Virus record (IMG/VR): IMGVR_UViG_3300017527_000130
Location: 1-42,460 of that record
DNA length: 42,460 bases
Origin: a virus
Reading direction: 5' to 3' (one strand)
Part shown: one piece after another, positions 1 through 42,460 of the stretch
How the letters are laid out: each line of letters begins with the position of its first letter
Position numbering within the stretch: position 1 is the first letter of the stretch
Notes under the pieces: generated by a model
What the model was told of the DNA's origin: nothing
The model's database searches: none
The model's input: the letters and a program-made list of their open reading frames with translations, nothing else
Position numbers and translations under genes: made by a program

Positions 1-482
1 ATGGTAGATACTGCGTCTGGTTCGTTCCAAATCTCAATGTACTCCGGTTGATACCGGTCAATGATTGCCTGGACGAATTTCGCGTATTGCCACCAATAGT
101 CTCTATGTGGTAAGGTGCATATCTCACCGCTACCCATCCAGGGCGGTCGCTGCTTGACCGTTATCCAGTCGGCATGAAATCCATGCAATTTGTTATCTGG
201 AATATGCCAGTCATAACCCGTTGGCGTTATTACCAAGTCACCACGTATGCTGATTTTCAATCTGGTGCGCTCGTTATAATACCGCCCCACGGTATGTAAG
301 CTGCTCTCAGTCTCAACACCTACATTGGTCTTATCATACGTACTCTTTATGATACTTGGCATGTATAAATGATACACAGATTGTAAAGGTGCTGACGCTT
401 CTTGTGGCTCATCCTGTACACATCCGTACAAGATAATCGATGCTAGTATAACCAGGATTATACTAATCGTTATCTTTCGCAC
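1..482 (-). CDS. Lipoprotein glycoside hydrolase, N-terminal part (cut by window edge)
   Basis: The reading frame is open to base 1, so the C-terminus is missing and about 160 residues are visible. It opens with a basic hydrophobic signal segment ending in L-Y-G-C, which fits a lipobox, so the product is probably a membrane-anchored exported lipoprotein. An YMPSIIK segment follows, similar to the xLPLVxK motif of Chloroflexota secreted proteins. The visible end carries EIWNEPD, the acid/base Glu strand of clan GH-A hydrolases (GH39/GH5-like), so glycan hydrolysis is likely although the substrate is unknown. The start is taken as GTG at 482, overlapping the preceding gene by 13 nt; no strong Shine-Dalgarno is visible, so translational coupling is assumed. 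The partial gene at 42242-42460 looks like its C-terminal portion. Confidence 0.7.
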   Translation of the reverse strand, partial: MRKITISIILVILASIILYGCVQDEPQEASAPLQSVYHLYMPSIIKSTYDKTNVGVETESSLHTVGRYYNERTRLKISIRGDLVITPTGYDWHIPDNKLHGFHADWITVKQRPPWMGSGEICTLPHRDYWWQYAKFVQAIIDRYQPEYIEIWNEPDAVST

Positions 483-784
483 AGCAATTCGGCGTACGCC
501 TCGAACACGTTGCCCGTAATCGTGAATTGAACTTCAACCCGATACGTAGTGCCGACCGTCAATCCCGAAATCTTAGGCAGCGTGATAACGTCGCCTGTCA
601 CCGAGGTGCTGCCAGACATTGCGCCCGTAGTGACGTCGGTGTAAGTGTCACCCGAAAGCGAATATATCGCCGCGCTCGTGCTGGTTGGCGAGCTTCCCCA
701 GTTGGTCGTGGTCAGGGTGTACGCAATTTCTTCGTCACTGCCCTGGTACTGTATGCCTTCTTTGATTTCTCTTGAAGTTGCCAT
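470..784 (-). CDS. Small beta-rich virion-associated protein
   Basis: This 104-residue protein has an N-terminus rich in charged residues, then alternating hydrophobic/Thr/Ser strands and a GLTVGTTYRVEV segment that resembles an Ig-like or fibronectin-type beta sandwich. No enzyme motif is visible. A GAGGATAG ribosome-binding site lies upstream of the ATG. It sits directly after the fibre gene and the small protein at 785-1048, so a tail-tip or fibre accessory role is inferred from position only. Confidence 0.6.
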   Translation of the reverse strand: MATSREIKEGIQYQGSDEEIAYTLTTTNWGSSPTSTSAAIYSLSGDTYTDVTTGAMSGSTSVTGDVITLPKISGLTVGTTYRVEVQFTITGNVFEAYAELLCER

Positions 785-1048
785 TTATCTATCCTCTACT
801 GTCCAGGCGGTTCCTCTGGTCAACAATTCCCAGGTTACATCACGACTGTCGATAGTCCATCCAAGCGAGCGAGCTAACAACGTCCAACTATCAACCACCG
901 GCGAAACAGATGCAATCGTGATACCCCGATACAACCACGCTATATGCGGGCGGTCTTGTAATCCTATCGTGCCGTCGGCTACCGGGTAGATCGGGTTACT
1001 GGTGTATCCCGACACCGACCGCCGCTTGTCGTGGGTGTCAATTGCCAT
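785..1048 (-). CDS. Small hypothetical structural protein
   Basis: This 87-residue protein begins MAIDTHDKRR and contains a Pro/Gly-rich YPVADGTIG segment followed by HIAWLYRGI. I recognise this only as a style common in phage tail-fibre clusters and cannot name a family. Its ATG overlaps the stop of the preceding fibre gene (TAATG), which points to translational coupling with the long repeat fibre and a shared role in the tail. Confidence 0.6.
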   Translation of the reverse strand: MAIDTHDKRRSVSGYTSNPIYPVADGTIGLQDRPHIAWLYRGITIASVSPVVDSWTLLARSLGWTIDSRDVTWELLTRGTAWTVEDR

Positions 1049-3177
1049 TAGCTGTATTCGCCCTTCTCGAAGGTGGTCCCGTCATCTGATAATACTGCGC
1101 TTCCGACGTTGGCGCTCCCGGCGTCATCAAATATCTTGTCCTTCGCTGCTGCGGTCGTGCGCTTATTGCGCACCGCCGTGAATAGGAAGGCCAACTTGTC
1201 ATCATGTTGAGCATTGGCAGCCGGTACGCTTCCCGGTTCCGCCGCTGATTGCGCCCAGACACGGGATGATATATCGCTCATGCTGGAAGCACTAACATCG
1301 ACCCCGGCGTCTATCTGTGATTGAATGTCTGAAATCATCGAAGCGTTGAGTAATAACTGGGAGTCAATATCCGAAATAACCGAGGCGTTCAATAATACCT
1401 GGCTGTCCAGGTCACTGATAGCGCCGCTTACGTTGGCGTCATGTAAGGTCAAGGCCGAGTCGATGTCACTGATAGCGGAGGCGTTTAGTAGCACTTGGCT
1501 GTCAACGTCACTTATAAGGTTATAGTTTACCGTCACTTGGCTATCGACATCACTTATCATGCTGGCGTTCAATAGCACCTGGGAGTCAACGTCTGAAAGA
1601 TTGGATTGCAATACAAGTATGCGACTATCGACCCGCGTCCCTTCGGTGGTCGCCCAGACACGGGAGGCAATGTCGCTCATATCGGAAGCCGAAACACTGG
1701 TAGCAATAGCGCCCACCTTTGACCCCAAATCCGAATGAGCATCTGATACCGCGGCGCTGATATTCGCATCATGCAAAGTCAAGGCCGAGTCGATATCACT
1801 AATAACGGAAGCGTTCAAGAGTACCTGACTATCCAGGTCGCTGATTGCCCCGCTCACGTTCGCATCATGTAATGTTAGGGCCGAGTCTATGTCACTTATC
1901 AGACTGTAATTTACTATCAACTGACTATCAACATCCGAAAGGTTCGATTGCAATATCAATATACGACTATCAACCCGCGTACCCTCTGCCGTTGCCCACA
2001 CCCGGCTTGATATATCGCTCATATCGGAAGCGGTCAAGTTCACACCCGCCGCGGTGACTGCGCTGGCAATATCGGATATATCGGATTCGGTAAGCGTTAC
2101 CGACACGTTGCCGATTTTGCTGCCCAGGTCTGAGTGAGCATCTGATACCGCCGCGCTTATGTTGGCGTCGTGTAGGGTAAGCGCCGAGTCAATATCCGAA
2201 ATTGCCGAGGCATTGAGAAGTACCTGACTATCAACGTCCGACACCATCGACTGAATAACGAGTATGCGACTATCGACCCGTGTGCCTTCGGTCGTTGCCC
2301 AGACCCTTGATGCGATGTCTGACATATCGGAAGCACCCACCGAAGCGGTGACACCTCCAATCTGTGACCCCAAATCCGAGTGAGCGTCACTTACCGCCGC
2401 ACTAATGGCCGCATCGTGTACTGCTAGAGCGCTGTCAACGTCTGACACCAGCGAAGCGGTTAATAGCAACTGGCTATCAACGTCACTTATCAGGTCATAA
2501 TTGACCGTTAGCTGACTATCAATATCCGAGATAGATCCCGAAATTCCGACAACGTATGAGCGCAAATCGCTGTGTAGGTCTGACAGTTGGGACCGGGCGG
2601 CTGGCTCTTCTGGCACTCGACTGTTGAAATTACTATCGAGGTTCGATAATACCGAAAGAACGCTATCAGTCATCGAAGCGGTCAATAATAGTTGGCTGTC
2701 AATGTCCGAAATCATGGAAGCGTTGAGCAAGACCTGAGAGTCAACATCCGAGATTAGATTATAATTCACGACTACCTGGCTATCGACATCACTAATCGCC
2801 CCGCTCATTCCGGCCAGGTATGACAGCAGGTTGCTGTTAGCATCTGATAGCTGACTTTCAATGTCGTCACCCGTCTCGAAAATAAGTATCTGGTCTGCGC
2901 AGCCCGTTTTGCGGAAGACATACATCAAATAATCATAATTACATTCGGCGGCTTTCAACGTCTGTTGAAACAGCCCGGACGTGACCAGGGTTGTCGCCTT
3001 CGAAATCGTGCCACTTGTGAAGGCAGCACTCCCGCCATGGTCAACGCCGAAGAACTTCTTCGTTGCGCCACTGTTGAAGTCGGACGCGGTGATGCCCGAC
3101 TCGATAGATGCAAAGTCGGTGCTATCCACCATTGGAAACATAATCTGGTTCATTGCGTTCTTTTTGAGTTTAGACAT
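1048..3177 (-). CDS. Long repeat-rich tail fibre protein
   Basis: A 709-residue protein with three parts. Residues 1-110 form a non-repetitive head, probably the virion attachment domain (FPMVDSTDFASIESGIT). The middle has about twenty 14-residue units of the type ISDVDSQVLLNASM, interrupted by longer units of the type ASDMSDIASRVWATTEGTR. The last ~75 residues form a distinct tail domain. The 14-residue period equals two heptads, and Asn recurs at a likely core position, which suits a trimeric coiled-coil shaft. The repeats are strongly diversified at synonymous positions, so they are old and under protein-level selection. An AGTGAAAGGAT ribosome-binding site precedes the ATG. A receptor-contact role is inference. 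Confidence 0.75.
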   Translation of the reverse strand: MSKLKKNAMNQIMFPMVDSTDFASIESGITASDFNSGATKKFFGVDHGGSAAFTSGTISKATTLVTSGLFQQTLKAAECNYDYLMYVFRKTGCADQILIFETGDDIESQLSDANSNLLSYLAGMSGAISDVDSQVVVNYNLISDVDSQVLLNASMISDIDSQLLLTASMTDSVLSVLSNLDSNFNSRVPEEPAARSQLSDLHSDLRSYVVGISGSISDIDSQLTVNYDLISDVDSQLLLTASLVSDVDSALAVHDAAISAAVSDAHSDLGSQIGGVTASVGASDMSDIASRVWATTEGTRVDSRILVIQSMVSDVDSQVLLNASAISDIDSALTLHDANISAAVSDAHSDLGSKIGNVSVTLTESDISDIASAVTAAGVNLTASDMSDISSRVWATAEGTRVDSRILILQSNLSDVDSQLIVNYSLISDIDSALTLHDANVSGAISDLDSQVLLNASVISDIDSALTLHDANISAAVSDAHSDLGSKVGAIATSVSASDMSDIASRVWATTEGTRVDSRILVLQSNLSDVDSQVLLNASMISDVDSQVTVNYNLISDVDSQVLLNASAISDIDSALTLHDANVSGAISDLDSQVLLNASVISDIDSQLLLNASMISDIQSQIDAGVDVSASSMSDISSRVWAQSAAEPGSVPAANAQHDDKLAFLFTAVRNKRTTAAAKDKIFDDAGSANVGSAVLSDDGTTFEKGEYS

Positions 3178-3183
3178 ATCCTT

Positions 3184-3780
3184 TCACTCCAAGCAGAAGA
3201 TTAGCCCTTCCGCTGTTCCTGGCTTGCCCTTGTACCAATACCACTTCGATAATTCAAAGCCGTGACGCTCGACCAACACCTTGAGCGTGTACCATGAATA
3301 CCAGGCAACGTGTTCGCCGTTTACGTGGTCAATCCCGCGCATAGCATAATACTGCGTAACCGACCCGTGCGCGTTGGGGGTGGTCAGTATGACGGTCTTA
3401 TCTTGCTCCCGTAATAGATCCAAGAAATGCCCGGCGTTCGATAGGTGCTCGATAACTTCGGCGGCAATGATAACGTCAAGGTCGGGTATATATGGAAGTT
3501 GTTCCGAATGGTCAAGGTCCATCTGATAATAACGCTCTTCGAATACATCGGGAAGTACGTCAATGCCGTGGTGTTCTTTGGCTACCTGACGCAGCATCTT
3601 ACCCATCGGGCCGGTGCATCCAATATCCAGCACCGTCTTATCTTTGGCGCTCTTCATCAAGAACGCCTCGCGATTGATAACTGGCGCAAGGGGAACCGGG
3701 TGCATCATCTTATGATAATAGACAGATGACAGCCCGCTGTGTTCTTCCGCTTCGTCCAGGTGTTTATATATATCGTTCAT
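3184..3780 (-). CDS. SAM-dependent methyltransferase (class I)
   Basis: This 198-residue class I methyltransferase has motif I VLDIGCTGPMG, an acidic strand GIDVLP, and a motif IV/V region DLDVIIAAEVIEHLSN followed by TTPNAHG, as in the Methyltransf_23/UbiG-like group. I chose the ATG at 3780 over an in-frame TTG at 3789. The gene overlaps the end of the GT4 glycosyltransferase by 17 nt, so the two are probably translated together. Methylation of a sugar or other small acceptor is more likely than DNA methylation, because no target-recognition domain or (D/N/S)PPY motif is present. The acceptor is unknown. Confidence 0.8.
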   Translation of the reverse strand: MNDIYKHLDEAEEHSGLSSVYYHKMMHPVPLAPVINREAFLMKSAKDKTVLDIGCTGPMGKMLRQVAKEHHGIDVLPDVFEERYYQMDLDHSEQLPYIPDLDVIIAAEVIEHLSNAGHFLDLLREQDKTVILTTPNAHGSVTQYYAMRGIDHVNGEHVAWYSWYTLKVLVERHGFELSKWYWYKGKPGTAEGLIFCLE

Positions 3781-4690
3781 ATATGCCAACCGATTGTCTC
3801 ACGGTCTCATCAACGTCGTGATGGTCTTCGGCCCATACTCGATAATCAATCTTGTCATAATTCGCCCAGCAATCAATGATAGCGCTCGCCATGCTTTCGG
3901 GTTGAAGCTCACACTTCCAGGGGTAATTATCATGTTCATTATACCCTGGCCCGATGAACGCCTTGCCTGCTCCGAATGCTTCAATGCCGCGGGCGTATAG
4001 CGGATACAAGCAACTTACCACCATATCAACCCGGTTGTATAACATATTGACATCCTTCTCGTAGCCCTTGATAGACCGCAAGAATGGCCACCATTTGTTG
4101 TTATCGGCTAATGCGTGGAAGGTCTTTTGCATCTTTTCGTTATTGCAGTTGTAAAGGTGCAAGCGCGCCTTCGGGTACTTCTTCCAGACTTCTTGCATTG
4201 CGACGCATAAATACAACGGGTTGCGCTGCCCTCGCCAGTTCTCAATGTATAGGATGGCTGGCTCGCCTGATAGTCTTTCGGTGACGCCTTCCATCGGATA
4301 GAACCTGTCCAGGTCAATACCCTTTGGAACCAGGTAGGTCTTTTTTATGCTATTCCAGATTGGCATTTCTTCTTTTCGCATGGCCACGAAAAAATCCATC
4401 TTCGGCGCAAGGTCAACGATGGCCTTCATGCTGACACCGTTGCCAACGCTAGATAGTGGCTCGCCGTGCATCCACATCCCGCGCGGCTTGTCGTTGAAAT
4501 AACTTTCATAAGGCAGTTGAGAATGAACCAGTTCAATGTCAGGGTCTGTCATTATCCCGTGGAAGGTGTTCCCGTCGGACGGGTTGCGCATGGTGACCTC
4601 GTGGCCCTGTTTCATCTCGCTGTTGGCAAGTTCTAACGTGCTAACAAAAAGACCGCTCAGCTCTTTCTTGACGTAATGCGTTATCTTCAA
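3764..4690 (-). CDS. GT4-like glycosyltransferase (GT-B fold)
   Basis: This 308-residue protein resembles GT-B glycosyltransferases. It has an N-terminal acceptor domain (GLFVSTLELANSEMKQGHEV), the interdomain segment VPKGIDLDRFYP typical of GT4 enzymes, and a C-terminal donor-binding region with GIEAFGAGKAFIGPGY where GT4 members carry their E-x7-E region. It would transfer a nucleotide-activated sugar in the cytoplasm. Its ATG overlaps the stop of the LamG gene by 4 nt (ATGA) and its end overlaps the methyltransferase, so LamG, GT4 and methyltransferase form one coupled cassette. The acceptor could be the neighbouring fibre proteins or a host surface glycan. Confidence 0.8.
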   Translation of the reverse strand: MKITHYVKKELSGLFVSTLELANSEMKQGHEVTMRNPSDGNTFHGIMTDPDIELVHSQLPYESYFNDKPRGMWMHGEPLSSVGNGVSMKAIVDLAPKMDFFVAMRKEEMPIWNSIKKTYLVPKGIDLDRFYPMEGVTERLSGEPAILYIENWRGQRNPLYLCVAMQEVWKKYPKARLHLYNCNNEKMQKTFHALADNNKWWPFLRSIKGYEKDVNMLYNRVDMVVSCLYPLYARGIEAFGAGKAFIGPGYNEHDNYPWKCELQPESMASAIIDCWANYDKIDYRVWAEDHHDVDETVRQSVGIYERYI

Positions 4691-5538
4691 GCGTTCACCC
4701 TCCAGCTTATCCCGGTTCGAATGCCGTGGGTCTGGGCGTCGGTGTTGTAAGTTGTGCGCCCAGCGGGAGCGGATGGCGCATAATACACCGCGGGCGACAT
4801 GACCGGCGCATATAACTCCCAGGGGTTTTGATAGATGTGGAGGACTTCGGCGTCTGACAATGCTCGGTTATAGACACAAGCATTGGAAACGTTGCCAGAC
4901 AGGTATGCACTGGGCGAACTGTCTCTGCGTGCACCTATTCCTAGTTCATCTGCTACAACGCCTCCCTCCGTTGATGTATTTGACGCTATATCTAATCCAT
5001 CGAAATATATTGATCGGAGTGAATTGTTATTGAATACCCCAACTACATGATGCCATTTATTTAGCGTATACGTGTTTGCGCTGGAGACTCTCCCACTAAT
5101 GGAGGCCTCAAATCGGTGCCATGCACGTACTTTATTTGCGGAGTCAGTTTCTATCGAAAGCCAATTACCACTAACAGACGAATCAAATAAACCCAGTATA
5201 CACTGTTCACTGTTTGCCTTATCTGATCTAACCCATACAGATAAAGAAAGTGGAAGAGTCGTTAATGGCACTGTCGATGTTTTAAGATATTCGTTTGATC
5301 CATCATCGAACAGCATTGACCAACCACGCGCTCCCGCTTGCCAGACAGGAGTGCCGGCCGCGGTCATCTTAACGCCATCAACACGGTCAATTAGCCCACC
5401 ACCATAACCGCCCCGACCTCCAGTAAACGGTAGCCAGAACGCAAGCCCCTTCGCTTGCTGTGAGTGCTCATTAATCTCAAACGGCATATTCGGCGCGTGG
5501 TTGAAAGGCCACCCGCCATTGAGCGTTTTGAAGGTCAT
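4687..5538 (-). CDS. LamG/concanavalin-A-like domain tail protein
   Basis: This 283-residue protein has a LamG-type jelly roll over roughly residues 25-235. Recognisable strands include LSLSVWVRSD, a NKWHHVVGVF strand, SIYFDGLDIAS, and the terminal NACVYNRALSDAEVLHIYQNP that is diagnostic of Laminin_G_3 domains in phage and secreted proteins. The last ~40 residues form a short tail rich in Pro, Ala and Tyr. Such domains usually bind carbohydrate, so adsorption to the cell envelope is likely. It overlaps both neighbours by 4 nt. Confidence 0.8.
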   Translation of the reverse strand: MTFKTLNGGWPFNHAPNMPFEINEHSQQAKGLAFWLPFTGGRGGYGGGLIDRVDGVKMTAAGTPVWQAGARGWSMLFDDGSNEYLKTSTVPLTTLPLSLSVWVRSDKANSEQCILGLFDSSVSGNWLSIETDSANKVRAWHRFEASISGRVSSANTYTLNKWHHVVGVFNNNSLRSIYFDGLDIASNTSTEGGVVADELGIGARRDSSPSAYLSGNVSNACVYNRALSDAEVLHIYQNPWELYAPVMSPAVYYAPSAPAGRTTYNTDAQTHGIRTGISWRVNA

Positions 5539-6050
5539 TGAACCTCGTCAGGAACTGGTGTCATGAAGAAGCCATTCTCGTCAACATCATTGGTCAACGC
5601 ATCGGCTGAACTGTTCCACATTACCACGTTATAAGCGCGCTCGTAAAGATACACGAACCCACGAACCACCATCTCAACGTCAGCGGTTGCTTCATCAACA
5701 ACGATAGAACCTATCAAGCGCAAGTTGTTCAGCTTATCAACAGCCGACACCGCCGCACTGGTAGTTCCATCGTCATTCGCTGGGTGCGCCGTTGCGCCAT
5801 CAGACGACCCAGCCCCTTTGATATAAAAGTCAACAGTCTCACCAAGAACCGGCGTGGTCGCAAATTGAACGAAGCCGCAAAACTCGTATAATGCTGGCGT
5901 AGCAGCTACGCCGCGGTCGCATTGCGCGGATTGACGACCTGCGGCCGCGCCGATGTTGTGCATCTCGAAAGCGTAGTCCTCAGCCTGGGCAGCCGCCGCC
6001 GGAACAAACCAAACAGTTGTCTCTGGGTTTTGGTATACTAAATTAGCCAT
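5535..6050 (-). CDS. Hypothetical virion protein
   Basis: This 171-residue protein is beta-rich with few charged clusters and no signal peptide. It shows a central GETVDFYIKGAGSSDG segment and a region LRLIGSIVVDEATADVEMVVRGFVYLYERAY that reads like a jelly-roll or Ig-like structural fold. It has a strong GAGGTGATTT ribosome-binding site and overlaps the LamG gene by 4 nt. A structural role in the tail-fibre cluster is inferred from context; I cannot name the family. Confidence 0.6.
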   Translation of the reverse strand: MANLVYQNPETTVWFVPAAAAQAEDYAFEMHNIGAAAGRQSAQCDRGVAATPALYEFCGFVQFATTPVLGETVDFYIKGAGSSDGATAHPANDDGTTSAAVSAVDKLNNLRLIGSIVVDEATADVEMVVRGFVYLYERAYNVVMWNSSADALTNDVDENGFFMTPVPDEVQ

Positions 6051-6058
6051 AAATCACC

Positions 6059-6496
6059 TCACAAATTAGCCGAATGACCGACCTGGGATATCGAGATTGT
6101 TCGACCCTCGCCCCATAGAACCTCAGCCCGTGACCCGTCTCTCTGGACAACGGCAATAAGATTATTCCTGGTATCCGTTCCTGCTTCAAAAATGTCTAGC
6201 AAATTGGTTCTTACCTCCGTTCCATTTTCTTTGGTAGAGATTTCTATCAAGGCGGGTAATAGCTGCAAATAAAGCCGTTCGGCCGCTGACGCTGCAACCC
6301 AATCGACCAGCGTTATTTGCTCTATGATTTCTTTGGGTTGTACATTTGTTCGCTGTATTGTTTCACCATTCGCAGGATCATTTATCAATCCAGCAATAAC
6401 AGCATCCTCTTTCCACTCGCCGCCAATCTTGTACCCCAATCCTTCGGGGTCGGCTTCAATCTCATCATGTAACGCTTGCAAACTGTATTCAGCCAT
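6059..6496 (-). CDS. Hypothetical tail-associated protein
   Basis: This 145-residue protein begins MAEYSLQALHDEIEADPEGLGY and is largely helical in its first 110 residues (EIIEQITLVDWVAASAAERLYLQLLP). Proteins with this opening occur in phage tail/fibre neighbourhoods, but I do not know a function. It has a strong AGGAGATAGAT ribosome-binding site and lies between the endolysin and the virion protein at 5535. Confidence 0.6.
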   Translation of the reverse strand: MAEYSLQALHDEIEADPEGLGYKIGGEWKEDAVIAGLINDPANGETIQRTNVQPKEIIEQITLVDWVAASAAERLYLQLLPALIEISTKENGTEVRTNLLDIFEAGTDTRNNLIAVVQRDGSRAEVLWGEGRTISISQVGHSANL

Positions 6497-6505
6497 ATCT
6501 ATCTC

Positions 6506-7756
6506 CTATACTTGTACCTTATCAGCCCGGCAGAATAACGCAACGCCTTCGGCTGTTATCTCCATCTGGTAATAATCCCGCGTTCCATCCGCATCAATCA
6601 GCCCAGGGTATACCTCGAAGGTCTGCCCGGTGGTGAACTTCTTGCGCGGCTCGTATATCGCCATCATTGGTTTAGGACCACCCTTTTCGGGAGGCACCTT
6701 ATTGTAGTCGTACACGTAGCACGCTAGCACCTTGTCACCCGTCACTGTTGCGGTCACGGTGTCTTTTGCTTCGTGTTGATGTGATAGCACCTTCAGCTTT
6801 GCAACCTCGTTTGTTAGCAGCGTAAACCCTTTTTCGAGTTTACTTATAGCGGTTTTGTTCTCGAACATTTCAACTTGTAGTGTATTAACCTGGATGGCAA
6901 GCGCCTGGTAGTTGGCCTCCAGCGTCGCGACACGCTGCTCAAGTTCGGGATCTACCGGCGGCGGGTCTGGGTCGGGAGGTACGGGCTCAAGCTCCGAATA
7001 TTCCAACAGGTGCTCAAGCGTTCCGTTGTACCAGTCTAAATCAACGTGGGCATTCGGTACACCCTCGATGCTGCCCTCTTCGCTGTACTGCCAAAAGGTC
7101 CAGTCTTCCCAGTCGCGCGGGCGGTAGATGTCGTTATCTTCCCACGGATGTTCTATCGCTGTGTTGTATCTTGCAATCCAAAGGTCGCACTCGCCGAATG
7201 AAGAACGCGGTACGGTGTTTTCGTTCCACCAGTTACCGCGGGTGTAAATGATGGGCATTCGGTTGAACTGCCCCTCTATCATCCAAATCAATTCGTCAAT
7301 CAGGTCGGATATATACGCCGGTGACTGGTTGCGTGACAGCTCGCAGTCAAGCGCAATCGGCAACTCTGGCTCACGGTCACCAAATACCTTCATAAAATCA
7401 TCCCAATGTGCCTGAGCTGATACCCGTTTGTAGTTCCATTCGGCGGACCATGCGGGCGCAACCACGATATACGGGGTGCGTAATATACCAGCCGCCCCGA
7501 AGCCTTCCCAGTTCTCAGCAAATCTAACGTCGGTGTAATAGTCGCCCACCGTGCAACGCATAGCGGCGAACTTGACGCCATCCTGGAAGCATTGATGATA
7601 GTCGATGCTACCCTGCCATTTGCTCACATCAATGCCGAAGGTCTTGGGGTCACTCCCGTTATCGGTAAGCCACCATCTATCAGGCGCGGCGGTAATAGCC
7701 ATATCCTGACGCGGGTACGGGAATGGGGTCGCAGTGCTGTATCTTGATTGTCTCAT
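6506..7756 (-). CDS. GH25-type endolysin with coiled-coil C-terminal half
   Basis: A 416-residue protein whose residues ~38-250 match GH25 muramidases. It opens with FGIDVSKWQG carrying Asp43 and has the catalytic pair Asp137/Glu139 in ALDCE. Strands MPIIYTRGNWW and ECDLWIARYN and a late WTFWQYSEEG are typical of the barrel. It should cleave the beta-1,4 bond between N-acetylmuramic acid and N-acetylglucosamine. A Pro/Asp linker follows (~256-273), then a coiled coil (~275-325) and a C-terminal beta domain that may oligomerise or bind the wall. No signal peptide is seen, so release through a holin is expected. It overlaps the metallophosphatase by 4 nt. Because of the long C-terminal part, a virion-bound lysin is an alternative. 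Confidence 0.85.
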   Translation of the reverse strand: MRQSRYSTATPFPYPRQDMAITAAPDRWWLTDNGSDPKTFGIDVSKWQGSIDYHQCFQDGVKFAAMRCTVGDYYTDVRFAENWEGFGAAGILRTPYIVVAPAWSAEWNYKRVSAQAHWDDFMKVFGDREPELPIALDCELSRNQSPAYISDLIDELIWMIEGQFNRMPIIYTRGNWWNENTVPRSSFGECDLWIARYNTAIEHPWEDNDIYRPRDWEDWTFWQYSEEGSIEGVPNAHVDLDWYNGTLEHLLEYSELEPVPPDPDPPPVDPELEQRVATLEANYQALAIQVNTLQVEMFENKTAISKLEKGFTLLTNEVAKLKVLSHQHEAKDTVTATVTGDKVLACYVYDYNKVPPEKGGPKPMMAIYEPRKKFTTGQTFEVYPGLIDADGTRDYYQMEITAEGVALFCRADKVQV

Positions 7757-8592
7757 GTCATCACTCTAATTTTTTCTGCATACGGATATAAATATATTTC
7801 AACCCCGCCCATAGGAAGCGGGAAGTATCCTTTTATCTCGCTATACGTGGTGGCCCCTTCCACCGTTGTTCGCAAATACGTTCCAGCATAACAACCCACC
7901 CGATCAACCGTGACGATTTCATTCACCTTGTTGACCCGTTCAACAGCCTCGCGCTGTGTTCCGGTGTTGTGACTGTGCCCGAAAATAACAATGTCGGCCT
8001 CATGAGACCATAACCACCTTTGCATATTCAACGCCTTTGCACCGGCTAACTTGCCACCGACGAAACCATGATGCAAATTCACCATGATGGTACGCCGGTC
8101 TTGTTTGCTGCCCTTGCGTCCGAACTGCAAACGTATCCATCCAGAATACCCTAACGCCAGGCGGTCGTCATCCTTGAAGCCCCCGGCTTCTTTCACGCCG
8201 GTCACGATATCGCTGTAAATATCTCGCTCGTAATGCTTGTATATCGTGCCTTCGTGATTGCCTGCTATCAATCCCAGACACCTGGACGCAATCGGTCGAA
8301 CGATGTCAAGGAAGCGGTTGCGCTGTGCTTTGGCAAGATCCGCAAGTTCCGGGCGTTGTATCCAATCGGCTAACGACGCCAGGTCGAAGCGCGGGTCTTT
8401 CTTGTTGATGAAATCACAATAGTCACCCATGCCGATCCAGTATAAGTTGTTGTCCTTTATATACTTGACCGATTGCCTGAATAACTTTTCGTCACACGCC
8501 TTAGCCCCGATGTGAATATCACCGAGCGGCATGATACGGACGGCATCGGACTTGCTGATACCGCTTATCATTTTCGTGAGTACGTTTGCCAT
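7753..8592 (-). CDS. Calcineurin-like metallophosphoesterase
   Basis: A 279-residue protein with the full metallophosphoesterase signature: D-x-H at GDIHIG (24-29), GD at 56-57, GNHE (111-114), HH at 174-175 and GHSH (205-208), so a di-metal centre should be intact. The substrate could be a nucleotide, phosphoprotein or nucleic acid. It lies between lysis genes rather than in the replication block, which is an unusual position. The ATG is preceded by an A/T-rich stretch without a clear Shine-Dalgarno. Confidence 0.85.
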   Translation of the reverse strand: MANVLTKMISGISKSDAVRIMPLGDIHIGAKACDEKLFRQSVKYIKDNNLYWIGMGDYCDFINKKDPRFDLASLADWIQRPELADLAKAQRNRFLDIVRPIASRCLGLIAGNHEGTIYKHYERDIYSDIVTGVKEAGGFKDDDRLALGYSGWIRLQFGRKGSKQDRRTIMVNLHHGFVGGKLAGAKALNMQRWLWSHEADIVIFGHSHNTGTQREAVERVNKVNEIVTVDRVGCYAGTYLRTTVEGATTYSEIKGYFPLPMGGVEIYLYPYAEKIRVMT

Positions 8593-8606
8593 ATATTTTT
8601 AATGTG

Positions 8607-9056
8607 CTATCCGAGAGGGCCTGTATCGCCCTTCTCTAACTTCTCGACACGTTCTTTGAGTTCAGCATTCTCTTCTTCCAGTTCTCGAATGCGCTTGCGT
8701 TGCAGCGTGTCGGTACGTTTCAATTGGGTTCGTAATGTACTGATTAGTTTATCTTGCTCTTCGATATGTTCGGTCTTCTTCTTATCGGAGGACTCCAGAA
8801 TACAAATACGTTTATCCTTTTCCCTTCCGGCGTCCTCCAAATCCGTGATACAGGTGCGCAATTCATCCAATTGAAGCTTAGAGCGCGCCCAGACAACGTC
8901 CTTTATTTCTTCCGCTATCTTATTCGATGCCTCTTTTTCTTTCTTGGCCTCGGCCTCTAACTTCATACCCTCCGCTCGCTGATTGCGCAACGCAAGCACA
9001 CCCGTTAGTAGACCACCAAGCGCGACGATTAGCGTGACGATTTCACTTATGCCCAT
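8607..9056 (-). CDS. Membrane-anchored coiled-coil protein (spanin- or holin-associated candidate)
   Basis: This 149-residue protein has one N-terminal membrane segment (EIVTLIVALGGLLTGVLAL), followed by an almost uninterrupted charged coiled coil to the C-terminus (repeated E/K/L/R heptads). One anchor plus a long coiled coil is the layout of i-spanins and of some lysis accessory proteins. I chose the ATG at 9056 over a TTG at 9083. The gene overlaps the end of the preceding holin-like gene by 14 nt. A spanin role is inference and depends on the envelope type of the host. Confidence 0.65.
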   Translation of the reverse strand: MGISEIVTLIVALGGLLTGVLALRNQRAEGMKLEAEAKKEKEASNKIAEEIKDVVWARSKLQLDELRTCITDLEDAGREKDKRICILESSDKKKTEHIEEQDKLISTLRTQLKRTDTLQRKRIRELEEENAELKERVEKLEKGDTGPLG

Positions 9057-9315
9057 TCTTATTACCAATGTCCCATAGTGCAATCACCCAGATGATAGCA
9101 ACCAGTAGCTGCCAGAACCAGGCCACGCGAAACAGTTCACCCGGAATGAATTTATCGAATATCAATAACGTATAAAGCACCGCAATATATCCAGTGACGA
9201 ACGCCTTGTATATGAATATGCGAGTGTAGATGTTGCGGTGCTTTATAACGTAAATCACGCAGGCCAGACACACTATGATAGCGAGCGCTGAATTGATGTG
9301 TGACAGGTAGTGCAT
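9043..9315 (-). CDS. Three-helix membrane protein, holin candidate
   Basis: A 90-residue protein with three predicted membrane spans (around ALAIIVCLACVIYVI, FVTGYIAVLYTLLIF and FWQLLVAIIWVIAL) and a short charged C-terminus, the profile of a class I holin. The ATG at 9315 lies 3 nt after the stop of the preceding membrane protein, so translation is probably coupled; there is no independent Shine-Dalgarno. It belongs to the lysis cluster. Confidence 0.6.
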   Translation of the reverse strand: MHYLSHINSALAIIVCLACVIYVIKHRNIYTRIFIYKAFVTGYIAVLYTLLIFDKFIPGELFRVAWFWQLLVAIIWVIALWDIGNKNGHK

Positions 9316-9317
9316 TG

Positions 9318-9623
9318 TTAGCGGCTGCCGCTGAATGAGCCAATCACCTTGTAGCCGCCGGAAGGTCCAATAGTGCCCAGCACCACGAACAACCCAACGC
9401 CCACCCACTGACCCAGTTCCAACGAATAGGCCAGCCCGTCAACATATACCCAGGCTATCAGCCCAGATAAAATAAACCCGACAGATAGCGCCACACCTTC
9501 GGCGTACTTGTCGGCAATGCCCAACTTCTCTTTTGAATACTGGATGGTTGCCAGCCCAATCGGAATGAGCGCCAGCAGCGTCACCCCCAACGACTTGATG
9601 GTTTCGAGTATTACATTATCCAT
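9318..9623 (-). CDS. Two-helix membrane protein, holin candidate
   Basis: A 101-residue protein with two membrane spans (VTLLALIPIGLATI and a longer hydrophobic stretch from VALSVGFILSGLIAWVYV into WVGVGLFVVLGTI). It is the first gene of the leftward late unit. The start at 9623 has a clear GGAAGGAAT ribosome-binding site; a longer reading is possible upstream but lacks one. With the next gene it may form a holin pair; which of the two makes the lesion cannot be told from sequence. Confidence 0.6.
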   Translation of the reverse strand: MDNVILETIKSLGVTLLALIPIGLATIQYSKEKLGIADKYAEGVALSVGFILSGLIAWVYVDGLAYSLELGQWVGVGLFVVLGTIGPSGGYKVIGSFSGSR

Positions 9624-9664
9624 TTTTATTCCTTCCGGGTAATAGTGAATAAACCTTTTACCTA

Positions 9665-9694
9665 TATATATCATAAAACTATACATGATGTCAA
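9665..9694 (-). promoter_or_regulatory. Leftward late promoter candidate
   Basis: On the minus strand a perfect TTGACA (9689-9694) is followed after 18 bp by TATATA (9665-9670). It points into the holin/endolysin/fibre unit and lies about 40 bp upstream of the first start codon. The unit downstream has no other obvious promoter for several kilobases. Confidence 0.55.
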
Positions 9695-9711
9695 ATCGTA
9701 TAGGTGGAAAC

Positions 9712-9730
9712 TATAAGATTATATAAGATT
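9712..9730. repeat. Tandem 9-mer in the divergent promoter region
   Basis: TATAAGATT occurs at 9712-9720 and again at 9722-9730, a 10-bp period that places both copies on the same DNA face. The pair sits between the leftward and rightward promoters, a plausible regulator-binding site. Confidence 0.35.
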
Positions 9731-9735
9731 GGTAC

Positions 9736-9763
9736 TTGACTATTTGTTACAAAATGATATAAT
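9736..9763 (+). promoter_or_regulatory. Rightward early promoter
   Basis: TTGACT (9736-9741), a 16-bp spacer, then TATAAT (9758-9763) preceded by TG one base upstream, giving an extended -10. This is a near-consensus sigma70-type promoter. It opens the rightward block; the first start codon follows at 9800 with an AAAGGA ribosome-binding site. Confidence 0.75.
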
Positions 9764-9799
9764 GGTTATACAGTAAACAAACGAACAAAGGAAACACTG

Positions 9800-9997
9800 A
9801 TGACGACCAAACGAAAATGGACAAGAGTATTAACTGAAAATCTTGAGTACAAAATCGCACAGTATGAGGTGATGGGATACTACGAACGGGCCGCAGCATT
9901 GCGCGAAATCGGGTATTCCACCATTTCAGAAAATAATATTGAAGAAGTCAAGAAGAAAATCTCCAAGTATTACGAGAGAAAACATAATGCATCATGA
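9800..9997 (+). CDS. First early protein, hypothetical
   Basis: A 65-residue basic, mostly helical protein (MTTKRKWTRV start) with Lys/Glu-rich C-terminal helices and no known motif. It is the first gene behind the strong early promoter, with an AAAGGAAA ribosome-binding site. Small first-expressed phage proteins often target host functions, but nothing in the sequence says which. Confidence 0.65.
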   Translation: MTTKRKWTRVLTENLEYKIAQYEVMGYYERAAALREIGYSTISENNIEEVKKKISKYYERKHNAS

Positions 9998-10106
9998 TGG
10001 CGGCGGTTGCTTGTTGGATGTGCTGCTTCAGATAGGCTGCATCTTTCTTGGTGTGTTGCTTATAATATTGACAATAATGCTTATATCTATTGCTGCAACC
10101 AGCTAA
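9987..10106 (+). CDS. Small membrane protein (39 aa)
   Basis: A 39-codon frame starting at ATG 9987, overlapping the previous gene by 11 nt and ending at TAA 10104-10106. A short Gly/Cys-bearing N-terminus is followed by one strong membrane span (FLGVLLIILTIMLISIAA). Upstream GAGAGAA is a weak ribosome-binding site. It is supported by overlap style and by similar miniature membrane genes elsewhere in this block. Confidence 0.45.
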   Translation: MHHDGGGCLLDVLLQIGCIFLGVLLIILTIMLISIAATS

Positions 10107-10121
10107 CCCCCACCCCGCCCC

Positions 10122-10141
10122 GCCGGTGGCGTAATACCGGC
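10122..10141 (+). promoter_or_regulatory. Hairpin directly upstream of a ribosome-binding site
   Basis: GCCGGT (10122-10127) and ACCGGC (10136-10141) form a 6-bp stem with an 8-nt loop, immediately followed by GAAGGAAA and the ATG at 10154. The same arrangement recurs at 11528-11547. Confidence 0.45.
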
Positions 10142-10153
10142 GAAGGAAACCCC

Positions 10154-10351
10154 ATGACCGAAAAAGACTACAAATTCCGAGCCATCCGCGTGAAGGGGAA
10201 AGTTCACGAGCGCTTCACCAAGATGCGCAAGGATGCAGGAATGCAGGCCACCGAATACACCCAATACCTGTTGAACCTGGGTGCGGCATACCCGCCGACC
10301 CTGGACTATACATATTACTGGCAAGAATTGAAGGATAACGACAATGACTAA
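10154..10351 (+). CDS. Small protein with ribbon-helix-helix-like sequence
   Basis: A 65-residue protein with RAIRVKGKVHERFTKMRKDA followed by TEYTQYLLNL, the beta-strand then two-helix pattern of CopG/Arc-type DNA-binding proteins. The start at ATG 10154 is fixed by GAAGGAAA; a longer frame upstream would run through the hairpin. A DNA-binding role is a weak inference. Confidence 0.55.
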   Translation: MTEKDYKFRAIRVKGKVHERFTKMRKDAGMQATEYTQYLLNLGAAYPPTLDYTYYWQELKDNDND

Positions 10352-10604
10352 CATATCCCGCTGGTCACAACGTGGCGTATACACCCCCGACAAACGCATG
10401 ATGGGCATATCCAACGAGCAACTTGACGCATACCTGGAAGCCCAGAAGGTCGAGGCAATCCGCAAGTATCAGGACACCCGTCTCGTTATCGAACTCAACA
10501 GCATCGGGCGACATGAAGTCCCGGAATGCAACTGCAACGGCGTCGACCATTGCAGCCATAACCCACCCATGCCCGCAAGCGTGGAAGAGGAACTTCCCTA
10601 CTGA
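10344..10604 (+). CDS. Hypothetical early protein
   Basis: An 86-residue protein overlapping the previous gene by 8 nt. The N-terminal half is helical and charged; the C-terminus has ECNCNGVDHCSH, a Cys/His cluster that could bind a metal ion. No family recognised. Confidence 0.6.
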   Translation: MTNISRWSQRGVYTPDKRMMGISNEQLDAYLEAQKVEAIRKYQDTRLVIELNSIGRHEVPECNCNGVDHCSHNPPMPASVEEELPY

Positions 10605-10615
10605 TGGAGGATATC

Positions 10616-10702
10616 ATGTACTATGCAGCAATAATTATCGTATCAATTATATGTCTCGTCATTTATTGGCATGAGACGAAAGGTGTAAAATTCGATGACT
10701 AA
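10616..10702 (+). CDS. Miniature membrane protein (28 aa)
   Basis: A 28-codon frame with a very strong Shine-Dalgarno (TGGAGG, 6 nt before ATG 10616) that ends at TAA 10700-10702 and overlaps the next gene by 8 nt. The product is essentially one membrane span (AAIIIVSIICLVIYW) with a charged tail (HETKG). The ribosome-binding site and the overlap into the next start argue that it is translated. Confidence 0.6.
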   Translation: MYYAAIIIVSIICLVIYWHETKGVKFDD

Positions 10703-11306
10703 TCAACTCCCCGAAGCTGGCGGCGTAGCCTGGACAACAGTATACAAAGACGGCGTCAAAATCAATCTCACCTCCCGCGCAATCACCCCCTCGATGGCGG
10801 TGACCAATCTCATGGCCGCCATTGAAGAGACCGGCGCAACGACCAGCCTAGTTCAATCGAAACCGATTCAAAATGAGTTCCCCAATACGCAAGCACCACC
10901 CCAACCCGAAGTACCCCCTGACCCAGCATGGAACCCAGCCCCTGAACCGCAGGCAGTACCCGTCACCGGGCATGACCTGGGACTGCTGGACCGCAAGCCG
11001 AACGCAAGTGACCTGGGCTTCGGTGATAGGTTCGAAATCGAAGTCAATGAGTATAAGTACGATGGTGCGTCCATCAAGTTTTACAGAACCGGGATGGAGT
11101 ATCCCGACTTGAACCACAACATGACAGCAGAACGCCCCAGGGAAAGATTCAATGAGCTGTTCAACAACTGGCAGCCAATACAAGACGACGAGCGACACCC
11201 ACTAAACCCGAACCCGATAATCCTGGCTATCCAATGCACGGATGCCAGCAAGCAGACCAAGCACGGGAACCCCTACCAGAACCTTGACGGGATGCGACGA
11301 CCATGA
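10695..11306 (+). CDS. Hypothetical early protein with Pro-rich linker
   Basis: This 203-residue protein has an N-terminal domain (~1-60), a Pro-rich linker (~62-92; APPQPEVPPDPAWNP) and a C-terminal domain with RFEIEVNEYKYDGASIKFYR that looks beta-rich. The acidic, flexible organisation could fit a nucleic-acid-binding or partner-binding protein, but no catalytic motif is visible and I do not recognise it. Confidence 0.6.
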   Translation: MTNQLPEAGGVAWTTVYKDGVKINLTSRAITPSMAVTNLMAAIEETGATTSLVQSKPIQNEFPNTQAPPQPEVPPDPAWNPAPEPQAVPVTGHDLGLLDRKPNASDLGFGDRFEIEVNEYKYDGASIKFYRTGMEYPDLNHNMTAERPRERFNELFNNWQPIQDDERHPLNPNPIILAIQCTDASKQTKHGNPYQNLDGMRRP

Positions 11307-11506
11307 ACGAACAACGCGAAAACGACATCCGCTTCAGCCTGCGGGTATTGGCTGAGCGCAAGCGCAACCCAGTGTATCTCGTATGCACTGGCGACACCGA
11401 CCCCGAAGACGCCGCCCGAATGTTCGAGCGGAAGACGGGGAAGGAACCGGAAGAGCAGTTCACCGAGTACGGGGTGCGGTGGTGCGGGCCGGTATCGGAA
11501 GAATAA
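11303..11506 (+). CDS. Hypothetical small protein
   Basis: A 67-residue charged protein that overlaps the previous gene by 4 nt (ATGA). It contains PVYLVCTGDTDPEDAARMFERKTG, an alpha/beta pattern; no family recognised. Confidence 0.6.
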   Translation: MNEQRENDIRFSLRVLAERKRNPVYLVCTGDTDPEDAARMFERKTGKEPEEQFTEYGVRWCGPVSEE

Positions 11507-11527
11507 ACTAGACAGACTAGACGCCGA

Positions 11528-11547
11528 GCCGGGCGGCATATCCCGGC
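11528..11547 (+). promoter_or_regulatory. Hairpin directly upstream of a ribosome-binding site
   Basis: GCCGGG (11528-11533) and CCCGGC (11542-11547) form a 6-bp stem with an 8-nt loop followed by GAAAGG and ATG 11561. It is the counterpart of the hairpin at 10122-10141: same stem length, loop length and distance to the start codon within 1 nt. Confidence 0.45.
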
Positions 11548-11560
11548 GAAAGGTAAAACG

Positions 11561-11770
11561 ATGACAGCGGCAAGAGTTATGATTTCATTGTTCATTTCAA
11601 CCTTCTGGGCACTGGCAGCCCTGGGTATCTTCAGCCTGACCACGCTGCCACCGCTCGTTTGCGCCGGGGTGGTGTGGGTGTTCGTGTTCGTGTTCACATG
11701 GTGCGGGATTGGATTGTGCCAGGCGGCGGCGGTGACTGATGAGGCGATAAGGGAAGCGGGGGAAGAATGA
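11561..11770 (+). CDS. Two-helix small membrane protein
   Basis: A 69-residue protein with two hydrophobic spans (FISTFWALAALGIFSL and VCAGVVWVFVFVFTWCGIGL) and an acidic C-terminus. It is preceded by the hairpin at 11528 and a GAAAGG ribosome-binding site and overlaps the next gene by 4 nt. Function unknown. Confidence 0.6.
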   Translation: MTAARVMISLFISTFWALAALGIFSLTTLPPLVCAGVVWVFVFVFTWCGIGLCQAAAVTDEAIREAGEE

Positions 11771-12471
11771 CATATATTGCATTCTCAGGTGGTAAAGATA
11801 GTACAGCACTAGCGCTTCTTATGCCGGATGCAATACCAGTATTCACCGATACCGGCGCAGAGTTTCCAGAACTATACGCCCACATTGATAAGTTTGAACG
11901 CGTAACAGGTCGAGTTGTATTTCGAATTAAAAGCCATCTGGGCAGTCTCCTGGATTATATCAAGTCAAGTAAGTTTATGCCTGGACACCGGGCGCGTTAC
12001 TGTACCGTAAAATTCAAGATACAACCATTCGAGAAATTGACCAGCGAGTACGCGGTTGCATTGCGAGCGGATGAAAATAGAATAGGCAACAGCAACGGCA
12101 AGGTTTGGTATCCGCTTCAAGATATGGGAATTGACCTGATAGAAGTTGTTCGTATTTGTCTTGAACATGACCTGTTGCCCCGTTATCCCGTTTACATGGC
12201 TCGCGGCGGGTGCGTGAACTGCTTCTATAAGCGCCGCTCAGAAGTTCAAGCCATGCACGAGTTGATACCCGACACGCTGGATGAATTACAAGACATTGAA
12301 GAATATGTGCAAGATGAGCGCGGCAAGTATGCGCTGATGTTCCCGAATGCAGGCAGGTCAATTCGTGACTTGCGCAGGCAAACTACAATGTTCAAGCCGG
12401 AAGACGTATATCGAGACGCCAGTAATACCAGCGATTACGGCACGAACTGTGGATTGTTCTGTAATAGATAA
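11767..12471 (+). CDS. PAPS-reductase-like N-type ATP pyrophosphatase
   Basis: A 234-residue member of the adenine-nucleotide alpha-hydrolase/PAPS reductase superfamily. SGGKDS (7-12) is the PP-loop, followed by PVFTDTGAEFPE and HRARYCTVKFKIQPFEKL. A Cys cluster near residue 150 (GGCVNCFYKRR) and another at the C-terminus (NCGLFC) could hold an Fe-S cluster or act in sulfur relay. Phage members of this group are usually uncharacterised. Possible roles include sulfonucleotide reduction and thiolation of nucleic acid. The phage also encodes a sulfotransferase (35013-35645), so a link to sulfur donors is possible. Confidence 0.75.
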   Translation: MTYIAFSGGKDSTALALLMPDAIPVFTDTGAEFPELYAHIDKFERVTGRVVFRIKSHLGSLLDYIKSSKFMPGHRARYCTVKFKIQPFEKLTSEYAVALRADENRIGNSNGKVWYPLQDMGIDLIEVVRICLEHDLLPRYPVYMARGGCVNCFYKRRSEVQAMHELIPDTLDELQDIEEYVQDERGKYALMFPNAGRSIRDLRRQTTMFKPEDVYRDASNTSDYGTNCGLFCNR

Positions 12472-12484
12472 CCTGTGGTATAAT
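12454..12484 (+). promoter_or_regulatory. Promoter of the 12603 leader
   Basis: A perfect -10 TATAAT (12479-12484) inside TGTGGTATAAT, with a weak -35 TTGTTC (12454-12459) at 19-bp spacing. The 11-mer TGTGGTAWAAT recurs at the promoter of the HNH leader (20938-20948). Transcription would start at about 12490, at the first arm of the structured leader. Confidence 0.55.
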
Positions 12485-12488
12485 GATA

Positions 12489-12585
12489 TTGCCTAGAACA
12501 ATCCTAACGATTAGGCACAAACGCCCGTTAGTCACAAAGGTTGTTCTAGGCAAATAACCTAATCAGTGATTGGCGGGCGTTTGTG
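12489..12585 (+). promoter_or_regulatory. Structured leader RNA 1 (interleaved stems A-B-C-A'-B'-C')
   Basis: Three complementary pairs are interleaved rather than nested. A TTGCCTAGAACAA (12489-12501) pairs perfectly with A' 12541-12553. B GATTAGG (12509-12515) pairs with B' CCTAATC (12558-12564). C CACAAACGCCCG (12516-12527) pairs perfectly with C' 12574-12585 and can be extended inward with wobbles. C lies inside the A-A' loop, so the fold would be a pseudoknot or a pair of alternative hairpins. B can alternatively close a local CCTAA/TTAGG hairpin. The ATG at 12603 follows C' by 17 nt, with a TGGAG ribosome-binding site in that gap. Confidence 0.65.
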
Positions 12586-12602
12586 TTATATGGAGCAACA
12601 CC

Positions 12603-12860
12603 ATGCGAAAACGAAAGAGCATCACCGACACCGTAAGCCCGGCCATCCTGAAGCGGGCGACGCAATCCCGAAAAGAATACAATGCCCACCTGGACGCCCT
12701 TCGTGAAAGTGGATACACCATCAAGGCGTTGAAGGGCAACCGCACCGACGGGGTCCAGGTCGACGTAAAGGTCGGCGCGGGTATCTCGATTGAGACGGCC
12801 ACGCTGATGACTGAGGCGGCGGATATTATAAGTCAAGTGGAGGGATTGCAGGATGGCTAA
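12603..12860 (+). CDS. Hypothetical protein preceding the replication initiator
   Basis: An 85-residue basic-to-acidic helical protein (MRKRKSITDT start). The ATG at 12603 is chosen for its TGGAG ribosome-binding site and its position behind the structured leader; a longer reading would extend into the leader stems. It overlaps the initiator gene by 8 nt, so it may share a role in replication. No family recognised. Confidence 0.6.
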   Translation: MRKRKSITDTVSPAILKRATQSRKEYNAHLDALRESGYTIKALKGNRTDGVQVDVKVGAGISIETATLMTEAADIISQVEGLQDG

Positions 12861-13542
12861 GGGAAGGATGATAAACTCAAAGATAACACTCGACAAAAAA
12901 GTACACGACCTATCATGCGACACTAGCCGACTTGCGTTTACCTGGCTGGTATCATTTGCAGATGTTGAAGGACGCACCCCAGGCGACCCGGCTATTGTCA
13001 AGTCACTAATATTCCCACGCCGCGCTGATGTATCAGCCGAACAAATAGAAACCTACATAAACGAATGGGCGGTGGCTGGACTGATATTATGGTATGAAGC
13101 CGAAGATGATTTATGGATACAATTCCCTAAATTTGACGACAACCAAAAAGGGCTGCGGAAAGACCGCGAAGCGCCCTCCAATATACCCGCGCCACAACTC
13201 CGGAGTGACTCCGGACAAACTCCGGAGCAAGTCCCGGTTAACAGAACAGAACAGAAAAGAACAGAACAAGTCGCCGCTATCAATTCCCACTACCAAAACA
13301 ACATACAAATGCTAACACCCCACATGGCTGACGTTCTGGCGCTTGCTTGTGAGGACTACCCGCACGACTGGATTATTGAGGCGATTGATATTTCAGTTGA
13401 ACGCAATGCAAGGAACTGGCGCTATGCTGAGGGCATTCTGAAGAACTGGAAACAAGATGGAAAGAATGCCGGAAAGAAAAGCGACACCATGACCACCGTC
13501 GAGCGCATGAAGGCGGCGGGGTACGGTGATGCCCGTGAATGA
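12853..13542 (+). CDS. DnaD-like replication initiator / helicase-loading protein
   Basis: A 229-residue protein with two domains. Residues ~1-105 resemble the winged-helix N-terminus of phage replisome organisers (SRLAFTWLVSFADVEGRTPGDP, then KSLIFPRRADVSAEQIETYI). Residues ~145-210 resemble the DnaD/DnaB_2 domain, ending in the signature WRYAEGILKNW. The linker between them (~105-140) is Gln/Thr/Pro-rich and its DNA carries direct repeats (see 13197-13270). It lies upstream of the DnaB-type helicase, consistent with loading that helicase at the origin. Confidence 0.75.
   Translation: MAKGRMINSKITLDKKVHDLSCDTSRLAFTWLVSFADVEGRTPGDPAIVKSLIFPRRADVSAEQIETYINEWAVAGLILWYEAEDDLWIQFPKFDDNQKGLRKDREAPSNIPAPQLRSDSGQTPEQVPVNRTEQKRTEQVAAINSHYQNNIQMLTPHMADVLALACEDYPHDWIIEAIDISVERNARNWRYAEGILKNWKQDGKNAGKKSDTMTTVERMKAAGYGDARE
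13197..13270 (+). other. Candidate replication origin inside the initiator gene
   Basis: ACTCCGGA occurs at 13197, 13208 and 13219, exactly 11 bp apart, with a degenerate fourth copy (AGTCCCGG) at 13230. The period is not a multiple of three, so the repetition is not driven by the protein. Immediately downstream (13239-13270) is an A-rich tract of repeated AGAAC units suitable for unwinding. Iterons followed by an A-rich tract in the linker region of the initiator gene is the arrangement of the lambda origin in gene O and of origins in several Gram-positive phages. Confidence 0.6.
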
Positions 13543-14350
13543 GCCCTTGACGTTCATATCATTATTCGCCGGGATTGGCGGCTTTGACCTGGGCTTTGAA
13601 CGCGCCGGAATGGAGTGCGTCGCCCAGGTAGAGATTGACGACTTTTGTCAGAAGGTATTAGCGAAGCATTGGCCCGATGTGCCAAGATACGGAGATATAC
13701 GAGATGTCGGAAAACACAACCTACCAGCAGCCGACCTTATTTGCGGAGGATTCCCTTGCCAGCCTCACAGTACAGCCGGGAAGCGCAAAGGCAAGGCAGA
13801 TGACCGCAACCTCTGGCCGGAATATAGAAGGGTTGTTGATGAACTTAGGCCGTCTTGGGTTATTGGTGAGAATGTTAATGGTATCAGGACAACTATACTC
13901 GACGAAGTGTTATCTGACCTGGAAGCCATGCACTACACCACAGGGACGGTTATTATTCCGGCTTGCGCCTTCAACGCCCAGCACAAGCGCGAGAGGGTTT
14001 TTATTCTTGCCAACACCGAATACGATGGACGCCATAAAACCGAAACCGCTCAAGAGCATTATGAAGCACAACAGAGAAGCACGTCCAGGGAGAAGTTACG
14101 CAGCCATGAATTTGCGGGAGTGGGTTCACTATGGGACGCTCCCAATAATGACACAAGAAGAGACAGAGAAACACCCCATACCGTCATCGAGTGGCCTGCT
14201 GAACCCGACGTGGGAAGAATGGTTGATGGGCTTTCCGTCGGGATGGAGCGAATTAGACGAAAGCGAGTTATAGCTCTCGGCAACGCCGTAGTGCCCCAGG
14301 TGGCTGAATTTATAGGACGTGCAATTATGGAAGTGAACAATGCAAACTAA
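13529..14350 (+). CDS. dcm: C5-cytosine DNA methyltransferase
   Basis: A 273-residue enzyme with intact C5 motifs: FAGIGG (13-18, SAM binding), GGFPCQ with the catalytic Cys (73-78), ENV (114-116), QHKRER (151-156) and GNAVVPQ (251-257). The target-recognition region is short, so the protein is smaller than typical bacterial enzymes. ATG 13529 is chosen; a GTG lies one codon upstream. It overlaps the initiator by 14 nt and the helicase by 11 nt. It probably protects phage DNA from host restriction; the recognition sequence is unknown. A second conserved frame lies inside it (13704-14273). Confidence 0.88.
   Translation: MPVNEPLTFISLFAGIGGFDLGFERAGMECVAQVEIDDFCQKVLAKHWPDVPRYGDIRDVGKHNLPAADLICGGFPCQPHSTAGKRKGKADDRNLWPEYRRVVDELRPSWVIGENVNGIRTTILDEVLSDLEAMHYTTGTVIIPACAFNAQHKRERVFILANTEYDGRHKTETAQEHYEAQQRSTSREKLRSHEFAGVGSLWDAPNNDTRRDRETPHTVIEWPAEPDVGRMVDGLSVGMERIRRKRVIALGNAVVPQVAEFIGRAIMEVNNAN
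13704..14273 (+). CDS. Methyltransferase-companion protein encoded in the +1 frame
   Basis: A 189-residue frame wholly inside the C5 methyltransferase gene but shifted +1. It reads as a known, uncharacterised phage protein type that is usually a separate gene near C5 methyltransferases: MTATSG (33-38), a YLTWK strand (70-74), LLFRLAPS (83-90), LPTP (102-105) and a C-terminal LNPTWEEWLMGFPSGW (166-181). It has its own Shine-Dalgarno, GGAG at 13691-13694, 9 nt before ATG 13704. Both frames keep their family hallmarks, so both are probably translated. The alternative is that the family signature is a by-product of conserved methyltransferase codons. Confidence 0.6.
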   Translation: MSENTTYQQPTLFAEDSLASLTVQPGSAKARQMTATSGRNIEGLLMNLGRLGLLVRMLMVSGQLYSTKCYLTWKPCTTPQGRLLFRLAPSTPSTSARGFLFLPTPNTMDAIKPKPLKSIMKHNREARPGRSYAAMNLREWVHYGTLPIMTQEETEKHPIPSSSGLLNPTWEEWLMGFPSGWSELDESEL

Positions 14351-15650
14351 CCCCCCACCCCCACCCGAAGAAGCCAACACCCTACCCCACGACCGGGACG
14401 CTGAAGAAGCCGTCATCGGCTCCGTGCTCATTGACCCCGAATCATTCGTATACATCCAGCTTGACACCGATGACTTCTACATCCACCGTCACCGCTTCAT
14501 CTGGGCGGCAATGGTAGCGATACGTGCCAACGGTCAAGACATCGACCATTTGACGGTTTCAGCCGAACTTGAAAAGCGTGGTCAACTAGTTGACATTGGT
14601 GGAACAAATAGACTTCTCGATATGATAAGCCGCACCCCCAACGTCTACCATGTGGAAAGCTACGCCGACATTATCCGCAATACGGCAGTCAGCCGGCGCT
14701 ACGTTGACTTAGCCGGCACGATAGCGAAGCAGGCCATGAATGGCGGGGTTGATGAAGCCGCCGCCATCGAAGCGCTGACCTCGCAGTCGAAAGGCGAGCG
14801 GGACGGGCGCCACATCAGCGAAGGACTGGAAGACCTGGAAGCCGCTATCATGGAACGGCGCGCCAACCCCGTTGATGTGTGGGGAATACCGACCGGGTTC
14901 ATCGACCTGGACAAGCGTACCGGCGGACCATTGCATAAGCAACAGCTATTATTGTTATCAGGCGAAAGTGGAACGGGCAAGACCACCTTCTTGCTTCAGT
15001 CGGCATTACACGCCGCAAAGCAGAAGCACGGTGTCGCCATCTTCGAGAAAGAAATGAGCGAGCCCCGCACCCTGAGACGACTGATAGAAATAGACTGCGG
15101 CGTACCCAACCGGGCCATGTTATCAGGACACATCAGCGATGAACAACTGACACAGTTCAAGGCGTCGAAGGCCCGCATCAAGCGACTTCCCATATTCGTC
15201 AATGACGACCCCGGCAGTTCCACCGTTGATATTCGCGGCGTGATAGCCAGGGCCAGAACGCAGATGGATATTGACGCTATCTATCTCGACTACCTGGGAC
15301 TATTAGCAGACACCGCACCCGGTAACGCTAACGACTACGACCAGACCAAAGCCATGCGCTTCCGTGAGCTGTGTCGGGAGCTTGACCTGGCGGGCTTCGC
15401 TATTCAAGACATGGTAAAGCATGACGGGTTCCCGAATATGCAGACGTTATCCGGCGGTGCGAAGGTGCGCTTCGGTGCTGATAATATTTATATCATCACC
15501 CAGGACGACACGAACCCCACCATGCACTACCTGACCCCGGCCAAAGAACGCGACGGTGACAGCCCTAGCAAGTTCATCACCCTGATGCGCCCCGGTCTGG
15601 CGTTCAAGAATGCCGCCGCTGAACCGGTGGACCTGAGGAGCATACCGTGA
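14340..15650 (+). CDS. dnaB: DnaB-type replicative helicase
   Basis: A 436-residue helicase. The N-terminal domain (~18-120) matches DnaB (DAEEAVIGSVLIDPESF). The RecA-like domain has Walker A GESGTGKT (208-215) and Walker B IDAIYLDY (311-318). It should unwind DNA 5'-3' as a hexamer at the fork after loading by the DnaD-like protein. No primase is seen in the window, so host primase and polymerase are presumably used. The N-terminus begins with a run of five Pro encoded by a C-rich tract also found at the start of the 21484 gene. Confidence 0.88.
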   Translation: MQTNPPPPPEEANTLPHDRDAEEAVIGSVLIDPESFVYIQLDTDDFYIHRHRFIWAAMVAIRANGQDIDHLTVSAELEKRGQLVDIGGTNRLLDMISRTPNVYHVESYADIIRNTAVSRRYVDLAGTIAKQAMNGGVDEAAAIEALTSQSKGERDGRHISEGLEDLEAAIMERRANPVDVWGIPTGFIDLDKRTGGPLHKQQLLLLSGESGTGKTTFLLQSALHAAKQKHGVAIFEKEMSEPRTLRRLIEIDCGVPNRAMLSGHISDEQLTQFKASKARIKRLPIFVNDDPGSSTVDIRGVIARARTQMDIDAIYLDYLGLLADTAPGNANDYDQTKAMRFRELCRELDLAGFAIQDMVKHDGFPNMQTLSGGAKVRFGADNIYIITQDDTNPTMHYLTPAKERDGDSPSKFITLMRPGLAFKNAAAEPVDLRSIP

Positions 15651-15847
15651 GTATAATACAAGAAACCCTATTTCTAAAAGAATATGTAATTGAATACCGC
15701 GTGGCGTTGCCAATGGAACCAAGTTATGTGTTCGAAGAAGATGCTGACCTTAGCAAACCACCGCCATTTGTGATGGCAGTATATAGGCCGCTCAGAGGTG
15801 ATAGGCACGGCACGTATTATAAATTCGTTGGCGTGAGAATATCGTGA
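15647..15847 (+). CDS. Hypothetical small protein
   Basis: A 66-residue protein starting at GTG 15647 and overlapping the helicase stop by 4 nt (GTGA). It contains EYVIEYRVALP and a C-terminal FVMAVYRPLRGDRHGTYY stretch that suggests a small beta domain. No family recognised. Confidence 0.6.
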   Translation: MSIIQETLFLKEYVIEYRVALPMEPSYVFEEDADLSKPPPFVMAVYRPLRGDRHGTYYKFVGVRIS

Positions 15848-16077
15848 CCCTCACCGCTGAACCCGGCACCAATTCCCCGTGTTACACCTGCAAGAGCTTG
15901 AGCTATTGCGTCGAGATATTATGGACGCTGGAAGACCTGCCGTGCATGGGTCTGGCGCCGAAGACGATTGACTGCGAGTTATGCGGGAAGACGGTATTAC
16001 TGAACAACAAACGCCGCCGGTTCTGCTCAACGTATTGCAGAAACAAGGCGTACAAGATGAGGAAAAAGGAATTATGA
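15844..16077 (+). CDS. Zn-binding small protein
   Basis: A 77-residue protein starting at GTG 15844 (GTGA overlap with the previous gene). Two Cys groups are visible: CYTCKSLSYC near residue 13 and CELCGK...FCSTYC near residues 44-65, the second resembling a treble-clef or zinc-ribbon finger followed by a basic tail. A nucleic-acid-binding role is plausible but not shown. Confidence 0.65.
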   Translation: MTLTAEPGTNSPCYTCKSLSYCVEILWTLEDLPCMGLAPKTIDCELCGKTVLLNNKRRRFCSTYCRNKAYKMRKKEL

Positions 16078-16286
16078 CATTACAACACGCAACTAAACCA
16101 ACGCGCAACAACAATATAGCGGCATTCAGCCCGACATGGCTACCGCTAAAAACTATTTACCACGTTTGCGAGAAGTGCCACGAATACAGCAAGCACAATA
16201 CGAGAATGGACGGGGTCCGAACTTATTACACCTGCACAACTGAAGGGTGCGGGAACACATGGGAACGCGAAGGGAGTATCGCATGA
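16074..16286 (+). CDS. Zn-ribbon small protein
   Basis: A 70-residue protein whose C-terminal half carries CEKCHEYSK and CTTEGCGNTW, a four-Cys ribbon. ATG 16074 is set by an AAGGAATT ribosome-binding site and a 4-nt overlap with the previous stop. It is adjacent to another Zn-binding protein; function unknown. Confidence 0.65.
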   Translation: MTLQHATKPTRNNNIAAFSPTWLPLKTIYHVCEKCHEYSKHNTRMDGVRTYYTCTTEGCGNTWEREGSIA

Positions 16287-16402
16287 ATAGAATAAAGATA
16301 AGCTCGATTGAAGTAGCATTGCTCATTCTTGTAACATTGCTATCCGTTCAACTGACTATAATAACGATTATCGTATCCGCAATACTGGCGACAATGCCAT
16401 GA
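16283..16402 (+). CDS. Small membrane protein (39 aa)
   Basis: A 39-codon frame with a strong GGGAG ribosome-binding site, overlapping the stop of the previous gene and the start of the next by 4 nt each. After a short basic N-terminus (MNRIKISS) it is one or two tightly packed hydrophobic spans (VALLILVTLLSV and LTIITIIVSAILA). The double 4-nt coupling is strong evidence that it is translated. Confidence 0.65.
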   Translation: MNRIKISSIEVALLILVTLLSVQLTIITIIVSAILATMP

Positions 16403-16674
16403 GAGCTGACCGACGTGACATCAACGAACGCAAGATAGTAGAATACTGGAGGGCACTTGGTAACGAATGGATACCGGCGAAGCCCGGCCAGGGTTACGAT
16501 GGGCTGCTCATTACCCGGCTGGACGTTCATATTGTCGAGATAAAGAACCCCCAGCGTAAGTGGAAGCTGACCGACTGCGAGAAGCGAACGAAGGAAATCG
16601 TCGAGCGGCTGGGTCAGAAGTACAACATTGTCGAGACGATGGAAGATGCGGAATATATGGCGGGTGTGATATGA
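16399..16674 (+). CDS. Small PD-(D/E)xK-like nuclease candidate
   Basis: A 91-residue protein with the spacing of a minimal PD-(D/E)xK nuclease: Glu10 in the first helix, Asp34 in GYDGLL and Glu47-x-Lys49 in VHIVEIK. Size and composition resemble VRR-NUC or Holliday-resolvase-like phage proteins. It overlaps the DNA methyltransferase start by 4 nt, so it may act in recombination or in a modification/cleavage pair with the methyltransferase. Confidence 0.6.
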   Translation: MRADRRDINERKIVEYWRALGNEWIPAKPGQGYDGLLITRLDVHIVEIKNPQRKWKLTDCEKRTKEIVERLGQKYNIVETMEDAEYMAGVI

Positions 16675-17918
16675 ACTCCCACCTGATGAACGGCGACGTA
16701 ATGCAGATCCCGCTATCTGATAAGTCGGTACACTGTATCGTCACATCGCCCCCGTATTGGGGACTTAGGAGCTATTTGACCGGCGATAACAAGTCGCTCG
16801 AACTCGGCTCCGAACCCCTGCACGATTGCGGCGGCTGGGTGACGGGTGACGACTGCGGCGAGTGCTTCGTGTGCCACGTTCGGCAGTATGCGCGGGAACT
16901 CTGGCGTGTGCTGCGGGACGATGGGGTGTGGTGGCTTAATCTAGGCGATAGTTACAATGCAAATCAAGGTATCGGTTTCAAGCCGGATGGCGGCAGGAAC
17001 ATAGCTGCACCAATTGGAATGAAACCCCCGAAGGTTCCCGGCCTCAAGCCGAAAGACCTCTGCGGCATACCCTGGCGGGTGGCGCTGGCGCTGCAGGCGG
17101 ACGGGTGGTACTTGCGAAGTGATATCATCTGGGCGAAACCCAACCCGATGCCCGAAAGCGTCACCGACCGCCCCACGAAGGCGCATGAGTACCTTTTCCT
17201 GCTGAGCAAGAATAAGAAGTATTTCTATGATGCGGATGCGGTGAGGGAGTCTCAAAGCGAAGGAACATTTAAGCGATTCGGCGGAAACAACGCACCACGC
17301 AAGCCGGGAGTAAAGCAGGGCGGAAGCGCAAGGAAAACAAGACAGTTTGACGAATCGACACCGGTTGCGATATTACCCTCCGGCCGCAACCGACGAACCG
17401 TCTGGAACATCGCCACCGCCCCCTACAGCGGCGCGCACTTCGCCACCTTCCCGCCCAAGCTGGTCGAGCCCTGCATCAAGGCGGGCACGTCCGAACACGG
17501 CTGCTGCCCTGAGTGCGGGAAGCAGTGGGTGAGGGTGGTGGAAAGTAAAATAACGGCGGGCGGTGGCGGGAAACCGCTAAAGACCTATGACAGCAAGTCA
17601 ATGCTAGGCAGCATGAATAATAAAAAGTCGTTCATACCAGGCCACAAACACGTTACCACCCTCGGCTTCCGCCCCGACTGCGACCACGGGCACGACCCCA
17701 TACCCTGTACCGTCTTCGACCCCTTCAGCGGAAGCGGCACCACCGTACTGGTCGCCAACCAACTCGGCAGGCGCGGCGTCGGGCTGGACCTATCGTTGGA
17801 CTACATCGACCTTGCGAAGAAGCGCACCGGGCTGACGGCGCTGGCGGAGTGGGAGAACGGGATTGACGCGACGGCCGAGGTTGACCTGGGGCCGATGTTT
17901 GCGGAGGTGGACGGTTGA
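16671..17918 (+). CDS. N4/N6 DNA methyltransferase
   Basis: A 415-residue amino-methyltransferase of the class in which the catalytic motif precedes the SAM motif: TSPPYW (25-30; the SPPY form is common in N4-cytosine enzymes) and FDPFSGSGTT (349-358). A CCPECGK zinc-knuckle insertion lies between them. ATG 16671 is chosen because it overlaps the previous gene by 4 nt; a longer frame upstream lacks support. It is coupled by 4 nt to the nuclease-like gene at 17915. Confidence 0.85.
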   Translation: MNSHLMNGDVMQIPLSDKSVHCIVTSPPYWGLRSYLTGDNKSLELGSEPLHDCGGWVTGDDCGECFVCHVRQYARELWRVLRDDGVWWLNLGDSYNANQGIGFKPDGGRNIAAPIGMKPPKVPGLKPKDLCGIPWRVALALQADGWYLRSDIIWAKPNPMPESVTDRPTKAHEYLFLLSKNKKYFYDADAVRESQSEGTFKRFGGNNAPRKPGVKQGGSARKTRQFDESTPVAILPSGRNRRTVWNIATAPYSGAHFATFPPKLVEPCIKAGTSEHGCCPECGKQWVRVVESKITAGGGGKPLKTYDSKSMLGSMNNKKSFIPGHKHVTTLGFRPDCDHGHDPIPCTVFDPFSGSGTTVLVANQLGRRGVGLDLSLDYIDLAKKRTGLTALAEWENGIDATAEVDLGPMFAEVDG

Positions 17919-18442
17919 TAGAAATAGACGTAACGCAAGAAATAATCAAAGATGCAAACATTCGCAACGAACATTACAAAAAAATGTTTGGGAATAAAGG
18001 CACTCACAGAAAAGACAAGCATAGACAAAGAATGACCGGATACTTATCAGAGGCGTCTATTATAAAAACATTTCCGCACCTATCGTATAGTGTCGAGCCT
18101 TCTGTAGATTTTACTTATGGAAAATTCACAATAGACTCGAAGGCGCAAGGCTGCAATTCTTTCCCTCTCCCGCATTACAGCGCGACTATCTACGAAGAGC
18201 AAAAAGAAAGGCCCGTAGATTTTTATATATTCAGCAGGGTCAAGAATGACCAAAGTAAGGTCTGGATATGTGGCATTATATCCAAGAAGGATTTTTTCTC
18301 TTGGTCTGAACTGATACCCCGTGGAACACAAAACAATAACTTCACATACGACCAAGCCAGATACGAAATAAAATACTCACAACTTTACGATATAAACAAC
18401 TTCTTCGATAAGTTGACCTTCTTTGTAGACAGAGTATGGTAA
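17915..18442 (+). CDS. Restriction-endonuclease-like protein (PD-(D/E)xK candidate)
   Basis: A 175-residue protein starting at TTG 17915 with a strong GGAGGTGG ribosome-binding site and a 4-nt overlap with the methyltransferase. Residues Glu46, Asp65 (SVDFTYGKFTID) and Asp74-S-Lys76 match a D...(D/E)xK active site, followed by a strand DFYIFSRVKN. The gene is markedly more A/T-rich than the methyltransferase and the downstream regulator, which suggests separate acquisition. Coupling to a methyltransferase makes a restriction-modification pair possible; a general phage nuclease is the alternative. Confidence 0.55.
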   Translation: MIEIDVTQEIIKDANIRNEHYKKMFGNKGTHRKDKHRQRMTGYLSEASIIKTFPHLSYSVEPSVDFTYGKFTIDSKAQGCNSFPLPHYSATIYEEQKERPVDFYIFSRVKNDQSKVWICGIISKKDFFSWSELIPRGTQNNNFTYDQARYEIKYSQLYDINNFFDKLTFFVDRVW

Positions 18443-18448
18443 ACCATA
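18435..18448. promoter_or_regulatory. Palindrome upstream of the regulator promoter
   Basis: TATGGT-AA-ACCATA is a perfect 6+6 inverted repeat ending 1 bp before the -35 box, inside the stop region of the nuclease gene. It is a candidate regulator-binding site. Confidence 0.4.
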
Positions 18449-18449
18449 G

Positions 18450-18478
18450 TTGACAAGCCCCCGATAATTTGCTAGAAT
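18450..18478 (+). promoter_or_regulatory. Strong promoter of the HTH regulator
   Basis: Perfect TTGACA (18450-18455), 17-bp spacer, TAGAAT (18473-18478) preceded by TGC. The 32-bp region matches the capsid promoter at 34971-34999 at 25 positions, including the spacer. Confidence 0.75.
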
Positions 18479-18479
18479 A

Positions 18480-18498
18480 GGTGTACAAATTGTGTACC
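18480..18498. promoter_or_regulatory. Operator-like dyad over the transcription start
   Basis: GGTGTACAAATTGTGTACC is symmetrical at 14 of 18 paired positions about its centre and covers the predicted +1. Its position would let a bound regulator block the promoter at 18450. Confidence 0.45.
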
Positions 18499-18523
18499 TG
18501 AACCTTAGAGCGATTTTGCCATT

Positions 18524-18862
18524 ATGGATGAAATAAGACGCACCCTAATCAATCTACATAGCGGAGATGGGCAAACACCCAAAATGAGTTGGGCGAAAAT
18601 TGCCAGTCTGAAACAGTATCGCGGTATCAACCGGGCAACCCTCAGCGCATACGCCAGGGGTCGCAGTATCGTCAACAAAGAACACCGCAAAATACTCGGC
18701 CTCCCGCCCCTGGTGAAAGTCCCCGCCGACATGGTCCGCCGCACCCCGCCCGCCGGGACCGGACGCAAACGAGCACCCCGCGTCGAGATAGCACTGAGCG
18801 ACCTTGACTGCGCGGTTGACCGGCTGAATAAGAAGACCGGCAAGAAATGGAGTTATGAATGA
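18524..18862 (+). CDS. Helix-turn-helix regulator candidate
   Basis: A 112-residue protein with an HTH-like stretch at ~22-60 (SWAKIASLKQYRGINRATLS, then AYARGRSIVNKEHRKILGLP) similar to XRE-type or phage excisionase-like DNA-binding folds, and a basic Pro-rich linker toward a charged C-terminus. It has its own strong promoter flanked by two dyads, which suggests autoregulation. The transcript carries only a short leader. It could be an early regulator; with no integrase seen, lysogeny control is unproven. Confidence 0.6.
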   Translation: MDEIRRTLINLHSGDGQTPKMSWAKIASLKQYRGINRATLSAYARGRSIVNKEHRKILGLPPLVKVPADMVRRTPPAGTGRKRAPRVEIALSDLDCAVDRLNKKTGKKWSYE

Positions 18863-19086
18863 TGATATCCCTAGAATGGTTCGAAGCGCAAAACGAAGTC
18901 ATTGAGAAGTTGACGGCCGAGAACGCCAGATTGCGGGAGGCGTTGGAGGCGGTCAGGAATTTCCTCCCATACGAATTACACATACACCATGAGCTGAACT
19001 CTGCCGATTGCGAAATATGCAACGAAGAAAGAATGGTGCAGAAAATAGTATATGCCGCCCTCGAAGCGGCGAAAGGTGACGAATGA
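18859..19086 (+). CDS. Short coiled-coil protein
   Basis: A 75-residue protein overlapping the regulator by 4 nt. Its first 35 residues form a coiled coil (EVIEKLTAENARLREALEAV) followed by an acidic region with CEIC. The start is ATG 18859, with a second ATG at 18862 possible. The 3' end (19066-19086) is repeated at the end of the next gene. Confidence 0.6.
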   Translation: MMISLEWFEAQNEVIEKLTAENARLREALEAVRNFLPYELHIHHELNSADCEICNEERMVQKIVYAALEAAKGDE

Positions 19087-19292
19087 AAACTTGCAGAGTG
19101 ACAATCTATGAAGATGACGTACAGGTCGCAACAGAAACGTACAAAGAGTTTCATTACGATGGCACTATGGGATACCCAGAAAAACCAATTAGAAGATATA
19201 TTTTTGGCAATAACGTGATAGATAAAATTGGTCTAATAAAAACAAGGGTAGAATATATCGAGGCGAGGAAAGCGGTGAAAGGTGACGAATGA
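19083..19292 (+). CDS. Hypothetical small protein
   Basis: A 69-residue protein, overlapping the previous gene by 4 nt. It opens CRVTIYEDDVQVATETY and ends KAVKGDE. The last 21 nt match the end of the preceding gene at 20 of 21 positions. No family recognised. Confidence 0.55.
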   Translation: MKTCRVTIYEDDVQVATETYKEFHYDGTMGYPEKPIRRYIFGNNVIDKIGLIKTRVEYIEARKAVKGDE

Positions 19293-19297
19293 TGTAG

Positions 19298-19622
19298 TGG
19301 AATTACTAGCCACTCAGAGCAAGAGTAACACCAATAAGCAAGAGTACAAAGGAGTAAATATGGACGCAAAAGTACATTTCCACGGTAACAAGAAGTTCGA
19401 CGGTCGGCTGTGTATGAAATATTCAATAGCCTACTGGGTGAAAGCTGGTAATAAAACAGAAGTGCGGATCGTTGGTAATGATTATCCGTACCGAGTAATG
19501 AACGGGTCTTACATGGTACAAGATGAGTACCTTGCAATCGAGTTATGCAAGATTGATTTCAAGCATAGCCATTGCACCCGCTTTGTAATGTAATGTAATA
19601 ATCTGAGTGGCTAGTAATTCCA
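19298..19622. repeat. 21-bp inverted repeat bracketing a small gene
   Basis: The left arm (19298-19318, starting TGGAATTACTAGCC) and right arm (19602-19622) are perfect reverse complements over 21 bp, 283 bp apart. Outside them GTGACGAAT (19282-19290) pairs with ATTCGTCAC (19640-19648). The gene at 19360-19593 lies wholly between the arms. The repeats could act as ends of a small mobile cassette or as a long RNA stem around the gene; no transposase and no flanking direct repeat is visible. Confidence 0.7.
19360..19593 (+). CDS. Hypothetical protein inside the inverted repeat
   Basis: A 77-residue protein with a strong AAAGGAG ribosome-binding site 6 nt before ATG 19360. It reads as a small beta barrel (KVHFHGNKKFDGR, then KTEVRIVGNDYPYRV) and has no known motif. 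It is more A/T-rich than the flanking genes at 18524 and 19682 and sits between 21-bp inverted repeats, so it may be a recently inserted cassette gene. Confidence 0.6.
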   Translation: MDAKVHFHGNKKFDGRLCMKYSIAYWVKAGNKTEVRIVGNDYPYRVMNGSYMVQDEYLAIELCKIDFKHSHCTRFVM

Positions 19623-19681
19623 TTCCATAACGTGACGGTATTCGTCACAACAAGGATTAAATGTAAGAAAGGATGCAAGAC

Positions 19682-20020
19682 ATGAAAAAGATAACGATTG
19701 TTGTACTGATATTGACGGCCCTGGCCCTCAGCGCCACCGCGCCCAACCCGCACCCCACGCCGACACCCGCGCCCACGGCCACGGAAGAACCGACGGCGAC
19801 ACCGCTGCCGACCTGGACCCCATTGCCCACGTATACCCCGCTGCCGACATACACGCCTTATCCAACACCAACCTCAGCACCGCCCGACCCGCTGCCAACG
19901 AGTACCCCGACCCGCACACCCGCGCCGCCGGTGTATCTACTATGGTTTCCGCTCGTACCCAATGACTTACCCCCGTGCTGGCCGCCCGTTTGCGTGGGGT
20001 ATCCTTATGTAGAAAGGTAG
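19682..20020 (+). CDS. Exported Pro/Thr-rich protein, Chloroflexota-like
   Basis: A 112-residue protein with a signal peptide ([20 protein letters not shown]) and then a ~60-residue linker of TPLPTYTP-type repeats. The C-terminus carries [19 protein letters not shown], similar to the xYLPLVxK segment of Chloroflexota secreted proteins. No catalytic domain is present. An exported early product could modify the host surface or block superinfection. The start at 19682 is chosen over ATG 19673 because AAGGA is then correctly spaced. Confidence 0.65.
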
Positions 20021-20023
20021 CAG

Positions 20024-20887
20024 ATGAAGAAATACAAATACCCCGCACATTCCACCGAGCCCTATATCGACCCGACCCCGGCACCCCGCATCACCCCGCC
20101 GGTCTGGGTCGTCTATCTGGGTGTCGTCTGTCTGTTCGTGCTGATTGGCACGACGCTGGTCGGTTCATTCTGGATTAGTGACCGCCCGCCCGCTGCCGCT
20201 GCGCAGGTGTCAACACAGATTCCCATGTTGACTAACACCCCCGAACCGTCAACAACGCCGGAGCCGACCAGGACACCCTATCCCACATTTTCACCCACAA
20301 TCCCAATTTCAACAAATGTTGAAAATGATATTCTGTGTAATGATGATACCCCCGCGGCGGTATATATTGTGCAGGAAGTAACATTAGAAGTCACCCGGCT
20401 GGTCACGGTGGAGCGTATCATAACTGGTACACCCCAGCCAGCAACGAGGGAGCCGAGCACGTTGACGCCGACACCGAACGCAACGCAGACACAAGCGGCA
20501 TTTATTACCGGGATTGAGAACAGCACAACGAAGCGCAATAATTTGTGGAGATGGGCTGGGTTATTTGCTTCTGTTGGCATCGGTGCAATAGTCATTGGTA
20601 TGGGGATTGGTGCGGCACTGAGTATCGTGCTACCCCAACGCCCGACCATCGAAGACACCACCGAGACGGCCGCCGATATTCTGACCGTCAACGATGCGCG
20701 GCGGGACCGGGAGATTTTGCGGTATCACCGAGCGGGATGGACCAAACGCAAGATACAATTACACGTGTTCAAATATTCCGGCGGGGGTGCTGCTGATAAG
20801 GTTGATAAGGTGATTGATGAATATAATGCCAGCTTACGAACCACCCCCCCACCGACCGAAGATTACACCGGGGAGGGGGTTGCGTAG
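20024..20887 (+). CDS. Two-pass membrane protein with cytoplasmic HTH-like tail
   Basis: A 287-residue protein. Membrane spans are predicted at ~27-49 and ~174-203. Between them lies an extracytoplasmic Pro/Thr-rich region with TPEPSTTPEPTRTPYPT and the repeat EVTLEVTRLVTVER, both typical of Chloroflexota surface proteins. The C-terminal ~60 residues contain REILRYHRAGWTKRKIQLHV and a GGGAADKVDKVIDEY helix, which resemble a small helix-turn-helix. It could be a membrane-tethered regulator or an anchor for DNA. An AAAGG ribosome-binding site precedes ATG 20024. Confidence 0.6.
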   Translation: MKKYKYPAHSTEPYIDPTPAPRITPPVWVVYLGVVCLFVLIGTTLVGSFWISDRPPAAAAQVSTQIPMLTNTPEPSTTPEPTRTPYPTFSPTIPISTNVENDILCNDDTPAAVYIVQEVTLEVTRLVTVERIITGTPQPATREPSTLTPTPNATQTQAAFITGIENSTTKRNNLWRWAGLFASVGIGAIVIGMGIGAALSIVLPQRPTIEDTTETAADILTVNDARRDREILRYHRAGWTKRKIQLHVFKYSGGGAADKVDKVIDEYNASLRTTPPPTEDYTGEGVA

Positions 20888-20919
20888 GCAGTAGTAACCT
20901 TCGTAGTAGCGCCAAATAT

Positions 20920-20948
20920 TTGCAAAATGGGAGGGGGTGTGGTAAAAT
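20920..20948 (+). promoter_or_regulatory. Promoter of the HNH leader
   Basis: TTGCAA (20920-20925), 17-bp spacer, TAAAAT (20943-20948) within TGTGGTAAAAT, nearly the same -10 context as the promoter of leader 1. Confidence 0.55.
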
Positions 20949-20952
20949 ATAT

Positions 20953-21047
20953 TTGATTAGGAGATGCAGACAATGATGAATAAAGAACCGCTTTCTACGC
21001 TGTACTCCTAATCAAGTGCATCATTTGTAGATAGCGGTTTTTTATTT
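20953..21047 (+). promoter_or_regulatory. Structured leader RNA 2 (interleaved stems A-B-C-A'-B'-C')
   Basis: A TTGATTAGGAG (20953-20963) pairs perfectly with A' 21005-21015. B AATGATG (20972-20978) pairs with B' CATCATT (21019-21025). C AACCGCTTTCTAC (20986-20998) pairs with C' 21027-21039 at 12 of 13 positions. The order is the same as in leader 1, with A starting 5 nt after the -10 box and C' ending 17 nt before the start codon in both. Sequences are different, so the topology, not the sequence, is conserved. Confidence 0.65.
20978..21047 (+). terminator. Intrinsic terminator / attenuator in the HNH leader
   Basis: The C-C' stem of leader 2 (20986-20998 with 21027-21039) is directly followed by a T-rich tract (21038-21047), and upstream A residues lengthen the pairing. 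The HNH start codon is only 10 nt further, so termination here would silence that gene. Confidence 0.55.
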
Positions 21048-21056
21048 GGAGTTGAG

Positions 21057-21491
21057 ATGAAGACATGCAATAGATGTAAGAAACAAAAAAGCGTAAATGA
21101 TTTCTGGAATAATAGAAGTCAACATGATGGATTGCAAAGTTGGTGTAAGCAATGCATGACCGAAACCAGGGATATATATAAACCAAGTCCAGAACAAATA
21201 AGAAAATATCGCGAGCGGATAAGCCCAGAACAAAGGACTAAATATAATAACACAGAAGGCTCAAAAGCATCGCGTGAAAAATGGAGAAAAAACAACCAAC
21301 ACAAAGCAACAGCATATAAGAGTGTTTTTAGGGCGATAAAACGTGGCGACATTCCAAGAGCACAAACTCAAGAATGCTATCATTGCAGGGATGTAGTCGC
21401 CTCTCATTACCATCACCCCGATTATAAACGCCCTTTATTGGTTGTCCCATTATGCAGAAAATGTCATGCAAAAGAACACGCTAATGAATAG
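21057..21491 (+). CDS. HNH endonuclease
   Basis: A 144-residue free-standing HNH nuclease. The N-terminal zinc motif is C4-x2-C7 with C30-x2-C33. The C-terminal HNH core has C107-x2-C110, the SHYHHPDY segment (His119/His120), and LCRKCHAKEH (C133, C136, H137, H141). This arrangement is usual in homing-type HNH proteins of phages. It is A/T-rich relative to neighbours, lies behind its own promoter and attenuator, and has a TTTGGAG ribosome-binding site, all consistent with a mobile, separately regulated gene. Confidence 0.85.
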   Translation: MKTCNRCKKQKSVNDFWNNRSQHDGLQSWCKQCMTETRDIYKPSPEQIRKYRERISPEQRTKYNNTEGSKASREKWRKNNQHKATAYKSVFRAIKRGDIPRAQTQECYHCRDVVASHYHHPDYKRPLLVVPLCRKCHAKEHANE

Positions 21492-21633
21492 TAGACCCCC
21501 CCCACCCCCACCCCCACCCGAAGAGATAGACCTCGACTTCGTATACTCCGACCTGGTCGAAGTCGTTCAAGACGACGCTGAGTTATTCGTCCAGGTGCAG
21601 CATGACGGGTTGTGCCAGATGGAAGAGGATTAG
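21484..21633 (+). CDS. Poly-proline acidic small protein
   Basis: A 49-residue protein starting at ATG 21484 (8-nt overlap with the HNH gene). It has eight Pro in a row and then an acidic stretch (EEIDLDFVYSDLVEVVQDDAE). Its stop overlaps that of the convergent gene on the other strand. It is the last rightward gene. The C-rich tract encoding its Pro run resembles the one at the start of the helicase gene. Confidence 0.5.
   Translation: MNSRPPPPPPPPEEIDLDFVYSDLVEVVQDDAELFVQVQHDGLCQMEED
21496..21519 (-). other. G-quadruplex-capable tract at the convergence of the two units
   Basis: On the minus strand this tract has four or more runs of at least three G separated by single T residues. It lies ~110 nt beyond the last stop codon of the leftward unit, so it would be present in read-through late transcripts. 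Confidence 0.45.
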
Positions 21634-22121
21634 GCGATGCGAGACATCATAAAGAATGGGGAATAATTGCCAGACGCTACAATATCCAAATCGCCGCCTG
21701 AGTTCTGATATACGAATGTTTCAACATAATCGCCATCGCTTAAGTAGTATTGAGAATTTACGCTCAATCTTGTTGTAAACCCGTTTAGTGCTGTCGTGCT
21801 ATTTTGTGCTATGTGTGTAGCTCCTCCATACACGATATACACTATTCTAATTCCTGTTGCATTAGATTCAAACTCGACCGCCGAACTAATTGTATACCAC
21901 CCAGAAAGAGTAGATGTAAGCCTGGATGTATTTGAGACTGTGCTGTGCATATCATAAGGATCTATCTGGCCGGTGTTGAGTGTTAAAACCGTCGCCGCTC
22001 CTGTTCCAATAGTTATATTAGCATTATTATAAGCCCGTACATGATACCCAAAATTACCAAAACCGAATATAGACCGCAACGCCGCCGCCAGTTGTTCAAT
22101 CGTCCTGTATTTCGATAACAT
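21630..22121 (-). CDS. C1q/TNF-like jelly-roll tail protein
   Basis: A 163-residue protein with a short N-terminal helix and then a beta domain that resembles a C1q-like jelly roll: YHVRAYNNANITIGTG, a GWYTISSAVEFES strand, LNGFTTRLSVNSQYYLSDGDYV and a terminal SPFFMMSRI. Such domains trimerise at the ends of phage fibres. It is the last gene of the leftward unit, next to the distal tail genes, so a receptor-binding or tail-tip role is likely. Confidence 0.7.
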   Translation of the reverse strand: MLSKYRTIEQLAAALRSIFGFGNFGYHVRAYNNANITIGTGAATVLTLNTGQIDPYDMHSTVSNTSRLTSTLSGWYTISSAVEFESNATGIRIVYIVYGGATHIAQNSTTALNGFTTRLSVNSQYYLSDGDYVETFVYQNSGGDLDIVASGNYSPFFMMSRIA

Positions 22122-22124
22122 AAC

Positions 22125-23222
22125 TTACCCTGCCGCCTGATCTAATAGAACCTCGATGCGTTCTTCCTGGTCGGTGAATGATAACCTCAGCACGTTCGGA
22201 GCTGCGAACTCAACCTCATCACAATAACTCACCTGCGGGTCGTCCCATACGTTAGACGTTCCGGGCGGCTGCGTGCCGGTGGGTGCGTTGGTGTCTCGAA
22301 CGTAGAACCCCGGTTCTAACAATTCGGGAACTACGATACCGCCCGCCTGGTTGTATAATATTCCGTCCCGGTAAACATACTCAACTGCCGTCGGCGCTTG
22401 CTCGTATACGAATTTCTTGTCAGCATATACGCCGCCCTTCCAGACGTTGCCAGACGCGTCACCCTGCACGACAATCTCTTGCACCAGATCCCCAACCCGC
22501 TGAGATATGTTATCGCCTTCCGAATTGATTGACAGCGCATTCGTTTCAACCCTTCCAGCGGTCACGAACTCAGCCGTACCAATCAGCGTACCGAGTGCCG
22601 TACTTGCGGCGGTGGCGATAATATCCGAAGTATACACTCTCCAATTGAGCGTAGACCAGAAACCAGTCGCGGTGATATATAGCCCATCACTATTGGCACT
22701 CGGCTTTCCTTCTCCGACCGTAATGCCGCCCGCCGTTCTGGAGACGGGCCAAGCGTATTGCGCCAGCGCCCGCGCTCGTAATGCCGTCGCCCCCGCTGAC
22801 GACATCCCGCCCGCAACATAATCCATCACCATTAAACCGTAAATATCCGATGAACTTGTGTTCTCTATTGTCCCGGTGTTTTGCTGTATGCCGTTTTCGT
22901 CCGTATATGTAACGTTTACTTTATTATGCCACAACGCCGGGTCAAAGGTGCGCCGGTAGTTGATGCCGTTCTTTACGAGGTCGAGCTGCCAGACAATGCC
23001 CTCCCATGATGTTATTCCGTAGGTACTTTCGGTTATAACGTTGCCCATCCAGGTATTATAATATTCGGTCCATTCCATCATAGACCCGCGTTGTATCTTG
23101 AAGCTCCCGGTCCAGTACCCACCGACGGCGCGGGTGGTGCGTCGCCAGTTGTCAGCTAGGTGGTCGATGTTTTGATAAAGCGCCTCACTTGCCGTTGGCT
23201 TGTTGGAGATCACTAAACTCAT
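22125..23222 (-). CDS. Tail tip / baseplate protein
   Basis: A 365-residue beta-rich protein, overlapping the gene upstream by 4 nt (ATGA). It shows GGYWTGSFKIQRGSMMEW near residues 33-50 and a central domain around the GLMVMDYVAGGMSSAGA region, features of siphovirus tail-tip proteins located after the distal tail protein. No hydrolase motif seen. Confidence 0.65.
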   Translation of the reverse strand: MSLVISNKPTASEALYQNIDHLADNWRRTTRAVGGYWTGSFKIQRGSMMEWTEYYNTWMGNVITESTYGITSWEGIVWQLDLVKNGINYRRTFDPALWHNKVNVTYTDENGIQQNTGTIENTSSSDIYGLMVMDYVAGGMSSAGATALRARALAQYAWPVSRTAGGITVGEGKPSANSDGLYITATGFWSTLNWRVYTSDIIATAASTALGTLIGTAEFVTAGRVETNALSINSEGDNISQRVGDLVQEIVVQGDASGNVWKGGVYADKKFVYEQAPTAVEYVYRDGILYNQAGGIVVPELLEPGFYVRDTNAPTGTQPPGTSNVWDDPQVSYCDEVEFAAPNVLRLSFTDQEERIEVLLDQAAG

Positions 23223-24628
23223 TCAGCACCCCGCAATGATAACCAACGCTCGTAATATATTCCCGAATCTGTAACATTGACGCTGGTCGGTTCTGCTAAG
23301 GTATGCGTACTTCCAGATGATAAACTCACAAGATGAACGCGCCCATCGCCGGGCGGTAGTGTGAAGTAATCGTGATTGATATTCGCAAGGTGGCCGGCAA
23401 ATATACCATCCACTATTCCAGTCGGTGACATTGCAAAATAGGTGCTCCCGATTGAAGCGTAAGAGTTCAGCTTCACAAATCCCTCGTCAACTGGCATTGG
23501 TATCCAGCAATCAATCAGCAAGTTGCCCGCGCCCGCCGTGCGCCTTGCCCAAAAGTAAAGACCGAAGTTTGCCAGCACATCGTCATTATCAACATCACCG
23601 TCAATCAGTGCCTTTTGGTTGTTGATGGGTAAAGTGTAGACATCGAACTCGTATACCGTCCAGACGTTGCTGCTAATCTCAACAGTTTGACCCCGACGCC
23701 AGAAGTTCAACGCAGCGGTAGCGTCGGCCTGGTTCCCGTATTCAGCATACACTTCCCAAGTTCCCGTTGTGCAATACATTCGGCACAACCCCAGGAACGT
23801 CCCGCGCTGGTCGTCATAGTTCCCGGTAGCGCAAACATCCGAGAGGTTCAAGACGCCCAGGGTGTTCCACTCATCATCCCAATTCTGCCCTGATTCGCTT
23901 ACAACTATATGCCCACCCCCGCTGGATGCCGTGGCAGATGCTGTTACGCAATCCGTGGCGAGACTGGCATCTTCCAATTCCCAGGTCGTCACAAAGTTGG
24001 CAATCGTGGGGTGTTTGTTTTCGGACCTAACGCCCATATAATGGTCGGTTCTGTTTGCGGTTGCGCTAATCTCGAATAGCCGCACCCGTGCCCCAACATC
24101 GCCGACAATATCATGCGGGTCAGTTGAAGATCCCGAAGCGGTGTAATTGTATACTGTCACCATTCCAGTGTTGGCGTTATCCTGTGGTAACTGCCTGGCC
24201 GTCGTGCTTTCCCAATACGGGCCACGAGTGACCGACACCGTGACCGGAATGTCGATACTGGTCGCCTCATCCCCGTACCAGCTCGCCCCATATTGCACTT
24301 CAATCTTATGCACCACCGCTCGCCGCTCACCCGTTTCGTTGTCCATCTTGGCATGAAGCCAGACCGGGTCTTCGACCGTCGGGTCGTTGATATACGCCTC
24401 TGCCCAGACCTGCATGGCGTGAAGCGCCTGCATATCGGCGGCGATGTTATCCTGGCTCGAATCGGTAAGCAGCAGATGAAGCGTCTCAACTACCGGAGCA
24501 GGATCTCCCTTGTATACCGGTGTTGCAACTACCGGGAACCACCCTTGACCCGATAGGCTGAACCCGGTGGTGGTATCGTTCAAGTCTACCGTTGCACTTG
24601 CGTGTGAGAATTTCGATACTATCGCCAT
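23219..24628 (-). CDS. Distal tail protein (Dit-like)
   Basis: A 469-residue protein directly after the tape measure, with its ATG overlapping the tape measure stop (TAATG). The N-terminal ~140 residues (LNDTTTGFSLSGQGWFPV, then IPVTVSVTRGPYWE) look like the conserved ring domain of distal tail proteins. The C-terminal ~250 residues are a beta-rich extension, possibly carbohydrate-binding. Confidence 0.7.
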   Translation of the reverse strand: MAIVSKFSHASATVDLNDTTTGFSLSGQGWFPVVATPVYKGDPAPVVETLHLLLTDSSQDNIAADMQALHAMQVWAEAYINDPTVEDPVWLHAKMDNETGERRAVVHKIEVQYGASWYGDEATSIDIPVTVSVTRGPYWESTTARQLPQDNANTGMVTVYNYTASGSSTDPHDIVGDVGARVRLFEISATANRTDHYMGVRSENKHPTIANFVTTWELEDASLATDCVTASATASSGGGHIVVSESGQNWDDEWNTLGVLNLSDVCATGNYDDQRGTFLGLCRMYCTTGTWEVYAEYGNQADATAALNFWRRGQTVEISSNVWTVYEFDVYTLPINNQKALIDGDVDNDDVLANFGLYFWARRTAGAGNLLIDCWIPMPVDEGFVKLNSYASIGSTYFAMSPTGIVDGIFAGHLANINHDYFTLPPGDGRVHLVSLSSGSTHTLAEPTSVNVTDSGIYYERWLSLRGAE

Positions 24629-27399
24629 TATATTTTCCTGCTGATCATTCGCTGCCTGACAAGTTCCTGCTGTCTCAGATAGACCGACATTTGCGCCGGG
24701 TTGTTTATGTAGACATTGCCCATCGAATTGGACGTGTTGTAATTATTCGCCATCGCTGGAACGCTGCGCCCGAATGCCTGCTGTGGTAATGCTGAGGAAG
24801 CGTCGATACCTTTGGCGAATCCTTGCATTACGAAAGCGCCCAGTCGCTCGAACACCTTCGAGGGTGAACCGACCTCAAGTTCCTGATTGGCGGCAATAAT
24901 GATGGCCTGCATTGCCTTGTTCATTGCGTCAATCAGGTCTGGAAGGCTGGCCTCAAGTCCTAACTTCATCCCGCCCAGAATATCCTTTGTATCTAGTCCG
25001 TGTTCTTTTATCAGCTTGATAAGGTTCATCTGTTCTTGCAAGAACGCCAACTGGTCTTGCTGACTGCGTAATCGGTTGACGCGTTCCTCTTCTTTGTATA
25101 ATAGTCCCTTGAGATATAACTGACGGTTGAGCAATCCCTCAATGGTTTTTTCTGATTGGATTTTTGCTTCAATCCACAACTGCCCGTCTTTCACTGTCTC
25201 GAATACTTTCCTCTCGGCGGCGAGTTTCTTTTCGACTTCTTGCAGCTCGCGCTTGATAGGGTCAAGCATGAATTTCTCGTATCGACCTGCGAACCCGCCG
25301 CCAGCACCAGACAGACCGCTGCCAACTTCCAGTAGCTTAATTATAAAATCATCGAGCCAAGACTTATTACCTTCTTGCGCTAGCTCTTTTATCTTGCCAA
25401 TTAGGATGTCCATTTGACCGGTGACTATCTTGATACCGGCGGCCATCGGTGGGTCGGACTGTTGTATTATCATCCACAACGCGCCCCAGTCGAAGTTGCG
25501 AATCTTCTCAGCAAGATTTTCTAACTTAGTCTGTAAATTACCAAGTGCAGTTTTTACCGCATTTGCACCACCCTCCACCTTCCACAAATCCTCCGTTAGC
25601 CCCTGGAACCATTCCCTAATAGCCTCGGCAATTCTATTGCCAATCATTACACCGAACGCGAACACGGCTTTTTTTAGATTGTCAATCCATATTTTAGCCT
25701 CTGTTATAACATCGACAGCCGCCTGCATGACTGGGTCAACATCTTCCTCCCAGAAGGTGACAAAGGTCTCCAGCTTTGTCTTTAGCTCGCCCCATGCGTC
25801 AACCTGTTCAACGATGGCGGTAGCCGTATCCTCGCCGACCAATGCGTTTAGGTCTTCGAATGAAGTTGTCAAATCCCCGTTAGCATATTCGACGACTTCC
25901 TCCATCGCTGGCACGAGTTCATCAACGAACCATTCTTTCGCTGTTTTTGCTGCTTCGGGAATATCGGTGAAAAGGAAATCATAAATACCCTGTAAAGCGT
26001 CTTTGATGTAATTATCCCACGCATCAGTCAAGGTCGTACGGATACCCAACCAATCCTCATCCCAGGCAGTCCTTAGCGTTTTGATTGCGCCGGTGACCGT
26101 TTCGCTAATCCACTCCCAAGCGGCTTGAAGGATGGGTAATATCTTCTCCCATGCCTCGGTCAACTTTGTTTGAATGCCCAACCAATCCTCTTCCCATGCT
26201 TTGCGGAACGCAGCCACCGCTAAGACAATACCGGCGAACATCAGTATAAGCGGAGCGAGCGCAATTATAAATGAAGCGATTGCGGGAATTACAATCGACG
26301 CGATTATGACACCTATTGCAATCAGCACGTCCTTGAGTTCAATGTTCTTATCAATCCAATCCGTGATAGGCTGGATGAACTCTTTTATCTTATCCATGTT
26401 CTCTTTCACGGTATCAATGAACCCGACTATATTGTCTTTTATAGTCATTATGCGCTCAATCGTTTCAGGCGGGAACATCTGATAGACGGCATAATTGAAA
26501 GCGGTCATTGGGTCAGCGCCCTTCTGAATTGCGTCAATGAACGTGCCCACAAAACCAGCAACATGACTGAATACATCAGCGACCCGCATCAAGACTGGCA
26601 CGATTTCACGCCGAAACAGGTCAACCAATGGCGGTAATATTTTCGCCGCCATCTCCCCCAACATCTCCATCAGTGGTTTGACCACCGGTATCAGTGCCAG
26701 ACCGATTTCGTCTTTGGTATTCTTCATCGTAATCTTGAACGACTCGAACGCTGCCGCGGCGCTGTCTGCAAGGTCGGGCATATTGGCGGTGTTTTCGGCC
26801 AACTTCTCCATGACCTGGTTCATCAACGCTTTTTGCTGCGCTTGCTTTTCGGTGAGGGTGATGTCTTCTTTCATCAACTCGGCGGCGGCTTCATTCGCCG
26901 CTGCCAGGTCAACGGTGATACCCAGGTTGTCAAGTATCATCGGCGATAGACGCCCGATACCAGTCACGAGCGAGTTCATCATAAAGCCCATGTCTTCCCC
27001 GGTGGCCGCTGACACCTTGCCCAGATACTCCATAGCACCGGGCAACTGGTCAGTGAGAGAATCGCCAACCAATTGAGCGGCCTTGTTATAGCTTTCCATC
27101 ATGTCTCGGTTCGTTATCATCCCCGCTGAACCTTCGCGCATAGCAGCAAGCACCGCATCGGCAGACTTGCCCGACGCTTCCGTTATTCCATCGAATGCCT
27201 GTTCTATTCCTTCCAGACTTGCCGCATCTTCGGCGAGCTTATAAATCCCCACCCCTAACGCAGCCACCGACGCCGTTGCAACCCCGATACCAGCAACAGC
27301 GACTTTGCCCAACTTTTGCAGGCTCTTGCCCATCTTGCCAAAGACCCCTTTCGTCTGGTCCTTAGCAGATATGATTATATTTAGCTTTGCATCAGCCAT
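24628..27399 (-). CDS. Tape measure protein
   Basis: The longest gene (923 residues), placed between the tail chaperones and the distal tail protein. It starts MADAKLNIIISAKDQTKG, a usual tape-measure opening, followed by a hydrophobic GIGVATASVAALGVG segment. A central membrane-like region (~355-400; VIIASIVIPAIASFIIALAP) is flanked by long helices, and repeated EAWEKILP / EDWLGIQTKLT units lie around 410-470. It should set tail length and assist DNA ejection across the membrane. The start codon overlaps the upstream stop (TGATG). Confidence 0.9.
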   Translation of the reverse strand: MADAKLNIIISAKDQTKGVFGKMGKSLQKLGKVAVAGIGVATASVAALGVGIYKLAEDAASLEGIEQAFDGITEASGKSADAVLAAMREGSAGMITNRDMMESYNKAAQLVGDSLTDQLPGAMEYLGKVSAATGEDMGFMMNSLVTGIGRLSPMILDNLGITVDLAAANEAAAELMKEDITLTEKQAQQKALMNQVMEKLAENTANMPDLADSAAAAFESFKITMKNTKDEIGLALIPVVKPLMEMLGEMAAKILPPLVDLFRREIVPVLMRVADVFSHVAGFVGTFIDAIQKGADPMTAFNYAVYQMFPPETIERIMTIKDNIVGFIDTVKENMDKIKEFIQPITDWIDKNIELKDVLIAIGVIIASIVIPAIASFIIALAPLILMFAGIVLAVAAFRKAWEEDWLGIQTKLTEAWEKILPILQAAWEWISETVTGAIKTLRTAWDEDWLGIRTTLTDAWDNYIKDALQGIYDFLFTDIPEAAKTAKEWFVDELVPAMEEVVEYANGDLTTSFEDLNALVGEDTATAIVEQVDAWGELKTKLETFVTFWEEDVDPVMQAAVDVITEAKIWIDNLKKAVFAFGVMIGNRIAEAIREWFQGLTEDLWKVEGGANAVKTALGNLQTKLENLAEKIRNFDWGALWMIIQQSDPPMAAGIKIVTGQMDILIGKIKELAQEGNKSWLDDFIIKLLEVGSGLSGAGGGFAGRYEKFMLDPIKRELQEVEKKLAAERKVFETVKDGQLWIEAKIQSEKTIEGLLNRQLYLKGLLYKEEERVNRLRSQQDQLAFLQEQMNLIKLIKEHGLDTKDILGGMKLGLEASLPDLIDAMNKAMQAIIIAANQELEVGSPSKVFERLGAFVMQGFAKGIDASSALPQQAFGRSVPAMANNYNTSNSMGNVYINNPAQMSVYLRQQELVRQRMISRKI

Positions 27400-27632
27400 C
27401 AGCGGCGCTCCATTTTCCGATTGTGTTTATCTGATTGTCGCTTTTCTTCTTTCGCCTTCTCGCTGCGATAGAACAGGAAGCGCTCGACCCAATACTGAGA
27501 AGCGTCTTCGTCAACCTGCCACGGTGGAACGCCCCAGGTCTCCGCCATTTCGAGCGTCGCAATCCATAACGGCATTGGATAAGCTGGGTGGGCGACGCCC
27601 TTGATGTTGAGCGTCAGCCCCTTGTAATCCAC
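27399..27632 (-). CDS. Tail assembly chaperone, frameshift extension
   Basis: A 77-codon frame in the -1 register after the first chaperone gene. The region between the slippery site at 27650-27656 and this frame has no stop, so a -1 slip would give a fused GT-type product of about 175 residues ending EEKRQSDKHNRKMERR. Independent initiation at GTG 27632 is possible but has no good ribosome-binding site. Position directly before the tape measure is typical. Confidence 0.75.
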   Translation of the reverse strand: MDYKGLTLNIKGVAHPAYPMPLWIATLEMAETWGVPPWQVDEDASQYWVERFLFYRSEKAKEEKRQSDKHNRKMERR

Positions 27633-27637
27633 CCAGC

Positions 27638-27922
27638 TTATGCTTCGATAGGGTTTTCAGTATCCTCACCCTCGGAAGAACCGCCGACCGCTTGCATGAG
27701 TTCCATTATCTGCGCCTGTGACGCGTCCCATAATAGCTCACACGCTTCATCACGGTCAGCGGGTTCGGTCACATAATCGACCAGGAACTCGACCATCTCG
27801 TCAACCATTTCGGGGGTCGGGTTGTCAACGCTGAACGCCTTGACGAATACCAGCGCTTTCTTTTGGCGTCGTAAGAATCCGGGCGCTTGCTCATCGGGTG
27901 GGGTGAATACCAGGTCTGTCAT
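27638..27922 (-). CDS. Tail assembly chaperone (G-type)
   Basis: A 94-residue acidic helical protein between the tail tube and tape measure genes (PTPEMVDEMVEFLVDYVT, then a Gly/Glu-rich end). Size, acidity and position match the G component of lambda G/GT-type chaperones that wrap the tape measure. It overlaps the tail tube gene by 4 nt. Confidence 0.78.
   Translation of the reverse strand: MTDLVFTPPDEQAPGFLRRQKKALVFVKAFSVDNPTPEMVDEMVEFLVDYVTEPADRDEACELLWDASQAQIMELMQAVGGSSEGEDTENPIEA
27650..27656 (-). other. Programmed -1 frameshift site
   Basis: On the minus strand the heptamer A-AAC-CCT fits X-XXY-YYZ in the reading frame of the chaperone, 12 codon positions or fewer before its stop. After a -1 slip the frame runs on into the 27399-27632 extension. 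Confidence 0.65.
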
Positions 27923-28923
27923 GGTAAACTCGCTGCTTCATTCAGTACCAGGATTTCAGCTTTCAGGGCAGCGTCGGCGTCATAGCGCACTCGGATAGTC
28001 GCCTCAACAACATCGTTCCCGTCTCGTTCATCTAATGCTGACCAGTCTTCATATACGCCAGCAACGTCAATATTCATCAGCTTTGTAGAGTATGCGCCGG
28101 TGTCAGTCAACGCCGACCCGGTAAACTGCAAGCGGTATTGCTGAGGTGTGTTAGCCCGATAGATTGCCTTTTGAGCGACGGCCGAAGCGTTGTGTTCGTA
28201 GGTCACACTCAGGATGATTTCATCCTCAGTGAACTTGGTGAGACTGAAGTCCTTCGACCCGTCTACCGCCCAATATTCTTGAAGTCCGGTAGTCCAGTCC
28301 AGCGAGAAGCCGAAAAGCGTATTAGACACTGCGGTCGTGCCAATCGTGCCGCTGTCAGCGTCAATGTATAACGTGGCGTTGTTGACCAGAATTTCCTCAA
28401 CAACTGGCAAGCCGCCGGTGGTTGAAGTGAATGTGGTATTGGTCGCCTCGCGTCCAGTCCATTCGGCGCTCATCATCATTGCGCCCATGCCCTCACCCGC
28501 CAGGGTGAATGATTTTACGAAGGCATAGTCGAACTCTTCCGCTTGCTGGTCGTCACCTCCCTCTATCGTATAAGTTGACGTTGTGTTCTGGGCGGTGGTC
28601 GGTGCGGCGTATTCGTAAATGAAACCGCTGCCCGTGCCGTCCGCTGATGCCGTTGCGGTATTGATGCCCGCCTGGAAGATATAGCCGCATTGCTCGAATG
28701 TGGCCTCGACTTCTCCCATCGACAATTCAGACCAATAACGGGCAATATATGAGCGGGTTGTGCCGCCCAGATAGCCCACGTCTTCGGTCGGGAAGATGAC
28801 TTCGTGATTATCTTTGATGGTTCCAACGCCGCGCCAAATTGCGGTGGCAACTACTGGCGTGCCGCTTGCGCCGGTGGTTTCGACGCCTAGCTGTAACTTT
28901 CTTAGTGCTCGTGATCCTGCCAT
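27919..28923 (-). CDS. Major tail tube protein
   Basis: A 334-residue protein beginning MAGSRALRKLQLGVETTGASG, followed by EVIFPTEDVGYLGG and a long beta-rich body, as in siphovirus tail tube subunits of the phage_tail_2/Gp-like group. A strong AAGGAG ribosome-binding site and its place between the tail terminator and chaperone genes support the call. The length suggests an extra Ig-like C-terminal domain. Confidence 0.82.
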   Translation of the reverse strand: MAGSRALRKLQLGVETTGASGTPVVATAIWRGVGTIKDNHEVIFPTEDVGYLGGTTRSYIARYWSELSMGEVEATFEQCGYIFQAGINTATASADGTGSGFIYEYAAPTTAQNTTSTYTIEGGDDQQAEEFDYAFVKSFTLAGEGMGAMMMSAEWTGREATNTTFTSTTGGLPVVEEILVNNATLYIDADSGTIGTTAVSNTLFGFSLDWTTGLQEYWAVDGSKDFSLTKFTEDEIILSVTYEHNASAVAQKAIYRANTPQQYRLQFTGSALTDTGAYSTKLMNIDVAGVYEDWSALDERDGNDVVEATIRVRYDADAALKAEILVLNEAASLP

Positions 28924-28935
28924 GATACTTTCTCC

Positions 28936-29355
28936 TTATGTGGTAATGTCCGTTTGGATCTTGACTTCGGTCATTGTGTAGGTGACGCCCAGCGTATCAA
29001 CACCACCCCAGGACAACGGGCCGAATGTGTAACTGATGGGTCCGAATGTTGCCAAATATGTATACCCGCTGGTTCGTAATAATTTATATAATTCTATTGG
29101 TATCGTGTCGATTAGATCCATCACTTTCGTATAATCCCGCGGCAGGTCTTTGCGCGCAACGTGCAACTCAATATTTATTGAATGGATTGCCCGCATGAGT
29201 TCCGGCGGTCCGATATTATAGTCACCGAATGAAGGATACACCACCGCAAACGGGAACGAGTTGTTGGTTTCGGGTGGCTCTTCTGGAACACGCCGAATGC
29301 CGCTTATAGTTTGCAGCTCATCAATGATTTCACTTATCGCGTCTTTGAGTGCCAT
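28936..29355 (-). CDS. Tail terminator / tail completion protein
   Basis: A 139-residue protein (ALKDAISEIIDELQTISGIR, then NNSFPFAVVYPSFGDYNIGP) with the alpha-then-beta pattern of tail terminators that cap the tube. It sits between the connector and the tail tube and overlaps the connector by 1 nt (TAATG). Confidence 0.68.
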   Translation of the reverse strand: MALKDAISEIIDELQTISGIRRVPEEPPETNNSFPFAVVYPSFGDYNIGPPELMRAIHSINIELHVARKDLPRDYTKVMDLIDTIPIELYKLLRTSGYTYLATFGPISYTFGPLSWGGVDTLGVTYTMTEVKIQTDITT

Positions 29356-29963
29356 TAGAACCTCAGAATATAGGGTAAGACCAGCATCATAAAATCAGTG
29401 TCAGCACGTAAGTTCGTTACCACGACTTGAAGCTGACCGACTGCCGCCGCCGCACTTATACCGAGCGGCGTATCTTGTCTTTGCATCAGTCGATTGGTCG
29501 CCAGGTAGCAGGCCTCTGAAATGGGTGCGGGTGCTGACGACCATCCGAACTTGCCGGCAATCTCGACACCCTTCGCGATACCCTTTGGGAACCAATAGTT
29601 ACCATTGGGATTAAGTCGGATCTCCCGGTAAGGTTCGCTATCAAGCGCCGCATTCCAGGGCCAGAGGTCATAATCATCCGTAGCCGACCAGGTGTTCTCA
29701 TAAGTGCGGTCGTTATCGTTATCAGTCTTGAGTGTCGTGATTGATACAATCCGATTAGGTAATCTCAGGTAGTCGCTGTGGGTTGCTGTAAAGTATCGGG
29801 TCTCATCGGCGGCGGTGGTAAAGAAACGCTGCCAGCAAATATGGTCAATCGCCCTTGATATGCCCGTGATATACGATTCGATTGCGCCGTCGTCTTCGGT
29901 GTCTTCGATGTCGTGGCGTCTCTTGAACTCTGCAAGTGTTCCGTATCCGTTTGTTATAGCCAT
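29355..29963 (-). CDS. Head-tail connector (gp6-like adaptor)
   Basis: A 202-residue protein. The N-terminus (YGTLAEFKRRHDIEDTEDDG, then IESYITGISRAIDHICWQRF) is the helical pattern of gp6/gp15-type adaptors; a beta stretch and a C-terminal helix with SEACYLATNRLMQR follow. It overlaps the glycosyltransferase upstream by 10 nt. Confidence 0.75.
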   Translation of the reverse strand: MAITNGYGTLAEFKRRHDIEDTEDDGAIESYITGISRAIDHICWQRFFTTAADETRYFTATHSDYLRLPNRIVSITTLKTDNDNDRTYENTWSATDDYDLWPWNAALDSEPYREIRLNPNGNYWFPKGIAKGVEIAGKFGWSSAPAPISEACYLATNRLMQRQDTPLGISAAAAVGQLQVVVTNLRADTDFMMLVLPYILRF

Positions 29964-30868
29964 AAATCACTCAACTCGTATCGCGTGTATTGTTTCACCA
30001 ACCATCGCCAATTATCGGGCCATGTTCTAATCGGCCAAAACCTGTCTACCAGCCACTCGAAATCGTGTATGCGCTCTTCCCATTTGTTATTCCACCAGTA
30101 GTCCCAGACGTGTAGATAAACATTAGTCAGTTCCCTGATTGAAACCCTGCCAGCGACTTCCGGCGGGCTTGACCAATGGGAACTAGGTTTCGACCAGTGG
30201 GCGTACCATGTCTTTTTATTTCTCAACACCATACCTTCGATAGGCCCAAGCTGGACGGGGAGCGCTAACTGTTGCGGCTCTTCGCCAAATGTGCCATACA
30301 TATCATTAGTCATACCGCCGATATAATCCCAGAATAACGATCTATTCATAAACCAACATGAGCCCTGGAAACTCATCTCTTCTGAGATGTCATCGTCTTG
30401 TTGGCGTAACTGCCGCGGCTTGTCGGGTCTGGCGGTCAATCGTGGGCGATAAGGTCTTGTAAATGGGTATATATAAGACATCGCATCCACATACGGCTTG
30501 CTTTCGACAATCTTCCAGGTCGGTGCGTCGAACCAATAACGTCTCGGTACGACAATGCAATTATCAGGACAATCGCTCTTGAGTATCTTGTCCCATCCTG
30601 GACCGATAGAACAATGAGCGTCTATCTTCATCAGATACTTACCGGTTGCTTCTTTGGCGCCCTTGTCCAGACTGTATCGCATTCCCTTCACGCCTCGATT
30701 GCGCAGAATACGAAGCCCTTTCTTTCGATTGATTCGGTAGTCAGGCTTTTCGCCGTCAATCACAAGCAGCACTTCGATCTCATCTTCGGCGTTGTCGTAT
30801 AAGTCTTTGATGGTTTCGTTTATGTATGGTTCTTTGCGGGCGGGCATAATGACGCTGACTTTGCTCAT
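29954..30868 (-). CDS. GT2-like glycosyltransferase (GT-A fold)
   Basis: A 304-residue GT2-type enzyme: SVIMPARKEPYINETIKDL opening, a VIDGEKPD strand, and KIDAHCSIGPGWD near residue 90, where DAH stands in for the metal-binding DxD. A WFMNRSLFWDYIGGM acceptor-site segment follows, as in GT2/GT27-like enzymes. ATG 30868 overlaps the methyltransferase stop by 4 nt. It is inserted between head-tail connector and capsid genes, so its acceptor may be the virion. Confidence 0.8.
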   Translation of the reverse strand: MSKVSVIMPARKEPYINETIKDLYDNAEDEIEVLLVIDGEKPDYRINRKKGLRILRNRGVKGMRYSLDKGAKEATGKYLMKIDAHCSIGPGWDKILKSDCPDNCIVVPRRYWFDAPTWKIVESKPYVDAMSYIYPFTRPYRPRLTARPDKPRQLRQQDDDISEEMSFQGSCWFMNRSLFWDYIGGMTNDMYGTFGEEPQQLALPVQLGPIEGMVLRNKKTWYAHWSKPSSHWSSPPEVAGRVSIRELTNVYLHVWDYWWNNKWEERIHDFEWLVDRFWPIRTWPDNWRWLVKQYTRYELSDLWL

Positions 30869-31359
30869 GGCTTCACCCAATACCAGGAATTGCAGGTCAG
30901 GATATATACATCTTCTATCCCGTTGTTGTCGGCGTATTCCTTGACGGCCCGCTTGACGCCCGGCTCATCGTTGCTGTAATCGTGACCGGCGACAATGCCG
31001 CCAGACCTCACCTTCTTTGACCAGTGCCTAATGTCGAACGATACGCTCTCGTAGCTGTGGTCTGCGTCAATGTAGACGTAATCGAGCACTCCATAACCGA
31101 ACAACCTGAGGGCGTCTGCGCTGGTCTTTCTGATAATCTCAACATTGTCAAGTGGTGACAATCGCTTGATAGCCTTCTGATAATATGCTTCGTTGTACCA
31201 CGGGTCTATGCTGTATAACTTCGCATTGCGGTTATACTTGGCGAGAATGTGAGAGAAGTTGCCCTCAGCCACGCCAATCTCAGCACCCATTTGAAATTCA
31301 AGATAGCTGAAGACGGCCGCTAGTCCTGTGCGCCCGTAGCCCTTGTGTATTTTATTCAT
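30865..31359 (-). CDS. SAM-dependent methyltransferase (Methyltransf_24-like)
   Basis: A 164-residue class I methyltransferase: AEIGVAEGNFS (motif I), a LYSIDPW strand, LDYVYIDADHSYE and GGIVAGHDY, the pattern of Methyltransf_24 enzymes that often modify sugars or glycan ends. It overlaps the DUF115-like gene upstream by 8 nt and the GT2 gene downstream by 4 nt, forming one coupled cassette. Confidence 0.8.
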   Translation of the reverse strand: MNKIHKGYGRTGLAAVFSYLEFQMGAEIGVAEGNFSHILAKYNRNAKLYSIDPWYNEAYYQKAIKRLSPLDNVEIIRKTSADALRLFGYGVLDYVYIDADHSYESVSFDIRHWSKKVRSGGIVAGHDYSNDEPGVKRAVKEYADNNGIEDVYILTCNSWYWVKP

Positions 31360-32440
31360 GCGGACCTACAATCAATTCGGCTTGACTGATTGCCCGTGTC
31401 CCACCAACGGCGGTTACAAGTTCGTCGTATTTATTCATATACTGCGCGTTCTCGCGGAAGATGCCCAGATGATGACCGGTTTCATAGGCCAGGTCTGTCT
31501 TTTTCTTTAGGAACATTCGCAACTGCTGAAGCGCTTCACCTTGCCCGGTCTGCTGCCATAAGTTCCAGACGTATTCAGCGGTTCCGGCGGCGTGGTTCAT
31601 TTCGTCTTTCTTGGTCTCGCCGTCAAGTTGTGCTTGAGCGCATACCCGTTCAAACTCTTGCCTACTAATCGGGTCGGTACGTTCAAAGTATCGGAACGCT
31701 TCGGATAATGCCCCGGATGCCTCGCCCGCTTTCATGGCGGCGCTTTCCAGGTTCAGCGATAGCCTGCCCACGTCATCGGGTTTGAATGCCATCATAGCGT
31801 CATTCATCTTCTGGTCAATCTTTTCCATTGAACGCTTGTTCAATCGTGCAGGTGGAGCCAGGTCGTCAATACGAAGCTGGAAGAACGACGGGTCAATCTG
31901 TAACTCGCCTTCGTATCCATATATCGGCTGATTAAATTCAGACTGCCAGCACTCCATCCTCAAATCAATACCGCGCCCGTGGGCGAAGCCAATCCAGAAT
32001 GCAAAGTTGACCGCCTGGTATCCGTACTCGGTATTGCTTGACAGTTCATTGCCGTATAGTTCGATGTGTTCGTATCCGAGGTGTATAGCAAGTGCAAGCG
32101 CCATTGCCGGGGTGCTGCGTAGGTAACGGTAAGGGACCATCGACAAGATTTCTTCGAGCGGGTATTTCTTGGAATTGGGCACTCGTTCATCGACATCCAT
32201 CATCCAAATAACATTATCGCCGTGGTCTTGTTGAAGCCAGGACCAATGGTCTTTGTTTACCCAGTTGGTCTCAGACGTATATACTTCGGGCTTGTGCATC
32301 TGGAAGGATTGCGTCCAGCGCTTATATGTCTCCGGCTTTTGAGGTGCTTCATTGTATAGCCAGATTTCGAACTCTTCATTTTGGTAAGGTGCATTCTCCC
32401 TGGTCTCAGGGTGACTTCCAACTATGGCGAGCTTTTTCAC
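31352..32440 (-). CDS. Rossmann-like DUF115/MAF-type protein, copy 1
   Basis: A 362-residue protein starting at GTG 32440 with an AGTGAAAGG ribosome-binding site. The N-terminal half is alpha/beta: LAIVGSHP, HWSWLQQDHGDNVIW and the ELYGNELSSNTEYGYQAVNF block, also present in copy 2 (36127-36966). The block resembles DUF115/MAF-type proteins that act with flagellin or surface glycosylation. The C-terminal half is helical and may be an oligomerisation arm. Role in glycan synthesis is inferred from family resemblance and neighbours. Confidence 0.55.
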   Translation of the reverse strand: MKKLAIVGSHPETRENAPYQNEEFEIWLYNEAPQKPETYKRWTQSFQMHKPEVYTSETNWVNKDHWSWLQQDHGDNVIWMMDVDERVPNSKKYPLEEILSMVPYRYLRSTPAMALALAIHLGYEHIELYGNELSSNTEYGYQAVNFAFWIGFAHGRGIDLRMECWQSEFNQPIYGYEGELQIDPSFFQLRIDDLAPPARLNKRSMEKIDQKMNDAMMAFKPDDVGRLSLNLESAAMKAGEASGALSEAFRYFERTDPISRQEFERVCAQAQLDGETKKDEMNHAAGTAEYVWNLWQQTGQGEALQQLRMFLKKKTDLAYETGHHLGIFRENAQYMNKYDELVTAVGGTRAISQAELIVGPHE

Positions 32441-32462
32441 AGTATGAGCCTTTCACTAGAGA

Positions 32463-32483
32463 TGGGCGTCCCCCTAACGCCCA
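32463..32483 (-). terminator. Hairpin between virion gene and DUF115-like gene
   Basis: TGGGCGT (32463-32469) and ACGCCCA (32477-32483) form a perfect 7-bp stem with a 7-nt loop in the short gap between two late genes. No T tract follows, so it is more likely an RNA-processing or attenuation element than a full terminator. Confidence 0.4.
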
Positions 32484-32497
32484 CATTGAACATAGTA

Positions 32498-32998
32498 TTA
32501 CGCAGAAGCAGAAGCCGTTGCGCTGATGTGAGTAGTTTGCTTATAGCGGGCTTCCAAGAAAGCGAAGCCAGCAACCAATGTTGCTTCGGCATCGACGTCA
32601 GTCAGAACCGCGCGAGCGTATCGGTATTCGTTAGCCGCCAACTCGTCCGGGTCAATCTCGATGAGATAGCCCATGTTGTCATTCTCATCTGGTGCTACTG
32701 CAACGCCAGCCGAAGTGGCCGTGGTCACAGCGCCCCAGGTGTTAGCACCAACAGCGCCGGAAAGACGATACCGGAAAGCGATAGCCGCCTCGGCCCCGCC
32801 TTCAGCGGTTGCGCATTCAATGGTGATTGTCCAGTCATCCGTAACGGTTGCGCTTGTAACGGCCCCGAACTGGAGCAAGAACCACGCTTTTTGAGCGTTG
32901 CGAAGGTCCACATAAGGACAAGTGGTTGCCGTGCTTACGATGTCTTGCGGAGCAAGAAAGCATACGATGTTGTCATATCCTGCGAATGGATTAGCCAT
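32498..32998 (-). CDS. Head decoration / minor virion protein
   Basis: A 166-residue Ala/Thr-rich beta protein immediately after the capsid gene (AQKAWFLLQFGAVTSATVT, then TITIECATAEGG). Place and composition fit a capsid-decorating or head-stabilising protein. A good AAGGAGAAAAAT ribosome-binding site gives high expression, as expected for a virion component. Confidence 0.65.
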   Translation of the reverse strand: MANPFAGYDNIVCFLAPQDIVSTATTCPYVDLRNAQKAWFLLQFGAVTSATVTDDWTITIECATAEGGAEAAIAFRYRLSGAVGANTWGAVTTATSAGVAVAPDENDNMGYLIEIDPDELAANEYRYARAVLTDVDAEATLVAGFAFLEARYKQTTHISATASASA

Positions 32999-33027
32999 TT
33001 TATTTTTCTCCTTATATTAGATTCGGT

Positions 33028-34842
33028 TTAGGTGGAAGCTGCGGTCAGCACAACGAACGGTGACAGGGTGTCGCCTGCGTCTTTTGGTGTCAGTGCTGAG
33101 TTCCAGAGCGGTTGACCATCGGTTCGATAAACGAAGCGGAAAACCGTCTCATCCGTCAAGAATTGAACATGAATGGATGAAGCCGACTGTACGCCGCCCT
33201 TGTTGATGGTCTGGTATTGGCTCAGTGACGCCAGCATAATGTCGCCGGTCGTTCCCAGTGCCGCGGTATGTTCAATCTCAAGATACGGCGCACCATATAA
33301 CGAGAATGACGGGTTCGCTTGCCCAGGCTGGTTATTAGGCAGCAAGAAGGGCGCATTACCCAGGGTCAGGTTGATAAGCTGCGGGAACAGGGATTGATTA
33401 GCAAGCCAGACGTAATCACTCACGCCTGCCCAGCGTCGAGCCCACATATTAGCGATGTCGACCTCATCAACCTGGTTGGCGTCAATGCGTGTCACGCTCA
33501 CCAATGCGGGCGAGTTCATAATGCCCAGAGGCATACCAACGCCGGTTCCGGTGTAATATGCGTTCTCAACTCTGAAACGCAGTTCTTCGGGAACTGTGCG
33601 TGATAGCCAGGATTCCAGCGCAACCGCATCTTCCAGAAGTTCATCGGTCGCATAGCACAGGGCCGCAACCTTTTTGAGCTTCAATTCCATTTGACGGAAT
33701 GTCGGCTTGCTCGCGGTCTTCGTTCCACCTTCGGCCATCCAGTACCCCAGAATGCCACCCCAGCGGGAGCCATCGGCGCGGCTGGTTTCATCAACTGCGT
33801 TATATAGCATCGAGTTGGAATTGGGTCCAATCTGGTCGCTTGCAACGCGGCTGATGATTTCACCACCGCTGTACATACGTTCGATAAGCCCGCCAGCTAA
33901 CTGCGGTGACAATAGATACCCACCATCGGCGGGCACGTTCTCGCTCAACCCGGTGGCCTTGCGGCTCAACAGTCGAACGTCTTGCCGCGATGGATAGAGC
34001 GCGGCGTTTTTGACAGCCTGGAAAAATTGCCCGGCCGTCTCGAATGGCTGGTCTGCCTCATCGACCTCGACTTTTACTTTCGCGCCTTCGGTCTTTGCGG
34101 GCAGATCCTTCATAGCCTTTTCAACGCCAGCTTTGACAGCCGCTTCAACGTCCACCGGTTCCGGTGTCGATTCGGCTCCTGCCTTGACGGCATTATCAAG
34201 CATCTCTTGGAGTTTCTCCTCAGTGATCTCCATTTTTGTTACCTCCATGTTGTTGGTCTTTCTTTGACCATGATTAGTTGCTTCTGGACCTGCCCCGCCT
34301 TCTTGAACTGGCTCTTCGCCTGGTTCATCCTTTGGCTCGCGTTCCATCAGCGGTTTAACTTCGATTGATTTCAGCGGCACTACCCCATTGCGAGGTTCCG
34401 CCGGTGTCGGTGTCAGTGATGCGTCCAGACCCAAAGGCCATGACTTAATCCACACCGCGTCATTCTTTTGCTCATGTTCTACAAGATGACCGGCGGTCCC
34501 ACTTGACCACCCTTGCTTGCCCTTCTCTGCCATCTCGTAAATATAACTTTCGTATTCGTCCCTCATGTTGAGCTGCGCTTCTGCCCATACCCCGAAGTCA
34601 TCGGTCTTCAGTTCAGCCTTGCCCAACTTGCGGTGCTTGAGTACCGGGTCTTGACCGTGCTGATAATAGACCGGAGCGGTGGAAGCATCCCCGAAGTCGG
34701 TATCCTTCGTGAAGAACTCACCGACCAGGTCGGGCTCTCGCTCGCTGGTGAAGCGCACCAGGTAGCCGCCGACCTTTCCCTCACCGAGTGCCTTGATGGG
34801 CTCCCCGTAGTATATAAGTTGTTCTTCGTTGTCTTTGTCCAT
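33028..34842 (-). CDS. Prohead protease-major capsid protein fusion (HK97 type)
   Basis: A 604-residue polyprotein-like gene. Residues ~8-165 are a U35/S78-type prohead protease with His62 in YQHG and the Ser113/Ser114 pair in GWSSGTAGH. Residues ~200-290 form a helical delta/scaffold domain. The rest is an HK97-fold capsid protein (ADGGYLLSPQLAGGLIERM, then a C-terminal LSQYQTINKGG strand). ATG 34842 has an AAGGTGAGC ribosome-binding site. An internal start at residue 204 could yield capsid without protease. Confidence 0.88.
   Translation of the reverse strand: MDKDNEEQLIYYGEPIKALGEGKVGGYLVRFTSEREPDLVGEFFTKDTDFGDASTAPVYYQHGQDPVLKHRKLGKAELKTDDFGVWAEAQLNMRDEYESYIYEMAEKGKQGWSSGTAGHLVEHEQKNDAVWIKSWPLGLDASLTPTPAEPRNGVVPLKSIEVKPLMEREPKDEPGEEPVQEGGAGPEATNHGQRKTNNMEVTKMEITEEKLQEMLDNAVKAGAESTPEPVDVEAAVKAGVEKAMKDLPAKTEGAKVKVEVDEADQPFETAGQFFQAVKNAALYPSRQDVRLLSRKATGLSENVPADGGYLLSPQLAGGLIERMYSGGEIISRVASDQIGPNSNSMLYNAVDETSRADGSRWGGILGYWMAEGGTKTASKPTFRQMELKLKKVAALCYATDELLEDAVALESWLSRTVPEELRFRVENAYYTGTGVGMPLGIMNSPALVSVTRIDANQVDEVDIANMWARRWAGVSDYVWLANQSLFPQLINLTLGNAPFLLPNNQPGQANPSFSLYGAPYLEIEHTAALGTTGDIMLASLSQYQTINKGGVQSASSIHVQFLTDETVFRFVYRTDGQPLWNSALTPKDAGDTLSPFVVLTAAST
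34233..34246 (-). promoter_or_regulatory. Internal ribosome-binding site for capsid-only product
   Basis: On the minus strand GGAGGT (34241-34246) lies 7 nt before an in-frame ATG (34231-34233) that starts exactly at the scaffold domain (MEITEEKLQEML). Initiation here would give a 401-residue scaffold-capsid protein. Confidence 0.6.
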
Positions 34843-34863
34843 GCTCACCTTCCTAACAAAAAA

Positions 34864-34923
34864 ACAGCGCCAGAAATGCAAAAAGGGAAGTGTAAACTTC
34901 CATCTCTGCTTTTCTGCCGCTGT
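34864..34923 (-). terminator. Long stem-loop in the capsid leader
   Basis: Four paired blocks are nested: ACAGCG/CGCTGT, CAGAAA/TTTCTG, GCA/TGC and GGAAGT/ACTTCC, 21 bp in all, closed by a 4-nt loop. On the minus strand the inner stem is followed by a short T run. It lies between the capsid promoter and the capsid ribosome-binding site, so it can act as attenuator, processing site or 5' stabiliser. Confidence 0.6.
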
Positions 34924-34970
34924 CTATTGACTAATCGGCTCCATCAAGCTGTGTTTATTCGGTTGCCCCT

Positions 34971-34999
34971 AGTCTAGCATATTACGGGGATGTTGTCAA
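34971..34999 (-). promoter_or_regulatory. Capsid promoter
   Basis: Minus-strand TTGACA (34994-34999), 17-bp spacer, TAGACT (34971-34976) preceded by TGC. Over 32 bp it agrees with the regulator promoter at 18450 at 25 positions. It lies in a 170-bp gap upstream of the protease-capsid gene. Confidence 0.7.
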
Positions 35000-35012
35000 A
35001 TCCGCATCCTAA

Positions 35013-35645
35013 TCAACCGCGCCGGTACGCCCGCGTTGACGCTGTAATCCTCTCCCCATCGTCAACCAATAGCCGCCGAAGGTCCGCAATCTCGGCGATG
35101 GGTGATGTATCGTTCAACTTCGCATATCCGTAGTCAACCATCGAACGCCAGCACACCCGTTCTAATCGGTCACGCTGCGCCCGTGTCACCTTCGGCTTGA
35201 AGGGTGTCACATGGGTGACTGGTAATTCGGTGTCAATCTCAAGGTCGAATAACAACTGATGGGCATCTTCCATCTTGTATATCTTGACGCTCGGATGTTG
35301 ATACATCCCGTATATGGTGCTGACAATATCACGGTCCAGCCATTCAACGAACACGTCCCATGGCATACCTTCGGCGTACTGCGTCAACCCCATGATGACG
35401 CTCCAATACTGACGCGAGTTAGACTTATACAGCCAGTCGTTGTTGTTGCGATATGCCCAGATAGAACGAAGCCAGTCTACCGGGTTGCGCACCATCGTAA
35501 AGCCGCGGTCAATCGTCTCAGGCAATCCGTGGTATGGACCGACCTCGACACCCTTGCCCATCTGGTCGGTGAGGAACTGACGGAAGCCGAACCCGCCGCA
35601 TTTCGGAATGTGGATGAACGTACCCCAGTCGCCTACGTATGCCAT
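35013..35645 (-). CDS. Sulfotransferase
   Basis: A 210-residue protein with the two PAPS-binding signatures of sulfotransferases: the 5'-phosphosulfate loop IHIPKCGGFGFR (11-22) and the 3'-phosphate motif MVRNPVDWLRSIW (51-63). It would move sulfate from PAPS to a hydroxyl or amino group, most likely on a sugar. The His/Lys of HIPK and the Arg/Ser of the second motif are intact. It overlaps the secreted protein upstream by 1 nt (TAATG). Sulfotransferases are uncommon in phages; the neighbours include glycosyl- and methyltransferases. Confidence 0.75.
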   Translation of the reverse strand: MAYVGDWGTFIHIPKCGGFGFRQFLTDQMGKGVEVGPYHGLPETIDRGFTMVRNPVDWLRSIWAYRNNNDWLYKSNSRQYWSVIMGLTQYAEGMPWDVFVEWLDRDIVSTIYGMYQHPSVKIYKMEDAHQLLFDLEIDTELPVTHVTPFKPKVTRAQRDRLERVCWRSMVDYGYAKLNDTSPIAEIADLRRLLVDDGERITASTRAYRRG

Positions 35646-36127
35646 TAGTCACCACCAATCAGAGGCATGAATACAGACCTCATCACATTTATAGAGCCGT
35701 CGTCAATGCGCCCGGTAACGCTGACGCCATTGCCACCGAATGAGGTGCTTATCAGGTCGAGGTGGCTACCGGTTGACTCTTGCGGCACATCGAACACCAG
35801 GTCAAATATAACGCCGTCTGGCAATGGCGTCGCCGGGGAGGTGAAGCTGTAAAGCAGCACCGTTACATGGTCATCGAACCGGGTGTCGTCGGCCATGACC
35901 CAATCGTCGGGTAATGCGCCCCGCTCAATACCTTCGTATGATACGTTATCGTTGTCATAATAGATGTGGGTAATTATAGCGTCAACGTGTACACCGTTCG
36001 ATGTGAACTCCATCGGGACCGAAATCACCATGCCGGGCGGCGTCCATACGTGGCTAATATCGAGTACAGGCATGGGCGCACCTTGCCCGAATATGGAAGC
36101 GATGAGCGCAAGTAGTAATGCTTTCAT
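35645..36127 (-). CDS. Secreted cohesin-like protein
   Basis: A 160-residue protein with an N-terminal signal segment (MKALLLALIASIFGQG). The body resembles cohesin-type beta sandwiches (GMVISVPMEFTSN, then PDGVIFDLVFDVP), the fold that binds dockerins. It ends SVFMPLIGGD, like the xYLPLVxK ends of Chloroflexota secreted proteins. It overlaps both neighbours by 1 nt. Its place in the head cluster, next to the sulfotransferase, may mean it is a modified surface protein. Confidence 0.6.
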   Translation of the reverse strand: MKALLLALIASIFGQGAPMPVLDISHVWTPPGMVISVPMEFTSNGVHVDAIITHIYYDNDNVSYEGIERGALPDDWVMADDTRFDDHVTVLLYSFTSPATPLPDGVIFDLVFDVPQESTGSHLDLISTSFGGNGVSVTGRIDDGSINVMRSVFMPLIGGD

Positions 36128-36966
36128 TATGTCTTCACCGTCATGCCGCTTGTTATCGTCAAGTCGGTCGGTTTCAGGTCAACGTTGTCGAGAAGGTCAT
36201 TCATCACCTGGAGCGACACGTCGCAGGCGAGCGTGTTGTCCTTTGCTAACAGGTAATCGTTATATGCGACCTGCCCCTTCTTATCAATCTCCAGCTTGCG
36301 GTCGGGGTCATCTTCGGCCTCGAACATCTCTTTCAACGTGTCGAACTTACCTTTGGCCTGGTGGAACTCGGTAAGGCGCTCATCGAACTGCTTCTGGTAT
36401 TCGGTCTTTATCTTCTCTAATGTCTGCCTGCTTATCATCTGAAAACCTCCATCGTACCCGTACAATGCCGAGTTCAGCAAGTTAGAATTATCTGGAATGT
36501 ACACGTCAACGCCGCGACCTTGCGCTAGTCCTATCAGGTATTCGGTCCCCGCTTTCTGGTATGCGTACTCGGTCCCCGACGCCATCTCAATCCCGTATAA
36601 CTCAATCCTATCGAACTCCTCAAGCAGCGCCAGACCGAGCATATACGACACCGTGCTGGTGAAGTAAGGGCGTCCTACGTTGGCGATAACTTCATCAATG
36701 GGATACAAAACCGACGCCGGTATCTCTGGGTAATCTTCAATCATGTAAATGGGGAAGTCGTGCGGCTCTTGAAGCCAGGCCCAATGGTCTTCCATTTCAT
36801 CCCCTCTTGCGTTCAAGTGCCAGCGTGGATGTAAGTCAAGAAGTCGGTCAACGCGTGGCGGGTCATACTGCCACACCCAATTGACCGACCATATCTCATC
36901 GGCTTCGCTGTTGTGTACTAAGTCCCTTGTCTTTGGAGCATAGCAGTACAGGGCGACTGATTTCAC
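36127..36966 (-). CDS. Rossmann-like DUF115/MAF-type protein, copy 2
   Basis: A 279-residue protein starting at GTG 36966 behind AGTGAAAGGCT, the same translation start context as copy 1 (31352-32440). Shared blocks include HWAWLQEPHD and ELYGIEMASGTEYAYQKAG followed by GLAQGRGVDVY. The C-terminal ~100 residues are a charged coiled coil rather than the longer arm of copy 1. A role in surface glycan modification is inferred. Confidence 0.55.
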   Translation of the reverse strand: MKSVALYCYAPKTRDLVHNSEADEIWSVNWVWQYDPPRVDRLLDLHPRWHLNARGDEMEDHWAWLQEPHDFPIYMIEDYPEIPASVLYPIDEVIANVGRPYFTSTVSYMLGLALLEEFDRIELYGIEMASGTEYAYQKAGTEYLIGLAQGRGVDVYIPDNSNLLNSALYGYDGGFQMISRQTLEKIKTEYQKQFDERLTEFHQAKGKFDTLKEMFEAEDDPDRKLEIDKKGQVAYNDYLLAKDNTLACDVSLQVMNDLLDNVDLKPTDLTITSGMTVKT

Positions 36967-36982
36967 TATTCTAGCCTTTCAC

Positions 36983-37603
36983 TTATGCGGCGTTAGTATG
37001 CTCGTACCATGTAAGATGCAATGTAGCGGCGTCGGCGGCTGCGCCATATACGCTAACCTGATAGTTGGTATTCTGCTTCAGGATAATCTCATCCCTGCCG
37101 CCCGACTCAGCACCACTAGAAAAGCGACCGTCACCAAATATGTACTCATCAATTAGCGTGATAGTGGCAGCACCCGACTCGGCCAATGATGCGTCATAAG
37201 ACATCTTGGCAGCAACCGCCGCGCCCGTGTCCCATGATAGCATTCCGCTCGCCCCGGTGCTGTTACGGTCACTGTTCAAGATGCTCACCGTCCCAGTCGC
37301 TCCGGTAGTGCCGCCGGTGGTCGAGTTCTCAATCAGTCGAACACGCCAGCCCGCCGTGCCTTTTACCGAGAAGTTGAAGTGAGCCCATTTCTCGGTATTG
37401 GGCGTTGTCCAAGATAGCGTTATCATGTCGTCTGGACCTTCCATCGCATCCAGACTTGCAACGCTGTATACCACGAAATAATGACTGCCGCCGTGGATTT
37501 CGTGGTGTGCGTAGTCGATAACCTGCAAGCTGTTGGTAGATGCGTCCGCTTTCAATGCCACATCTTTCGTTCCCGCTTGCGCTCTTAATTTTGTGCTGCC
37601 CAT
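36983..37603 (-). CDS. Virion structural protein
   Basis: A 206-residue beta-rich protein beginning MGSTKLRAQAGTKDVALKAD and containing an EIHGGSHYFVVYSV segment. Proteins with this start lie in head gene clusters of many siphoviruses and are thought to be virion proteins; exact role unknown. A strong AAGGAGTAAATATC ribosome-binding site suggests high expression. Confidence 0.65.
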   Translation of the reverse strand: MGSTKLRAQAGTKDVALKADASTNSLQVIDYAHHEIHGGSHYFVVYSVASLDAMEGPDDMITLSWTTPNTEKWAHFNFSVKGTAGWRVRLIENSTTGGTTGATGTVSILNSDRNSTGASGMLSWDTGAAVAAKMSYDASLAESGAATITLIDEYIFGDGRFSSGAESGGRDEIILKQNTNYQVSVYGAAADAATLHLTWYEHTNAA

Positions 37604-37615
37604 GATATTTACTCC

Positions 37616-38086
37616 TTATTTGTCTAATGCCTGATTGATTGCCTTGATTAGCAGGTCGGTGACTTCTTTCGTCTCTTCCTGTGCTACGGTCTGGGTGGTC
37701 TTCCATCCGTGGTCACGGTGGAATGACGCCTGGTGTTCTTCATCCTGAACGAATGGTCCATAATGAACATTGTTGCCAACGATGGCAGTCAAGCCAGCGT
37801 CACGGGTCTTGATAGTCCACTTCTGCCCTAGGTCTTTGGACGTCTTTCGCATACCAAACGACCCATCAACCCTTGCCCAGAATGGGCCGATACCACGATA
37901 GTACCAGCGCTTCGGATACGGGCCTTTTACGTTCGCATCTGTTGGCGGCGGGTACGTCGCAATCTTGCCCTTGACGTGCTCTGCCGCCCCAACCAGCCCG
38001 GCCTTGACGACCTCCAGCCCTTCGATGCTGTTGACCTTCTTCATCAACTTGTCGAGCCCTTCGATGCGAACGGTAGCGTTAGCCAT
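37616..38086 (-). CDS. HK97 gp10-like head-tail joining protein
   Basis: A 156-residue protein: VRIEGLDKLMKKVNSIEG opening, a GLVGAAEHVKGKIATYPP helix and a GNNVHYGPFVQDEEHQ strand, the pattern of HK97-gp10-like neck proteins. ATG 38086 overlaps the MuF stop (TGATG); a longer reading upstream would cover the MuF end and is not used. Confidence 0.75.
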   Translation of the reverse strand: MANATVRIEGLDKLMKKVNSIEGLEVVKAGLVGAAEHVKGKIATYPPPTDANVKGPYPKRWYYRGIGPFWARVDGSFGMRKTSKDLGQKWTIKTRDAGLTAIVGNNVHYGPFVQDEEHQASFHRDHGWKTTQTVAQEETKEVTDLLIKAINQALDK

Positions 38087-38751
38087 CAGGCCACCAGCTC
38101 GTGGTTGAGCCAGCACCGACAGCGCGGATGGGCGGCCTCTTCGACGTGCCAACCATCGCCCTTCTTTTTGCCGTGTCTTGGCTCGCAAATAGGGCATACG
38201 ATTTCATCATGTCTTGTCTGCCATACTGCGACCATCTGTATCCCTGATTTCTCAAGCTCTTTTACAATACCAACCTCACCCTGCATGGCCGCATTCGTAA
38301 CTTCGGTGCGGGCTATCATAGCGGCACGTTCTTCGCTAGACCAGGTCTCAAGGGGCTTACTCAATTCACCCTGTGTCCATCCTTCTTCGAAATAGCGCGG
38401 GATTGCGGCTTGTATGTTTTTCATACGAGCATCGGTAATATCAAATATCAACTCCCCGGCGTGCTGCCTTGCCCAGTCTGCCGCGGCTTCATTTACTAAG
38501 CCCCAATCGACTTCTAGCGCAACTTCTTTTAGCATCCTCTCCGCACTCGCTAAGTATATTTGCGAGCCAGTTGCTGCGAAAAAAGGGCGTAACTCCTCCC
38601 CAATATCATCCCAAAAACTCGGCGGTATATTGTTTATATCTGGCGGGTCACCGACATATACCAGTAACTGGTCAAATAAAGACTTGAGCTTACCGCTCAG
38701 GTCTCTTGCATACAATCGTTCTAAATCATCCCGGTCTGGTATATCAGGCAT
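38086..38751 (-). CDS. MuF-like minor head protein
   Basis: A 221-residue protein whose C-terminal ~100 residues match the phage Mu F domain: ARTEVTNAAMQGEV, then VWQTRHDEIVCPICEPRHG and HPRCRCWL. It follows the portal (1-nt overlap), as in other siphoviruses, and probably sits inside the head at the portal vertex. The Cys-x2-Cys and CRC groups may bind zinc. Confidence 0.85.
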   Translation of the reverse strand: MPDIPDRDDLERLYARDLSGKLKSLFDQLLVYVGDPPDINNIPPSFWDDIGEELRPFFAATGSQIYLASAERMLKEVALEVDWGLVNEAAADWARQHAGELIFDITDARMKNIQAAIPRYFEEGWTQGELSKPLETWSSEERAAMIARTEVTNAAMQGEVGIVKELEKSGIQMVAVWQTRHDEIVCPICEPRHGKKKGDGWHVEEAAHPRCRCWLNHELVA

Positions 38752-40487
38752 TACGGGTATCCCTTCCAGGTAGCGATGTTGTTCTGCTCCCTCAATACTT
38801 CAATCAACTCTTTCATGGCGTCGGTCTCGGTGTCTTCCTTCGGCTTCTCAATCAGCGCACTTGCGAACACCGACCGGATCTCTTCGGTATCGGTGGCAAT
38901 CTTCAGCCCTTCGGTAACACGCTCGAACACCTCACCCGATATTGCCGCCGGGATGAACGCAACCGATGAAGCGTCTCCACCACGCTCGACCGCTTTCAAA
39001 CACTTGCCTTGCCATAGTGACAACTCGTGCCGGGCGGGTGCAAGGTCGACCGCTTTCTCTTCGAACGGGTCGGGTGGTTCTTCTTGTATATTCTCAAACG
39101 GGTTCGGCGCTGGTCTTTTGGGTTCGAAGTTGTCTATCCCTGCCATCTCGCCAGCAGACGCCGGGTCAATACCCGCATCCACCGCCGCTTTCATAATGAC
39201 TAACTTCTCCAACAGTTCACTACGAACACCCGCCTCTGGGTCTTCAACGGGTGGAAGCCCAAGCGATGCGCGCACCTCATTCTTCTCTACAACACCGCTC
39301 TCGATATGGTATCCAAATATCTCCTCTTGCGTCGTTCCTTCAGCCATTCCATCCTCAATCAATTTCCAGTCCTCATCCGATAACTCATACCCTAACGTCC
39401 TAAGTGCCACCGTCAGCGGCATACCGGATGTTACCAGGTGCGTCAATGCCAGCGCCCGTTCTTTTTCGTCATCCTGCATTACGCTAATGGTCTCAGGCAA
39501 GAACACCATACGCAATCCCAGCTCATCAAATAGTTGCTCATTCAGGATAGACGCAATCCAGTTGGCCTCCGGAATAATCAGGTCTTCGTACCAGTTGCGC
39601 TTATCCTGATTGGCGGTGGCGTAGTTAGCAGCGTCGGGGAATAACAGCGACGATGGAATACCGGTAGCCAGCACGATTTCGGTCTGCTTGTCTTTGGTTA
39701 GTTCAACGTTCTCTAGTTCCTTGATACCCTCACCGACGATAACGGGTTCCATTTTATCAGCGTTGAGTACCCTTGTTTTCCATGAGTTTTGAATGCCACT
39801 AATAACCCTATTCCACCAAGTAGTAAACTCCTCGGATGTTTCACGACTTGCCCCGGCCATTGTGAACAGCATCGCCTTGATAGCGCCGCGGCCGAAGTAG
39901 TTCTTTGCGAACTCGTCAACGTTAGCGAGCACCCCGCAGGCGTTCAGCGCCGACTTGACCGGCCAGGATGAAGGCGGCCCAAACTCGACATACGTGTCCA
40001 TTCCCCAGAAGGAAATAATATCATCGGTCGTGTATGTCCTGGGTACGCCGTTCTCGTTGCGCTTCCAGACGATCTCGCCAGACTGCGCTTTCTTCTCGTC
40101 CAGTTCCATGCTGTCGGGGTTCAGGTGGCGCAGCTTATCGAAGCCCGCCGGGTTCTGTTCCCGCTTCCAGTACGCCGCACCCGCAAGCACCAGTGATGCC
40201 TCAATGAGATACAGCATCTCGAACATTGACGATACCAGCCCTTCCTTGTTCTGGTAGTCAACGGACGTCTCGACCTCTTCATCGCCGCGCATGATGACCC
40301 ACGGCAAGTTGGCAACAGCGCCCCCACGGATGTCAACGGCTCGGTATAGCGTCGGGATAATCTGGTAGAACGCTTGTGGGTTCTCTTCGTCTACCGGCTT
40401 ACCCGAAATGTAGGTCCAGGCGTCGGTGTCCTCGTCCCATAATAGACTTGATTTCGTTCCGATGATGTCATGTTGTATTTTGCTCAT
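38751..40487 (-). CDS. Portal protein
   Basis: A 578-residue HK97-family portal protein, longer than usual because of a ~120-residue acidic C-terminal extension. Core features include AVDIRGGAVANLPWVIM, a GAAYWKREQNPAGFDKLRHL strand and TGIPSSLLFPDAANYATANQ. ATG 40487 overlaps the large terminase stop by 4 nt. It forms the dodecameric DNA channel at the head vertex. Confidence 0.88.
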   Translation of the reverse strand: MSKIQHDIIGTKSSLLWDEDTDAWTYISGKPVDEENPQAFYQIIPTLYRAVDIRGGAVANLPWVIMRGDEEVETSVDYQNKEGLVSSMFEMLYLIEASLVLAGAAYWKREQNPAGFDKLRHLNPDSMELDEKKAQSGEIVWKRNENGVPRTYTTDDIISFWGMDTYVEFGPPSSWPVKSALNACGVLANVDEFAKNYFGRGAIKAMLFTMAGASRETSEEFTTWWNRVISGIQNSWKTRVLNADKMEPVIVGEGIKELENVELTKDKQTEIVLATGIPSSLLFPDAANYATANQDKRNWYEDLIIPEANWIASILNEQLFDELGLRMVFLPETISVMQDDEKERALALTHLVTSGMPLTVALRTLGYELSDEDWKLIEDGMAEGTTQEEIFGYHIESGVVEKNEVRASLGLPPVEDPEAGVRSELLEKLVIMKAAVDAGIDPASAGEMAGIDNFEPKRPAPNPFENIQEEPPDPFEEKAVDLAPARHELSLWQGKCLKAVERGGDASSVAFIPAAISGEVFERVTEGLKIATDTEEIRSVFASALIEKPKEDTETDAMKELIEVLREQNNIATWKGYP

Positions 40488-41680
40488 GTGAAGTACCATT
40501 CCTGTGCACCGCGCACCATCAGCGCCCGCGCTATAACTGTGTCGTCGTGTAATCCTTCCGGCGCACTGTACTGACTGCGCCCCGTGATGGGTGACACCTT
40601 CCTCTCGTATGCCTCAAGCTCGCCCGTCCAAATCGGGTCTTGCTGGAACTGCCATTCCTCACGCTCTAATACTAGTGCTAAGTTTTCGATGAGCGGTGGC
40701 TTGCTCTGGGCAGTGGTCTGGAAGCCCGACACCGGCATACCCGCCCGTTGTAGTTCTTCGATTACCGGGTCGCCCATCGCGTTGCTTTCGGCGGTGATGC
40801 TGGTCATGTTCCATTTACTATGAAGCACTTCCAAGCGCTTGCGCTGGAAATGATAGTCTATCTGGTTGAAGCGGTCTCGTGCTATCTCTTGTTTGCACGT
40901 ATTACACCCGACCGATATACAGGTAAAGTCGGCCTGCTTACCCCAGTCAACACCGGCAATAATATGATGCCCTTCGTGCTCTTTCGGCGTCGTATCGGGT
41001 GCGCTCATGCAGGCGTCAATGTTGCGAAATACAGCGCCCTCGCCTTCCAGGAATACGGCAAGATACTCTTGCTCAAATATAAGTTCAGGTAATAGTTCCC
41101 GTGCCGCTTCAATCTCGGACGGGTCAATGTACGGGTTGTCACTGGTCGGAAGCTGCCAGGATTGCCAGTCACCGTTCCCGTTATCGGTGGCTAATCCCTT
41201 CTGATACATCCGAAAGAACCAGTTGCGACCCTTCGGCGTACTGATGAACATGGCCGAACCTTTGCGGTCCGATAACGCCGGGCGTAGTGCTTCAGTCCAA
41301 GCGGCCTCAGCCACGAATGAACATTCATCAATGACCACCAGGTCCAGTCCTTCACCACGCAGGCTGTCGGGATTGTCTGCGCTCCGTACTGTCACCTCGC
41401 CGCCGTTCGATAACGTTACTTGCCGGTCAACCTTGCTGATGTTCGCTCCAATCCTTGCACCCATGCGCCGAAGCGGTCTCCATCCGACCTCGCCCATCTT
41501 GTATGTCGGTGCGACCCACCAGGCCCGCTTGCCTTGCGCCGCGTAGTCCAGGCACTCATGTACACCCAGGCGCGTCTTGCCCCATCTGCGACCGGCGGCC
41601 AGAACTTTGAAGCGTGCCGGGTCAACGTGTACCTTCGTTTGCCCTGGATGCGGGGATGCGTTAATCGTGTACGTTGTCAT
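40484..41680 (-). CDS. terL: Terminase large subunit
   Basis: A 398-residue packaging motor. Walker A AAGRRWGKTR (28-37), Walker B VVIDEC (115-120), and a nuclease domain opening at GVDWGKQADFT (Asp245), with later acidic residues in TAESNAMGDP and LHDDTVIA. It overlaps the small subunit by 20 nt. It should cut and translocate the genome into the prohead. Confidence 0.9.
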   Translation of the reverse strand: MTTYTINASPHPGQTKVHVDPARFKVLAAGRRWGKTRLGVHECLDYAAQGKRAWWVAPTYKMGEVGWRPLRRMGARIGANISKVDRQVTLSNGGEVTVRSADNPDSLRGEGLDLVVIDECSFVAEAAWTEALRPALSDRKGSAMFISTPKGRNWFFRMYQKGLATDNGNGDWQSWQLPTSDNPYIDPSEIEAARELLPELIFEQEYLAVFLEGEGAVFRNIDACMSAPDTTPKEHEGHHIIAGVDWGKQADFTCISVGCNTCKQEIARDRFNQIDYHFQRKRLEVLHSKWNMTSITAESNAMGDPVIEELQRAGMPVSGFQTTAQSKPPLIENLALVLEREEWQFQQDPIWTGELEAYERKVSPITGRSQYSAPEGLHDDTVIARALMVRGAQEWYFT

Positions 41681-42002
41681 CGTCCCAATTTACCACATGA
41701 TTGATTTCGCCGCTGTGCTGTTGCTCGAAGCGTTCCACATAGCCGCGGTCCTTGCCTTGTGTTTTCAGAAAGAACAACAATGCGGCGGTATTGCCTTTGA
41801 ACATCTGCTTATACAGTTCACTTTCGGCGTCATCAATAAGCGACTCCCGCGCTTCTTTCACAACATCCCATAGACACGGGTGCTTTTTATTCAACGTGTT
41901 ATATAGCCAGGTGCGCGACTTACCAAACGACCGAGCGACCGATGTCAAATTGCCCCGGTGTTCCGTTATCTTTTTGCTGATGTTGTTCTTGGTTGCGTTC
42001 AT
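41661..42002 (-). CDS. terS: Terminase small subunit
   Basis: A 113-residue protein with a helix-turn-helix at ~16-40 (NLTSVARSFGKSRTWLYNTL) followed by a helical oligomerisation region and an acidic C-terminus. It lies directly upstream of the large subunit with a 20-nt overlap. It should bind the packaging start site; the ribosome-binding site is weak. Confidence 0.78.
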   Translation of the reverse strand: MNATKNNISKKITEHRGNLTSVARSFGKSRTWLYNTLNKKHPCLWDVVKEARESLIDDAESELYKQMFKGNTAALLFFLKTQGKDRGYVERFEQQHSGEINHVVNWDDDNVHD

Positions 42003-42026
42003 CTTTTTATAGTGTCAATTATGTAA

Positions 42027-42206
42027 CTACTCCGGCTCACACGTCACATTCAAAACAGCGCCCCATCGCTTACACTCAGCGAGCTGCGCCATCTGCATAA
42101 TACTATCTTCGGCCATGTCCAGCATCACCCTTATTGCGCCGTCGGCCATTGTCTGGACCCTTATCACTTCGGCCTGGAACTCTATCTTTTCGTTGCTCTC
42201 TGACAT
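42027..42206 (-). CDS. Small protein upstream of the terminase
   Basis: A 59-residue protein starting at ATG 42206, with TAGGAAAGAG as ribosome-binding site. It contains IRVQTMADGAIRVMLDMAED, an alpha/beta pattern seen in small phage proteins next to recombination or terminase genes. A longer frame upstream would overlap the neighbouring gene and is not used. Function unknown. Confidence 0.6.
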   Translation of the reverse strand: MSESNEKIEFQAEVIRVQTMADGAIRVMLDMAEDSIMQMAQLAECKRWGAVLNVTCEPE

Positions 42207-42241
42207 ACTCTTTCCTAACGTGTCGCCTGCGTCGGTGGCGC

Positions 42242-42460
42242 TCACTCTTGGGCATACAAGTCCTCTACCGGTCTTCGACATAAATCCGTCGGCATTTCGA
42301 CCGGCCATCCGTTACCGCATAAGGTGTACCAATACCACGGCGTAGGTAGTTCCTTCAATCGGCGGTAGTGCTTTATCTGTGCTTTCTCGTATCCAGCCTC
42401 TGAACCTCGCTTCCATAACACGGCAGTTTCGGATAAATACACCGGACGATTGCGATTGTC
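42242..42460 (-). CDS. C-terminal end of a glycoside hydrolase (cut by window edge)
   Basis: The frame is open to base 42460, so the N-terminus is missing; 72 residues are visible. RPVYLSETAVLW resembles the strand that carries the catalytic nucleophile Glu of clan GH-A hydrolases, and YWYTLCGNGW resembles the final barrel strand. Read on a circular map it follows the N-terminal part at 1-482 in the correct order and strand. Frame arithmetic shows the ends cannot be joined directly, so some sequence is missing. It could alternatively be a small separate gene starting at GTG 42442. Confidence 0.6.
   Translation of the reverse strand, partial: DNRNRPVYLSETAVLWKRGSEAGYEKAQIKHYRRLKELPTPWYWYTLCGNGWPVEMPTDLCRRPVEDLYAQE

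Follow-up and report, generated by a model that had tools for sequence, protein, structure and literature searches.

How is a small free-standing HNH endonuclease gene restrained in a phage? To our knowledge, this is largely unknown outside T4-like phages. The question arises at a 144-aa HNH gene on a viral contig of 42,460 nucleotides (IMG/VR record IMGVR_UViG_3300017527_000130, positions 1 to 42,460), the whole of which is referred to here as the window. A reading made from the DNA letters only (the sequence-only reading) had described, directly before this gene and again before an 85-aa gene, a promoter followed by three pairs of complementary segments in the interleaved order A-B-C-A'-B'-C'. 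Do these segments recur by more than chance, what do they accompany, and what could they do?

Two leaders of one topology in the window

Leader 1 spans positions 12474-12603, with its arms at 12489-12585, and leader 2 spans 20938-21057 (Table 1). A check against the sequence bore out all arms and coordinates described earlier for both leaders, and in both A begins 5 nt after the -10 hexamer and C' ends 17 nt before the ATG. The promoter of leader 2 is a sigma-70-like match (TTGCAA, 17 nt, TAAAAT, with TG), from whose -10 the predicted +1 is G20955, within arm A. Two details were refined. The 13-nt pairing given for helix C (12 of 13 positions) stands, but the helix is actually 20 nt long. B and B' had been placed directly before C and C'; B does abut C, but B' ends 1 nt before C' in both leaders. 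The resulting layouts, A13-7-B7-0-C20-5-A'13-4-B'7-1-C'20 for leader 1 and A11-8-B7-0-C20-6-A'11-3-B'7-1-C'20 for leader 2, are almost superposable. A and C share no bases and C-C' crosses A-A'; C-C' encloses A' and B' and adjoins the Shine-Dalgarno site. In leader 2, the TTTTTTATT end of C' also pairs with AATAAAG of C. The HNH protein behind leader 2 had no Pfam match at 0.001, and the protein behind leader 1 had no relative in viral_contigs.

Table 1. Features of the two window leaders and the genes that follow them
Feature	Positions	Strand	Basis or partner
Leader 1 promoter, TGTGGTATAAT	12474-12484	+	sequence
Leader 1 arm A	12489-12501	+	pairs with 12541-12553
Leader 1 arm B	12509-12515	+	pairs with 12558-12564; p = 0.002 by shuffling
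Leader 1 arm C	12516-12535	+	pairs with 12566-12585 at 17/20
Leader 1 arm A'	12541-12553	+	pairs with A
Leader 1 arm B'	12558-12564	+	pairs with B
Leader 1 arm C', then TTATAT	12566-12585	+	pairs with C
85-aa gene, function not assigned	12603-12860	+	after leader 1; overlaps DnaD/DnaB_2-like initiator gene
Leader 2 extended -10 promoter, TGTGGTAAAAT	20938-20948	+	sequence; sigma-70-like match
Leader 2 arm A, TTGATTAGGAG	20953-20963	+	pairs with A', 11/11
Leader 2 arm B, AATGATG	20972-20978	+	pairs with B', 7/7; p = 0.007 by shuffling
Leader 2 arm C, full 20 nt	20979-20998	+	pairs with 21027-21046 at 18/20
Leader 2 inner part of C, AACCGCTTTCTAC	20986-20998	+	pairs with 21027-21039 at 12/13
Leader 2 arm A', CTCCTAATCAA	21005-21015	+	pairs with A
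Leader 2 arm B', CATCATT	21019-21025	+	pairs with B
Leader 2 arm C'	21027-21046	+	terminator-like 3' end, TTTTTTATT
Leader 2 inner part of C', GTAGATAGCGGTT	21027-21039	+	pairs with 20986-20998 at 12/13
Shine-Dalgarno site, GGAG	21048-21051	+	immediately 3' of leader 2 C'
HNH endonuclease gene, 144 aa	21057-21491	+	PHROG 2340 endonuclease, 1.1e-24

The sequence-only reading had also proposed that the two leaders pair with one another through GATTAGG/CCTAATC. We found no support for this, and the other phages show no sign of pairing between leaders. The shared 7-mer is expected, because helix A often starts with GNYTAGG across leaders. A different pairing involves the DNA just upstream of the leader 1 promoter, where 12451-12460 (GGATTGTTCT) is complementary to 12495-12504 (AGAACAATCC) in helix A and repeats part of A' (TTGTTCT..ATAACCT at +86/87). 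Judged by this complementarity, A could be sequestered in any transcript that enters the leader from upstream; the 10-bp pairing is suggestive in leader 1 (p = 0.02) and not clear in other leaders. Leader 2 holds a small ORF, MMNKEPLSTLYS (20973-21011), with an AGGAG site; its ribosome site lies inside A and its stop codon inside A'.

Interleaved pairing far exceeds chance

A shuffled-sequence test had been named beforehand as the means to refute the interleaving. We ran this test, and shuffled DNA did not reproduce the leaders. When the whole window was scanned for exact stems in A-B-C-A'-B'-C' order, at least 22 pairs were reached at the two leaders only (32 and 25), and the best result from 24 dinucleotide shuffles of the window was 22 pairs. 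Local shuffling of each leader never reached the observed crossing score (0/400), with 33.4 against a shuffle maximum of 19.6 for one window leader and 29.5 against 18.7 for the other. The 7-bp helix B, given A and C, had p values of ∼0.002 in leader 1 and ∼0.007 in leader 2, and B was individually unlikely by chance in four leaders (p = 0.002-0.007). Across 3.87 Mb of fetched loci, a score of at least 24 was obtained 24 times in real DNA (with redundant loci), essentially always from the leader family described below, and not once in shuffled DNA. A looser scan that allowed longer spans was noisier, giving 9 shuffled matches of at least 24 and one of at least 30. The interleaved leaders are therefore correctly described and lie far above chance.

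Twelve leaders in metagenomic phages

Members were sought in viral contigs first and then in the whole source phages. Both window leaders contain TGTGGTAWAATNNNNTTGNYTAG, and a search of IMG/VR with this pattern returned the loci L024, L035 and L038, plus unrelated matches. All three have the same crossing order, each directly 5' of a different endonuclease-like gene. A looser pattern search added L142 and a leader present at L058, L070 and L131 (counted as one, as were L035 and L048). Member phages available in full or almost so were then scanned again for crossing stems, irrespective of promoter and gene. This rescan added L383, the second leader of the L038 phage, whose -10 is TAGAAT and not TGTGG, and L389, the second leader of the L142 phage. 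A third leader of the L142 phage, L388, was found via an HNH gene whose annotated start had hidden it; with A of 15, B of 9 and C of ∼18-21 bp it is the best match of the wider scan. Two leaders of L399, at 13131 and 16010 (minus strand; L399a and L399b), were recognised among TGTGGTAWAAT sites (W = A/T) in member phages. The pattern searches of viruses were promoter-biased and the crossing-stem rescans were not, and several members were found independently of promoter or gene.

Together with the window pair, these make 12 distinct leaders with the crossing order. The interleaved topology with unlike sequences, first described for two leaders, was confirmed and now extends to all 12, as does the placement of helix A behind a promoter at the predicted transcript start, and the argument from covariation is in effect supported on this wider basis. 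By sequence, the potential for all three crossing helices is present in both window leaders, L024, L035, L038, L383, L388 and L399a. All members are metagenomic contigs. In the 60-kb record G012 (L397, L399), one region matches the L035 phage exactly and another resembles that phage at ∼86%; the record may be a composite or contain a duplication. Similar but weaker loci (L134, L152, L299, L308 and L107/L130) were left out of the count.

Other searches marked the bounds of the family. Neither a promoter relaxed upstream of GGTAWAAT nor a TGTGGTAWAATNNNNTTGNYTAG scan of 85,000 bacterial and archaeal genomes yielded a new member; the matches from both were short hairpin-terminator units or due to chance. 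No match was obtained by blastn of leader plus gene from four members against annotated phages, nor any clear member around HNH or similar genes in eight annotated phage records; the score of 18.0 for Vibrio phage K389 (L415:8941-9023) is close to that expected by chance, and no cultured-phage member was found. Homologues of the HNH protein (14 loci, one being a 100% identical fragment of the same phage), of the initiator and of PAPS-reductase-like proteins yielded no further leader, bar a weaker interleaved locus, L016. There, 1231-1321 directly precedes a DnaD-like initiator gene related to window 12853-13542 and contains the interleaved segments TTTATC-GGGGAGCGCGG / GATAAA-AAC-CCGCGCTCCCC; it also has a CTCCTTT with the potential to pair with the Shine-Dalgarno site. 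The TGTGGTAWAATNNNNTTGNYTAG start also opens short promoter-hairpin-terminator units in Firmicutes phages and genomes (L027, L034, L036, L164, L176, L210, L226 and others), one neighbour of which carries the Listeria sRNA rli28. Several background scan matches came from a palindrome, ACGGCCGT, repeated many times in phage G007 (L387, L389).

Leaders precede mainly HNH endonuclease genes

The sequence-only reading had described the topology; what is added here is the link to HNH genes, the constant distance from A' to C' and the improbable coexistence of full-length B and C. Nine of the 12 leaders precede HNH or putative homing-endonuclease genes. Eight of these genes are HNH (behind leader 2, L035, L038, L142, L383, L388, L389 and L399b), the calls for leader 2 and L399b resting on PHROG 2340 and on motif, respectively, and neither on Pfam. 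The ninth, at L024, is a zinc-finger gene resembling a phage endonuclease; Pfam gives DUF4379 only, and the endonuclease reading comes from motif recognition and from relatives annotated as endonucleases. The remaining three leaders precede non-endonuclease genes. Those of leader 1 and L399a are short and have no assigned function, and that of L058 encodes a DUF4352 protein.

In five phages that were read fully or nearly so, a motif census (with a Pfam check where possible) gave nine clear HNH genes, and all nine carry a leader. A 94-aa candidate in L387 is not a Pfam HNH protein and has no leader, and the HNH genes examined in unrelated annotated phages were likewise without one. An HNH-specific RNA antitoxin was rejected as an explanation, since different protein families share the leader type. 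Two other genes of the L038 phage have a TGTGGTATAAT promoter: a LAGLIDADG-like gene (L386, minus strand 16564-17052), with a short hairpin around its ribosome site, and a tmRNA-like gene (17674-17970).

Members share spacing and ends, with little conserved sequence

The 11-mer TGTGGTAWAAT occurs in 9/12 leaders and as variants in the rest; beyond the promoter and the first bases of A, no sequence is conserved among leaders. Helix A opens at a G seven bases past the -10, the predicted +1, and by this offset A lies at the predicted +1 in nine leaders. The first pair is G-C at this position in all seven tabulated members, in which all 63 helix A cells are paired and 5/9 pairs show 3-4 pair types. 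The spacing between A' and C' was 10, 10, 12, 12, 12, 13, 13, 13, 14 and 14 nt in 10 of 11 tabulated leaders; the outliers are L399b (0) and L388 (8, by scan). Where present, B lies 4-7 nt after A'.

The 3' end is also shared. A T tract and possible terminator had been noted at C' of leader 2. The tract is real and termination there is plausible, but this would not be peculiar to this leader, as a T-rich C' end is general. The 12 nt around the C' end contain 5-8 T in members. As a control, 515 Shine-Dalgarno sites of other genes in these phages have a mean of 2.8 T in the preceding 12 nt, and 2.7% of them have at least 7. In leader 1, L035 and L058 the T tracts are interrupted. A simple terminator scan does not call C-C' of leader 2, because it allows loops of 3-8 nt while A' and B' occupy the loop.

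Related copies show how the helices are maintained. In related phages, L035 and L399a sit at one and the same locus behind an SSB-like gene. The outer parts of the two leaders can be aligned; their helices have diverged yet still pair, which is true covariation. The leader at L058 is practically identical to that at L070/L131 over ∼130 nt, with DUF4352 genes behind that differ widely; the coding sequence thus differs strongly behind a near-identical leader, and therefore the leader is constrained or was recently exchanged. The leader family is well supported: one topology recurs with unrelated sequences, anchored at +1 relative to the -10, with constant spacing, a T-rich end and HNH genes behind.

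A proposed ordered switch between helices A and C

RNAs of increasing length from ten leaders were folded with an equilibrium, pseudoknot-free model, which is silent on rates. In these equilibrium folds, helix A stood at 0.94-1.00 in all ten until half of C' was exposed, and C replaced A in nine of ten once C' or the next bases emerged. L058 preferred A at every length, and L383 returned to A at the last length. With a polymerase footprint of 14 nt, the whole of A' has emerged once the polymerase has moved 0-4 nt into C'. Given this spacer, A-A' would form first. B directly adjoins C, as B' does C', so both helices would be hard to hold together at full length. On topological grounds, the 20-bp C-C' helix could not wind with A-A' closed and its 3' end held by the polymerase, unless A-A' opens.

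We propose that these leaders are a cis-acting family before phage HNH-type endonuclease genes that works as an ordered A-then-C switch, or kinetic attenuator, a reading whose chances of being right or wrong we consider evenly balanced. Each leader would have its own extended -10 promoter, with RNA starting at the first base of helix A. A-A' would fold as A' leaves the polymerase, and the 10-14 nt spacer, about the RNA held inside RNA polymerase, would let it do so before C' exists; B-B' may add to this fold. Full pairing of C with C' would then require A (and B) to be displaced, or the strand to thread as a pseudoknot. If the exchange were faster than the passage of the polymerase over the T tract, transcription would end; in leaders such as L388, in which the ribosome site and C' overlap, translation initiation would be blocked. 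With slow exchange, the endonuclease gene would be read through. The leader would in this way limit or time endonuclease expression. The start site, the competition between helices, termination and what sets the balance are what we infer. Ribosome-sensing attenuation was rejected as a general mechanism: there is a small ORF in leader 2 and a 38-codon one in L035, and none in most members.

A broader generalisation is possible but more tentative. The leaders could represent an RNA class recognisable by its topology and spacing only, its letters being almost unconserved. Its two or three mutually crossing helices, anchored where the transcript begins, would lock a terminator topologically and form a portable controller of mobile HNH genes. 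By staying closed, the A-A' loop would keep C', still tethered to RNA polymerase, from being wound around C.

Alternative explanations

The main rival to the ordered switch, which we consider rather unlikely, is a static, compact ABCABC pseudotrefoil at the mRNA 5' end that guards against 5' decay or binds a protein, with no switching. Such a fold would account for helix A starting at the predicted +1 in nearly all members and for the conservation of three helices together in most. The 10-14 nt linkers could span helix A, the conflict between A and C is topological only, with no common bases, and the topology is known among solved or curated RNAs (PMC3390330). Several features fit it poorly. 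Judged by geometry, a B of 7 bp would not easily fit beside a C of 18-20 bp, a protector has no need of a T-rich C' end, and the loop sequences are unconserved, unlike an expected protein or ligand site.

Two further readings are improbable. The first is a stable small RNA of ∼95-130 nt that ends at the C-C' terminator and acts in trans, with endonuclease expressed via leak-through. The 5'-terminal stem and terminator-like 3' end are consistent with this, as are the Firmicutes promoter-hairpin-terminator units with the same TGTGGTAWAATNNNNTTGNYTAG start, but the leaders share no sequence, nearly everything in them is paired, and they always lie immediately 5' of a Shine-Dalgarno site and gene. 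The second, given no better a chance, is control in the T4 style, with the ribosome site hidden in read-through transcripts and free in those from the internal promoter, which is a known mode for I-TevI, segB and mobE (PMC2988022). Upstream or leader RNA pairs notably with the ribosome site in L142 (p = 0.003) and at a borderline level in L024, L038 and L152, but such pairing does not reach significance in the two window leaders, nor in the majority of members, so sequestration of the ribosome site was rejected as a general mechanism; the promoter, moreover, lies outside helix A here, not inside.

Least probable is a DNA-level element (operator, endonuclease binding site or cruciform): inverted segments do adjoin the promoter, and an operator allows I-TevI to repress its own promoter (PMC2988022), but arm sequences are unrelated between members, complementarity starts at the predicted transcript start, and the promoter and Shine-Dalgarno site point to one functional strand.

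Relation to known systems

In T4-like phages, RNA hairpins hide the ribosome site of homing endonucleases in upstream transcripts, and late promoters and operators also contribute; T4 mobE has a weak terminator inside the gene, and in seg43 of Aeromonas phage 25 a stable hairpin adjoins the ribosome site without hiding it (PMC2988022). The leaders resemble I-TevI, segB, Aeh1 mobE and seg43 in that structured RNA directly 5' of a phage homing endonuclease limits or times expression, which is proposed for the present case. The T4-like element consists of a single nested hairpin, masks the ribosome site in transcripts from upstream and has a late promoter within or beside it, whereas here two or three crossing helices extend from the promoter's own predicted +1 and ribosome-site pairing is not general. 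By this comparison, the purpose may match T4-like hairpin control while the structure differs.

Attenuators and riboswitch platforms likewise combine a promoter, alternative helices and a terminator-like helix 5' of a gene. Their competing helices normally share bases, whereas A and C have no base in common and their conflict comes from crossing; unlike riboswitches, these leaders have no conserved aptamer, and they have no general leader peptide. The ABCABC order is a recognised topological class, the pseudotrefoil, with 51 catalogued sequences of mean length 74 nt (PMC3390330). The arc order is identical, but here the helices reach up to 20 bp, are probably not all formed together and are free in sequence. 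HEARO and the IscB omega RNA are also structured RNAs beside an HNH gene; in contrast, the present leaders have no Rfam match and no sequence conservation, and their HNH proteins are short. At the gathering score, none of the 4227 Rfam families matched the window or the leaders of L024, L035 and L038.

A literature search of incomplete coverage found no published description of such leaders, and we provisionally regard them as a new leader type, possibly a previously undescribed RNA switch for HNH mobile endonucleases. In five environmental phages, each clear HNH gene comes with a promoter of its own and a leader RNA of this one topology. Should the leader prove to be a switch with crossing helices that share no bases, it is a new way to build an attenuator. 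The family also marks a blind spot: covariance models cannot hold crossing helices (none was built here for this reason) and sequence searches fail. Such topology-defined leaders would escape sequence-based and nested-structure searches and may be widespread. A simple crossing-stem scan found the leaders at a near-zero false-positive level in 3.9 Mb. At one further locus, L274:38-142, crossing stems surround a pair of TAAATA boxes that resemble late promoters, and the ORF behind them starts with MKKYFYVYYSYEEYGRGYIGKR and is GIY-YIG-like by sequence; this is perhaps a T4-like counterpart of the crossing-stem leader.

Follow-up and report, generated by a model that had tools for sequence, protein, structure and literature searches.

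A capsid-linked gene module in an uncultured phage as a candidate system for virion O-glycosylation

Genes of the head operon

The window analysed here comprises positions 1-42,460 of the metagenomic virus record IMGVR_UViG_3300017527_000130, a phage. Its minus strand carries enzyme genes interleaved with head genes (Table 1), as the first-pass annotation had described, and PHROG matches show that the set is bracketed by TerL, portal, MuF and Neck1 genes and by the head-tail adaptor gene. The tight coupling of 1-10 nt proposed for these genes holds for part of the module, where neighbours overlap by 1, 1, 8, 16 and 10 nt, while gaps of 16, 131, 29 and 57 nt occur elsewhere. The 131-nt gap, between the sulfotransferase and capsid genes, holds a promoter-like site (34999-34971, minus strand) that stands with a leader hairpin before the capsid gene and has counterparts in relatives. 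An Rfam scan of leaders from eight sources gave nothing at the gathering score; one leader had two microRNA matches below threshold, which were discarded. The capsid gene probably starts at a later ATG, the annotated frame having an N-terminal extension, and the C-terminus of the capsid protein is rich in Ser, Thr and Ala.

Table 1. Features of the module and of the associated fibre-region genes in the window
Feature	Position	Strand	Evidence or remark
Head-tail adaptor	29355..29963	-	phrog_442, 5.2e-14; bounds the module
GT2 glycosyltransferase	29954..30880	-	PF00535, 54.5 bits (cut-off 23.3)
Methyltransf_24 methyltransferase	30865..31359	-	PF13578, 70.2 bits (cut-off 26.3)
DUF115a, Maf/GT42-fold domain and C-terminal helices	31352..32440	-	AF2 model, fold match
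g166, decoration-type protein adjoining the capsid gene	32498..32998	-	role suggested by position
g166 C-terminal tail, YKQTTHISATASASA	32501..32545	-	proposed O-glycosylation acceptor
HK97-type major capsid protein	33028..34881	-	phrog_10, 2.8e-29
Promoter-like site and leader hairpin ahead of the capsid gene	34886..34999	-	counterparts in relatives
Sulfotransferase-like protein, Sulfotransfer_2 type	35013..35645	-	HMM of viral members
Cohesin-like protein	35645..36127	-	PF00963, 20.0 bits, under the cut-off of 24.1
DUF115b, DUF115a paralogue with a shorter C-terminal part	36127..36966	-	29% identity
Virion-type protein upstream of DUF115b	36983..37603	-	role suggested by position
Methyltransf_23 methyltransferase, fibre region	3184..3789	-	PF13489, 44.8 bits (cut-off 27)
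Possible GT4-like protein, unconfirmed	3764..4690	-	PF13692, 15.1 bits (cut-off 27)

Pfam scores bear out the earlier GT2 label and both methyltransferase labels, including that of the enzyme in the fibre cluster. The cohesin and GT4 labels were not confirmed: both proteins score under their cut-offs, and the GT4-like one has no PDB support either. Judged by eye, the cohesin-like protein has an N-terminus resembling that of secreted proteins. The DAHC motif of GT2 is unchanged in seven of seven relatives. When the GT2 profile was compared with the PDB, polypeptide GalNAc-transferases made up 11 of the 15 matched sequences, with their D-x-H-C motif aligned, but these matches are weak (E 2.4e-4 and worse) and three bacterial GT2s score higher. 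The virion-type protein upstream of DUF115b has relatives in two other phage contigs and reaches 15.8 bits with PF02018, under the cut-off. Neither this protein nor g166 has a match in cultured phages or a convincing relative in the PDB.

A capsid, g166 and DUF115a block with exchangeable neighbours

The order capsid, g166, DUF115a recurs across many related records, beyond what chance would give. The block is retained in L010-L018, with DUF115a proteins 58-66% identical, and DUF115a is found in the capsid relatives whose contigs extend that far. The block also persists in phages (L015, L017, L018 and L031-L034) in which the positions of terminase, portal and protease are taken by genes without a match to those of the window. 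A DUF115a pattern search of the contigs of 84,980 species genomes returned nothing, and a capsid pattern search of the same contigs returned five MAG loci.

The genes that follow DUF115a vary and include Methyltransf_24 with GT2, GT2 alone, Methyltransf_23 alone, Methyltransf_23 with Sulfotransfer_1, and a 772-aa glycosyltransferase fusion. A Methyltransf_24 gene lies downstream of DUF115a in L010, L011, L012 and L027, and in seven distinct records (L014, L015, L016, L017, L031, L033, L034) no sugar enzyme was recognised directly after DUF115a. The sulfotransferase, cohesin-like and DUF115b genes are absent as a block from the readable capsid relatives L010-L013. The same enzyme set does not co-occur throughout the related phages, and the idea of six enzymes forming one fixed pathway was dropped, since relatives exchange the enzymes. 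In these gene orders the constant unit is capsid, g166 and DUF115a, and the sugar, methyl and sulfo enzymes after it are interchangeable.

The C-terminal tail of g166 is nearly invariant. It ends in ATASAS[AV] in 24 of 25 homologues, a count that excludes L051, a capsid relative whose contig stops inside the capsid gene. The mean frequency of the top residue is 0.96 in the last 8 columns against 0.67 in the body, and the tail codons vary freely at synonymous sites among 21 distinct genes. The patterns used to retrieve homologues were placed in the capsid protein, DUF115a or the g166 body, never in the tail. Among 287 predicted ORFs of the relatives, 16 have tails rich in Ser, Thr and Ala, and 15 of these are g166. 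The tail is absent from four g166 homologues that lack an adjoining DUF115a, and its association with a neighbouring DUF115a has a Fisher p of 2e-4, uncorrected for relatedness. L036 has DUF115a, yet its g166 has no tail, and L037, L038 and L040 have DUF115 proteins and no g166. The place of g166 beside the capsid gene suggests that it is part of the virion.

The DUF115/MAF label finds no backing in sequence searches, where PF01973 is unmatched and DUF115a profiles retrieve no relative among PDB sequences, but the predicted fold of DUF115a is that of Maf. The AF2 model (pLDDT 87.4) has a Maf/GT42-fold domain at residues 1-168 followed by long C-terminal helices at 184-357. In VIA-align its best match is the Maf glycosyltransferase 5mu5 (Z 10.9, 3.2 Å over 156 residues), CstII sialyltransferases follow with Z 10.5, and pterin and thiamine pyrophosphokinases are also on the list, with Z 9.8 and 9.7. 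Foldseek against the PDB found nothing significant (best E 0.12); a BFVD search gave two matches at E <= 0.001, an uncharacterised phage protein by name and an entry that carries no name. By the VIA-align result, the putative catalytic domain of the model matches the Maf/GT42 glycosyltransferases in overall fold. N30, H49, S109, E138 and Q142 are conserved in DUF115a and are candidate residues of a donor site. DUF115b, the paralogue, is recovered by a DUF115 profile that itself contains DUF115b. In L060 the frame at 5676-6266 reaches 34.5 bits with PF01973 (cut-off 34.6), and 36.9 bits with its neighbours in frame.

Sulfotransferases of two families

The protein labelled sulfotransferase in the first-pass annotation has neither a Pfam match, even with E values up to 1 admitted, nor a PHROG match, and the window record holds no match to PF00685 or PF03567. 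The label is upheld instead by an HMM of viral Sulfotransfer_2 members, built from four phage proteins that pass PF03567, which gives this protein 3.5e-9; no other of the 300 window frames and none of 200 shuffles does better than 1.5. Alignment with the viral members by hhalign gave 97.5% and spans the PK loop (H12-I13-P14-K15) and the R-x-P.....S motif (R53, P55, S61), which we take to be the two PAPS-binding motifs and whose named residues are invariant in six of six proteins. On these two results, the idea of a chance frame was dropped. The Ser/Thr that follows GG in the phosphate loop is absent from the window protein and from L003; in three of four T4-like relatives a Ser/Thr stands after GG, two residues past the second-to-last loop position. 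The AF2 model has a pLDDT of just 39.7 and was set aside. By its motifs and profile similarity, the protein is a probable member of the sulfotransferase superfamily.

Among the relatives, PF00685 is matched in one of 30 records (L013) and PF03567 in none of 31, so that a sulfotransferase occurs in one relative only, and it belongs to another family, Sulfotransfer_1. Three phages with this subfamily were found, L013 (42.1 bits with PF00685, cut-off 22), L060 (53.5 bits) and L063, and in all three the gene lies among head genes; L060 additionally carries a GT-like gene and an MptE-like gene. In the T4-like L004 and L008 the sulfotransferase adjoins the head-closure gene. The match in L005 was left out of this neighbourhood comparison.

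Possible glycosylation of the virion

The constant linkage of the Maf-fold protein with capsid and g166 genes, the nearly invariant Ser/Thr tail and the interchangeable enzymes support a virion-aimed glycan pathway, and this part of the earlier proposal survives, without its fixed enzyme set and its GT4. In this proposal, which we regard as evenly balanced between right and wrong, the head operon would encode enzymes that O-glycosylate a capsid protein and cap its glycan with methyl or sulfate groups. DUF115a would add the first sugar, from a putative donor, to serines or threonines of the g166 TASASA tail, and the capsid protein, with its Ser/Thr-rich end, may be a further acceptor. Products of the neighbouring genes would then lengthen and cap the chain; in the window these would be GT2, the O-methyltransferase and a PAPS-dependent sulfotransferase. 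DUF115b may act on its own neighbour, the structural-type protein. In related phages the attachment step would stay the same while the enzymes for extension and capping are swapped, the pattern that diversifying selection on a surface should produce. The proposal is weakened by the Foldseek result against the PDB, the unmatched PF01973, the low-pLDDT sulfotransferase model and its loop lacking Ser/Thr, as well as by the tail-less L036, the three records without g166 and the seven without a sugar enzyme. A wider version, in which some tailed phages tag a capsid-protein tail by a Maf-type enzyme, have recruited two sulfotransferase families separately and use sulfated and methylated O-glycans as a variable surface code, is tentative and rather doubtful.

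The long helices of DUF115a, the seven records just mentioned and the co-occurrence of tail and DUF115a, like that of binding partners, would also suit a structural protein or chaperone with an old sugar-enzyme fold. The tail might then be an assembly or docking signal bound by DUF115a or the capsid protein instead of an acceptor, and the glycosyltransferase, methyltransferase and sulfotransferase would be passengers. This is unlikely, as passengers would not be expected to fall into sugar, methyl and sulfo classes in most of the other records, and in L060 the same classes accompany another DUF115 subfamily and decoration-type proteins of other kinds.

GT2 enzymes, methyltransferases and sulfotransferases act on surface polysaccharides too. 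An alteration of the host surface (capsule, LPS or S-layer glycans) that excludes other phages would fit these substrates, the secreted-looking cohesin-like protein and the methyltransferase of the fibre region, but the genes sit in a late head operon, not with early or lysogeny genes, and their constant partner, g166, adjoins the capsid gene and ends in a nearly invariant Ser/Thr tail; we consider it quite improbable.

A role of the sulfotransferase in host metabolism, as an auxiliary metabolic gene product that modifies small metabolites, is less probable still. PMC10580990 describes phage sulfotransferases, found in the S-SRM01 and OM43-phage genomes, as metabolic genes whose function is unclear, and the GenBank-annotated sulfotransferase of Stenotrophomonas phage DLP6 lies among replication genes. 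Against this stand the head-operon placement in the window, L013, L060 and L063 and the position beside the head-closure gene in the T4-like phages. The window protein resembles those of S-SRM01, OM43 phage and DLP6 as a sulfotransferase-superfamily member in a tailed phage, and differs from that of DLP6 in its capsid-gene neighbours.

Hypermodification of phage DNA by the enzyme set is most improbable: nucleotide modification based on glycosyltransferases and sulfotransferases is reported in phages (PMC10829341), and the window has C5-cytosine and N6/N4 DNA methylases, but no base-hydroxylase or base-hypermodification family was found in the 20 window proteins scanned, and the enzymes are linked to capsid genes.

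If the glycosylation proposal is true, virion glycosylation would extend to an uncultured phage group, a likely acceptor peptide and its attaching enzyme would be named, and phage sulfotransferases would gain a function. A sulfated, negatively charged shell could alter how virions stick to particles, to mucus or to extracellular polymers. The prediction comes down to one short peptide and one enzyme and is directly testable.

Phage virion glycosylation and phage sulfotransferases have both been published. The literature searched, which leaves out most subscription papers, yielded no capsid module that combines a conserved acceptor tail with recurring sulfotransferases, and no description of sulfated phage virions. 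In mycobacteriophage virions, glycans sit on the C-termini of capsid subunits and of tail-tube subunits, as PMC12619734 summarises from Freeman et al. (2023, Cell Host Microbe). The system proposed here would share glycans at the C-termini of virion proteins, but its constant enzyme has a predicted Maf/GT42-type fold, its acceptor would be a distinct protein encoded beside the capsid and ending in a nearly invariant TASASA tail, sulfotransferases recur in it, and it is known from sequence and models. With the Maf flagellin glycosyltransferases (5mu5; PMC11339370) DUF115a shares the N-terminal domain fold and the proposed O-glycosylation of surface Ser/Thr; it differs from them in lacking a PF01973 match and in its flanking helices, and its acceptor would be a phage protein.

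Genome layout and the capsid leader

The window (42,460 bases, a virus record of IMG/VR) probably represents almost the whole of a tailed-phage genome with a circular map, since another IMG/VR contig (L002) matches both of its ends (42460-25016 at 99.97% and 2935-1 at 100%) around a 250-base gap. Terminase, portal, MuF-type, Neck1, HK97-type capsid, head-tail adaptor and tape measure proteins are matched in PHROGs. The genes named in the first-pass annotation are all found on the minus strand, where the GT2, Methyltransf_24 (MT24) and Methyltransf_23 (MT23) proteins pass the Pfam cut-offs and the cohesin-like and GT4 proteins fall below them. The coupling by 1-10 nt overlaps claimed there holds in part: the overlaps are 1, 1, 8, 16 and 10 nt, and the remaining junctions are gaps of 16 to 131 nt. 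As for the host, the MAGs matching the capsid protein include a Chloroflexi bin and an Anaerolineales bin, but also Planctomycetota, Kiritimatiellae and Parcubacteria.

The leader before the capsid gene is conserved. It comprises a promoter-like site, a common CAACTGAATA...GCTTGATGGAG stretch and a terminator-like hairpin of some length; across six sequences, 13 of 31 predicted pairs have changed on both sides with pairing kept. It has no match in Rfam, and resembles an attenuator or another kind of structured leader serving the capsid gene.

Features of the window and of related contigs (L-numbers)
Feature	Source	Positions (strand)
Leader before capsid gene	window	34886-34999 (-)
Leader counterparts	L010; L011; L012	630-780; 562-708; 270-416
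Further leader counterparts	L024; L027	2040-2195; 1118-1270
g166	window	32498-32998 (-)
DUF115a; DUF115b	window	31352-32440 (-); 36127-36966 (-)
DUF115a/b relative	L055	7908-8711
Two tandem DUF115a paralogues	L037; L038	5383-7694; 
MT24 and GT2 directly after DUF115a	window, L010, L011, L012, L027	
GT2 directly after DUF115a	L028, L029	
Weak GT2 match after DUF115a	L037 and near copy L038	
GT-A-like protein (by eye) after DUF115a	L036	
MT23 directly after DUF115a	L022, L024, L025 and near copy L026	
MT23 plus Sulfotransfer_1 after DUF115a	L013	
772-aa protein matching GT1 and GT2, after DUF115a	L032	
24-residue stretch right after DUF115a	L016; L017	4214; 8459
Candidate divergent sulfotransferase	window	35013-35645 (-)
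Sulfotransfer_2 genes	L004; L008	9386-10030; 4350-4904
PAPS-reductase-domain protein	window	11767-12471 (+)
GH25 lysozyme-type protein, probably an endolysin	window	6506-7756 (-)

The capsid, g166 and DUF115a block

Relatives were gathered with the capsid protein (12 loci, one a near-twin of the window) and with a DUF115 alignment (28 loci), some contigs being in both sets. Capsid, g166 (a decoration-type protein by its place) and DUF115a are consecutive in L010-L018, and DUF115a of the capsid relatives is 58-66% identical to that of the window. The block persists in L015, L017, L018 and L031-L034, although what stands in the terminase, portal and protease positions there does not match the window genes by blastp, except for a short terminase stretch in L017.

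The g166 protein ends in ATASAS[AV] in 24 of 25 proteins, the exception being L036. TASAS is invariant in 21 distinct genes, with all four Ala codons and both Ser codon types in use, so selection on this tail acts at the protein level. Among 20 distinct proteins, the mean top-residue frequency is 0.96 in the last eight columns versus 0.67 in the body, and invariant columns number 5 of 8 versus 21 of 170. Among 287 predicted ORFs of relatives, 16 have Ser, Thr or Ala at six or more of the final eight positions (15 g166 and one capsid protein); capsid protein C-termini are also rich in these residues in most relatives. The capsid search of MAGs gave five loci, one of which (L051) stops inside the capsid gene. 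The other four have g166 homologues with no adjacent DUF115a and none carries the tail (24/25 versus 0/4, Fisher p 2e-4, a statistic that ignores relatedness, the four being more distant). L050 and L052 reach more than 9 kb beyond g166, with DUF115a not beside it, and in the short contig L053 g166 is followed by the adaptor; L049 g166 ends in ...YKQTTFVSAT and its contig stops 1.3 kb further, so DUF115a may lie beyond.

DUF115a and DUF115b are paralogues, and neither is matched by PF01973. Modelled with AF2 from 22 sequences (pLDDT 87.4, pTM 0.52), DUF115a consists of a Rossmann-type domain followed by long helices at the C-terminus. A Foldseek search with this model returned nothing significant; in VIA-align the top rank goes to 5mu5, a Maf glycosyltransferase (Z 10.9 over 156 residues, 3.2 A), followed by CstII-type sialyltransferases (10.5 and lower) and then pterin and thiamine pyrophosphokinases (9.8, 9.7). 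By this comparison the earlier DUF115/MAF label is right for the modelled fold, although not at the sequence level, and a shared fold alone does not prove transfer. The sole cultured-phage relative of DUF115a/b found, in Microcystis phage Mvi-Yong1342-1 (L055), is annotated as 'type 11 methyltransferase' and lies directly upstream of the terminase genes. In L037 and L038, phages without g166, the tandem paralogues are flanked by a g139 homologue and the major tail protein gene, and may form a module that acts on the tail.

Enzymes beside DUF115a and a possible capsid glycan

The genes after DUF115a vary. Directly after it, L014, L015, L016, L017, L031, L033 and L034 have no recognised sugar-, methyl- or sulfo-type enzyme, and the sequences of L018, L023, L035 and L039 end too early for neighbours to be read. 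L040 has eight genes matching sugar- or methyl-transfer-type families (one below cut-off) upstream of its DUF115. The DAHC motif is invariant in 7 of 7 compared members of the GT2 family. Of the 15 PDB sequences matched by the family's profile, 11 belong to polypeptide GalNAc-transferases, with three bacterial GT2s scoring highest; this agrees with protein O-glycosylation without proving it. The stretch in L016 and L017 is 54% identical to the GT2 start and is perhaps a decayed glycosyltransferase gene.

The most economical account, to which we give even chances, is that the phage encodes enzymes to O-glycosylate one of its capsid proteins: DUF115a would attach a sugar to the g166 tail, and the enzymes encoded beside it would extend and cap the glycan. 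Mycobacteriophage capsid and tail-tube proteins carry glycans at their C-termini, according to work cited in PMC12619734.

Sulfotransferases among head genes

The candidate sulfotransferase of the window has no match in Pfam, PHROG or cultured phages. Pattern searches retrieved a 32% relative with its first eight residues identical in a different phage (L003), about 1.6 kb before the terminase gene, and the T4-like contigs L004, L006, L007 and L008, whose sulfotransferases pass PF03567. Searched with an HMM of these four proteins, the window protein scores 3.5e-9, against 1.5 for the runner-up in a set of 300 window frames and 200 shuffles, and hhalign of the window and L003 proteins against the four gives 97.5%, spanning both PAPS-binding motifs. 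K15, R53 and S61 are invariant in all six. Ser/Thr is usual after the GG of the phosphate loop, and is absent there from the window and L003 proteins. The window protein is taken here, from these comparisons, as a divergent sulfotransferase.

The block of sulfotransferase, cohesin-like protein and DUF115b is missing in the readable capsid relatives, L010-L013 having Neck1 and then the capsid gene. Sulfotransferase neighbourhoods were compared for L003, L004, L006, L007, L008, L013, L060, L063 and DLP6. In L013 (capsid 62%) the gene between DUF115a and the adaptor encodes a sulfotransferase that scores 42.1 bits against PF00685 (cut-off 22), and the relatives of this gene in L060 (43%) and L063 (37% to that of L060) are both among head genes. 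The L060 gene follows the capsid and two decoration-type proteins; it adjoins genes for a GT-like protein, which stays below cut-offs, and for an MptE-like protein, which lies at its cut-off; the L063 gene follows the capsid (PF05065 at cut-off) and one other protein and overlaps a GT-A-like protein (by eye). The Sulfotransfer_2 genes of L004 and L008 directly follow or overlap the head-closure gene (phrog_218), and the neighbours in L006 and L007 resemble sugar enzymes, mostly by eye. Against recurrence count the survey of relatives (PF00685 in 1 of 30 records, PF03567 in 0 of 31) and the DLP6 sulfotransferase, which lies among replication genes.

The sulfated virion sugar proposed in the first-pass annotation seems rather unlikely. 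No description of a sulfated phage virion was found in the openly licensed literature searched; phage sulfotransferases are in print, their function being called unclear in PMC10580990. Besides this putative PAPS-type sulfotransferase, the phage encodes a protein with a PAPS-reductase domain (PF01507, 29.0 bits, cut-off 22.5).
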